42,083 bases of DNA. Source: Candidatus Coprenecus stercorigallinarum (GTDB taxonomy: Bacteria; Bacteroidota; Bacteroidia; Bacteroidales; UBA932). Each line of letters begins with the position of its first letter. Within the stretch, counting starts at the first letter, position 1. Made by a program: the position numbers and the translations under genes. The DNA is taken from contig DVIL01000013.1 in the NCBI GenBank assembly GCA_018711305.1, positions 1-42,083 of the forward strand, read 5' to 3'. The notes beneath the pieces are model-generated. The model was not told where the DNA came from and made no database searches. It worked only from the letters and a program-made list of their open reading frames with translations. Shown here one piece after another: positions 1 through 42,083 of the stretch.

Positions 1-44
1 AGAGGAGAACTCACAGAAGTGTAGATTTTATGAAAAATAATTTC

Positions 45-52
45 TAATTTTG
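45..52 (+). promoter_or_regulatory. Bacteroidetes -7 promoter element before tRNA-Ser
   Basis: TAATTTTG matches the Bacteroidetes sigma-ABfr -7 consensus TAnnTTTG and would start transcription about 8-10 bases before the tRNA. I see no TTG at the expected -33 position, so the assignment rests on one element and its placement. Confidence 0.5.
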
Positions 53-67
53 GCGATATTTTTAAAA

Positions 68-155
68 GGAGAGGTGGCCGAGTGGTCGAAGGCGCGCGCC
101 TGGAAAGTGCGTAAACTCCAAAAGGGTTTCGCGGGTTCGAATCCCGCCCTCTCCG
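68..155 (+). tRNA. tRNA-Ser (anticodon GGA)
   Basis: The acceptor arm GGAGAGG (68-74) pairs with CCTCTCC (148-154), followed by discriminator G. The D arm is GCC/GGC, and the anticodon stem CGCGC/GTGCG encloses the loop CTGGAAA with anticodon GGA at 102-104. The variable arm is long, as in class II tRNAs such as tRNA-Ser, and the T arm contains GGGTTCGAATCCC. CCA is not encoded. GGA reads UCC and UCU codons. No terminator is visible before exbB, which begins 53 bases downstream, so co-transcription is possible. Confidence 0.96.
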
Positions 156-208
156 CTAAAAAACAAAAAACTCATTTAAAAACTGTTTATTAACTAATCA
201 AAAATTGT

Positions 209-1003
209 ATGAAAAAATTCTTCATGTTTTTGGCAGTTATGGGTCTCATGACTTTCACTGCACAATACGCATCTGCGCAGGACGGAGACTCTCTCGCTAC
301 TGCTGATTCGTCCGAAATGGTAGCCGTTGAGCCCGCAGCCGAGGCTCCTGTAGAAGAAGCTCCCGCTGAGGCTCCCATGCATCAGGAAATCAAGAGGCTC
401 TTCATCGAGGGTGGTGCCGGATTCATGGCCACCATCATCGCCTGCCTGGTATTCGGTCTTGCTGTCGCAATCGAGAGGATCATCTACCTCAACCTCGCCA
501 GCACCAACACTGACAAGCTCCTCAAGAAAGTTGAGGACGCCCTCAACAACGGTGGCGTAGAGGCTGCCAAGGACGTATGCCGCAATACCCGTGGCCCTGT
601 CGCATCGATCTTCTATCAGGGTCTGCTCCGCTACGACAAGGGAGTAGAGGAAGTTGAGAAATCCATCACATCCTACGGCTCTGTTCAGATGGGACAGCTT
701 GAGGGCGGTCTCTCCTGGGTTACCCTCTTCATCGCTATCGCACCTATGCTCGGATTTATGGGAACTGTGATCGGTATGATTCAGGCATTCGACGAGATTC
801 AGAGAGCAGGTGACATCAGCCCGACCCTCGTTGCAGGAGGTATGAAAGTCGCCCTGATTACCACCGTCGGCGGTCTTATCGTCGCCATCATTCTCCAGAT
901 ACTTTACAACTATCTTATCGCCAAGGTTGACGGCATCGTCCTCTCCATGGAAGACGCTTCCATCTCCCTCGTGGATATGATCGTAAAATATCAGAACAAG
1001 TAA
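209..1003 (+). CDS. exbB: ExbB/TolQ/MotA-family proton channel
   Basis: Inner-membrane channel subunit that uses the proton gradient to energise TonB or a related periplasmic partner. The 264 aa protein begins with a hydrophobic, signal-like segment ending near ASAQ (residue 24). An Ala/Pro/Glu-rich linker follows, then three membrane segments: about 70-92, about 170-195 (with the family motif around APMLGFMGTVIGM), and about 215-240. The extra N-terminal hydrophobic segment plus acidic linker is longer than in E. coli ExbB and is common in Bacteroidetes homologues. It leads an operon with a 4-TM protein and two ExbD proteins, with 12 bases to the next gene. The family is clear; whether it serves TonB import or another machine is not shown here. 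Confidence 0.93.
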   Translation: MKKFFMFLAVMGLMTFTAQYASAQDGDSLATADSSEMVAVEPAAEAPVEEAPAEAPMHQEIKRLFIEGGAGFMATIIACLVFGLAVAIERIIYLNLASTNTDKLLKKVEDALNNGGVEAAKDVCRNTRGPVASIFYQGLLRYDKGVEEVEKSITSYGSVQMGQLEGGLSWVTLFIAIAPMLGFMGTVIGMIQAFDEIQRAGDISPTLVAGGMKVALITTVGGLIVAIILQILYNYLIAKVDGIVLSMEDASISLVDMIVKYQNK

Positions 1004-1015
1004 TTTAACAATCTC

Positions 1016-1483
1016 ATGACTAGCAAATTCACAAAAATATTAGAGATCTGTCTGCTGGTACTCTCTCTGGTAGGTCTGGTTGCATTCTTCATCTACAATG
1101 CGAACACCGGACTCTACACAGTAGCAAACGAGGCCGAGGCACTTGCCACCACCGGCATGCTCGATGTAGTGCTCTTCTGGGCATACGCGCTGGTTATCGC
1201 AGCCATCGTGCTTGTAGTGGTACTCTCGCTCATCAATATGGCGGGAAACAAGAAGTCCCTCAAGAAGACAGGTTTTCTACTGCTGATAGCCGTTGTGCTC
1301 ATCGGCCTTTCCTACCTGCTGGCAAGCGGTGACCCCATCGCTGTCAACATGGAAGTACAGCCTACACATGCTACCCTGAAAATGACCGACACACTGCTCA
1401 ACCTGAGTTATGCACTGGTTGTTATCGCATTACTTGCTTTAGTATGGGGCAGCGTAAGAAATCTTATTAAAAATAGAGGTTAA
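1016..1483 (+). CDS. Small four-helix membrane protein of the exb operon
   Basis: A 155 aa integral membrane protein with predicted helices at about 10-28, 48-71, 85-103 and 127-146, and almost no soluble domain. I do not recognise a named family. It lies between exbB and the first exbD with short gaps (12 and 6 bases), so it is almost certainly co-expressed with them. By position it may be an accessory subunit of the ExbB-ExbD complex; that is inference. The Ala/Val/Leu-rich helices contain few charged residues, which argues against an enzyme. Confidence 0.85.
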   Translation: MTSKFTKILEICLLVLSLVGLVAFFIYNANTGLYTVANEAEALATTGMLDVVLFWAYALVIAAIVLVVVLSLINMAGNKKSLKKTGFLLLIAVVLIGLSYLLASGDPIAVNMEVQPTHATLKMTDTLLNLSYALVVIALLALVWGSVRNLIKNRG

Positions 1484-1489
1484 TCAATT

Positions 1490-2071
1490 ATGGCATCTAA
1501 GAAAACACCTGAAATAAACGGAGGTTCCATGGCGGACATCTCGTTCCTCATGCTGATCTTCTTCCTGATGGTGAGTACGATGGACCCCGAAACCGGTCTG
1601 GCCCGCCGTCTCCCCCCTATGCCTCCCGAGAACGCTCAGCTGGAGGACTTGAAGGTGAACCGTCGAAACATGCTCGACGTGAAGATCAACTCCAGGAACG
1701 GCGTTATGGCAGGCGGACAAGTTATTCTTTCGGATGCACAGCTTGAAGAGATTATTATTGAGTTCCTCACTAATCCCAATGACCGTTCGGATCTTCCCTC
1801 GAAGACCGTCAAGAATATCGAAGGCTTTGGAGAATACCCGGTATCTGAAGGTGTGATATCCCTCCAGAACGACCGTCAGAGTCTCTACAGCAAATATATT
1901 GAGGTTACGGACGTGATTGTGAGAGCTATCAATAAGGTCAGGGATGATTTCGCAATGGCACATTTCGGTGCCGTCTACAACGATCTTCCTGTTGACAAGC
2001 AGGACATCGTCCGCGAGGCTATCCCCAACCGTCTCTCCGAGGCAGAACCTTTGGATGTAACTAAACAATAA
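1490..2071 (+). CDS. exbD: ExbD/TolR-family biopolymer transport protein (first copy)
   Basis: Partner of ExbB that carries the proton-conducting aspartate and a periplasmic domain. In this 193 aa protein a short cytoplasmic tail leads into GGSMADISFLMLIFFLMVST (about residues 9-28), where the Asp at the start of the single membrane helix is the family's conserved proton-path residue. The periplasmic part is longer than usual for ExbD (about 130-140 aa in total) and contains an inserted segment around residues 95-150. Its stop codon overlaps the Shine-Dalgarno of the next gene. It is the larger of two consecutive ExbD paralogues and may form a heteromer with the second; that is inferred from pairing only. 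Confidence 0.9.
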   Translation: MASKKTPEINGGSMADISFLMLIFFLMVSTMDPETGLARRLPPMPPENAQLEDLKVNRRNMLDVKINSRNGVMAGGQVILSDAQLEEIIIEFLTNPNDRSDLPSKTVKNIEGFGEYPVSEGVISLQNDRQSLYSKYIEVTDVIVRAINKVRDDFAMAHFGAVYNDLPVDKQDIVREAIPNRLSEAEPLDVTKQ

Positions 2072-2076
2072 GGAGG
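2070..2076 (+). promoter_or_regulatory. Canonical Shine-Dalgarno of second exbD
   Basis: AAGGAGG lies 8 bases before the ATG at 2085 and overlaps the TAA stop of the previous gene (2069-2071). Most starts in this window have A-rich, SD-less leaders, as is usual in Bacteroidetes, so a full anti-SD match is notable and fixes this start. Confidence 0.75.
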
Positions 2077-2084
2077 AATATACA

Positions 2085-2558
2085 ATGGCAAAATTCATTA
2101 GAAAAGGAGACAAGGGAACACCCGGTATCAACACAGCATCCCTCCCGGATATCGTGTTCATGATCCTCATGTTCTTCATGGTCTCCACCAGTATGCGTCA
2201 GACTGACCGTATGGTGAACGTGAAGCTGCCAGAGGCAACCGAGGCTACAAAACTCGAAAGAAAGGACCTCGCCTCCTACATCTTCATCGGTACTCCCTCG
2301 CTGCAATATCAGAAAGAATTCGGTACGGATTCCCGTATTCAGCTCAACGACTCCTTCAGGACAGTCAAGGACATCAGTGACTTCGTTGCCGCTGAACGTG
2401 AGGCCCTGAGCGAGGTTGACCGCGAGCTCATGAGCATCTCGCTTAAAATCGACGAGGGCACCCGTATGGGTATCGTCACAGAGGTTAAGCAGGAGCTCCG
2501 CCGCTGCTCCGCACTGAAGATTATGTACGCAGCAAGAAAGGCAACTACAATAAACTAA
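2085..2558 (+). CDS. exbD: ExbD/TolR-family biopolymer transport protein (second copy)
   Basis: A 157 aa ExbD paralogue near the usual family length. The N-terminal cytoplasmic stretch leads into SLPDIVFMILMFFMVST (about residues 19-35), with the conserved membrane Asp after Pro. A soluble periplasmic domain follows, ending in EVKQELRRCSALKIMYAAR. The gene has a full Shine-Dalgarno and is the last of the exbB operon, followed by an intrinsic terminator. Two non-identical ExbD subunits beside one ExbB recur in Bacteroidetes and suggest a mixed channel. Confidence 0.92.
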   Translation: MAKFIRKGDKGTPGINTASLPDIVFMILMFFMVSTSMRQTDRMVNVKLPEATEATKLERKDLASYIFIGTPSLQYQKEFGTDSRIQLNDSFRTVKDISDFVAAEREALSEVDRELMSISLKIDEGTRMGIVTEVKQELRRCSALKIMYAARKATTIN

Positions 2559-2578
2559 GCCTTTCCGCCGGAATTTAG

Positions 2579-2617
2579 AAATGGGTGCCTCATGCTTAGT
2601 GTGGGACACCCATTTTT
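2579..2617 (+). terminator. Intrinsic terminator of the exb operon
   Basis: AAATGGGTG (2579-2587) pairs perfectly with CACCCATTT (2607-2615), and the downstream arm runs into five T residues. The loop is 19 bases. It lies 20 bases after the exbD stop and directly before the alkaline phosphatase gene. Confidence 0.75.
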
Positions 2618-2638
2618 AACTAATAAATTACTCATAAA

Positions 2639-3844
2639 ATGAAAAAAATCGCACTCTTCGCACTTCTCGCACTGATTCCCATTCTGTCAACCGCACAGGA
2701 ACAGAAAGCAAAATACGTATTCTACTTCATCGGTGACGGTATGGGGTTCAACCATGTGTCCCTTGCCGAATACTGGCTCGGCTACACTCAGGGCGTCTTC
2801 GACAGCAGACCGCTGTCATTCTCACAGTTTCCGGTACTCGGATGGGCCGTCACCCACTCGGAGTCCAACCTTATCACCGACTCAGCGGCTGCCGGTACCG
2901 CCCTGTCCACAGGCACTAAGACAAAGAACGGCATGCTCGGCACAGCACCGGACTCTTCAGCTCTGGAAAGCATAGCCTATAAGATTCATGACGCAGGATA
3001 CAAGGTAGGCATCTCGTCCACAGTCGGCATCAACCATGCCACACCGGGTGCATTCTACGGACACAGTGCAAGCAGAAGCGACTACTATTCGATCGCATCC
3101 GAGATCCCATCCACCGGATTCGAATTCTTTGCAGGTGGCGGCGCAATCGAGAGTAACGGAGAGGACGGAGACGAGACCTCGGTATACGAGGCCATAGAAG
3201 ACAGCGGATACATCATTGCAGAGGGCATGGATGATTTCGCTGATAAAAAGGACGAGGCAGGGAAGATGATGCTGCTGCAGAAAAACGGCCGGCTGAAGAC
3301 CGAACTTCCCTACGCCATCGACATGAAAGATACGGACATGACCCAGGCAGATCTGGTAAGCGCATCCATCGATTTTCTATATGATGAGGACTGCCCCGGA
3401 TTCTTTATCATGTCCGAAGGAGGCAAGATTGACTGGGCCAGCCACGGAAACGACACCAAGGCCGTTATCCTCGAGACACTCAGCCTTTCCGACGCAGTAG
3501 CTGAGGCCGTGGAATTCTACAATGCACACCCCGACGAGACACTTATAATCGTAACGGCCGACCACGAGACCGGCGGACTCACCCTCAGCTGGGAAAAGGG
3601 CTATGACCTGCTGTTCGACAAGCTCGAGGAGATACACTGCTCCAAAGACATGGTGTCCGAAGAAGAGAGAGAGCACATGAATGAAATATCACATGAGGCT
3701 CACATCGGATGGACCACAGGCGACCACTCGGGCGCAAATGTCCCTGTCTTCGCAATAGGAGCCGGCAGCACCCTGTTCTCCGGCAGGATGGACAACACCG
3801 AAATTCCCAAGAAGATCTGCGAGGCGATGGGAATCAGATTCTAA
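2639..3844 (+). CDS. Alkaline phosphatase, PhoA superfamily, exported
   Basis: Hydrolyses phosphate monoesters, probably in the periplasm. The 401 aa protein has a signal peptide (residues 1-19, cleavage near STAQ). FIGDGMG supplies metal ligand Asp33. TDSAAAGTA carries the predicted nucleophile Ser82. ADHETGG (307-313) supplies Asp308 and His309, and GDHSG (361-365) supplies His363; these match the two-zinc site of the family. The STVGINHATPGAF segment occupies the place of E. coli Asp153, so the third metal-site chemistry may differ. It is the first gene of a compact run with asnS (24-base gap), udk and a tonB-like gene. No Pho-box-like promoter is evident. Substrate is unknown. Confidence 0.92.
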   Translation: MKKIALFALLALIPILSTAQEQKAKYVFYFIGDGMGFNHVSLAEYWLGYTQGVFDSRPLSFSQFPVLGWAVTHSESNLITDSAAAGTALSTGTKTKNGMLGTAPDSSALESIAYKIHDAGYKVGISSTVGINHATPGAFYGHSASRSDYYSIASEIPSTGFEFFAGGGAIESNGEDGDETSVYEAIEDSGYIIAEGMDDFADKKDEAGKMMLLQKNGRLKTELPYAIDMKDTDMTQADLVSASIDFLYDEDCPGFFIMSEGGKIDWASHGNDTKAVILETLSLSDAVAEAVEFYNAHPDETLIIVTADHETGGLTLSWEKGYDLLFDKLEEIHCSKDMVSEEEREHMNEISHEAHIGWTTGDHSGANVPVFAIGAGSTLFSGRMDNTEIPKKICEAMGIRF

Positions 3845-3868
3845 CAAGGACATATAAAAAAACACATA

Positions 3869-5263
3869 ATGGCACTAAAGAGACAGAAAATAGCGGAACT
3901 ACTCCGGGAGACTCCAGGCAAGGAAGTACTTGCTAAAGGCTGGGTCAGGACAAAGAGAGGAAACAAGAACATAACATTCATAGCTCTCAATGACGGTTCC
4001 ACCATCAACAATATCCAGATTGTCTGCGATATGGCTACATTTACCCCGGATGCTTCCTTCAAGGACATCACCACAGGAGCATGCATCGCCGTTACCGGAA
4101 ATCTGGTCGAATCGATAGGCAGCGGGCAGAAAGTGGAGATTCAGGCCAAGAGCATCGAGGTCTACGGAACTGCTGATCCCGACAAGTATCCCCTCCAGAA
4201 GAAAGGCCACAGCATGGAATTCCTGCGTGAGATTGCGCACCTGCGTCCCCGCACCAACACCTTCGGAGCCGTTCTCAGAATCCGTCACGCCATGGCCTAT
4301 GCCATTCACAAATACTTCAACGACAAAGGTTTCTATTACCTGCACACACCCCTTATCACTGCCTCCGACGCAGAGGGCGCAGGAGCAATGTTCCAGGTAA
4401 CCACACTCGACGTAAGCAACCCTCCCCGTACTCCGGAAGGAAAGGTGGACTGGTCTCAGGATTTCTTCGGACGTCACACCAACCTGACTGTAAGCGGACA
4501 GCTCGAGGGAGAGCTTGGAGCCATGGCCCTTGGAGAGATATACACCTTCGGTCCGACATTCAGGGCCGAAAACTCCAACACACCGAGACACCTTGCCGAG
4601 TTCTGGATGGTAGAACCTGAAATGGCCTTCTACGAGATTGAAGACAACATGGATCTGGCCGAGGACTTCATCAAGTATCTGGTACGCTACGCCCTCGAAC
4701 ACTGCATGGACGACCTGATCTTCCTCAACAACATGATCGACAAGGAACTGATCGAAAGGCTGAAGGGTGTTATCAATACGGATTTTGTACGCACGACATA
4801 CACCGAAGCGGTGGATATCCTCACCAAATCAGGCGCCAGGTTCGAATATCCGGTATCCTGGGGAGTCGACCTGCAGAGCGAACACGAAAGGTTCCTGGTC
4901 GAAAAGCACTTCGGCAAGCCCGTCATACTGACAGACTATCCCAAGGACATCAAGGCCTTCTACATGAAGCAGAACGACGACGGAAAGACTGTCCGCGGCA
5001 TGGACGTACTGTTTCCCAAGATCGGTGAGATTATCGGCGGTTCGCAGAGGGAAGAGTCCTACGAGAAACTCATGAAACGCATCGACGAGCTGCATATGGA
5101 CATGACCAACCTCTGGTGGTACCTCGATACCCGCCGGTTCGGTACCGCTCCTCACAGCGGTTTCGGCCTCGGCTTCGAGCGCCTGCTGCTTTTCGTGACA
5201 GGCATGAGCAACATACGCGACGTGATACCCTTCCCGAGGACTCCCAAATCCGCAGAATTCTAA
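3869..5263 (+). CDS. asnS: Asparaginyl-tRNA synthetase
   Basis: Charges tRNA-Asn with asparagine in the cytoplasm. The 464 aa protein, of normal length, has an N-terminal OB-fold anticodon-binding domain (about residues 15-110, beginning [16 protein letters not shown]) and a class II catalytic core. Features of the AsnRS/AspRS group are visible: [20 protein letters not shown] (motif 2 region) and [20 protein letters not shown] (motif 3). The ending [12 protein letters not shown] is typical of AsnRS rather than AspRS. It sits between the phosphatase and udk (6-base gap to udk), so it is probably co-transcribed with non-translation genes. Confidence 0.97.
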
Positions 5264-5269
5264 AAGCCC

Positions 5270-5887
5270 ATGCTCACCATCGGTATAGCCGGAGGTACCG
5301 GCTCGGGAAAGACCACTGTGGTCAGAAAGATTACAGAGCACTTCAAGGCAGGAGAAGTCGTTGTTGTCCCCCAGGATTCATACTACCGGGACAACAGCGA
5401 TATCCCCCTGCTTGAGGACAGGCAGAAAATCAATTTCGACCACCCCTCAGCCATCGACTTCGACCTGCTTATACAGCAGCTCGGGGAGCTCCAGCGCGGA
5501 CACAGCATCCAGCAGCCGATTTACTCCTATCTGACCTGCACAAGAGCTGAGGAGACTGTAACTGTAAAACCCGCACACATCATAATAGTGGAGGGTATTC
5601 TCATCTTTACCGACGAGAGACTGCGCAAGATGCTGGACATTCTCGTGTATGTGGACGCAGACCCTGACGACAGGCTTGTAAGAGTCATCGCCAGGGACAC
5701 GATGGAAAGAGGACGCGATGTGGGCAAGGTCATCGACCGCTACGAGAAGACTCTGAAACCCATGCACCTGCAGTTCATCGAACCTTCCAAGAGATACGCC
5801 GACCTCATCCTGCCCCAGGGCGGACACAATCAGGTAGGCATAGACATGCTCATCGCCACCATTGAAAATCATCTCAAAAATAACTGA
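5270..5887 (+). CDS. udk: Uridine kinase
   Basis: Phosphorylates uridine and cytidine to the monophosphates in pyrimidine salvage. The 205 aa protein has a P-loop GGTGSGKT at residues 8-15. It continues with the uridine-kinase pattern PQDSYYRD, NFDHPSAIDFDLL and PIYSYLTCTR (nucleoside binding), then IIVEGIL and a lid region with Arg residues (VRVIARDTMERGRD). Length and motifs are typical. It begins 6 bases after asnS, and its last 26 bases overlap the longest reading of the next gene, so the two are probably translationally linked. Confidence 0.96.
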   Translation: MLTIGIAGGTGSGKTTVVRKITEHFKAGEVVVVPQDSYYRDNSDIPLLEDRQKINFDHPSAIDFDLLIQQLGELQRGHSIQQPIYSYLTCTRAEETVTVKPAHIIIVEGILIFTDERLRKMLDILVYVDADPDDRLVRVIARDTMERGRDVGKVIDRYEKTLKPMHLQFIEPSKRYADLILPQGGHNQVGIDMLIATIENHLKNN

Positions 5888-6701
5888 CCCCCTCCGCCGG
5901 CTCACGGAGAAGCTGCGCAGTAGCCTGCTGTCCAGAATCAAAGCCGGACACGGTTCCCTGTGGAAGTACCTCCGCATGGATACTGACAACAAGGCGGGTC
6001 TGTATCTTACCATCATATTCCATCTGGTCATAATCATTGCCCTGCTATGCTGGTCCATACATACCCAGCTGACAAAGGACACCTCGTTCCTGATCGATTT
6101 CTCTTCACAGGAAGAACAGGAGAGACTGGCTGAACAGGCGCGGATGCAGGAGAGCGTTAGCGAAGAGCTGGACGCAGAACTCGATGCCCTTCTCAACGCC
6201 GCCCGCAGCCAGAGCTCCCAGACTGTCCGCAACGTGGCGGTGGACGCTTCCGAACCTCTCCGGGACGACCGTCACGACAACCCCGAAGATATCTACCGGG
6301 AGGCCAGAGAACTGCAGGAACGTCTGGACCAGTCCCGCCGGAACCTGGAGGAAGCCTCGTCATCTGACGACAGGGTCGAGGTGTACAGGGAGGACAGCGG
6401 ACAGAAACAAGAAGCCTACCAGGGGCCTTCCGTAATTTCCTATACCCTTGAAGGACGCAAGGCAATGAGTCTGCCTGTTCCGGCATACAAGTGCATGGGG
6501 GGAGGAGACGTCTCCGTCAGCGTCATCGTCAACCGCAAGGGGTATGTCACAGGCGTAAAAATCATCGAATCGGTTTCCTCACCTGACCAGTGCCTGCGGG
6601 ACTATGCCCTCAAGGCAGCTTCCCGTTCCCGCTTTACAGCATCCCAGGACGCACCTGAACGCCAGGCAGGGGAAATTGTCTACCGTTTCATAGCACAGTA
6701 G
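5862..6701 (+). CDS. TonB-like energy transducer protein
   Basis: A 279 aa single-pass membrane protein. A basic cytoplasmic tail is followed by a helix at about residues 48-66, then a long charged Glu/Arg/Gln-rich, probably coiled-coil periplasmic region (about 75-185). The C-terminal domain (VSVIVNRKGYVTGVKIIESV to IVYRFIAQ) resembles the TonB/TolA C-terminal fold. Such proteins link ExbB-ExbD to outer-membrane receptors. The linker is Glu-rich rather than the Pro-Lys rod of classical TonB. The ATG at 5862 lies inside udk; an ATG at 5976 (residue 39, just before the helix) is an alternative giving 241 aa. Its partner receptor is not in the window. Confidence 0.75.
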   Translation: MKIISKITDPLRRLTEKLRSSLLSRIKAGHGSLWKYLRMDTDNKAGLYLTIIFHLVIIIALLCWSIHTQLTKDTSFLIDFSSQEEQERLAEQARMQESVSEELDAELDALLNAARSQSSQTVRNVAVDASEPLRDDRHDNPEDIYREARELQERLDQSRRNLEEASSSDDRVEVYREDSGQKQEAYQGPSVISYTLEGRKAMSLPVPAYKCMGGGDVSVSVIVNRKGYVTGVKIIESVSSPDQCLRDYALKAASRSRFTASQDAPERQAGEIVYRFIAQ

Positions 6702-6763
6702 CAACGGCATATTTTTTGCAGCTTCCGACTTTGCTTAATAAGTCTATTAAATACTTTTTAAAG

Positions 6764-7855
6764 ATGAATCACCGCATATTCGGATTTATAGCCTCAGCCG
6801 TGGCTGCCGGCGTATTGACGATTTCATTGTCCGGATGCAGGTCCGGTGAGACCGTGCACCACAAGCAGGCGACAGTCCCTAATGTAAAGACGGCAACCGC
6901 CCAAAGTATCGGCAGCACCCGTACTATCACATATCCGGGCAGGATCCAGCCCTCCCGGGACGTAAACCTGTCCTTCAGAGTTGCAGGACCGATTGCGGCC
7001 ATCCATTTCCGCGAGGGGCAGCATGTTTCACAGGGTGACACACTGGCAGAAATCGAAGAACGCGACTATGCCATACAGCTTGCCGCGACGACAGCCAAAT
7101 ACGAACAGGTAAAGGCCGAAGCGGGCAGGGTCATCGAACTTTCCGACCGTGGCAGTGCGACGCAGAACGACTACGACAAGGCACGTTACGGTCTGGAACA
7201 GGTGGCCGCACTCTACCATGCCCACCAGAACGCACTGAACGACACCAAGATGCTCGCACCGTTCGACGGATACGTACAGCAGGTGCTGTTCGAGGCAGGT
7301 GAGACTGTCGGGGCCGGCATGCCGGTCATCTCCATCATCAGCGACGATGCCCCTGTCGTAAAAGTGGATATCCCTGCAGCAGACTACATCAACATAGACA
7401 GAGCGGTGCACAGCTGGTGCTCAGTGGACGTTTATCCTGACAGAGTATTCGGTCTGAAGCTCATCGACATCACAAAAAAGGCCAATCTCAACCAGCTATT
7501 TACCGCCCGATACGCTCTCCTGCCCGACTCTGACGGGACTATGCCGAATCCCGGTATCAGTACGGAGGTCAGCATAGAATTCCGTACGGAAGAAAAGACC
7601 TCGGTAAGCATTCCCGCCACCTCCCTATTCGAGGAGAACGGACAAAGCTGCGTATGGGTTGTAACACCGGAAAGCAAGGTCGAGAAGCGGACTGTGGTGA
7701 CAGATAACATTGACCGCGACGGCAACGCCAGAGTGATCTCCGGACTGAGTGCAGGGGAGACTGTAGTGTCTGCCGGGGTACATTCTCTGAAAGATGGTAC
7801 CAAAGTCAACGTCCTGCCAGGCAGGTCCGCCACCAATCCGGGTAATCTTCTGTAA
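6764..7855 (+). CDS. RND efflux periplasmic adaptor (membrane fusion lipoprotein)
   Basis: Bridges the RND pump and the outer-membrane channel. From the ATG at 6764 the protein is 363 aa with a lipoprotein signal ending LSGC; the reading frame is open 48 bases upstream, but that extension would spoil the signal peptide. Visible domains are an N-terminal beta strand (TITYPGRIQPSRDVNLSFRV), a biotinyl-lipoyl half-motif (GPIAAIHFREGQHVSQGDTL), an alpha-hairpin with QNDYDKARYGLEQ, the second lipoyl half (LAPFDGYVQQVLFEAGETV), then beta-barrel and membrane-proximal domains. It is the first gene of a three-gene efflux operon, 12 bases before the pump. Substrate is not deducible. Confidence 0.93.
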   Translation: MNHRIFGFIASAVAAGVLTISLSGCRSGETVHHKQATVPNVKTATAQSIGSTRTITYPGRIQPSRDVNLSFRVAGPIAAIHFREGQHVSQGDTLAEIEERDYAIQLAATTAKYEQVKAEAGRVIELSDRGSATQNDYDKARYGLEQVAALYHAHQNALNDTKMLAPFDGYVQQVLFEAGETVGAGMPVISIISDDAPVVKVDIPAADYINIDRAVHSWCSVDVYPDRVFGLKLIDITKKANLNQLFTARYALLPDSDGTMPNPGISTEVSIEFRTEEKTSVSIPATSLFEENGQSCVWVVTPESKVEKRTVVTDNIDRDGNARVISGLSAGETVVSAGVHSLKDGTKVNVLPGRSATNPGNLL

Positions 7856-7867
7856 AAAGACGCAGCC

Positions 7868-10800
7868 ATGAATATAGCAGAATACGCCCTGAAAAACAAG
7901 ATTCTGGTCGTAGCCGTGCTCATCTGCCTCGTCATCGGCGGAGCCTTCTCCTACAACAGCATGAGCAAGCTCGAAGACCCTGAGATCAAGGTAAAGGTCG
8001 CAGTGGTGGCAGCCGTCTATCCTGGCGCGACAGCTTATGAGACCGAACTCGAAGTTACCAGGCCGCTGGAAGAGACCATCCGCAAGATTAGTGAAGTAGG
8101 TGCAGTCACATCACAGTCTTTCGACGATATGGCCATCATCACCGTCACCCTCAAGACCACTACTCCTGACTCGGACACCCAGCAGGAATGGGATATGCTA
8201 AGGCGCAAGGTGAACGATGCAAAGGCTTCCCTGCCGGCCTCTGCCCAGGTAATGGTCCTGGACGACTATGGGGACGTGTACGGAATGTTCTACGCCCTGA
8301 CCTTTGACGGGCACGGATATGACGACGCCGGACGATACGCAGACATGATCTGCCGCGAGATAAGCAATATCGACGGTGTTGCCAAGGCCATTTCCTACGG
8401 AAAACGGACACGGTGCGTGTACATAGACATGAAAACCGACCACATGGCCAACCTCGGAGTGCATCCCACAGAACTGTTAGCCACCCTGAATTCCCAGAAT
8501 TCGGTCATCTATTCGGGCTACTTCGACACACCCGACCGCAGGATGAAGATAGAGATGGGTGACACCTACTCGGATATCGAGGATATCAGGAATCTTATCA
8601 TCCAGGGGCACGAGGACGACCAGCTCAAACTTTCCGATGTCGCCGACGTGTCCTACGGCTATCAGACTCCCGTACGCAACTCCATGAAATACGACGGGCA
8701 GCCGGCCATCGGTCTGCTGATATCAGCAGAATCCGGAACCGACATCATCAAGATAGGCCGTCAGGTAGAACAGCGGCTGGAAGAAATCCAGGCCGGTTCC
8801 ATACCCGCCGGAATGGAATTCCACAAGGTATTCTTCCAGCCCGAAATCGTCCGCAGCTCCATCAACACATTCATCGTCAACCTGATAGAATCTATCCTGA
8901 TCGTTATCCTGCTGCTGATGTTCACTATGGGCTTCCGCAGCGGCGTAATCATAGCCACCAGCCTTGTGGTAATAGTTTTCGGTTCGTTCTTCATCCTGGA
9001 CATGATGGACGGTACACTGCAGAGGGTATCCCTCGGCTCCTTCATCGTCGCGATGGGTATCCTGGTGGACAACGCCATTGTCATAGTGGACGGCATCCTG
9101 GTGGATATGAAGCGCGGAATACCGAAACCGCAATGCCTTACCAACATCTGCCGGAAAACAGCCATGCCGCTGCTCGGAGCGACTGTCATTGCCATACTGG
9201 CATTTTTCCCCATCTTCATGTCCCCCGACATGGCCGGGACCTACGTCAGGGACCTGTTTATAGTCCTGGCCGTATCCCTGCTGCTAAGCTGGGTTCTGGC
9301 CCTGACCCACGTGCCGGTACACTGCGACCTCACGTTGCGCTACCCCAAGGGCAGCGGCACTGAATCCGACTCGAAAGACCCTTTCGACTCGAAGATTTAC
9401 AGATGGTTCCGCAGAGTGCTCGACTATGTGCTGGCACACCGTCTGGCCGCTGTCGGCATTGCCGTGATACTGGTCCTCGGCAGCGTCTGGTGCTACAGGT
9501 ACATCCCCCAGATGTTTTTCCCTGACATGGCCTACAACCAGTTGTATATCGAATACCGAATGCCAGAGGGAACTTCTCCCGAGAAGGTGGAAAACGATCT
9601 GGAGGAAATTGAGGCCCTTATCCGTAAGGATGACAATGTCAACCACGTAGTCACCTCCCTTGGCGGCACCCCCGGCAGGTATTGTCTGGTAAGAGCCATA
9701 GCAGACCCGTCCCTGAGCTACGGAGAACTGATCATAGACTACAAGGACTACGACAGAATGGTCGAGAGCATCCCCATGATGCAGAAAAAGCTCATGGCCG
9801 CATACCCCGAGGCATACGTCAGAGTCAAGCAGTACAATCTGATGTACCGTCCCTACCCTATCGAGGCAATGTTCCAGGGGCCGGATCCTGCGGTGCTGAA
9901 AGACCTCTGCGCCCAGGCAAGGGCGATAATGGAAGAAAGCGATGCCACATGGCTGGTAACCGACGACTGGTCTCCTAAAGTGCCTGCTGTCAGGATTGAA
10001 TACGATCAGGCAGCCGCCCGCCAGGCAGGGATCTCCCGCAGCTCAGCCGGAATCTCCGTAATGGCAGCAGCCGAAGGCATACCCTGCGGAACGCTCAACG
10101 ACGGGGCCGAAAAATTAGGCATCTATATCCGAAGCACAGGAATGGACGGCGAACCGGTGGAAAACATCCGCAACACCCCGGTATGGGGCATGCTGCCGTC
10201 AATCTCCTCAGTTGCGAATATGGAGACTGTGCAGGGAGTAATGACCGGCACTACCGGACGGGAGGACATCATAGGCGCTCTGGTAACCCCTCTGCCGCTG
10301 AACGGTATAACCTCCGGAACCGCAATCGAGTGGAACGAGCCGAAAATCTGCCACTACAACGGTCAGAGAGCCATCAAGGCCCAATGCAACAATACCGCCG
10401 GGTACACCGCAGCACAGGCCCGTGACGCCATAAAGGAACAGATAGAGGCAATCGTGCTGCCCGAAGGCTACACCCTCACCTGGCTCGGCGAATACGATGC
10501 CAGCAGGCAGTCCACACAGTATCTGTTCAAGTACTTCCCACATGCGATAGTGATAATGCTGCTCATCATGATTGCCCTGTTCAAGGACATCAGGAAACCC
10601 CTCATTATCGTCTGCTGCCTTCCTCTGGTGGCCATAGGCATAGTCTTCGGCATGCTGGCTTCCGGCATGAGTTTCGGATTCGTCGCCATGGTAGGATGCC
10701 TCGGCATCATCGGCATGATGATCAAGAACGGCATTGTACTGATAGACGAGATAGACCGCCAGCTCAGTTCCGGCATCGAACCGTACAAGGCTGTCGTGGA

Positions 10801-10996
10801 TTCCACGCTGTCCCGCCTACGTCCCGTAATGATGGCATCCATGACCACCGTCCTGGGCATGGCCCCCCTGATAACCGACCCGCTTTTCGGCTCACTGGCT
10901 GTCACCATAATGGGCGGCCTCACCGTAGGCACTCTCATCACGCTGGTGTTCCTGCCCGTGCTTTACTCATTGTTCTTCAAGATAAAAAAGGCCTGA
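7868..10996 (+). CDS. RND-family inner-membrane efflux transporter
   Basis: A proton-driven pump of the AcrB/HAE superfamily, 1042 aa, within the family's usual length. TM1 is residues about 12-30, followed by a large periplasmic loop with VYPGATAYETELEVTRPLEE. TM2-TM6 lie at about 335-480; TM4 carries GILVDNAIVIVDGI, with the membrane aspartate expected for proton relay. The second TM block is at about 525-545 and 890-1040. The adaptor lies upstream and a TolC-type protein downstream with only one base between, so a full tripartite pump is encoded. The divergent periplasmic sequence prevents assigning drug or metal specificity. Confidence 0.95.
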   Translation: MNIAEYALKNKILVVAVLICLVIGGAFSYNSMSKLEDPEIKVKVAVVAAVYPGATAYETELEVTRPLEETIRKISEVGAVTSQSFDDMAIITVTLKTTTPDSDTQQEWDMLRRKVNDAKASLPASAQVMVLDDYGDVYGMFYALTFDGHGYDDAGRYADMICREISNIDGVAKAISYGKRTRCVYIDMKTDHMANLGVHPTELLATLNSQNSVIYSGYFDTPDRRMKIEMGDTYSDIEDIRNLIIQGHEDDQLKLSDVADVSYGYQTPVRNSMKYDGQPAIGLLISAESGTDIIKIGRQVEQRLEEIQAGSIPAGMEFHKVFFQPEIVRSSINTFIVNLIESILIVILLLMFTMGFRSGVIIATSLVVIVFGSFFILDMMDGTLQRVSLGSFIVAMGILVDNAIVIVDGILVDMKRGIPKPQCLTNICRKTAMPLLGATVIAILAFFPIFMSPDMAGTYVRDLFIVLAVSLLLSWVLALTHVPVHCDLTLRYPKGSGTESDSKDPFDSKIYRWFRRVLDYVLAHRLAAVGIAVILVLGSVWCYRYIPQMFFPDMAYNQLYIEYRMPEGTSPEKVENDLEEIEALIRKDDNVNHVVTSLGGTPGRYCLVRAIADPSLSYGELIIDYKDYDRMVESIPMMQKKLMAAYPEAYVRVKQYNLMYRPYPIEAMFQGPDPAVLKDLCAQARAIMEESDATWLVTDDWSPKVPAVRIEYDQAAARQAGISRSSAGISVMAAAEGIPCGTLNDGAEKLGIYIRSTGMDGEPVENIRNTPVWGMLPSISSVANMETVQGVMTGTTGREDIIGALVTPLPLNGITSGTAIEWNEPKICHYNGQRAIKAQCNNTAGYTAAQARDAIKEQIEAIVLPEGYTLTWLGEYDASRQSTQYLFKYFPHAIVIMLLIMIALFKDIRKPLIIVCCLPLVAIGIVFGMLASGMSFGFVAMVGCLGIIGMMIKNGIVLIDEIDRQLSSGIEPYKAVVDSTLSRLRPVMMASMTTVLGMAPLITDPLFGSLAVTIMGGLTVGTLITLVFLPVLYSLFFKIKKA

Positions 10997-10997
10997 C

Positions 10998-12446
10998 ATG
11001 AGACATACCCTACATATCTTCACCGCAATTGCAGTCATGAGTACGGCGGCCGTACTGACAGCCTCTGCACAACCGGGCAACAGATACCTGACCCTCGAGC
11101 AGTGCCGTACGATCGCCATAGACAGCAGCGCTGTACTCAGAAGCGCCAGACTGATGGAAGAAAAAACGGCCATGGACCGCAAGGCCGTCATAACCAATTT
11201 CCTGCCCAAGATTTCCGGCTACGGCCTGTACCTGTGGACATCCAACACCTTCGACTATGACTTCACCGGAGGTGCACTGCCCGTCTACAAGAATGTCTAC
11301 GGCAACCTGGTTCCCGATCTGATGAAGGACGCATCAGGCAACATCGTTTACAACAACGGGATACCGGTTTTCAACCAGTACGCCGTCATTCCCCCGATGA
11401 CCCTCAGCATAGACTTGGCAAATACATTCACCGCAGGAGTGTCTGTCACACAGCCGGTATTCATGGGAGGCAAGATAGTCGCAGGCTACCGGATGGCCGA
11501 CATAGGGACCAGGATGGCCGGGCTCAACTCGGAACTCAAGGCCTCAGAGGTCATTGTCTCGGTGGATGAAGCCTACTGGCTGTACGTCAAGACTTGCAGA
11601 CTGCTTGAAACAGCCGAGAGCTTCTGCGCTACCGTGGACAGCATGTACAACTTCGTGAGCAACGCCATTGAAGTCGGAATGGCCACTTCCACGGATCTGG
11701 TCAAGGTAGAAGTCCAGCGCAACAATGCTGCCCTTTCGCTGGCAAAAGCCAGGAACGGGCAGAGGCTGGCAATGATGAATCTGTGCCATGTCCTCGGCCT
11801 GCCCCTTACCACGAATATAGAAGTGGACCAGAGCGGTTTTGACCTGGACAGCACAGGGATTGTCCCTCCTGAGAGCCTCCTGTACGAAACCGACTCCATC
11901 GAGAACAGGCCGGATTACCGTCTGCTGGAACAGCAGGCAGAGCTCAAACGCAGGAATGTGGACTTCGTCCGCTCCGACTTCCTTCCCCAGCTCGGAGTCA
12001 TGGCAAGCTACGGATACTCTTACGGACTGAAACTGCAGGATGAGACACTGCTCAACCAGGCCGGATTTACAGTGATGGCCACTCTTAAAGTGCCTATTTT
12101 TGCATGGGGCGAAGGATGGTTCAAGGTGCAGTCCGCAAAAAAGGAGCATGAAATGGCCTGTACAGAGCTGGAACAGCTTTCAGAGCTGATGGAACTCGAA
12201 ATGACAAAGTGCCGCTATGCTGTCACTGAGGCGGCTCTGCAGGCGCAGATGGCAAAAACATCTCTCGAAAGCGCCGAGACTAATCTCAAGGTATGCCGCG
12301 ACCAGTATGAGACAGGTATGGAGACCCTCGTCAACGTCCTGGAAGCGCAGACACAGTGGAGCAAATGCAGCAGCGAATGGATAAACGCCGTTGCCGACTA
12401 CAGGCTCTCACTCACCAAATACCTGAAATCCATAGGCAAACTATAG
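10998..12446 (+). CDS. TolC-family outer-membrane efflux channel
   Basis: Outer-membrane component of the tripartite pump, 482 aa. The signal peptide ends near LTASAQ (residue 25). It has the OEP duplicated coiled-coil layout: YLTLEQCRTIAIDSSAVLRSARL in the first half, and a second half with LLYETDSIENRPDYRLLEQQ and ETGMETLVNVLEAQTQWSKC before the final helix. It starts one base after the RND stop, so translation is probably coupled. No clear terminator follows; the next gene has its own promoter 8 bases after the stop. Confidence 0.93.
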   Translation: MRHTLHIFTAIAVMSTAAVLTASAQPGNRYLTLEQCRTIAIDSSAVLRSARLMEEKTAMDRKAVITNFLPKISGYGLYLWTSNTFDYDFTGGALPVYKNVYGNLVPDLMKDASGNIVYNNGIPVFNQYAVIPPMTLSIDLANTFTAGVSVTQPVFMGGKIVAGYRMADIGTRMAGLNSELKASEVIVSVDEAYWLYVKTCRLLETAESFCATVDSMYNFVSNAIEVGMATSTDLVKVEVQRNNAALSLAKARNGQRLAMMNLCHVLGLPLTTNIEVDQSGFDLDSTGIVPPESLLYETDSIENRPDYRLLEQQAELKRRNVDFVRSDFLPQLGVMASYGYSYGLKLQDETLLNQAGFTVMATLKVPIFAWGEGWFKVQSAKKEHEMACTELEQLSELMELEMTKCRYAVTEAALQAQMAKTSLESAETNLKVCRDQYETGMETLVNVLEAQTQWSKCSSEWINAVADYRLSLTKYLKSIGKL

Positions 12447-12454
12447 AAACCATT

Positions 12455-12484
12455 TTGTTTTCTCGCAAATAATTGCCATTTTTG
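12455..12484 (+). promoter_or_regulatory. Bacteroidetes-type promoter for the DUF4384-like gene
   Basis: TTG at 12455-12457, a 19-base spacer, then CATTTTTG at 12477-12484, one mismatch from TAnnTTTG. The start codon is 19 bases after the -7 element, giving a very short leader. Confidence 0.65.
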
Positions 12485-12503
12485 TAACTCATTTCTGGCA
12501 ATT

Positions 12504-13307
12504 ATGTACTACCTTAGACTGTTATTCCTGACCCTTGTTCTGTCATCGACAGGAATTTTCCCGGAGGCCCGGGCCGGAGACCGGACACACAGAGTCCGGG
12601 ACATAGTCGGCAGGTGCGAGATTTCCAGACATATCACACAGGAAGAAGCCGAGCAGAAAGCACTTCAGGCTGCCAAGACCGAGGCCCTGCGCTCAGCGGG
12701 CATACCGGAAAGACTCTGGACGGTAACCGGACTCATCAGCGAGGATGACGGCTCCGGATTCAACCAGGTTCTCTCACGCATGACCACACTGCAGATGGAC
12801 GGACTCGTCAGTGTACGCAGGGTCGAATATTCAGAAGAGACCGAAAACGGCAGACGCTACGCCGTTGCGACCATCGACGCTGATGTCCGCAGCGGAAAAG
12901 AGCCGGACCCCACGTTCATACTCGACATCGACGGGGTGGACGGCATATACAGTGAGGGCAGCGCACTCGGTTTCAAGGCCACAATTTACGGACACGATGC
13001 CTACCTGCACATTTTCTGGTTCGACAGGAACGGAGGTTCGGTCATATTCCCAAGCAGCTACGAGAAAAAGCGGATTTTCATCAAGGAGAACGGGTACGTG
13101 TTTCCGCTCGACGACCGCATACAGTACCTGATGGAAAGAATTGACAGAACCAGGGAATTCGAGACAATCAATCTGATTGCCGTCGCCACAAAGAGGGACA
13201 TTCCTTTCCTCGAGGATGAAATCACATTCGAATCAGTGCTTGAATGGATTTTCAACATTCCTGCAGATGAGAGGACGGTATGGAGAGAGGCAGTGGTCAT
13301 ACAGTAA
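12504..13307 (+). CDS. Exported DUF4384-like protein of unknown function
   Basis: 267 aa with a signal peptide ending near ARAG (residue 25). Residues about 30-130 include an Ala/Glu-rich helix (EAEQKALQAAKTEALRSAGI) followed by strands, a layout seen in LPP20/FlgT-like domains. Residues about 140-235 (LGFKATIYGHDAYLHIFWFD, then VIFPSS) resemble DUF4384, a beta domain found on surface-associated or regulatory proteins; I assign it from pattern, not from a search. It has its own promoter. The neighbours (efflux pump upstream, LysR regulator downstream) give no firm functional hint. Probably periplasmic or envelope-attached. Confidence 0.75.
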   Translation: MYYLRLLFLTLVLSSTGIFPEARAGDRTHRVRDIVGRCEISRHITQEEAEQKALQAAKTEALRSAGIPERLWTVTGLISEDDGSGFNQVLSRMTTLQMDGLVSVRRVEYSEETENGRRYAVATIDADVRSGKEPDPTFILDIDGVDGIYSEGSALGFKATIYGHDAYLHIFWFDRNGGSVIFPSSYEKKRIFIKENGYVFPLDDRIQYLMERIDRTREFETINLIAVATKRDIPFLEDEITFESVLEWIFNIPADERTVWREAVVIQ

Positions 13308-13345
13308 ACCCGACAGACATGAAAACCTACTAAAACCAAATAGCT

Positions 13346-13945
13346 ATGATCTGCGACTACAGACTAAAAGTATTCTACACCGTGGCAATAAAGGGGAGCT
13401 TCACCGCTGCAGCAAAGGAGCTCGGAATCACACAGCCGGCCGTCAGCAATCACATTTCCGAACTTGAGGGTGCCATTGGAGACATCCTGTTCTACAGAAG
13501 CCGACGTGAATCTGTACTTACCCATAAAGGAAAGATTCTGTTTGACTACGCTGAAAAAATACTCAATCTATACCGCTGTGCAGACAGGGAGCTGGTACCG
13601 GTCAGGCGCGATGAGCGCAAAGCCCTTGTGATAGCGGCAGTATCCGATGCGGCGAAGTTCATACTCAGGCCCCTGACAGAATACTATACCCGCATTTATC
13701 CCGGAACGGAAATCTCCATTCTGGAGAGAGGCAGGGATGAAGCTGCGGCCATGATTGCCGACCGCACAGCCGATATCGCCGTCACTGATGTTCCACTGGA
13801 AAATTACGACATTACTGTTTTCGCCACTGTTGCCGTCAACGGGGCAGCCGCACCGATGCGCACATACTACCTCTCGAGAACGGCAGACGGGGACAACCAT
13901 GCAGTAGCCGACGATTTTCTTCTGTGCTGCAAGACCTTTAAATGA
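13346..13945 (+). CDS. LysR-family transcriptional regulator, shortened effector domain
   Basis: The N-terminal winged helix-turn-helix is clear: YRLKVFYTVAIKGSFTAAAK, then GITQPAVSNHISELE (residues about 5-65). A linker helix and the first part of an effector-binding domain follow (KALVIAAVSDAAKFILRPLT to RTADIAVTDVPLEN). The protein stops at 199 aa, whereas LysR regulators are usually near 300, so roughly the last third of the effector domain is missing. The stop overlaps the start of the next gene in an ATGA (13942-13945), which suggests an established arrangement rather than fresh decay. Regulatory target is unknown; the coupled serine hydrolase is an obvious candidate. Confidence 0.85.
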   Translation: MICDYRLKVFYTVAIKGSFTAAAKELGITQPAVSNHISELEGAIGDILFYRSRRESVLTHKGKILFDYAEKILNLYRCADRELVPVRRDERKALVIAAVSDAAKFILRPLTEYYTRIYPGTEISILERGRDEAAAMIADRTADIAVTDVPLENYDITVFATVAVNGAAAPMRTYYLSRTADGDNHAVADDFLLCCKTFK

Positions 13946-15258
13946 GACGTCACTGGAAAACCATACTGGCGGCCACGGTGCTGGCCGTAATATCCGTATC
14001 GCTGCTGAGCCGCAACAACGGTGACAGCAGCCGGGACAGCATGCTTGATGTCCACGGCGGCAGCGACGGGGAAAGTATCGGGTACGTTTCAATCAATGAG
14101 TTTCTTTCCAACGACATAAGCGGCTCCGCCGACGCCCTGGACGGCTACATCGAGAAATTCATGCGGAGATGGGAAATCAAGGGCGGCAGCCTCGCTGTCA
14201 TGAAGGACGGCTGTCTTGTCTATGCCAAAGGATACGGCTGGGCCGATGAGGAAAACGGGGAACGGATGTCCCCGGGCAACATCATGCGCATCGCATCCCT
14301 GTCCAAACTCATAACAGCCACCGCCATCATGCAGCTATGCGAGCGCAGGGTACTGAGTCTGGACGACAGGGTATTCGGCGAAGGCGGCATTTTAGACTGC
14401 GGACAGTTCAGCGATATACGCGACAAACGCGTCAAGGACATCACCGTCAACCAGCTTCTGAGACATGAGGCGGGCTTCACCATGCACAAGGGAGATCCGC
14501 TGTTCACCACCAGGGAGATCATGATATGGGAGGACCTTGACTCGGTTCCGGATATGGACAGGGTGATAGAATACGCACTCGGAGAAAGGCTCGGCTATAC
14601 TCCAGGGCAAGGATTCAGGTACTCCAACTTAGGATACCTGATCCTCACCAAAATCGTAGAAGTATGCAGCGGCATGGAATACGAAGAATACTGCCAGGAG
14701 AACATCCTCCATCCTGCAGGCTGCTACGACATGCATCTTGCCCACAATCTGTATGAGGAAAAATACCCCAACGAGGTACGCTACTACGAGACACACGATG
14801 CCGAACCGGTTCCCGCATTCGACAACAGCGCAGATACGCTCTACCGCCGTTACGGAGGCAGCAACATCGAAGGTCTTCTCGGAGCCGGAGCATGGGTGGC
14901 CTCCCCATCCGAATTTGTCCGCTTCGTAGCCTCCATCGACGGGGACCCCGTCATTCCGGACGTGATATCCGCGGAAAGCGTGCAGCGGATGACCGCCGAC
15001 CCCTCCGATCCCTACCGTCCCATAGGATGGGTCAGGGCCGGCAACGGAGCCGACTGGTCCAGGACAGGTACGCTGGCGGGGACCAGCGCTCTTGTAAAGA
15101 AGCAGAGAAACGGCTATATCTGGATGTTTGTGACCAACACCAGCTCATGGAAAGGCTCTAAATTCACACGCTACATAGACAGGATGTACAGGACTGCCTC
15201 TTCCAGAGTGAATGACTGGCCGGAACTCGATCTCTATGCGGCCGGGGGGCAACAATAA
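13942..15258 (+). CDS. Serine hydrolase, class C beta-lactamase/DD-peptidase-like
   Basis: 438 aa with an N-terminal membrane anchor or signal (about residues 7-23). The beta-lactamase fold follows from about residue 60. SLSK (119-122) supplies the nucleophile Ser119 and Lys122; YSN (227-229) supplies the second motif Tyr. VNQLLRHEAGF is typical of this Pfam beta-lactamase group. Members include DD-carboxypeptidases, esterases and beta-lactamases; the motifs do not separate these, and resistance should not be assumed. Translation is coupled to the LysR gene by a 4-base overlap. Confidence 0.9.
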   Translation: MRRHWKTILAATVLAVISVSLLSRNNGDSSRDSMLDVHGGSDGESIGYVSINEFLSNDISGSADALDGYIEKFMRRWEIKGGSLAVMKDGCLVYAKGYGWADEENGERMSPGNIMRIASLSKLITATAIMQLCERRVLSLDDRVFGEGGILDCGQFSDIRDKRVKDITVNQLLRHEAGFTMHKGDPLFTTREIMIWEDLDSVPDMDRVIEYALGERLGYTPGQGFRYSNLGYLILTKIVEVCSGMEYEEYCQENILHPAGCYDMHLAHNLYEEKYPNEVRYYETHDAEPVPAFDNSADTLYRRYGGSNIEGLLGAGAWVASPSEFVRFVASIDGDPVIPDVISAESVQRMTADPSDPYRPIGWVRAGNGADWSRTGTLAGTSALVKKQRNGYIWMFVTNTSSWKGSKFTRYIDRMYRTASSRVNDWPELDLYAAGGQQ

Positions 15259-15270
15259 CCTCCGCGGCAT

Positions 15271-15300
15271 TTGTTTTTTCACGCAAAAAAGATAACTTTG
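15271..15300 (+). promoter_or_regulatory. Bacteroidetes-type promoter for the acyltransferase operon
   Basis: TTG at 15271-15273, a 19-base spacer, then TAACTTTG at 15293-15300, an exact TAnnTTTG match. The start codon follows 18 bases later. It lies in the 60-base gap after the serine hydrolase. Confidence 0.8.
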
Positions 15301-15318
15301 TAGGATGTATAACCGAAC

Positions 15319-16200
15319 ATGTACAGAGTAGTCCTATTTTTTCTATATGCGCTTTCGCTACTGCCCCTGAAAGTACACTACGCTTTCTCGGGCCTCATCG
15401 CATGGATGCTGCACAGAGTCCTCCACTACAGGATGTCGACTGTAGTGACCAACATATCCAGATCTTTCCCCGAAATGAGCTATGACGGGATCGACGCCAC
15501 GGTCCGGGATTTCTACAGACACCTTGCAGATGTCATCGTGGAATCGGTGTGGAGCCTGAGCGCCTCCACCGACAAGATCGGCAGACAGGTCAGCATACGG
15601 GGACAGGAAGCGCTCAACAGGGCCATGGACCTGAACCGCAATGCGGTCGTCATGGTGGGTCACTTAGGCAACTGGGAGATTTTCACGGGGTTGCCGGATC
15701 TGAGGACACACTACGGCATAAATCTTGATAACAAAAACTTCGTTTACGTCTACAAAAGGCCCTCCAGCAAGACAGCTGAAAAGGTGATATCGCGGATCAG
15801 GACCAGACACGGAGCATGCTCCATCATCGAATCCCACAACATTATCCGCCATATTGTCAAGAACAGGGAAGGACGCGAGGCTTTCTTTTTCATCTGCGAC
15901 CAGAACCCGCATATCAATACCAGCAGGTTCGTGGCCGATTTTCTGAATCAGAAAACCTACATGATAGAGGGACCTGAGACCATCGCGGCCAAAATGGGGA
16001 TGCCGGTCCTCTACTGCGGGCTGATAAGGCACGGCAGGGGAAACAATGAAGCCCATTTCGAACTGATTACCGAAAATGCCTCCGAATGCAGCAGCGGATA
16101 CGTAACCTCCGAATTCGCAAGACTGCTCGAGAAAGATATAAACGAAAACAAGCCAACATGGCTATGGAGCCATAAAAGATGGAAAACGAGAATAGTATGA
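15319..16200 (+). CDS. Lysophospholipid/lipid A-type acyltransferase (LpxL/HtrB family)
   Basis: Transfers an acyl chain during lipid A or related lipid synthesis at the inner membrane. The 293 aa protein has an N-terminal membrane helix (about residues 3-20) and the family motif HLGNWE, with His115 and Glu120 as the HX4E catalytic pair. The later segment FFFICDQNPHINTSRFVADF matches the DQ..F region of this family, and the ending ENKPTWLWSHKRWKTR is typical of LpxL-type enzymes. The stop overlaps the start of the DUF4831 gene (ATGA at 16197-16200). Acyl donor and exact acceptor are not deducible. Confidence 0.92.
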   Translation: MYRVVLFFLYALSLLPLKVHYAFSGLIAWMLHRVLHYRMSTVVTNISRSFPEMSYDGIDATVRDFYRHLADVIVESVWSLSASTDKIGRQVSIRGQEALNRAMDLNRNAVVMVGHLGNWEIFTGLPDLRTHYGINLDNKNFVYVYKRPSSKTAEKVISRIRTRHGACSIIESHNIIRHIVKNREGREAFFFICDQNPHINTSRFVADFLNQKTYMIEGPETIAAKMGMPVLYCGLIRHGRGNNEAHFELITENASECSSGYVTSEFARLLEKDINENKPTWLWSHKRWKTRIV

Positions 16201-17324
16201 AACTTAGAGTGATCCTTGCCCTGACACTTACAGGAGCCCTGTCCCTCAACGCCACGGGACAGAATGTCAACAGAATCGAACCGGGACAGACCCCTCCCGA
16301 CGGAGTCGTCATCTACTCCCTTCCCTCCACATCCCTGCACCTGACCGTAGAAGCCGTATGCGAGACCTACACCCCTGGTCCCTACTGCCAGTGGGCAAAG
16401 AAGTATCTCGGCATAGACGTTCCACAGGAAGCCTCCACCAAATACACTCTCAGCAACATAAAAATGAGCCCGTACCTGGAGGCGGACCGTAGCTGCAGCT
16501 ACATCGTCAACCTGGACGGATTCCTCGGCGAGGCATCCCCGGCATCCTTCTTCAGACTGTCTTCACAGGGTCTGCTTCTGCTCTCTGACGAGAATAAAGG
16601 AATGGAAAACACATGGAGATTCCCCTCCATGGCTCCCGACGCCTCAGTACTGGCTTCGGAGGCTACTGAAAACCTGACCTCCACAGAGACCACACTGTAC
16701 CGCACAGTGCGCAACGACAAGGGCGGATACGACAGAGTCGCCGTACGCCAGAGCCAGGTAGTCGAGAAAAGCCCTGAAAAAAAGGCCCAGGAGGCAGCTT
16801 CGATGATACTTTCCCTCCGCCAGCAGAGAATCAACATCATCACCGGCAACACTGACGCGACTTTCAGCGGTGACGCTCTCAGGGCTGCCGTAGAAGAGAT
16901 CGGACGGCTCGAAGAGGAATACATGAGCCTGTTTACAGGGACTGTCGGCACTTCTGTACAGAAAATGAACTTCGATGTCGTGCCGCAGGCCGGTCCCGCT
17001 GAAGAGATGACCATTGCATTCCGTATCTCCGACACACAGGGACTGATGCCGCCGGAAGAAATATCCGGCCGTCCCATCGTAGTGGAAATCACACCGGAGG
17101 ACGGGGAAGCCGACTTCGAGTCCGGACAGATAATCGCTGAAGTGGAGTCGCAGAAAAAGAGGGCCAAGCACGAGGCAGCTCTCCGCGGAAATATTTTCTA
17201 CCGCGTACCTGCCATCTGCTCCGTCAAGATCATAGACGGACAGAACCTGGTGCTCAAAAGCCGTGTTCCCATTTACCAGAAAGGACAGGAACTGACATTC
17301 CCTGTCCATGTACTCGTAAAATAA
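16197..17324 (+). CDS. Exported DUF4831 family protein
   Basis: 375 aa from the ATG at 16197, which overlaps the previous stop and begins a clean signal peptide (MKLRVILALTLTGALSLNATGQ). The frame is open 18 bases further upstream. The body (VVIYSLPSTSLHLTVEAVCE, PGPYCQWAKKYLGI) matches my recollection of DUF4831, a Bacteroidetes family without known function. It contains a region suggestive of a helical pair around residues 205-255. Coupling to a lipid A-type acyltransferase hints at an envelope role, but that is inference. Confidence 0.85.
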   Translation: MKLRVILALTLTGALSLNATGQNVNRIEPGQTPPDGVVIYSLPSTSLHLTVEAVCETYTPGPYCQWAKKYLGIDVPQEASTKYTLSNIKMSPYLEADRSCSYIVNLDGFLGEASPASFFRLSSQGLLLLSDENKGMENTWRFPSMAPDASVLASEATENLTSTETTLYRTVRNDKGGYDRVAVRQSQVVEKSPEKKAQEAASMILSLRQQRINIITGNTDATFSGDALRAAVEEIGRLEEEYMSLFTGTVGTSVQKMNFDVVPQAGPAEEMTIAFRISDTQGLMPPEEISGRPIVVEITPEDGEADFESGQIIAEVESQKKRAKHEAALRGNIFYRVPAICSVKIIDGQNLVLKSRVPIYQKGQELTFPVHVLVK

Positions 17325-17348
17325 TCAACCACTAAAAATACTAACAGT

Positions 17349-18803
17349 ATGACTATTGACAATCTTGATCCCAAATGCGTGTGGAAGAACTTCTACGCAC
17401 TGACACGGATTCCCCGCCCCTCGAAAAAGGAGTGGAGAGCCGTGGACTTCATGGAAAATTTCGGTAAAAGCCTCGGTCTGGAGACCATCCGCGACGAGGT
17501 CGGAAACATCATCATCCGCAAGCCGGCCACACCCGGCATGGAGAACCGCAAGGGTGTCATCCTGCAGGGCCACCTTGACATGGTACCCCAGAACAACAAC
17601 GATGTCCGGCACGACTGGGAGAACGATCCCGTAGAGACATGGATCGACGGAGAGTGGGTAAAGGCCAAAGGCACCACCCTCGGTGCCGACAACGGACTTG
17701 GCTGTGCAGTCGCAATGGCCGTTCTCGAGTCCAAGGACCTGGCCCATGGTCCTGTAGAAGCCCTCTTCACCATAGATGAAGAGACCGGCATGACCGGAGC
17801 AAAGGCCCTCAAGGGAGGCATCCTCAAAGGTGACATACTTATCAACCTCGACTCTGAGACCGAAGGCGAACTGTACGTAGGATGCGCCGGCGGTCTGGAC
17901 ACCGATGCCGAATTCAGCTACAAGCCCGAATCCGTAAGCAAAGACATGAAGCAGTACAGCATCATCATAAAAGGTCTGCGCGGCGGCCATTCAGGAATGG
18001 AAATAAACGAGGGCCGTGCCAACTCCAACAAGCTGATGGCACGCATCCTCCTTCCCCTGCTCAGGGACTACAAGGGAGAACTCGTATCCATCGAGGGAGG
18101 TAACATGCGCAACGCCATACCCCGTGAGGCTCACGCAGTCATTGCCCTGCCCGAAAAGAAAGCCGGCAAAGCCCTCAAATGCATAGAGGCAGCCACAGCC
18201 GACATCAAACACGAATACGCCCCCATAGATCCCGGTATCGAAATCCTCGTCGAGGAGACCAAAGGCGCGAAGAAGATTATCCCCGCAGATACCGCCCTCA
18301 ACGTTGTGAAAGCAATACTTGCATGCCCCTGCAACGTGGACCGCATGAGCCTCGTGATGCCTGGTCTGGTGGAGACATCCAACAACCTCGCCATTGTAAA
18401 GTCCGAAGGCAAGAAGATAAACGTGAAGACACTCATGAGAGGTTCTACAGACTCCGCCAAATACGCACTCAGAGATGCCATACAGAGCGCACTCGAGCTC
18501 GGTGGAGCAAAGGTACGCTTCTCCGGCGGATACTCGGGATGGCAGCCCAACATGGATTCCGATATCCTCAAGACCATGAAGCAGACCTATTCTGCACTCT
18601 ACGGCAAAGAGCCTGAAGTAAAGGCCATCCACGCCGGACTTGAATGCGGAATCCTCTCCACCAACTATCCTCACTGGGATATGATCTCCTGCGGCCCCAC
18701 CCTGATGTCCCCCCACTCTCCGGACGAGAGGCTTCTCATCCCCACCGTCGGGAAGTTCTGGGATTTCATCAAGGAAGTGCTCAAAAACATTCCGGTAAAG
18801 TAA
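17349..18803 (+). CDS. pepD: Aminoacyl-histidine dipeptidase (M20 family)
   Basis: Cytosolic zinc peptidase that splits Xaa-His and other dipeptides. The 484 aa protein matches the PepD length. GHLDMVPQ (around residue 75) provides the first metal His and Asp; [10 protein letters not shown] (about 112-121) provides the bridging Asp; [12 protein letters not shown] provides the general base Glu and a metal ligand. The lid/dimerisation domain ([15 protein letters not shown]) and the C-terminal HAGLECGIL with its metal ligand Glu are present. A terminator hairpin lies 57 bases after its stop. Confidence 0.95.
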
Positions 18804-18828
18804 TTCAGGCAATTCTAACGAGTTAGAT

Positions 18829-18859
18829 TTGCATTTCTCCCGGCTTCTACGTATATTTG
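18829..18859 (+). promoter_or_regulatory. Promoter of the rpsF-rpsR-rplI operon
   Basis: TTG at 18829-18831, a 20-base spacer, then TATATTTG (18852-18859), an exact -7 match. A second TAnnTTTG copy, TAGATTTG at 18824-18831, overlaps the -33 element but lacks its own TTG. Predicted initiation near 18865 falls inside the 5' arm of the adjacent terminator hairpin. Confidence 0.8.
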
Positions 18860-18860
18860 C

Positions 18861-18890
18861 AGCCCTTTCCGGTGTCGGAAAGGGCTTTTT
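18861..18890 (+). terminator. Intrinsic terminator between pepD and rpsF
   Basis: A perfect 11-bp stem (18861-18871 with 18876-18886), a GTGT tetraloop, and five T residues in the 3' arm and tail. It would stop transcripts coming from pepD. Because the rpsF promoter probably initiates within its left arm, rpsF transcripts should not fold the complete hairpin. Confidence 0.85.
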
Positions 18891-18915
18891 AATTACTAAT
18901 CAAATAATAATCAAG

Positions 18916-19284
18916 ATGTTAAAACAGTACGAAACCGTTTTCATTGCAACTCCCGTTTTATCTGAGGAACAGATAAAGGAAGCGGTAGACAAGTACCGCG
19001 ATTTCATCACCTCCGAAGGAGGAGAGATCGTGTACGAGGAGGACTGGGGCCTCAGGAAACTGGCCTACCCCATCCAGAAAAAGACAACAGGGTTCTACCA
19101 CCTGTTTGAGTTCAAAGCCGACTCCCAGTTTGTCGACAAGCTCGAGACACAGTACAGACGCGACGAGAGGATCATCCGTTTCCTTACTTTCGCAATGGAC
19201 AAGCACTCTATCGCCTACGCCGAGCGCAGACGCAACAACAAAAAAGAATCCGCAACAGCAGCTAACACGACAAAGGAGGAATAA
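18916..19284 (+). CDS. rpsF: 30S ribosomal protein S6
   Basis: Small-subunit protein that pairs with S18 in the central domain of 16S rRNA. From the ATG at 18916 it is 122 aa starting [19 protein letters not shown], the expected S6 N-terminus; the frame is open for 29 codons upstream, but that part covers the promoter and terminator and is not coding. [20 protein letters not shown] and [18 protein letters not shown] are typical S6 segments. A charged, Ala/Thr/Glu-rich tail follows. The rpsF-rpsR-rplI order is the usual one. Confidence 0.97.
19273..19279 (+). promoter_or_regulatory. Canonical Shine-Dalgarno of rpsR
   Basis: AAGGAGG lies 8 bases before the rpsR ATG and inside the last codons of rpsF. 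It is one of only three full anti-SD matches that I noticed before genes in this window. Confidence 0.7.
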
Positions 19285-19287
19285 ATC

Positions 19288-19554
19288 ATGGCTATCAACA
19301 ACGAAATCAGATATCTCAACCCTCCTACAGTAGAGGTTAAGAAAAAGAAATACTGCCGCTTCAAAAAAGCGCACATCAAATACGTGGACTACAAGGACGC
19401 TGAGTTCCTCAAGAGATTCCTCAACGAGCAGGGCAAGATTCTTCCCCGCCGTCTCACCGGTACTTCCCTGAAGTTCCAGCGCAAAGTGGCCCAGGCAGTT
19501 AAACGTGCAAGGCATCTCGCCCTGCTCCCTTACGTAACAGACTTATTGAAATAA
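19288..19554 (+). CDS. rpsR: 30S ribosomal protein S18
   Basis: 88 aa small-subunit protein that forms a heterodimer with S6. The sequence [40 protein letters not shown] matches the S18 core, which binds 16S rRNA through basic residues, and [11 protein letters not shown] is the usual C-terminal motif. It starts 3 bases after the rpsF stop. One Cys is present, so this is neither the four-Cys zinc-binding form nor a fully Cys-free form. The stop overlaps the rplI Shine-Dalgarno. Confidence 0.97.
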
Positions 19555-19559
19555 GGAGG
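19553..19559 (+). promoter_or_regulatory. Canonical Shine-Dalgarno of rplI
   Basis: AAGGAGG lies 7 bases before the rplI ATG and overlaps the rpsR stop codon as TAAGGAGG, the same arrangement as at the second exbD gene. Confidence 0.7.
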
Positions 19560-19566
19560 ACAGTGT

Positions 19567-20052
19567 ATGGAAATCATTCTGAAACAGGACGTCGCCAATC
19601 TCGGGCATAAAGACGATATCGTAAAGGTAAGAAACGGCTACGCTGTCAACTACCTCATTCCCCAGGGCATGGCTATTCTCGCCACCGAGTCTGCCAAAAA
19701 GGTACTCGCCGAGAATATCCGCCAGAGAGCTCACAAAGAGGCCAAGATCCGTGAAGAGGCCAGCGCACTCGCTGCCAAGATCAACGGAATCACCGTTAAG
19801 GTTACCGCCAAGATGAGTTCCAAGGGCAAGATTTTCGGTTCCGTGGGCAACATCCAGATCGCCGAAGCCATCGCAGCTCTCGGTGTGGAGGTTGACCGTC
19901 GCAACGTGGCCATAGCCGGTATGGACAACATCAAGGAAGCCGGCATCTATGATGTCACTGTGAAGTTCTACAAGGACATCAAGGCTGAACTCAAGGTAGA
20001 GGTAGCCGGAGACGGCACCGAGACAGCTGAAGAGACTGCAGCGGCTGAATAA
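19567..20052 (+). CDS. rplI: 50S ribosomal protein L9
   Basis: Large-subunit protein with two globular domains joined by a long helix. Of its 161 aa, the N-terminal domain (MEIILKQDVANLGHKDDIVKVRNGYAVNYLIPQGMA) holds the L9 signature, the connecting helix is about residues 40-75, and the C-terminal RNA-binding domain contains SSKGKIFGSVGNIQIAEAI. An acidic Ala/Glu/Thr tail of about 15 residues extends the protein beyond the usual 148-150. It is the last gene of the operon, with a terminator 25 bases after its stop. Confidence 0.97.
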   Translation: MEIILKQDVANLGHKDDIVKVRNGYAVNYLIPQGMAILATESAKKVLAENIRQRAHKEAKIREEASALAAKINGITVKVTAKMSSKGKIFGSVGNIQIAEAIAALGVEVDRRNVAIAGMDNIKEAGIYDVTVKFYKDIKAELKVEVAGDGTETAEETAAAE

Positions 20053-20076
20053 ACCTGCAGTACGGCAGAAATAAGA

Positions 20077-20106
20077 AGGGCGGCCCTGAGAGGACCGCCT
20101 TTTTTT
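20077..20106 (+). terminator. Intrinsic terminator of the rpsF operon
   Basis: GGCGG (20079-20083) pairs with CCGCC (20095-20099), extended inward past one mismatch by CC/GG, with a run of seven T (20100-20106). The T run also supplies a TTG that could serve as -33 element for the next gene, but the matching -7 element there is weak. Confidence 0.85.
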
Positions 20107-20143
20107 GTACCGCAATTCTGCAGAATTTTATTACTTTCGCAAG

Positions 20144-21442
20144 ATGAAATTCCAGAAATTATCCATACTTGCAGCGCTTCTGCTGCTGTCTGCCGCAATA
20201 ACCGGCTGCCGTAAACCGGAAGCCGGATCAGGTTCTCTTGAAGGCCGCGTAACATACTCCACGGGGGAAGGAATCGTAGATGTAGCAGTGATTTACGGAG
20301 ACTCAGCCGTGTACACAGCGACAGGAGGCACTTATGTCTATGACGGCATTCCTGACGGTCTGCAGGGAATCTACTTCAGAAAGGACGGCTACTACAGTAC
20401 CATGCAGCAGGTGTATATCCCAGACGGCGGCACAGCTGTCTGCAACGCAGAGCTGGAACTGATAACTGCCGGCTGGGCTGTAGGCGCAGAAGACAGCGGA
20501 TACGGAACCATCCTGCATACTACCGATGCCGGGACATCATGGGTACGTCAGGGCAACACATCATCAGTCCCGCGCGTACACCTGACCGACGTATGCGTTT
20601 TCAGCGACATGGTCTGCTGGATTGCAGGAGATGCGGATACGGCAAACAGCGCCACAGTAATCCTACACACTGCGGACGGCGGGCTCAGCTGGACAAACCA
20701 GGGAGCCTCCATCAGTGAACTGCCTCCCATATCCATAGCATCTGTCATATCCAAAGACGGGGACACTGTCTGGGCAGCAGCCGCAGACACCTGCGTCATC
20801 CTACGGAGCACCGACTCAGGCAGTTCCTGGGCATCCAGCAATGAATCATCCGGAATGGCATACTATACAGGCATTGCAACCATGGACGGCTACGAAGTCT
20901 GGTGTTGCGGGGTGACTACGGACGGACACGCCGCCATCGAACATACCTCCGACGGCGGCAGAAACTGGGAACTGATAAGCGTCTCTGGAGTCTACTCCGG
21001 CTTCGTCCCCTCCGACATATGCGTCACACCCGGTCCGATACTATATCTGGCGGGAGACAATACCACGGGGCTGATCCGTTCCGACAACGGCGGTGCCAGC
21101 TGGGTACAGATTGCAGGTGCCGGCACGGATATGCGCTGTATTGATGCCCACGATGACACCCATGTCTGGACAGGAGGCGACGGAGGCCATCTTTGGTTTA
21201 CTTCCGATGCCTTTTTCACCGTCAGGGACATACGCCCCGCAGAAGAGATCTTTCCAGGAGGAGCCATCACATCTGTCGCCATGCTGCGGGACGGCAGAAG
21301 AGGAGCCCTTTCCGTCAAATCAGCGACCGGAGCGACCGGGTCCATTCTGTACACTACGGACGGAGGCAGCGTATGGACCGGCAGCTCAATGCCTTTCAAC
21401 TTCAGTATTGACGCCGTCGATTTCGCCGGAGGAAATAACTGA
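20144..21442 (+). CDS. Lipoprotein with YCF48/BNR-like beta-propeller repeats
   Basis: 432 aa from the ATG at 20144, giving a lipoprotein signal ending ITGC; the frame is open upstream from a TTG, but that would destroy the signal. Residues about 30-115 resemble a carboxypeptidase regulatory-like beta sandwich (SLEGRVTYSTGEGIVDVAV). The rest is built from repeats of the form ILHTTDAGTSWVRQG, VILHTADGGLSWTNQG and SILYTTDGGSVWTGS, typical of YCF48/photosystem-assembly-like and BNR propellers. In Bacteroidetes such lipoproteins are probably surface-exposed; function here is unknown. A sigma-54 promoter starts 3 bases after its stop. Confidence 0.85.
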   Translation: MKFQKLSILAALLLLSAAITGCRKPEAGSGSLEGRVTYSTGEGIVDVAVIYGDSAVYTATGGTYVYDGIPDGLQGIYFRKDGYYSTMQQVYIPDGGTAVCNAELELITAGWAVGAEDSGYGTILHTTDAGTSWVRQGNTSSVPRVHLTDVCVFSDMVCWIAGDADTANSATVILHTADGGLSWTNQGASISELPPISIASVISKDGDTVWAAAADTCVILRSTDSGSSWASSNESSGMAYYTGIATMDGYEVWCCGVTTDGHAAIEHTSDGGRNWELISVSGVYSGFVPSDICVTPGPILYLAGDNTTGLIRSDNGGASWVQIAGAGTDMRCIDAHDDTHVWTGGDGGHLWFTSDAFFTVRDIRPAEEIFPGGAITSVAMLRDGRRGALSVKSATGATGSILYTTDGGSVWTGSSMPFNFSIDAVDFAGGNN

Positions 21443-21445
21443 GTT

Positions 21446-21461
21446 TGGCACGGTCTTTGTA
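21446..21461 (+). promoter_or_regulatory. Sigma-54 (RpoN) promoter of small RNA 1
   Basis: TGGCACG-GTCT-TTGTA fits the sigma-54 consensus TGGCACG-N4-TTGCW, with GG at -25/-24 and GT at -13/-12. Predicted start is the G at 21472. It begins 3 bases after the stop of the lipoprotein gene. Enhancer-binding sites, if present, would lie inside that gene. The same element in the same setting recurs at 40976-40991. Confidence 0.75.
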
Positions 21462-21471
21462 CTATCCTTAA

Positions 21472-21553
21472 GCGATAGTTTTTTCATAGGTTAAGTTTTA
21501 GGTTAAGTTAAGCAGTGTACCTCAAGTCGTGAGATTTGAGGTACATTCATTTT
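21472..21553 (+). ncRNA. Predicted sigma-54-dependent small RNA, copy 1
   Basis: About 82 nt from the predicted start to the T-rich tail after a hairpin. The 5' segment (21472-21506) contains GATAGTTTTTTCATAGG followed by two AGGTTAA units, and is nearly identical to copy 2 near 40965 (one substitution, one inserted T). The 3' part is a 12-bp hairpin unrelated in sequence to copy 2. No credible ORF is present on this strand. The conserved segment is complementary to a translation-start-like sequence (CCTATGAAAAAACTATC), suggesting base pairing with mRNA leaders. Transcription itself is inferred from promoter, conservation and the hairpin. Confidence 0.6.
21514..21553 (+). terminator. Terminator-like hairpin of small RNA 1
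   Basis: TGTACCTCAA (21516-21525) pairs perfectly with TTGAGGTACA (21536-21545), extended by G-U and A-U pairs to 12 bp, with a 10-base loop. The tail CATTTTAT is only moderately T-rich, so termination may be leaky. It probably also ends transcription of the upstream lipoprotein gene. Confidence 0.55.
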
Positions 21554-21570
21554 ATATACACAACCGGGAA

Positions 21571-21652
21571 ACCCTCACCCCGATCCACACCCCACCCCAC
21601 ACTCACACCACCTGCCTGGCCCCCTCTCCTTCTCCATCTCCTTCCCCTACCC
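21571..21652. repeat. Low-complexity C-rich tract
   Basis: About 80 bases with strong strand asymmetry: nearly all C, T and A with very few G, in short CCCC, CACC and CTCC units. No exact tandem period is evident. It would give G-runs on the minus strand. The frames open across it are composition artefacts. Confidence 0.6.
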
Positions 21653-21656
21653 GGCC

Positions 21657-21696
21657 GGAGAGTGCACCGTTCTGCACGGTTTCGGGGGCACTCTCC
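21657..21696. repeat. Nested dyad, possible hairpin
   Basis: GGAGAGTGC (21657-21665) pairs perfectly with GCACTCTCC (21688-21696). Directly inside the left arm, ACCG pairs with CGGT over a 7-base loop, so a two-part stem can form. A CGGTTTTT follows shortly on the plus strand. It could be a terminator or part of a structured RNA; no gene lies directly upstream of it. Confidence 0.5.
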
Positions 21697-21760
21697 CCTA
21701 CGGTTTTTCGTGCAACCTTCCTTCCAGGCATCTCAGGCAGCCCTCAGCCCTTAATAATTA

Positions 21761-21939
21761 CCACGATGCTTTTTAGTTATATAGCATCTGGTTATGAATT
21801 AAGAGATTAACGAAAAAGAAAAATTCAAAGTGCGCCGAAAACCGGTTATTTTGATCGTAAAATGCTTTACTTGCAAAACACTCGGAAACACAAAGAAATG
21901 AAAATCAGGCATTTTCAACACAACTAAAAAGCATCGTGG
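21761..21939. repeat. Perfect 18-bp inverted repeats flanking 143 bp
   Basis: CCACGATGCTTTTTAGTT at 21761-21778 and its exact reverse complement at 21922-21939. The enclosed 143 bp is AT-rich and holds no ORF. On the minus strand it contains TTTCTTTG (21891-21898), one mismatch from TAnnTTTG, with a TTG 17 bases upstream. The layout fits a small MITE-like element or an invertible segment. Flanks AATTA and AATTG could be an imperfect target duplication. No recombinase gene lies nearby. Confidence 0.65.
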
Positions 21940-22266
21940 AATTGGGACGAAGAAGAGGTTGTAAAGATGGACCGGCAAAAAGGAACCGGACTTCTTATGT
22001 AATAGTACGGCAGGTGACGAAACAAACACTTCGTAGAATCTGCAACAGCCGAATCATGGTTTGGAGAAGGCAGTCCGGATGCGTCTGATGCCAGTTGAAC
22101 ATTCCGCCCGATATGCAGCCATGGCTCACAACCGTATGCAGTGCATCACCCTGTTATTGTATATTTCTTATTATAAGACTATTATAAAGCACAACCGATC
22201 TTTTCGCCATGATTTTTCAGGTCAGGAAGAACGCCCTTACTTCTCAACCAACTGCATAACAGCAAG

Positions 22267-22503
22267 TTACAAAAACACTATGCGCTTCTGCTTACCGTTG
22301 CTTCGGACGGTCTTCGGTCTTCGCCCTTTGTCCATTATCCACATGCCCAAGCCGATAATAAACCACATCCAAACCCCTACGATGAGAGTTGCGCCAGCCG
22401 CCTGACCAAACGCAATGTCCGAGGCTTTGAATGCCAGAATCAAACTGTCCGTAGCAAATCTTTCGGTGATCACCGAGAAAAGTTTTCCTATCTCGGGCCG
22501 CAA
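22267..22503 (-). pseudogene. Orphan membrane-protein ORF, probably a gene remnant
   Basis: 78 codons open from a TTG, with no ATG or GTG start in a sensible place; the frame stays open for a few more codons upstream before a stop. The product reads like real protein: an amphipathic start (IGKLFSVITERFATDSLILA), then a strong membrane helix (ATLIVGVWMWFIIGLGMWIM) and a basic C-terminal tail with DKGRRPK and KQKR. I recognise no family. It lies in a gene-poor region with other repeats, so I favour a decayed fragment over a functional small protein. Confidence 0.4.
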
Positions 22504-22627
22504 ACCGTCACATGCATCCCCACTGAATCACTACTGACCCGTTCCCTCCCCGACGTTACGGGAGAGGAAAGGTGGTATTTTCATTCGCAATATCCCTTTG
22601 AATGAGTGCTGTCTCATATTATTTCGC

Positions 22628-22635
22628 TATCTTTG
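22628..22635 (+). promoter_or_regulatory. Isolated -7 promoter-like element
   Basis: TATCTTTG matches TAnnTTTG exactly, but the nearest upstream TTG is 27 bases away and no gene follows on this strand. It could drive an unannotated RNA, be a relic, or be chance. Confidence 0.3.
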
Positions 22636-22882
22636 TATTGTTCTGCAGAGTTACTGCCGGACAATAACATTTTGAAAGTGTTTTCGAACTGTCCTTAACC
22701 GAAAATGTGGCAATTTTCTCAAGACGAGGACAACGACAGCACTCATTCTTGTTTAGATCATGGCCATCGGTATCTCCATACCAGGTATTGCATCGTTATT
22801 CGTCTTGGGTTCGCCACAACCTTCGGTTAGATAAACGATCCATAACTGCACACATACCGGAGCAGGAAGATGTACGCGTCCC

Positions 22883-22998
22883 GACATAGGAATATCCGGC
22901 AGGGAGAAAAGACTAGCCGCCCTCGGCTCTAGAGGAAGGGGCCCGCCGCACAGCGGTGGGAGGGCCTGGTCTTTTCGACTGCCGGATATTCCTATGTC
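22883..22998. repeat. Long dyad with 20-bp perfect arms (MITE-like or structured RNA)
   Basis: GACATAGGAATATCCGGCAG (22883-22902) and its exact reverse complement (22979-22998) bracket a second paired layer, GAAAAGAC with GTCTTTTC. Further in are CCCTC/GAGGG and small GC-rich hairpins including CCGC/GCGG and a CTCTAGAG palindrome. The whole 116 bp can fold into one long, nearly continuous hairpin. It starts 17 bases after the nitroreductase stop on the minus strand and lacks a U-run. Candidate roles are mRNA 3' end structure, a REP/MITE-type mobile repeat, or a structured RNA. Confidence 0.75.
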
Positions 22999-23014
22999 CT
23001 ACATTGCATCCGGT

Positions 23015-23602
23015 TTATCCCCGGAGGTCCGATGCCGTGATGACTATCTCGTCGAGGGGGCGCTTGGGGACATGGTGGACCTGGTCGGGAGTACGCCAGT
23101 ATCTGTACTGCCCGTCTTTCATGTCTTCTATCACCACTGTCTCCTTGGGTTTGCCGAGAGCTATCACGTTGAGTATCTTAAGATGCTCCGGAATACCGAG
23201 GATGGCGTGCAGTTCGGGGCGTCTGACTGCGGCTATGATGCATCCTCCGTAACCGAGCTCTACAGCCTGAAGGAGCATGCTCTGTGCCGTAATACCCTCG
23301 TCGCAGAGTGTACTCTGGGCCAATGAGGTATCGAGCAACTGGACGATATATGCAGACGGCCTCTCACCCTCCTCCGGCCCGTCCCAGTCCGTCAGATATC
23401 CTGCCCAGGCGAGGGTGGGGAAAATCCTGGAACCGAGTTCCCTGTCATTGGTTATGAAAAATTTAAGCGCCTGTATATTGCGGCCGGAAGGAGACAGACG
23501 CGCAGCATCTGCGATGATCCTCAGATCTGCATCCGTCACATCCGTCTCCTCATAGAAACGGCGGTAACTGCGGCTACGGTGCAAGGCTTCTCTTACATCC
23601 AT
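23015..23602 (-). CDS. Nitroreductase-family flavoprotein
   Basis: FMN-dependent oxidoreductase family, 195 aa. The N-terminal MDVREALHRSRSYRRF with Arg-rich FMN-phosphate contacts, the ARLSPSGRNIQALKFF segment, and a C-terminal ELGYGGCIIAAVRRPEL followed by IALGKP match the family. Members reduce nitroaromatics, quinones or flavins; the physiological substrate here cannot be told. It is downstream of, and probably co-transcribed with, the cyclophilin lipoprotein (2-base gap). A long hairpin follows its stop. Confidence 0.93.
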   Translation of the reverse strand: MDVREALHRSRSYRRFYEETDVTDADLRIIADAARLSPSGRNIQALKFFITNDRELGSRIFPTLAWAGYLTDWDGPEEGERPSAYIVQLLDTSLAQSTLCDEGITAQSMLLQAVELGYGGCIIAAVRRPELHAILGIPEHLKILNVIALGKPKETVVIEDMKDGQYRYWRTPDQVHHVPKRPLDEIVITASDLRG

Positions 23603-23604
23603 GG

Positions 23605-24279
23605 CTACAGCACCGGAGTTATGGATATGATACGGACATCCTTGAGAGGACGGTCCATGGCATTGGTCCTGATGGATGCTATGCGGTCGATTACGTCAAA
23701 TCCGTCCAAAGTCTCGCCGAAGACGGTATATGCGCCATTGAGATGGCTGCAGCCTTCCTCGCTCTGTACGATGTAGAACTGCGAGCCGGAGGATTCCCTA
23801 CGAGGATTGGCCGTATCGCCCAGACGGGCTGCCGCCACCGCTCCTTTTTTATGGGTATGCGCAGGGATAATCTCGGCGGGAATGGTATAGTCGGGACCGC
23901 CGTTGCCGTACTCATCTTCTTTCGAGGGATCCTTGGTGTTGGGGTCTCCGGTCTGAATCATGAAATTATATATGACACGGTGGAAAAGTACACTGTCGTA
24001 GTAGTGCTGTGATGCCAATTTGATGAAGTTGTCCCGATGAAGGGGAGTGTCCGCATAGAGCAGGACTGTGATTGTACCTTCAGTGGTATGAATCTCGAAA
24101 ATAGGCTCTTCCGGCAGGTCCGCCGGGTTGAATGCAAGAGTGCTGTCCATTTGTTCTGTATTTTTGGTGTCGGTTGTCTTTGCCTCTGACGACTGGTCAG
24201 ATGCATTTTTACTACGGTTGGCGCAGGATGCTGCCGCGAGCGATACAAGGAGTATCAGGATAAAAATTTTTGATTTCAT
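23605..24279 (-). CDS. Cyclophilin-type peptidyl-prolyl isomerase lipoprotein
   Basis: Catalyses proline cis-trans isomerisation in the envelope. The 224 aa protein has a lipoprotein signal with lipobox AASC (Cys19), a Ser/Asn/Thr-rich linker, and a cyclophilin domain from about residue 55. That domain includes VLFHRVIYNFMIQTGDP, with the catalytic Arg in FHRV and the FMIQ.GDP motif, and GSQFYIVQS in place of GSQFFI. The insert KDPSKEDEYGNGGPDYTIPAE and the absence of the canonical Trp fit bacterial exported cyclophilins. It is first in an operon with the nitroreductase; its promoter faces and overlaps that of the patatin gene. Confidence 0.94.
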   Translation of the reverse strand: MKSKIFILILLVSLAAASCANRSKNASDQSSEAKTTDTKNTEQMDSTLAFNPADLPEEPIFEIHTTEGTITVLLYADTPLHRDNFIKLASQHYYDSVLFHRVIYNFMIQTGDPNTKDPSKEDEYGNGGPDYTIPAEIIPAHTHKKGAVAAARLGDTANPRRESSGSQFYIVQSEEGCSHLNGAYTVFGETLDGFDVIDRIASIRTNAMDRPLKDVRIISITPVL

Positions 24280-24291
24280 AACGATGTTTCC

Positions 24292-24319
24292 TTATCTTTG
24301 AGTGATTTTACAAAGATAA
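24292..24319. promoter_or_regulatory. Overlapping divergent promoters on an inverted repeat
   Basis: TTATCTTTG (24292-24300) and its exact reverse complement CAAAGATAA (24311-24319) are separated by 10 bases. Each contains TATCTTTG, a perfect -7 element: one reads right toward the patatin gene (TTG at 24270-24272, 20-base spacer), the other reads left toward the cyclophilin gene (TTG on the minus strand at 24341-24343, 22-base spacer). Both transcripts would start near 24305, so the two genes share a single compact initiation region. Confidence 0.7.
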
Positions 24320-24321
24320 TA

Positions 24322-26658
24322 ATGCTGCCCCGAAAAACATCAATCTTTCTTGTTTTATTGTGCCTCATCATATCCGCAGCACCCCTCGGAGCACAGTCGG
24401 TAGGACTGGTACTGAGCGGAGGAGGGGCGAAGGGGCTTTCGCACATCGGAGTCATCAAGGCTCTGGAGGAAAACGAAATACCTATCGACTACATAGCCGG
24501 CACATCCATCGGTTCGATCGTAGGCGGCCTGTATGCCATAGGCCTTTCGCCGGATGACATGATCGCCCTCATGAAGACTAAAGAATTCCAGGCGTGGTAC
24601 AGCGGAGACGGAGAGAGGGAGTTTTTCACCTACCTGTATTCGGGCTACCCTACACCCGCTATGGTCAACCTGCATCTGAAATGGGATGAAAATGCGATGA
24701 AAGAAGGGAAACGCAAGATGAAGTTTTCCCTGCCGACCAGCCTTGTGTCACCTTTCCCGATGGATATAGCATTCGTGCAGATGTTCGCCAATGCATCTGC
24801 TGCCGCCGGCTACGACTTCGACAACCTGATGCTGCCTTTCTTCTGCGTATCGGCCGATGTGCTGCGTAAGACAGAGTACGTATCCGACAGCGGAGACCTT
24901 GGAACGGCAATCAGGGCGTCCATGACATTCCCGGCCTACTTCAAGCCCGTAGTCATCGATTCGGTACTGCTTTTCGACGGAGGGTTCTACAACAATTTTC
25001 CATGGGAACTGATGCGGGAAAAATACCGTCCCGATGTGATTATCGGTGCCAAATGCGTAAAGGGAGAGCCCATAGGAGCAGATCAGGATGACCTGTACAA
25101 GCAGCTCGAGACTATCATGACGGTAGATACCGACTACGATATCCCGGAGGAAGAAGGCATCCTGATATCCGGCATCTACGAATATTCGCTTCTGGAGTTC
25201 GACAAGATTGACGAACTGGTTGAGAAAGGATATGATACAGCCATGCTGTACATGGACAGGATCAAGGAGAGAATACACAGACGGCGGCAGAAGACGACAG
25301 TGGACTCGATGCGCATAGCTTTCCGCCAGAAATGCCTGGACCTGAGATTCGACTCAGTCGCCGTAAACGGCAACCTGACCAAAGAGCAGAAACGCTATAT
25401 CACGTCTACCATAACGGACAAGAAGGATACATTTTCGTTCGACCAGGCCAAGCGAGGATACTACCGAGTCCTGTCCACGAACGCGATTCAATCCTTCTAT
25501 CCCACTGCCCGTATCAATTCCGACTCACTCTTCACCCTCAACCTCCAGACGGAGCCCAAGAATGTGCTGTCAGTATCGGTGGGAGGCAACATTTCATCTT
25601 CCTCCCTCATGCAGGGATTCATAGGACTGTCCCACACTCACTTTTCCCGCCACCCATGGAACGCGGCCGTCAATCTCGATATCGGCCAGTTCTTCACCGG
25701 TGCCGGCCTGTATTTCAGGCAGCACATAGGCATCCGGCCCCTCTTTCTCTACGAGATCATGCTCAACGCGCATAACTTCAACTACTTCGGCAGCAGCCAG
25801 GGCCTTATCTTCTCACGTTCCCTGGCCAGCAACATCCGGGAGAACGAAACATACCTTACCGTAAATATGGGCACCCCCATATCCTACAACAGCAGCATAC
25901 TGGCTGAATTCGGTTTCACAGCCGGCATGAACCAGTACGTTTATTTTCCGGCCGACAATTACACCCAGTACGACAAGGAGGACCATACCCGCCTGCTCTA
26001 CGCAACCGCCAGGCTCAAAATGGCACAGACTACCTTAGACTACAGCATGTATCCTTCCTCAGGAAGGCGGCGCCTGCTGGAATTCCGCTACATTTTCAGC
26101 CATGAGAGCCATTCCGAGGGAACAATGTTCGCCGACGGCACTGCCGTTGCGCAGCCTTTCAAGAACACCTTTCTGGCACGTCTGAACCTTGAGGACTACT
26201 ACGACCTCGGCCGATGGTTCTCATTGGGATACAATATAGACCTGACCGTCTCCACAGCAATGAACCTGTGCGACTACACCTCTACCATGATTGCCATGCC
26301 GGCCTTCCAGCCCACAGTGCACAGCCGCACCCTGATGCTCGGGGCCTACCGCGCGCCCATATACATAGGTGCCGTCATCACTCCGGTCGTAAAATTCACG
26401 AAAACATTCTTCCTGCATCTGTCCGGAGGCTATTTCCAGCCATACAGAGCACTGGAGGAAACGGCCGGAGGAGGCTACACCTACTCGGACATATTTCCCC
26501 GCGGCAGTTTCATAGGGAACGCCGCCCTGGTATGGCAGTCCCCCATCGGTCCGATATCCATTTCCTGTGCCTATTACGAAGGGGCCGAGAAGGCAAAATG
26601 GTATCCTTCATTCAATATCGGCTTCCTGATTTTCAGGGAACACGGACTTAAAAACTAA
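24322..26658 (+). CDS. Patatin-like phospholipase fused to an outer-membrane barrel
   Basis: 778 aa from the ATG at 24322; a TTG eight codons upstream overlaps the -7 element and is rejected. Signal peptide to about residue 24 (LGAQ). The patatin domain has the oxyanion loop GGGAKG (33-38), nucleophile Ser62 in GTSIG and catalytic Asp219 in FDGG. A POTRA-like segment at about 335-400 (LRFDSVAVNGNLTKEQKRYI) is followed by a C-terminal Tyr/Phe-rich beta-barrel (about 430-778) of the BamA/D15 type, ending FNIGFLIFREHGLKN. This is the PlpD-like, type Vd autotransporter layout. The barrel would place the lipase at the outer membrane. It starts the envelope gene run continuing with a flippase 12 bases downstream. 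Confidence 0.92.
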   Translation: MLPRKTSIFLVLLCLIISAAPLGAQSVGLVLSGGGAKGLSHIGVIKALEENEIPIDYIAGTSIGSIVGGLYAIGLSPDDMIALMKTKEFQAWYSGDGEREFFTYLYSGYPTPAMVNLHLKWDENAMKEGKRKMKFSLPTSLVSPFPMDIAFVQMFANASAAAGYDFDNLMLPFFCVSADVLRKTEYVSDSGDLGTAIRASMTFPAYFKPVVIDSVLLFDGGFYNNFPWELMREKYRPDVIIGAKCVKGEPIGADQDDLYKQLETIMTVDTDYDIPEEEGILISGIYEYSLLEFDKIDELVEKGYDTAMLYMDRIKERIHRRRQKTTVDSMRIAFRQKCLDLRFDSVAVNGNLTKEQKRYITSTITDKKDTFSFDQAKRGYYRVLSTNAIQSFYPTARINSDSLFTLNLQTEPKNVLSVSVGGNISSSSLMQGFIGLSHTHFSRHPWNAAVNLDIGQFFTGAGLYFRQHIGIRPLFLYEIMLNAHNFNYFGSSQGLIFSRSLASNIRENETYLTVNMGTPISYNSSILAEFGFTAGMNQYVYFPADNYTQYDKEDHTRLLYATARLKMAQTTLDYSMYPSSGRRRLLEFRYIFSHESHSEGTMFADGTAVAQPFKNTFLARLNLEDYYDLGRWFSLGYNIDLTVSTAMNLCDYTSTMIAMPAFQPTVHSRTLMLGAYRAPIYIGAVITPVVKFTKTFFLHLSGGYFQPYRALEETAGGGYTYSDIFPRGSFIGNAALVWQSPIGPISISCAYYEGAEKAKWYPSFNIGFLIFREHGLKN

Positions 26659-26670
26659 AACGGGAAGACA

Positions 26671-28179
26671 ATGGGAATGAAACAGATTCTCGGCAAGCTC
26701 GCCGGACAGACAGTTATCTACGGGACCAGCACCATCGTAGCCAGGTTTCTCAATTACATGCTGCTTCCCCTCTACACCTACACACTGTCCACGACAGACT
26801 ACGGCATACTTACCGAATTCATGTCCTACATAGCAGTATTCCAGGTGCTGCTGACCATGGGACTGGAGACGGGCTGCTTCCGTTTCGCCAACAAGGAAGG
26901 CTACGAGCCCCGCAGGGTATTCTCGGGAGCGCTGGCGGCTGTCTCCACCGTATCGGCCGTATTCCTTCTGCTGACAGTCCTTTTCGGACGCAGCCTTGCC
27001 GTACGGATGGGATACGGAGACCACTGGATCATCTACATATACATAGGTATCATCCTCTTTTCCGACTGCTTCACCTCCATTCTCTTTGCAAAATTGAGGC
27101 AGGAAGGGAAAGCCTGGAGATTCGCCATATTCAAGGTTGTCAAGATACTTGCCGAAGCCGGCTCCAACCTGCTGCTGTTCCTCTGGTATCCCCGTTATGC
27201 GGCATCACATCCAGACAATCTGCTTTCAGGGCTGATCCCAGCCGTTCCGGATTTCTCCTACCCTATCTTTTCGATACTCGTCAGCTGCGTCCTGTGTTTC
27301 ATACTATTCATTCCGGAGCTGCTGCGGATAGGTCTCGGAACTGACCGCCGGACCCTGAAAAACCTGCTGCGCTACTCCCTGCCCCTGATGGTGGCCGGAC
27401 TTCCCGGGGTCATGAACGACTTTCTGGACCGTATCCTCTTCCGTTTTTTCAACGTGGACGACAGCCTGTGGAGGGCCGACTTAGGCGTGTATCAGGCAGC
27501 CGTCAAGGTAGCCGTCATCATGAGCCTCTTCGTGCAGATGTTCCGCTTCGCCGCCGAACCTTTCTTCTTCTCCAACACCCGGCAGAAGGACTTCAAGCGC
27601 ATCTACGCCTCGGTGATGGAGTACTTCGTGATGTTCTGCATGCTGATATTCTTAGGCGTGACTTTCTATCTGGACATCATCCAGCTCATAGTGGGCAGAG
27701 ACTTCCGCGAGGGCATGGACATCGTGCCCATAATGCTGATGGCCTACATGTTCATGGGCATGCTCTTCAACGTGTCGATGTGGTACAAGCTCTCCGACCG
27801 CCCCGTCTACGCCATATACATCACCCTGACCGGACTGGCCGTCACCGCCGTCATCAACATCGTGTTCCTGCCAGTATATTCCTACCACGCCGCAGCCTGT
27901 GGCCATTTCGCCAGCTATCTGATCATGCTGGTCCTCAGCGCCCTGTTAGGTCAGAAATACTATCCCATCCCATACCGCTGGAGCAAGATAAACAGCGTTA
28001 TCATTTTCGGGTGCCTCCTATACTTACTTGCCATGGCCGTTCCGGACACCCTGCCCTACGGCTGGACCCTTGTCATCCGTACCCTCGTGCTGGGAATATA
28101 CCTGGCCGGCCTCTTCCTCATAGAGAAATACTTCAGACGACATAAAACACATGTACATGAAAATCAAGATAGTAAATAA
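26671..28179 (+). CDS. Polysaccharide/lipid-linked oligosaccharide flippase (MOP superfamily)
   Basis: 502 aa with about 14 predicted membrane helices, of the Wzx/RfbX-like polysaccharide biosynthesis protein type. The N-terminus [26 protein letters not shown] and the segment [29 protein letters not shown] match this group. It would move a lipid-linked glycan or similar substrate across the inner membrane. No O-antigen or capsule cluster surrounds it apart from one family 2 glycosyltransferase downstream, so its substrate is open. Its end overlaps the start of dut by about 23 bases. Confidence 0.9.
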
Positions 28180-28591
28180 CTCAAATTTCGGGGAGCCGGC
28201 CTACTCGACTCCCCTGTCAGCCGGTATGGATCTCAGGGCTAACCTCACTGAGCCGTTGATCCTTAAACCGCTGCAAAGAGCGCTTGTACCTACCGGCCTG
28301 CACATCGAGCTGCCTGCCGGCTATGAGGCCCAGGTCCGTCCGCGCAGCGGTCTGGCTGTAAAACACGGAATTTCAATAGTAAACTCTCCGGGCACCATCG
28401 ATGCCGACTACCGCGGGGAGATCAAGGTTGTGCTCATCAACCTCTCCTCCGAGGATTTCCAGATCAATCCGGGAGAACGTATTGCACAGATGGTTGTGGC
28501 CCGCCACGAAAGGGTGGAATGGGTGCCGGTAACCGAGCTCGAAGCAAGCGGAAGAGGCGAAGGAGGCTTCGGCTCCACAGGACAGAATTAA
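28157..28591 (+). CDS. dut: dUTP diphosphatase (dUTPase)
   Basis: Converts dUTP to dUMP and pyrophosphate, keeping uracil out of DNA and feeding thymidylate synthesis. It is 144 aa from ATG 28157 (an ATG two codons earlier is possible). The five trimeric-dUTPase motifs are present: AGMDLRANL (1), [11 protein letters not shown] (2), [16 protein letters not shown] (3, with catalytic Asp), RIAQMVV (4) and [13 protein letters not shown] (5, Gly-rich C-terminal arm). It overlaps the flippase end and precedes murF by 9 bases. Confidence 0.97.
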
Positions 28592-28600
28592 ACTTGAACA

Positions 28601-29920
28601 ATGGACAGAACGACAGAAAACAGGCTGTACGAGGCGTTCCTCTCATCCACGGGGGTTTCGACCGACAGCCGCAGAATAGAACCGGGGGCAATGTTCTTCG
28701 CCCTCCGGGGAGAGAATTTTGACGGGAACCTTTTCGCAGCGGCAGCCTTGGAATCCGGAGCCGCAATGGCCGTGGTATCACGTGACAGCGGAATTCCGGA
28801 CGGGGGAAAATACATAGTAGTGGACAACACTCTCGAAGCACTGCAGGCCCTGGCCCGGCGGCACCGCTCAAGATTCCGCATACCTGTACTCGGACTCACC
28901 GGCACAAACGGCAAGACCACTACCAAAGAACTGATCTGCGCAGTCCTTTCCGCACGTTACCGCGTCACCGCCACCATCGGCAACCTGAACAACCACATAG
29001 GAGTTCCCCTGACCCTGCTCCGCATTAATGAAGAGACAGAAATAGCAGTCATCGAAATGGGTGCAAACCATCCCGGAGAAATCTCCGCCCTCACATCCAT
29101 TGCCCTCCCGGACTATGGTCTGATCACCAATGTAGGGAAGGCCCATCTCGAGGGATTCGGCTCGTTCGAGGGAGTCAGGCGGGCCAAGGGAGAACTTTAC
29201 GACTACCTTCAGCGCACCGGCGACACCGTCTTTCTCAATGCGGACGACCGGGATCTCTGCGACATGGCCGCCGCCCGACCTGAACTGAAGACAGTAAGGT
29301 ACGGCGTCAACGCGGAAGGCGCCTCCATCCTGCCTATGACTCCGGAGGAACCTTTCCTCAGGCTCAGGCTCTCCGAAGGACTTACCGTAAACACGCACCT
29401 CGTAGGCACATACAATGCTCCGAATGTCATGGCAGCTCTCTGCGCCGGACAGTATTTCGGAGTACCCCTCAAAGACGCGGCGGCAGCCATCCATGCCTAC
29501 ACCCCTTCCAATATGCGCTCGCAGCTGGAGAAAACCGGACACAACCTGCTCGTACTGGATACATACAACGCCAACCCGTCGAGCATGAAAGCCTCCCTCA
29601 GCAATTTCGCAGCATCGCAATTCCCCAGGAAGGTAGTGATTCTCGGCGAGATGCTGGAACTCGGAGCGGATTCATGCCTGGAACATGAAAAGGTGATAGC
29701 CGAAGTCGCCGCAATGGACTGCGTGAAAGCCATATTCGTGGGACGCGAATTCAGCAGGGCCGCCATCGCCTGTCCCCAGGCAGGGGATGAGAGGTTCACC
29801 TTCTGCGAAGATACAGACGGAGCCCACAAGCTGTTGGAGGAGGCACAGCTGACCGGCTGCACGGTACTTCTGAAAGGATCGAATGCCGTCGGTCTGCCAC
29901 GTTTGAAAGATGTACTATAA
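28601..29920 (+). CDS. murF: UDP-N-acetylmuramoyl-tripeptide--D-alanyl-D-alanine ligase
   Basis: Adds D-Ala-D-Ala to the UDP-MurNAc-tripeptide in the last cytoplasmic step of peptidoglycan precursor synthesis. The 439 aa protein has the N-terminal substrate domain VSTDSRRIEPGAMFFALRGE, the ATP-binding loop GLTGTNGKTTT (98-108), then NLNNHIGVPLTLL and EMGANHPGEI typical of MurF. The C-terminal Mur ligase domain has LDTYNANPSSMKASL and ILGEMLELG. It is not in a mur/dcw cluster but among envelope genes. Length is normal and no defect is visible. Confidence 0.97.
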   Translation: MDRTTENRLYEAFLSSTGVSTDSRRIEPGAMFFALRGENFDGNLFAAAALESGAAMAVVSRDSGIPDGGKYIVVDNTLEALQALARRHRSRFRIPVLGLTGTNGKTTTKELICAVLSARYRVTATIGNLNNHIGVPLTLLRINEETEIAVIEMGANHPGEISALTSIALPDYGLITNVGKAHLEGFGSFEGVRRAKGELYDYLQRTGDTVFLNADDRDLCDMAAARPELKTVRYGVNAEGASILPMTPEEPFLRLRLSEGLTVNTHLVGTYNAPNVMAALCAGQYFGVPLKDAAAAIHAYTPSNMRSQLEKTGHNLLVLDTYNANPSSMKASLSNFAASQFPRKVVILGEMLELGADSCLEHEKVIAEVAAMDCVKAIFVGREFSRAAIACPQAGDERFTFCEDTDGAHKLLEEAQLTGCTVLLKGSNAVGLPRLKDVL

Positions 29921-29931
29921 ATAATAAGGTC

Positions 29932-30936
29932 ATGTCTGTAGCTGTTGTCATACTTAACTGGAACGGAAAAGGATATCTGGAGAAGTTCGTGCCGCTGATT
30001 CTGGAGAGGACACCGGAAGGTACGCTCTACGTAGCGGACAACGGGTCGGAGGACGGCTCGGTGGAACTGCTGCGCTCGAGGTGGCCTGAAGTCCGGCTTG
30101 TCTGCCTGGACCGGAACTACGGATTCACAGGTGGATACAACAGAGCTCTGTCCATAATCGGGCACTCCGGAGAAAAATTCGACTACTACCTCCTGCTCAA
30201 TTCGGACATCGAGGTCACTCCCGGATGGTTGGGAGAACTTGTACGATTCATGGATTCGAAGCCGGAGTGTGCTGTATGCTCCCCTAAAATCCTGAGCTAT
30301 GACCGGCGCGGAATGTTCGAGCATGCCGGAGCATCAGGAGGTTTTGTCGACAGATGGTATTTCCCCTACTGCCGCGGGAGGATACTGGCGACCATCGAGG
30401 AAGACAAGGGGCAGTACGACTCGCCCTGCAGGATATTCTGGGCCTCAGGGGCTGCCTTCATGATCCGTGCAGGAGTGTGGGACGGGCTCGGCGGACTGGA
30501 CGAGAGTTTTTTCGCCCACATGGAGGAAATAGACCTATGCTGGAGGGCACAGCTGGCAGGATGGGAAATATGGGTGGACCCGGCTTCAGCCGTATATCAT
30601 GTCGGCGGGGGCACCCTTCCCAACAACTCACCCCGGAAACTGTATCTTAACTTCCGCAACAACCTGCTGATGATGTACAAGAATCTTCCTGCCCGCTCCC
30701 GCTCCAGGATTGTATTCGTCCGCATGTGTGTCGACGGAGCTATAGCCTGCGTCTATCTTATTACAGGGAAAATCTCGTTTTTCAAGTCCGTACTGAGGGC
30801 GCACCGTGACTTCAGACGCATGCGGAGGGAGGTAACGGTATCTCCGGCAGGAATACCTGTCCCGCGCTCCAAAGTGTCTATAATACAGTTGGCTCTGAGA
30901 GGATTCAGATATCCTTCAGGAAAAGTTGGAGATTAG
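29932..30936 (+). CDS. Family 2 glycosyltransferase (WbbL-like)
   Basis: 334 aa GT-A enzyme. It opens with SVAVVILNWNGKGYLEKFVP, has VADNGSEDGSVELLRSRWPEV for nucleotide-sugar binding, and LNSDIEV as the DXD-like metal site (around residue 90). The rhamnosyltransferase-like middle includes SPKILSYDRRG and DESFFAHMEEIDLCWRAQLAG with the catalytic acidic pair. There is no membrane segment in the catalytic part; a hydrophobic stretch near residues 270-285 may touch the membrane. Together with the flippase it suggests glycan assembly; donor and acceptor are unknown. The -33 element of the hydrogenase promoter lies inside its last codons. Confidence 0.9.
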   Translation: MSVAVVILNWNGKGYLEKFVPLILERTPEGTLYVADNGSEDGSVELLRSRWPEVRLVCLDRNYGFTGGYNRALSIIGHSGEKFDYYLLLNSDIEVTPGWLGELVRFMDSKPECAVCSPKILSYDRRGMFEHAGASGGFVDRWYFPYCRGRILATIEEDKGQYDSPCRIFWASGAAFMIRAGVWDGLGGLDESFFAHMEEIDLCWRAQLAGWEIWVDPASAVYHVGGGTLPNNSPRKLYLNFRNNLLMMYKNLPARSRSRIVFVRMCVDGAIACVYLITGKISFFKSVLRAHRDFRRMRREVTVSPAGIPVPRSKVSIIQLALRGFRYPSGKVGD

Positions 30937-30955
30937 GGATAAAGTATTACATTTG
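30926..30955 (+). promoter_or_regulatory. Bacteroidetes-type promoter of the [FeFe] hydrogenase gene
   Basis: TTG at 30926-30928, a spacer of exactly 19 bases, then TACATTTG at 30948-30955, an exact -7 match. It lies within and just after the end of the glycosyltransferase gene and leaves a leader of about 25 bases before the ATG at 30988. Confidence 0.8.
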
Positions 30956-30987
30956 CAGCATTTTTCTAACAAACTGAAAGTAATAGT

Positions 30988-32457
30988 ATGGCTTTTACTA
31001 ATAATGTGATGATCGTACGCCACAAACTGCTGGCGATGATGGTTAACAAGTGGAAAGAGGACAGGCTGGTCGCCGATATCGACAGGCTGCCTATCCAGCT
31101 CAGCCCCCGCAAGGCCGAGGTACTCGGAAGATGCTGCGTGCATAAGGAAAGGGCTGTATGGAAATACAAGATGTTCCCTCTGCTCGGTTACGACATGAGC
31201 GACGAAAAGGACGAACTGACTCCTCTGTCGGAATATGCCCGCCGTGTAATCAGCGGTGAGAGGGAGCAGAAAGACAACATAATGTGCGTCATCGACGAGG
31301 CTTGCTCTTCCTGCGTGAAAACCAACTACGAGATTACCAACCTCTGCCGCGGCTGTGTAGCCAGAAGCTGCTCGATGAACTGTCCCAAGGGAGCCATCTC
31401 CCACGACATCAAACGCCACGGCCAGGCTGTGATAGACCATGACCTGTGTATCAACTGCGGCAAGTGCTACCAGAGCTGCCCCTACCACGCCATCGTGTAC
31501 ATCCCAGTACCCTGCGAAGAGGCCTGCCCCGTAAAAGCCATCTCAAAAGACCAGTACGGTGTGGAGCACATCGACGAAAACAAGTGCATATACTGTGGCA
31601 AATGTCTCAATGCCTGCCCCTTCGGAGCCATCTTCGAGATATCCCAGGTATTCGACGTGCTCAACAATATATGGGACGGCCGTCCGGTCGTTGCCATGGT
31701 CGCACCCTCCATTCTCGGCCAGTTCAAGACCAGCAAGGAGAAGCTGTACGGAGCCATCAAGGCTATCGGATTCTCGGCAGTGGTAGAAGTGGCTGAAGGA
31801 GCCATGATGACCGTATCCAACGAGGCCCACGAGCTCAAGGAGAAACTTGAAGAGGGCCAGCCCTTCATGACCACCAGCTGCTGTCCTTCATACATAGAAC
31901 TGGTCCGCAAGCATATTCCCGACATGGCGCCTTTCGTGTCCTCGACAGGCTCACCCATGTACTACAGCGCACAGATAGTCAAGGAAAAATACCCTGCCGC
32001 AAAACAGGTATTCATCGGCCCCTGCATTGCCAAGCGCAAGGAAGCCAAAGGCAATCCCAATGTGGACTATGTCATGACATTTGAGGAACTCGGAAGTATC
32101 CTCTCCGGCTACGAAATAGACTTCGACAAGGTCGAGCCCTACGAAGTGGAGACACTCTCCGTAAAGGAGGCACATGCTTTCGGTCAGAGCGGCGGAGTGG
32201 CCGGTGCCGTGAAGGCATTCCTCGGAGAGGATGTCAATTCTCTCCGCGTCGCCGGTATGGACAAAAAGAGCATAGCCCTGCTGAAGAGCTACGCCAAGAC
32301 CAAGAAAGCCCCTGCCCAGTTCCTCGAAATGATGGTCTGCCCGGACGGATGCATCTCCGGTCCCTGCACCTACAACGATTCCGTTACCGGAAAGAAACAG
32401 TACAATACCGAACTCGATTCGATCAACGACACCTACGCCTCAAGACGGGAAGCATAA
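30988..32457 (+). CDS. Monomeric [FeFe] hydrogenase, group B type
   Basis: 489 aa iron-sulfur enzyme that makes or uses H2 with an H-cluster. An N-terminal region of about 100 residues is followed by Cys-rich ferredoxin-like motifs (CRGCVARSCSMNCPKGAI, CINCGKCYQSCP and CIYCGKCLNACPFGAI, residues about 117-216). The H-cluster domain carries TSCCPSY (296-302), GPCIAKRKE (344-352) and EMMVCPDGCISGPC (447-460). These are the three catalytic loops with the less common SCCPSY and GP variants that I associate with group B (FeFe_hydrog_B1/B3) enzymes rather than classical group A. No HydE/F/G maturases, NADH-linked subunits or PAS domain are nearby. It has its own promoter and ends in a stem-loop. 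In gut Bacteroidales a role in disposing of fermentation electrons is plausible, but the direction is unproven. Confidence 0.9.
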   Translation: MAFTNNVMIVRHKLLAMMVNKWKEDRLVADIDRLPIQLSPRKAEVLGRCCVHKERAVWKYKMFPLLGYDMSDEKDELTPLSEYARRVISGEREQKDNIMCVIDEACSSCVKTNYEITNLCRGCVARSCSMNCPKGAISHDIKRHGQAVIDHDLCINCGKCYQSCPYHAIVYIPVPCEEACPVKAISKDQYGVEHIDENKCIYCGKCLNACPFGAIFEISQVFDVLNNIWDGRPVVAMVAPSILGQFKTSKEKLYGAIKAIGFSAVVEVAEGAMMTVSNEAHELKEKLEEGQPFMTTSCCPSYIELVRKHIPDMAPFVSSTGSPMYYSAQIVKEKYPAAKQVFIGPCIAKRKEAKGNPNVDYVMTFEELGSILSGYEIDFDKVEPYEVETLSVKEAHAFGQSGGVAGAVKAFLGEDVNSLRVAGMDKKSIALLKSYAKTKKAPAQFLEMMVCPDGCISGPCTYNDSVTGKKQYNTELDSINDTYASRREA

Positions 32458-32469
32458 GCGCTTCCCGTC
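32444..32469. terminator. Stem-loop spanning the hydrogenase stop codon
   Basis: GACGGGAAGC (32444-32453) pairs perfectly with GCTTCCCGTC (32460-32469) around a 6-base loop that contains the end of the stop codon. There is no T-run, so it is an atypical terminator at best. It lies between converging genes and may act as a bidirectional 3' end or stability structure. Confidence 0.5.
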
Positions 32470-32496
32470 CGGTTTCTGTCCGTTGCCGCCCGGGCA

Positions 32497-33801
32497 CTAC
32501 TTCTGCCTCTGGTACCTGTACCTGAAAAGTATTGCGAAAAGGATGGCGACAACAAGCGCATAGGCAGCAAACAGCCACCAGGCGTGACTCCATCCGGTCA
32601 TCACCGCATTCCAGTCGACAACTCCGTCAGCACCTGGTATGCGGTGTGAATTGACCAGGGCATTGACGACAGCCTGTGCCCCTATCGTGCCGGCTGCGGC
32701 ACCTACACCGTTTGTCATCAGCATGAAGAGTCCCTGAGCGCTGGAACGTATAGACTTGTCGGTTGTCTCGTTCACAAAGAGCGAGCCGGATATATTGAAA
32801 AAGTCAAAGGCCACTCCGTACACAATCATAGACAGGATAATGAGCCAGACTCCGCTGCCGGGATTGCCGGCCGCAAAGAATCCGAAGCGGAGCACCCATG
32901 CCAGCATGGCTATAAGCATCACATTCTTGATGCCGTATCTCTTCAGAAAGAAAGGTATCAGCAGGATACAAAGGGTCTCGGACACCTGGGACAGGGATAT
33001 CAGCATGTTAGAGTGCTCCACCCCGAAAGTCCCCTGATACTCGGCCAGATTCCCGAAGTCGGCCAGGAAAGGATTGGCAAAACCGTTTGTAATCTGCAAG
33101 GCTACTCCGAGAAGCATCGAGAAGATGAAGAATACCGCCATCTTGCGCTGCTTGAAAAGGGCAAAGGCGCGCAATCCCATGGCATCCACCAGAGATTTTT
33201 TCCCGGACGAACGGTTAATGGGACACTCGGGCAGACTTAGCGTATAGAGCGCGAGCAATATGCTCAGGACACCGGACACAACGTACTGCATGGATGTCTC
33301 CTGCATGGCAGCACCGCGGAAATGCACCAGATCCACAAACCACATCGAACAGATGAATCCGACCGTACCCCATACCCTGATAGGAGGAAAATCCTTCACC
33401 GGATCCTTTCCGGCTTTCTCGAGGACAGTGTAGGCCACTGAATTGGAAATGGCTATGGTAGGCATGAAGAAAGCTATGCTCACGGCATAAAGCCCGAAGA
33501 GAGTCCCGTACTGGACAGCGTCTCCCGCCGTCACACCGTAAATGCCGGCTCCGGCCATCGCCAATCCCGCCAACAGGTGACAGATTCCTAAAAGCCTCTG
33601 TGCCTGGATCCATTTATCCGCGATGATACCCATAATGGCAGGCATGAATATCGACACAATGCCCTGGATAGCATAGAACATGCCTATCCTCTCTCCGAAT
33701 CCCGCTCCGGCCAGATACCTGCCCTGGCTTGTCAGATAAGCGCCCCATACCGCAAACTGCATGAAGCTCAGAATTATCAGTCTCAGTTTATAAGATTTCA
33801 T
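32497..33801 (-). CDS. MFS transporter, nucleoside:H+ symporter (NupG/XapB)-like
   Basis: 434 aa with about 12 predicted membrane helices. The N-terminus KLRLIILSFMQFAVWGAYLTSQGRYL and the IMGIIADKWIQAQRLLGICHLLAG segment resemble the nucleoside:H+ symporter family. It is the last gene of a minus-strand operon with GH20, GH84 and a truncated GH31, 15 bases after GH20. In this context it may import N-acetylhexosamine or another product of the glycosidases rather than nucleosides; that is inference from position. It converges on the hydrogenase gene. Confidence 0.85.
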   Translation of the reverse strand: MKSYKLRLIILSFMQFAVWGAYLTSQGRYLAGAGFGERIGMFYAIQGIVSIFMPAIMGIIADKWIQAQRLLGICHLLAGLAMAGAGIYGVTAGDAVQYGTLFGLYAVSIAFFMPTIAISNSVAYTVLEKAGKDPVKDFPPIRVWGTVGFICSMWFVDLVHFRGAAMQETSMQYVVSGVLSILLALYTLSLPECPINRSSGKKSLVDAMGLRAFALFKQRKMAVFFIFSMLLGVALQITNGFANPFLADFGNLAEYQGTFGVEHSNMLISLSQVSETLCILLIPFFLKRYGIKNVMLIAMLAWVLRFGFFAAGNPGSGVWLIILSMIVYGVAFDFFNISGSLFVNETTDKSIRSSAQGLFMLMTNGVGAAAGTIGAQAVVNALVNSHRIPGADGVVDWNAVMTGWSHAWWLFAAYALVVAILFAILFRYRYQRQK

Positions 33802-33816
33802 ATATCAGTTCTAATA

Positions 33817-36018
33817 TCATTTCTCAATTTTAAGTCCGCGGAAAACTGCGGTATAGCCGTCATTGGAATCCGTCATCACTATCCTTACCCGGGTCACAGG
33901 AGCCACAGGACTGAAACTCAGTTCCCCATGATACAGTTCCCCGGCCTTCACCGTCGAGCCGTCTGCGGTGGTGTATTCCACATAGGCATCGGTTACATAG
34001 AACATTCCCGAAGAAGGAGCTCCGCTGGTAACGGTTATCCTGCTGCATGTCACGGGAGATTCCATCGTATATGCAAGTACATCCCCTGCCTGAAGCACGC
34101 GGCCGGAATATCCTGTCCCGTCACGTTTTGCCAGACTCGCCAGGTTGCCTTCGGACATGGGGAAATTGCAGGTTACGGTCATTTCCGGGTCAATATAGCT
34201 GTAAAGTTCAATGTTGGAAGCCCCTACCGCGATACTGGACAGCCCGTCCCCGAAAAATGTGGCAAAGCGCATCTGTTCCGGCCTGTCCGTTACGATATTT
34301 CCCGTGCAGACCGGAGAGGAGGCTACAGGCGCACTGCCGTCAAAAGAGTACCGTACCACTGCCGACGGATGCGGTGGCCTTACCTGAAGGCTCCCGCTTG
34401 CGCTGTCGTAGACAACCTCCGGCGGCGCTACCCTGAAAGCTATGCCCATATTGTACAGACGGGAAAAATGTCCGGTATAGAGACGCTGTTCGAAATCCGC
34501 GAAATCCCGGTTCTCCCTGCTGCTCCATCCCACCTCCGCCAAAGCGCACAGACGGGGGAACAGCTGGTACTCCATAAGTCTCGGCGGCCATGCCATCAAC
34601 TCGGCCCAAAGACCGGCCTGCACCCCTGCTATAAGGGCGCTGTCGGCAGGGCCTCCAGTCAGAATTTCATCAGGCTCGAGCGAATAAGTCTTGGAAAGGG
34701 GGACTATTCCGGCCCAGCTGTGTCCTCTTTCTGCCGGAGACTGCTTCATGTCCAGATAGCAGTACTCGCCTATCTGCACCACGGTGCGGTATCCTTTCTC
34801 TACGGACATCCGCCCGCTCCTGACACTCCTCCAGGCATAGAGCAAAGCGGACCTGTCATAAACGGCATCGGAGATGACTATCTCATCCCAGCCGGCCATC
34901 TTTTTCCCAAGACCGTGAATTATTTCTTCAAGGCGGTACACGAACCAGCTGTGGAGCTCCTGCGGTCCCTCCAATCCCTTTTCCTTTGCAAGAGCCTGGC
35001 AGTGCGGGCAATTGGTCCATGCCGTATGGTCCACCTCATCTCCTCCGATATGAATATAGCCGGAGGGGAAAAGCGAGGCTATCTCCTTGAAAATGTCCCG
35101 CAGTATCCTGTAATTCTCCTCTCTTGCCACACACAGTACGTTGTCTGTCTCCCCGTTGGCGCTTATATAGGACACGTCCACAGGGCAGGCCATATCCGGA
35201 AACACTCCCACTAAAGAGCGGCTGTGTCCGGGCAGGTCGATTTCCGGAATAATCTCTATATGGCGGTCAGCTGCATAGCGGACTATCTCGCGTATCTCCT
35301 TCTGGGTATAATATCCTCCGTACCTGCCGTGCCCCTGGCCATACGCGGCAGGAGTCACTTCCCCGTCACCGCGCCAGGCTCCCTCGCGGGTCAGCTGCGG
35401 ATATTTGCGGATCTCTATTCTCCATCCGTTGTCATCGGCAAGATGCCAGTGGAAACGGTTCAGCTTGTGTACTGCCATCCAGTCTATGAGACGCTTTACA
35501 TGTTCCGCGTCAAACCAGGTCCTGGAAACATCCAGCATGGTCCCGCGGTATCCGTAGCGCGGACTGTCCGTAATGCTCACGGCATCGACATAGCAACGGG
35601 TGAGTTCAAGGGATGTTTCCCCATATACGGCGGGAGGCAGCATCTGCAGGAATGTCTGTATACCGTAGAATATTCCTGCCGAGGATGAAGCCTCAACCAG
35701 CACTCCTTCCGGTGTCACTTCCAGCCTGTAGGCCTCCGGAGCATACCCTTCGGCCAGTATCAGGGACAGTCCCCCCTCCTGGGGCTCCATGGTCCGCGGT
35801 ATCTCGAAAGACATCACGTGTGCAAGATGCCCAAGCAGATAATCAACTTCAAAATCAAGTCCTTCAGATGCGTAGACAGCTGTTCCTTCCTGCAGCAGGC
35901 AGCGGCCTTCACCAGGCACAACCGACTGAGGTATGGGGACGATGGCCGAATATGTCCGGGCCGCAGCGATTCCGGCAGCAACGGCAAGAATCATAAATAA
36001 AGAGGATATTCTTTTCAC
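33817..36018 (-). CDS. Beta-N-acetylhexosaminidase, GH20
   Basis: Removes terminal beta-GlcNAc or GalNAc from glycans. About 733 aa from the GTG at 36018, which gives a clean signal peptide (KRISSLFMILAVAAG); a TTG two codons upstream overlaps the GH84 stop. An N-terminal GH20b domain (about 30-150) precedes the catalytic barrel with GYRGTMLDVSRTWFDAEHVK and FHWHLADDNGWRIEI. The catalytic Asp-Glu pair is in YIHIGGDEVDH. A chitobiase-type C-terminal domain (VRYSFDGSAPV) and a final F5/8-like beta module follow. The enzyme is exported. The operon partners GH84 and a transporter suggest stepwise trimming of amino-sugar glycans such as mucin or glycosaminoglycans. Confidence 0.93.
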   Translation of the reverse strand: MKRISSLFMILAVAAGIAAARTYSAIVPIPQSVVPGEGRCLLQEGTAVYASEGLDFEVDYLLGHLAHVMSFEIPRTMEPQEGGLSLILAEGYAPEAYRLEVTPEGVLVEASSSAGIFYGIQTFLQMLPPAVYGETSLELTRCYVDAVSITDSPRYGYRGTMLDVSRTWFDAEHVKRLIDWMAVHKLNRFHWHLADDNGWRIEIRKYPQLTREGAWRGDGEVTPAAYGQGHGRYGGYYTQKEIREIVRYAADRHIEIIPEIDLPGHSRSLVGVFPDMACPVDVSYISANGETDNVLCVAREENYRILRDIFKEIASLFPSGYIHIGGDEVDHTAWTNCPHCQALAKEKGLEGPQELHSWFVYRLEEIIHGLGKKMAGWDEIVISDAVYDRSALLYAWRSVRSGRMSVEKGYRTVVQIGEYCYLDMKQSPAERGHSWAGIVPLSKTYSLEPDEILTGGPADSALIAGVQAGLWAELMAWPPRLMEYQLFPRLCALAEVGWSSRENRDFADFEQRLYTGHFSRLYNMGIAFRVAPPEVVYDSASGSLQVRPPHPSAVVRYSFDGSAPVASSPVCTGNIVTDRPEQMRFATFFGDGLSSIAVGASNIELYSYIDPEMTVTCNFPMSEGNLASLAKRDGTGYSGRVLQAGDVLAYTMESPVTCSRITVTSGAPSSGMFYVTDAYVEYTTADGSTVKAGELYHGELSFSPVAPVTRVRIVMTDSNDGYTAVFRGLKIEK

Positions 36019-36020
36019 GC

Positions 36021-38519
36021 TCAAAGTATTTCAAATATATCAGCTTTACCTTCTATGCTGAGTCTCGCGGTACGCGGGTCGAGTTTCAGCTCGCAATACG
36101 GGTCATGCGTCAGGGTTTCCTTGATACGCACGCCGTCGGATGTGTACTGGCGGACAAGCAGGCTGCCGTACGGCCTCATGAGAAGGACACGGCCATTGAC
36201 CCGGTCGTCCCCGAAAGGTATTTCCACAGAGATGACTCCTTCCAGAGAATAGTATGATCTCGGATTGCGGTCAAACGCATACACGGCCCGCTCCATATCC
36301 GGGGCGGTGACCTTGAATCCGAGAGTCTCTGTCCGCTGGGGATTGACGCTGAAAGTACGTATGGCACACCAGTTGGTCTTGCCGGATTCCAGCTTTCTCA
36401 GACGCACATAGCGTGCATCGACGCCCCGTCCTTCCCATCTGACGTCATACTGCCCGTCTACGGTGTCGATAAGCGGATACCACAGACGGCTGTCCTTTGA
36501 CGCCTCGAGTGTGGCAAGGTCGAAGTAGTCCACATCGTCCGTGGAGTTACGGCCCTGAAGGACGTTCACCTCCCGAAGTCCCCTGACAATGCCGAGGTCC
36601 ACTCCGATCCAGTCACCGGTCTTCTGCGAACTTGCCGAAGTATAGTATGTGGTGGAATCATCGTCGAACATCAGCTTGCCTGTGATTGTTCCGGAATTGG
36701 GGAAGGAACCTATTGCCTTATATGAGAACGGGCCGCGTCCGGTAAGACTGCGGTAGAATCCGTCCACCATGTCATCCATGGCATGCTCATAGAACGGCTG
36801 GAGCTTTAGAGTGCCGGATTTGTGCGCCTCATAGGATTCCCTTTCGGATTGGGACATCAGATTGTCCACATAAGCCGCCCAGAACGCAGCATTGTCGCCT
36901 CCCCTGTATATCTGGATCAGTTCGAGAGTCCTGCGTCCCCTTTCGCCGAGCTTGGAGAATTCCTCCAGCCAGGGGTGGATCTCACGCATCAGGGCATCGT
37001 TCCTGCACTTTCCGGACATTTCACCGTGCACCTTTTCTATTTTCCCGAATTCTTCCATCAGAGCCTCGAACTGAGCTTCGGTCCAGTCATCCCCCACACG
37101 GAAGGTCTCTGTCTCCCATGACTCGTCGCGGCGGTAGCCCGACTCGGTGTCGCATGAATGTATGGCAAAGGTACGGTAGGCATCGGCGGCCTCCTTTCCG
37201 GCCAGCCATACCAGCGCACGTTCCCAGTTGGCTATGGGATCATAGTCCTTGGTATTCCATGTGTAATCGGCCACTCCATAAAGTGCCAGCTTGGATGCCT
37301 CCGCATGCTCCATGGGGTTGCTGACAAGCCCGCAGAGGTTTTTGCTGCCGAGACTGTTGTCAAGGCCGTATGCAGGTCCCTGCATGATGATATTGCGGCA
37401 GTAGTCGGTTACAGGGAAGTTCCACCAGTACAGGGCGGGACGCTGTATTCTGTCCCCCACCCACCTGAGTGTCGAGGGAGTCAGGTCGCTGCACACCGCA
37501 TCCCCTGTCCAGAACACCCGTACCGAAGGGTCGAGACTGCGTCCGTAGACTGCCAGACTGCCTTCGTCCGAGGGATCGGCCCACGAGCGGTTGTAATCCG
37601 TAGGACAGACGATAAGAGGGGCCACATCCCCTTTTGCCGCCACGAAATCAGCCGTAAGGCGGTTGAGCAGCCCGACCTGCTTAACCGGATCGGTGCCCTC
37701 TCCGGAAATATCGTCGAAGAAAATGGCAAAGGACCTGACGCCCAGACTGTACATTTTCTCGAACTTGGCAATCAGGTTGGCATAGTCCTCCTCATTCCAC
37801 TTTATATCCTGACCGGGATGCACAGCCCATACAAAGTCCACCCGGTTGCGCTCGCAGGCCCTGACCAGTTCCGCAATATTGCGGGCCTCGACTGCAGGAT
37901 AGGGCTCCCTCCAGTAGGGTGAGCTGTGATAGGGGTCATCCTTCGGACCGTAGATGTAGGTATTCATCTTGAAACGGCCGTAGAAATCGATGAGGGACAG
38001 ACGGGCCTGGTGCGACCAGGGTGTCCCGTAGAAGCCCTCCACAACTCCACGCACCGGAAGATCCGGCCAGTCATTGACCGTAAGGTAGGGCAGACTGTCC
38101 TCCCCGTTCTGCTCCACTATCTGGCGCAGTGTCTGCAGGCCGTAGAAAGCTCCCCTTTCATCATAACCCATGATAAAGATGCCATCTTCCCCCACTGTAA
38201 GCCGGTAGGCTCCCGATACGGCACGTACTCCTGCCTTTACAGCTTTTTTAGGGTGGAAATCTATTTCAAGCCGGACAGACTTCTTGTTACCCTTTGCAAG
38301 GAAATCCACATCTGAGGCGAACGCCTCCTGCCTGTCCATTATCCTGACCCCTTCCGAGACATCGAGCCTCTCCCCATCCGGACTCAACTCGACACTGTGA
38401 GGGGTGGGATTGATAACAGGGCCTGAAGCGGCATCGCAGCCGGCAGCCCTGGCATTGGCAGACAGGGCACATACGGCCAACAGCAGAAACAATTTTCTGA
38501 GAATTTTCATATTGCTCAT
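36021..38519 (-). CDS. Beta-N-acetylglucosaminidase/hyaluronidase-like, GH84
   Basis: 832 aa exported enzyme of the O-GlcNAcase/NagJ family. A signal peptide (KILRKLFLLLAVCALSANARA; an ATG three codons in is equally plausible) precedes a GH20b-like N-domain. The catalytic barrel starts at GVVEGFYGTPWSHQARLSLIDF and continues to KMNTYIYGPKDDPYH, with the catalytic Asp-Asp pair in FAIFFDDISGEG. A helical region and a discoidin/F5-8-type domain (about 600-760, TSASSQKTGDWIGVDLG) follow, then a short C-terminal beta region. It overlaps the GH20 gene by a few bases at its 3' end and begins 1 base after the truncated GH31 frame. Confidence 0.93.
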   Translation of the reverse strand: MSNMKILRKLFLLLAVCALSANARAAGCDAASGPVINPTPHSVELSPDGERLDVSEGVRIMDRQEAFASDVDFLAKGNKKSVRLEIDFHPKKAVKAGVRAVSGAYRLTVGEDGIFIMGYDERGAFYGLQTLRQIVEQNGEDSLPYLTVNDWPDLPVRGVVEGFYGTPWSHQARLSLIDFYGRFKMNTYIYGPKDDPYHSSPYWREPYPAVEARNIAELVRACERNRVDFVWAVHPGQDIKWNEEDYANLIAKFEKMYSLGVRSFAIFFDDISGEGTDPVKQVGLLNRLTADFVAAKGDVAPLIVCPTDYNRSWADPSDEGSLAVYGRSLDPSVRVFWTGDAVCSDLTPSTLRWVGDRIQRPALYWWNFPVTDYCRNIIMQGPAYGLDNSLGSKNLCGLVSNPMEHAEASKLALYGVADYTWNTKDYDPIANWERALVWLAGKEAADAYRTFAIHSCDTESGYRRDESWETETFRVGDDWTEAQFEALMEEFGKIEKVHGEMSGKCRNDALMREIHPWLEEFSKLGERGRRTLELIQIYRGGDNAAFWAAYVDNLMSQSERESYEAHKSGTLKLQPFYEHAMDDMVDGFYRSLTGRGPFSYKAIGSFPNSGTITGKLMFDDDSTTYYTSASSQKTGDWIGVDLGIVRGLREVNVLQGRNSTDDVDYFDLATLEASKDSRLWYPLIDTVDGQYDVRWEGRGVDARYVRLRKLESGKTNWCAIRTFSVNPQRTETLGFKVTAPDMERAVYAFDRNPRSYYSLEGVISVEIPFGDDRVNGRVLLMRPYGSLLVRQYTSDGVRIKETLTHDPYCELKLDPRTARLSIEGKADIFEIL

Positions 38520-38520
38520 A

Positions 38521-39177
38521 TTATTCGATTGTCATGTATTTGTATTCCAGTGCGGGACTTACCGCCACTGCATCGCACGGACGCGGAGCCACGCCGCCGT
38601 CAGTCCAGCTGTTTTCGTTGACAATATTGATGCGGTGTCCTTTATGCGAGAAACGGCCGTTCTGCACGCCTCCGCCATAGAAATACTCACCGTCCCGTTC
38701 TGCCAGGACGATTGTGGTGCGGGGCTTGCCGCCCTTGACCTCAAACCTTACCGGTGCGGTCTGACGCAGTACCTCGCGCCCGCTGCGCAGGTCGGTGACC
38801 GTCATCGTTCCGTCCGCTTTTGCAAAAGCGACGCGAATGACACCGGTGGCCAGAATCCAGGCTTCCTCCCCCTCCTCTATGGTATAGGTCACTCCCCTAC
38901 GCAGATTCTGCACCAGAATATCCGCAGCGGGTTCAGCCTCCGGATTGCGTACTATGCCGCCATTGTCATCCCGGAAAAGGCGGAATATATCCGGCGCGTA
39001 AAAGTCGACTGTCATTCTGTGACCGTCGGACAAGACAAGTTCTGCGGCCGTAGGATTGAGACGCACGGCCTCCTTTACGGACTGAGAGAAGGCCTCCTGC
39101 ATGGAAAAGCATGAAACGGCCATTACGGCGAAAAACGTCGCCGCTATCTTTCTCACTCTGGATATCATGTCTGTCAT
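38521..39177 (-). pseudogene. N-terminal fragment of a GH31 alpha-glucosidase-like protein
   Basis: 218 aa from the ATG at 39177 with a signal peptide (about residues 1-32, ending AFSQ). The body resembles the galactose-mutarotase-like N-domain of GH31 enzymes: LVLSDGHRMTVDFYAPDIFRL, then EYFYGGGVQNGRFSHKGHRINIVNE with the aromatic/Gly motif that precedes the barrel. After NSWTDGGVAPRP the family pattern breaks off and the frame ends within 20 residues (SPALEYKYMTIE), so the whole catalytic barrel is missing. It may be a deletion remnant kept as the first frame of the operon, or a free-standing glycan-binding domain. Stop is 1 base from GH84. Confidence 0.6.
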
Positions 39178-39194
39178 ACTATCTAAAATACTTA

Positions 39195-39202
39195 CAAATA
39201 TA
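39195..39202 (-). promoter_or_regulatory. -7 promoter element of the glycosidase operon
   Basis: TATATTTG on the minus strand matches TAnnTTTG exactly and lies 17 bases before the ATG of the first frame. No TTG is found at the usual -33 distance, so activator dependence is possible. Confidence 0.5.
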
Positions 39203-39351
39203 ATGAATTTATGCAACCGCCGGAGCGCCTTTCCCGACAAAGTTTCCGATGCCCGGAACGGGCTTTGAAATTTAGCCGATTTTAGTTGCAATTATGATTT
39301 TTTTTATCCTTATTTGCCTAAAATTTAACACAAAACACTAAATACTTTTTT

Positions 39352-40857
39352 ATGGACAACAACATCCTGAAGTACAACATCAATCCTCTCGTCAACGCCA
39401 TCGGGAAGACCCCCGACCAGTTTACGAAAGAGGACATAATCAATTTCATCACCGCCAACGACATCCGCGTCGTCAACTTCCGCTACATCGCAGGCGACGG
39501 CAGGCTCAAGACCCTCAACTTCCCGGTCAGCAGCCTCCAGTACCTCGACCTTATCCTCTCGTTCGGAGAGAGAGTGGACGGCTCCAGCCTGTTCTCCTAC
39601 ATCCAGGCCGGCTCCAGCGACCTCTACGTCATTCCCCGCTTCTCCACAGCCTACCTCGACCCCTTCGCCGAGATTCCGACCTTAGGACTGCTCTGCTCCT
39701 ATTTCACCAAGGACGGACTGCCTCTGGAAAGTTCTCCCGAATACACCCTGAGAAAGGCCCACGAGGAGTTCAAAAAGACCACAGGCTACACCTTCGAGGC
39801 TATGGGCGAGCTGGAGTTCTACGTGATCTACGATGATGACTGCTGCTTCCCTTCGGAGAACCAGCGCGGCTACCACGAGTCCACTCCGTTCACAAAGGTA
39901 GAGGCCTTCCGTACCGAGGCCATGAAGCTCATCTCCCAGGTAGGCGGCAACATCAAGTACGCCCACTCCGAGGTAGGAAACTTCACACTCGACGGCAAGG
40001 TGTACGAGCAGAACGAGATCGAATTCCTCGTATCGCCCGTGGAATCAGCCGCTGACCAGCTGGTAATGGCCAAATGGATCCTCCGCACCCTCGCATGGCA
40101 GTATGGCTTCGACATCACCTTCGCCCCCAAGATCACCGAGGGAAAGGCCGGAAGCGGACTGCATTTCCACACCCGCATGATGAACGGAGAGCATTCGGTA
40201 ATGCTCAAGGACGGCCGTCTCTCCGACGAGGCCCGCAAGGCTATCGCCGGCTACATGACCTGCGCCTCCTCGCTGACAGCATTCGGCAACGCCAACCCTA
40301 CCTCCTACTTCCGTCTCGTACCCCACCAGGAGGCACCCACCAGCATCTGCTGGGGAGACCGCAACCGCTCCGTGCTCGTGCGCGTACCCCTCGGCTGGAC
40401 CGGAAAGAGCGACATGTCAGCCATCGCCAACGGCCTGCCCCAGAACCCCGATATCGTAATGCCTGACAAGCAGACCGTAGAGCTGCGCTCCGGCGACGGC
40501 TCGGCCGACATCCATCTGATGCTCGCCGGACTGGTGACTGCCGCCCGCATCGGCTTCGAGCTGCCCGACGCACTGGAGATCGCCAAGAAGACCTACGTGG
40601 ACGTAAACATCCACGACGACAAGAATGCAGCCATCCTCAACTCCCTGGCCCAGCTGCCCACCTCCTGCGCAGAGTCCGCCGACGAACTTGAGAAAAACCG
40701 CGCCCTCTACGAGGCCAAAGGCGTATTCTCTCCGAGCATGATCGATGGCCGCATCGCCATGCTGCGTGCTTACAAGGATGCCAATATCCGCGAGGAGACC
40801 GCCCGCGACAAGGGACTCATGATGGAACTCGTGAGAAAGTACTATCACTGCGGATAG
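39352..40857 (+). CDS. glnA: Type I-like glutamine synthetase
   Basis: Condenses glutamate and ammonia with ATP in nitrogen assimilation. 501 aa. The beta-grasp domain is about residues 15-110 (INFITANDIRVVNFRYIAGD). Catalytic segments include FEAMGELEFYVIYD (metal ligand Glu), QNEIEFLVSP, GKAGSGLHFHTRMM (ATP/metal His), PHQEAPTSICWGDRNRSVLVRVP and VELRSGDGSADIHLMLAGL. The tail lacks the classical adenylylation Tyr context, so GlnE-type control is not expected. The 174-base upstream gap holds a weak promoter candidate (TTG 39286-39288, CTTATTTG 39309-39316) and a small GCCCG-GAA-CGGGC dyad near 39250. It converges on a sigma-54 small RNA with a shared terminator. Confidence 0.92.
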   Translation: MDNNILKYNINPLVNAIGKTPDQFTKEDIINFITANDIRVVNFRYIAGDGRLKTLNFPVSSLQYLDLILSFGERVDGSSLFSYIQAGSSDLYVIPRFSTAYLDPFAEIPTLGLLCSYFTKDGLPLESSPEYTLRKAHEEFKKTTGYTFEAMGELEFYVIYDDDCCFPSENQRGYHESTPFTKVEAFRTEAMKLISQVGGNIKYAHSEVGNFTLDGKVYEQNEIEFLVSPVESAADQLVMAKWILRTLAWQYGFDITFAPKITEGKAGSGLHFHTRMMNGEHSVMLKDGRLSDEARKAIAGYMTCASSLTAFGNANPTSYFRLVPHQEAPTSICWGDRNRSVLVRVPLGWTGKSDMSAIANGLPQNPDIVMPDKQTVELRSGDGSADIHLMLAGLVTAARIGFELPDALEIAKKTYVDVNIHDDKNAAILNSLAQLPTSCAESADELEKNRALYEAKGVFSPSMIDGRIAMLRAYKDANIREETARDKGLMMELVRKYYHCG

Positions 40858-40886
40858 TCTAACCGTTCTGACAGTCAGCAACCAAA

Positions 40887-40965
40887 GAAAAAAAGGACAT
40901 CAGCCACAGAAACTGATGTCCTTTTTCCTTATTAACCTAAACTTAACCTATGAAAAAACTATCAC
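40887..40965 (-). ncRNA. Predicted sigma-54-dependent small RNA, copy 2
   Basis: About 79 nt from the predicted start G at 40965 to the T-run after the hairpin. The first 34 nt (40965 to 40932) match copy 1 at 21472 except for one substitution at position 2 and one missing T: GATAGTTTTTTCATAGG, then AGGTTAA twice. The rest, including the terminator hairpin, is unrelated to copy 1. Conservation begins at the predicted start and stops before the hairpin. The plus strand here reads like a gene start (CCTATGAAAAAACTATC) but opens only a 58-codon antisense frame. Function is inferred: base pairing with mRNA start regions carrying the complementary leader. Confidence 0.65.
40890..40926. terminator. 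Bidirectional intrinsic terminator (glnA and small RNA 2)
   Basis: AAAAAGGACATCAG (40890-40903) pairs perfectly with CTGATGTCCTTTTT (40913-40926) over a 9-base loop, with A- and T-runs on both flanks. It can end glnA transcripts on the plus strand and the small RNA on the minus strand. Confidence 0.9.
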
Positions 40966-40975
40966 TTCTACTTCT

Positions 40976-40991
40976 TGCAAACTGCGTGCCA
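40976..40991 (-). promoter_or_regulatory. Sigma-54 (RpoN) promoter of small RNA 2
   Basis: On the minus strand TGGCACG-CAGT-TTGCA is an exact match to the sigma-54 consensus. The predicted start 12 bases after the -12 C is the G at 40965, where the conserved RNA segment begins. The promoter starts 3 bases after the TAA of the upstream gene, as at copy 1. The 10 bases between promoter and start differ completely from copy 1. Confidence 0.82.
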
Positions 40992-40994
40992 CGA

Positions 40995-41927
40995 TTACGG
41001 GACAACGTATCTGGACTTCTGGACAGGAGGGGGGCCGGATGCTGTTCCGGAGCCTCCGGCTGCACCCACAGAGGCCTTGTAGGGCTTTGTAGGATCGAGA
41101 GGATCGTATTGGGGCACAGGCCTTGAGACATGATATACCTTCGGGTCGAAATTAGGGTCGAGAAATATCATGTCGTCGAACTCCGGCCTTCCGCCCACCT
41201 CCGGCTGCGGCACCAATGTCTCCCACGTCCCCACTGTCCCGAAATTGAATAATCCCAGCAACAGGGAGAAAATCCGGACTGCTATAGACGGGTTGCGCTG
41301 CATCTCGCGGACAAACTCAGGTGACTCATTTATCATGCGGGTCAGTATCAGCCTCCTGTCCCGCTCAAGTATCTCCTCCACCGAAGGCTGCCTCGTAGCA
41401 CTCCATCCGTTACCCGCGTCAGGATCCGGCACCGGCAGTACGGACGGCAGCATGGACGATGGAGACAGAGTGCCGCCCGATTCCTGAACGCCCCCAAAGT
41501 GCTCATTGCTGAATGAACTCAGCCTGTCGGACCACTCCTGCCTCATCTCCTTCAGACGTTCTGCCCTCACTAGAAGCGGAAGCTCCCCATATACAATCTG
41601 ACGTGCCGCATCCGCGACCGAGTCCGCCACCCAGGCATCCAGCATTCCCATCCTGATGGCCCGGACCATAGCCGCCCTCACGTCTCCCTCATACTGAATG
41701 ACAAGTGCGGCCAGGGAATCCTCCGGAGCGCAGTCCTGCCGGCCAGAATCCACCTGAGCAGACTCCCTGCGGTTGTAATCTTTCCAGCCATAAGCCTCAC
41801 GGCCATCCGCACACAGGCCTTCGGCATACCGGAGATCAGCCCCACCGCAGGGAACAGACATGAGCACCCCGGCAGCAACCGTGACCGAGACCAGGATATA
41901 CAGCGACATTCTTCCCATATACGTCAT
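40995..41927 (-). CDS. Exported hypothetical protein
   Basis: 310 aa from the ATG at 41927, which begins a signal peptide (MGRMSLYILVSVTVAAGVLM, cleavage near CGGA); the frame is open 96 bases upstream but that part is not membrane-like or gene-like. The mature part has an alpha-helical region (about residues 70-140, LAALVIQYEGDVRAAMVRAI and ERLKEMRQEWSDRLSSF), a Ser/Pro-rich stretch, a hydrophobic helix near 235-250 (SIAVRIFSLLLGLFNFGTVG) and a Pro/Gly-rich C-terminal tail. I recognise no family. Its 3' end abuts a sigma-54 promoter, so its mRNA probably shares the terminator of small RNA 2. Confidence 0.75.
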   Translation of the reverse strand: MTYMGRMSLYILVSVTVAAGVLMSVPCGGADLRYAEGLCADGREAYGWKDYNRRESAQVDSGRQDCAPEDSLAALVIQYEGDVRAAMVRAIRMGMLDAWVADSVADAARQIVYGELPLLVRAERLKEMRQEWSDRLSSFSNEHFGGVQESGGTLSPSSMLPSVLPVPDPDAGNGWSATRQPSVEEILERDRRLILTRMINESPEFVREMQRNPSIAVRIFSLLLGLFNFGTVGTWETLVPQPEVGGRPEFDDMIFLDPNFDPKVYHVSRPVPQYDPLDPTKPYKASVGAAGGSGTASGPPPVQKSRYVVP

Positions 41928-42019
41928 TTTGAAAATTATATTCCGCGAATATAGGTGGGTTCTATCAATTCCATTTTTTATTTCTTGCATAAGGCAGCAG
42001 AACCCTTTAACTGTCTTGA

Positions 42020-42034
42020 GCAAGATAATCTTGC
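42020..42034. repeat. 15-base palindrome upstream of the exported protein gene
   Basis: GCAAGAT-A-ATCTTGC, perfect 7-base arms around one base, about 95 bases upstream of the minus-strand gene starting at 41927. It is operator-like in size, but there is no recognised regulator or promoter next to it. The last bases of the window hold a C8A7 run. Confidence 0.4.
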
Positions 42035-42083
42035 GTAAAGTTAAGCAATTTAATCTACCCCCCCCAAAAAAATGAGGGATTTT

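Follow-up and report, generated by a model that had tools for sequence, protein, structure and literature searches.

The window analysed here is the whole stretch of 42,083 nucleotides from Candidatus Coprenecus stercorigallinarum (contig DVIL01000013.1), which carries two copies of a predicted small RNA (sRNA); two further copies lie elsewhere in the same genome. The features are as follows, with positions given in the window unless a contig is named.

40976..40991, minus strand: putative sigma-54 promoter of sRNA copy A, TGGCACGCAGTTTGCA (−24/−12; pattern match C77:40976-40991:-)
40885..40965, minus strand: predicted sRNA copy A (RF04319 match and match to the R1 model described below)
40932..40963, minus strand: conserved 5′ seed of copy A, GATAGTTTTTTCATAGGTTAAGTTTAGGTTAA (invariant core in alignment; predicted SusC-start pairing)
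40890..40926, no strand assigned: terminator hairpin of copy A (14-nt perfect inverted repeat; fold −25.2 kcal/mol, z −5.0)
21446..21461, plus strand: putative sigma-54 promoter of sRNA copy B, TGGCACGGTCTTTGTA (pattern match C77:21446-21461:+)
21472..21553, plus strand: predicted sRNA copy B, ends inferred (RF04319 match; R1 E 1e-17, copy B being among the sequences from which R1 was built; fold z −6.3)
21474-21506 and about 21514-21547, plus strand: seed and terminator hairpin, respectively, of copy B
39352..40857, plus strand: glutamine synthetase gene, convergent with sRNA copy A (PF00120, E 3.1e-51; PF03951)
40995..42023, minus strand: 342-aa ORF (TTG start as listed) whose end lies just upstream of the promoter of copy A (ORF list)
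C95:33757-33834: third predicted sRNA copy (transcript-model match)
C92:10660-10734: fourth predicted sRNA copy, diverged (transcript-model match)

The 342-aa ORF matches no Pfam family at E ≤ 0.001. On the plus strand, positions 40932-40965 read TTAACCT-AAAC-TTAACCT-ATGAAAAAACTATCAC, and the minus strand of copy B at 21474-21506 reads TTAACCT-AAAAC-TTAACCT-ATGAAAAAACTATC. This is exactly the arrangement given in an earlier note on this DNA, which had described a TTAACCT box, a second such box and a start-codon-like stretch at both copies and had interpreted them as the reverse complement of small-RNA 5′ segments. The sequence TTAACCTATGAAAAA has exactly three exact matches in the 2.14 Mb genome, namely copy A, copy B and C95:33763. 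In the minus-strand layout of copy A, TGGCACGCAGTTTGCA (40991-40976) is followed by a 10-nt gap, by GTGATAGTTTTTTCATAGGTTAAGTTTAGGTTAATAAGG from 40965 and by the hairpin at 40926-40890. The 5′ end is placed at about 40965, taking +1 as twelve bases past the C of the −12 element, and position 1 of the FopS model, which is blind to the promoter, aligns to the same base. The invariant core of the seed is TTTTTCATAGGTTA in an alignment of 30 sequences. The small-RNA reading fits the remainder of the anatomy, because a sigma-54 site (TGGCA[CT]-N5-TTG) lies upstream of all four copies in this genome and each ends in a terminator hairpin with T-rich sequence after it (folding, z −4.3 to −6.3). The 5′ segment is mostly unpaired in the predicted folds, although copies A, B and C form weak 5′ helices at the energy minimum. 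The hairpin of copy A, placed just behind the glutamine synthetase gene, has A- and T-runs on its two sides, and this terminator is possibly usable in both directions.

The transcript model R1 was derived from 30 copies and describes sequence only, because RNAalifold predicted no pairs on the 30-copy alignment, the terminators being different. R1 locates copy A at 40881-40963 with E 2.4e-15, copy A having been included in its construction. One more match in the searches, L104:7704-7777 (R1 E 0.0026), was not counted as a copy, as it is without a sigma-54 site and carries only part of the seed. That the plus-strand ATGAAAAAACTATC is instead the genuine start of a small exported protein is most improbable: M-K-K-L-S is indeed encoded in each of the three exact copies, but the frames, read by eye, diverge right after these residues and continue into sequence complementary to the sigma-54 promoter, and no common product is visible by eye among the three. 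To judge from sequence features, the four loci probably encode a trans-acting sRNA of the FopS type, only about 75-85 nt long and under sigma-54 control.

FopS of Bacteroides thetaiotaomicron comprises fourteen paralogous sRNAs, each with a terminator behind a single-stranded 5′ seed, which are transcribed from sigmaABfr promoters under induction by bile salts, bind the RRM protein RbpB, and pair at the susC mRNA start to block translation, an action that RbpB opposes (PMC11697453). The sRNA GibS has the same seed as FopS (PMC7366714). In comparison with FopS (RF04319), copy A scores 31.4 bits at 40885-40965 (E 0.0023) and copy B 25.7 bits at 21478-21556 (E 0.028), against a gathering score of 56; for each of the two copies in the window, no Rfam family scores more bits than FopS. 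The smaller E-value of CsrC for copy A (0.00048) goes with a low score, 18.6 against 61. When 15 relatives were scanned, one had a FopS match at E ≤ 0.05 (38.1 bits, below the cut-off) and the other 14 had no FopS match at this E-value.

The exact two-box form was found in all 19 genomes searched within the genus (the present one among them), in 4 of 16 genomes from elsewhere in the bacterial family and in none of 24 genomes from other families of the order, and the reversed control pattern was found in none of these 59 genomes. Conservation of the two boxes is thus far beyond chance. R1 detects 187 of 199 family genomes, in 24 of 25 genera, at E ≤ 0.01, and 117 of 295 genomes of the order, of which four belong to this family and most others are detected by weak matches. 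A scan of named genomes for a sigma-54 site followed by TTTTTCATAGG gave at least 117 stretches, and all 80 of the records listed are labelled Bacteroidales or Bacteroidia, including Candidatus Cryptobacteroides, Candidatus Coprenecus and one Alistipes. The seed variant in genus g10 is CATAGTTTAAG. Some loci carry more than one copy: a tandem array of at least five FopS-like matches, about 180-200 bases apart, occupies L314 24-814 (genome G380, family f80), and two sRNA copies lie about 5.2-5.3 kb apart on opposite strands at L408, L195, L209 and L212 (genus g15 and named records).

Sites of the form TGGCAYN5TTGYW occur 13 times in the genome of the window, four of the occurrences being the sRNA copies, and the reversed-pattern control occurs 8 times. 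Six of the nine other sites fall inside ORFs of at least 80 aa and three do not; one of these three (L145, G000:C74:7044-7059) lies 43 nt before the gene for a GroES-like protein, which we take to be GroES. Across 16 genera, 75 distinct copies were inspected, chosen by us from the transcript-model matches listed, with genera g8 and g43 sampled more heavily and genera with only weak matches left out; in this sample the sigma-54 site is strict in 56 copies and loose in 2, another 3 copies combine a TGGCA box with a degenerate −12 element, and the remaining 14 have an element of housekeeping type. By chance, the strict sigma-54 pattern is expected at a rate of 0.0005 per upstream region and the housekeeping pattern at 0.03. 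All 14 copies of the latter type come from two genera, g8 (5 of 5 copies; L120, L124, L325, L326 and L342) and g43 (9 of 9; L113, L114, L123 and L327-L332), where TAnnTTTG, presumably a housekeeping-type promoter motif, stands before the same seed. Outside the family, 16 loci were inspected, several of which have TAnnTTTG elements and some of which have neither promoter type clearly; two further families have sigma-54-like sites ahead of the seed (L306 and L308 in f112; L307 in f18). Sigma-54 control of FopS-like RNAs may therefore have arisen or been lost more than once in the order.

Whatever the promoter, the seed is recognisable throughout the loci inspected within and outside the family. 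The segment that is kept while the promoter changes is therefore constrained at the level of RNA and not as part of the promoter. Between the −12 element and TTTTCATAG there are 19-22 nt in 148 of the 161 sigma-54-type cores, a set that includes loci found via the sigma-54 pattern, and such a near-constant distance would also be expected if the segment were a DNA element of the promoter, either an operator or the initial transcribed region. This explanation can hardly be upheld, given that two genera, and other families too, have this segment downstream of housekeeping-type promoters, and that FopS has a similar segment, yet its promoters are of the sigmaABfr type (PMC11697453).

The exchange of promoters in g8 and g43 was not accompanied by loss of rpoN, an explanation that was rejected, because the rpoN domain is present in 25 of 25 genera (186 of 199 family genomes). 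The genome of the window encodes rpoN and four full sigma-54 activators, three of response-regulator type and one without a receiver domain. The gene of the receiver-less activator is directly followed by lptE (L133 1441-3206, G000:C55), and it is possible that this activator is an envelope sensor. The pair is not peculiar to this genome, because a study of F. psychrophilum names a probable sigma-54 regulator alongside lptE (PMC9723704). In 24 of the 87 genomes with both an sRNA and rpoN among the matches listed, the two lie on one contig within 10-28 kb. Their neighbourhood is a conserved block extending from a ribosomal protein S16-like gene, which we name from its protein sequence, to rpoN. 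The sRNA is close to the S16-like gene in the blocks of several genera (L407, L410, L412 and L415) and is absent from the block of the present genome (L416). The predicted ORFs of the sRNA-rpoN block gave no match at E 1e-20 to the four activators of this genome, and a functional reading of the sRNA-rpoN linkage was not adopted. A search for a shared activator site found words enriched upstream of the sigma-54 sites, which may come from the conserved neighbouring coding sequence of orthologous loci.

SusC, the major nutrient transporter of the outer membrane, is central to the feeding of gut Bacteroidales. The earlier note had proposed that the sRNAs repress a family of genes sharing the complementary leader, and had named SusC-type genes as having such starts. 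The literal form of this proposal did not survive: TTAACC-N(2-31)-ATGAARA occurs in the genome at the four sRNA loci and at four other sites, none of which is a SusC gene, and the exact two-box leader is found at the sRNA loci and upstream of no gene, so that a gene family sharing the literal leader was rejected. Two exported peptidase-like genes (L319, G000:C60; L322, G000:C84; the function is guessed from sequence) have TTAACC just before ATGAAGA and pair moderately, at −17 to −20.

Complementarity to SusC starts is instead extended and imperfect. The genome has five SusC genes above the family cut-off, four of them with an assembled start (C43, C100, C4 and C1) and one, C8, whose start is unassembled. 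In duplexes with copy A, whose energies ignore accessibility, these four starts reach −27.4 (C43), −23.5 (C100), −23.3 (C4) and −18.6 kcal/mol (C1), compared with a mean of −13.5 (sd 3.5) kcal/mol for 301 sampled gene starts. C43, C100, C4 and C1 are accordingly in the best 0, 1.3, 1.7 and 9% of the 301 starts with copy A, and in the best 0, 3.0, 3.3 and 20.9% when the best of three copies is taken. Three of the four SusC starts thus pair unusually well (best 4%), and C1 is no outlier (best 21%). The duplexes join sRNA nt 1-34 to 1-39 with mRNA positions that lie within −29 to +20 and span the start codon. No SusC gene lies within the 42,083-nt window, in agreement with the earlier statement that no target is present there. 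The best-pairing start in the window is that of a GH20 gene (−22.6 kcal/mol, which ranks it in about the best 5% of the genes sampled), and this gene could itself be an sRNA target. It belongs to a group of GH20, GH84 and mutarotase-like genes at 33817-39291 on the minus strand, near copy A.

The same analysis was extended to the genus, in which SusC searches listed 56 matches in 18 of 19 genomes. Four matches were not taken (one 36 bases from a contig start, a startless fragment, the C8 gene of the present genome and one partial match), and of the 52 examined another four were dropped (three without an ATG and one at a contig end), leaving 48 starts counted by a first-ATG rule, which was used instead of a signal-peptide score rule that dropped 21 of the 52. 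With the best of three sRNA copies, the 48 starts have a mean of −21.4 kcal/mol, and the corresponding backgrounds are −15.7 (301 starts), −15.7 (84 GC-matched starts) and −16.3 (32 GC-matched starts with K or R as second residue). Ranked against the background, 20 of the SusC starts are among the best 5%, 19 are in the 5-15% range, 6 are in the 15-50% range and 3 pair worse than the median. Background starts are capable of equally strong pairing, two of the 301 reaching −26.4 or lower. The difference has a p-value of 2e-11 against GC-matched starts and of 5e-7 against those with K or R as second residue, values that overstate the evidence because the SusC genes within a genus share ancestry.

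The controls by shuffling and by windows within genes carry more weight than these p-values. For 15 SusC representatives, the true mean of −19.6 was reached by none of 300 dinucleotide shuffles of the sRNA, and SusC minus background was −5.9 for the true sRNA versus −0.5 ± 0.95 for shuffled ones, a difference that likewise none of the 300 shuffles reached. Along 29 SusC genes with longer sequence, pairing peaks at −45..+29 (−21.2), and ten other 75-nt windows give −11.3 to −14.4, a comparison made without GC matching, in which the start regions are AT-rich (GC 0.26) and the other windows richer in GC. For GC-matched starts of genes other than SusC, the true sRNA is likewise a somewhat better partner than its shuffles (z −2.9), which amounts to an affinity for gene starts in general. 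Across the family, SusC pairing stands out less than in the genus: 33 starts, which were chosen by a signal-peptide rule and some of which may be wrong, have a mean of −17.4 versus −14.3 (p 2e-4; reached by 0 of 200 shuffles); 11 of these starts rank in the best 5%, and another 11 pair less strongly than the median background start.

This general affinity raises the alternative that the sRNA is real and sigma-54-driven and that its key targets are not SusC but many ATGAAAAA starts of exported proteins, or a few other genes. Starts with MK do pair above average (76 of 301, mean −16.7), and in the part of the genome that was sampled, the best-pairing starts other than SusC have averages of −20 to −22 across the four sRNA copies. 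However, SusC starts exceed even the GC-matched starts with K or R as second residue, and the preference of GC-matched non-SusC starts for the true sRNA is far smaller than the excess of SusC over shuffles. Individual candidates can be named, namely the GH20 gene of the window and the two peptidase-like genes with TTAACC close to ATGAAGA, but the latter two score only −17 to −20. The alternative is therefore unlikely, and SusC-type genes paired over the start codon remain the likeliest targets, a proposal of the earlier note that is supported by the duplex energies and the shuffle controls. The note had gone on to suggest a sigma-54-gated switch over many outer-membrane transporters; of this, the sigma-54 promoter and the pairing over SusC starts are supported by computation, and “many” was too strong for a genome with five SusC genes.

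The anatomy, copy number, conservation and promoter type of the sRNAs, and their complementarity to SusC starts beyond controls, are established by sequence, and from them we infer transcription, sigma-54 dependence and repression of SusC in the following model. Sigma-54 RNA polymerase would transcribe the sRNAs from the −24/−12 promoter once an enhancer-binding activator senses its signal. The 5′ segment (about 39 nt, mostly unpaired) would then pair across the start codon of SusC mRNA, from about −29 to +20, and, as in FopS, this pairing would probably block ribosome entry. One RRM_1 protein of 88 aa is encoded in the genome and may modulate the action of the sRNA as RbpB does. Because FopS sRNAs bind RbpB (PMC11697453), the RNA might also act mainly by holding this RbpB-like protein and not by base-pairing; the seed, whose fit to SusC starts none of 300 shuffled sRNAs equalled, makes this very unlikely.

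As for the signal behind the base-pairing model, a 2025 survey of sigma-54 regulons states, citing other work, that groES and grpE depend on sigma-54 in B. thetaiotaomicron (PMC12316311), and the sigma-54-like site before the groES-like gene of the present genome agrees with this printed statement. Tentatively, and with considerable doubt, a response of Bacteroidales to folding or envelope stress can be envisaged, in which sigma-54 would drive chaperones together with a multicopy sRNA that stops the synthesis of SusC porins, the activator next to lptE would be one candidate sensor, and some genera would have exchanged the switch for a housekeeping promoter without a change of the seed. If true, this would be a counterpart of sigma-E with MicA/RybB assembled from unrelated parts. 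A nitrogen signal is the other obvious option, because glutamine synthetase adjoins copy A.

An sRNA acting over the SusC start is already known from FopS, which shuts off SusC translation in one species, B. thetaiotaomicron, under a housekeeping promoter (PMC11697453). An RNA of the FopS kind is found here in nearly all sampled genomes of another, little-studied group of gut Bacteroidales, mostly under sigma-54 sites. What appears to be new is the sigma-54 switch, together with the spread beyond Bacteroidaceae; within the open-licence literature searched, no title or abstract start describes a sigma-54-driven sRNA in this phylum. The role of sigma-54 is little explored in this phylum, and the present reading would give it a concrete post-transcriptional arm. 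The sigma-54 signal would be testable by a simple reporter, and the genera offer a natural promoter-swap comparison.

Among known systems, the Qrr sRNAs of Vibrio are sigma-54-dependent and have Hfq and LuxO as partners. They resemble the sRNAs described here in that several copies stand under sigma-54 promoters, but they belong to another phylum, and Qrr is not among the Rfam matches of the window sRNAs. In the enterobacterial sigma-E response, an alternative sigma factor drives the sRNAs MicA and RybB, which stop the synthesis of outer-membrane proteins; the present sRNAs would be analogous if their signal is envelope or folding stress, and we know of no sequence relation between the two. 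GibS (RF04182) is similar in that its 5′ seed pairs over start codons and in its weak Rfam match to copy B, but this match has 17.6 bits versus a cut-off of 115, and GibS has a second seed and another promoter motif (PMC7366714). FopS itself differs in its sigmaABfr promoter, where all four copies here have a promoter of sigma-54 type, and in its 14 copies versus 4, and the present sRNAs score below the Rfam gathering score, have tandem GGUUAA boxes and belong to another bacterial family. In other respects the two agree: both are multicopy and short, with a 5′ seed UUUUUCAU(A/G)G ... AGGUUAA and a Rho-independent terminator; the single-stranded R1-type 5′ seed followed by the terminator hairpin is found here, with weak 5′ pairing in the folds of A, B and C; and complementarity to susC translation initiation regions is present at three of four starts in this genome and in the genus mean, and more weakly family-wide. 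An RRM protein is likewise encoded in the genome, and binding of an RbpB-like protein and repression may be supposed here by analogy. Because the anatomy and the predicted target site are shared, and the gathering score and the sigmaABfr promoter are not, these sRNAs are best labelled FopS-like.
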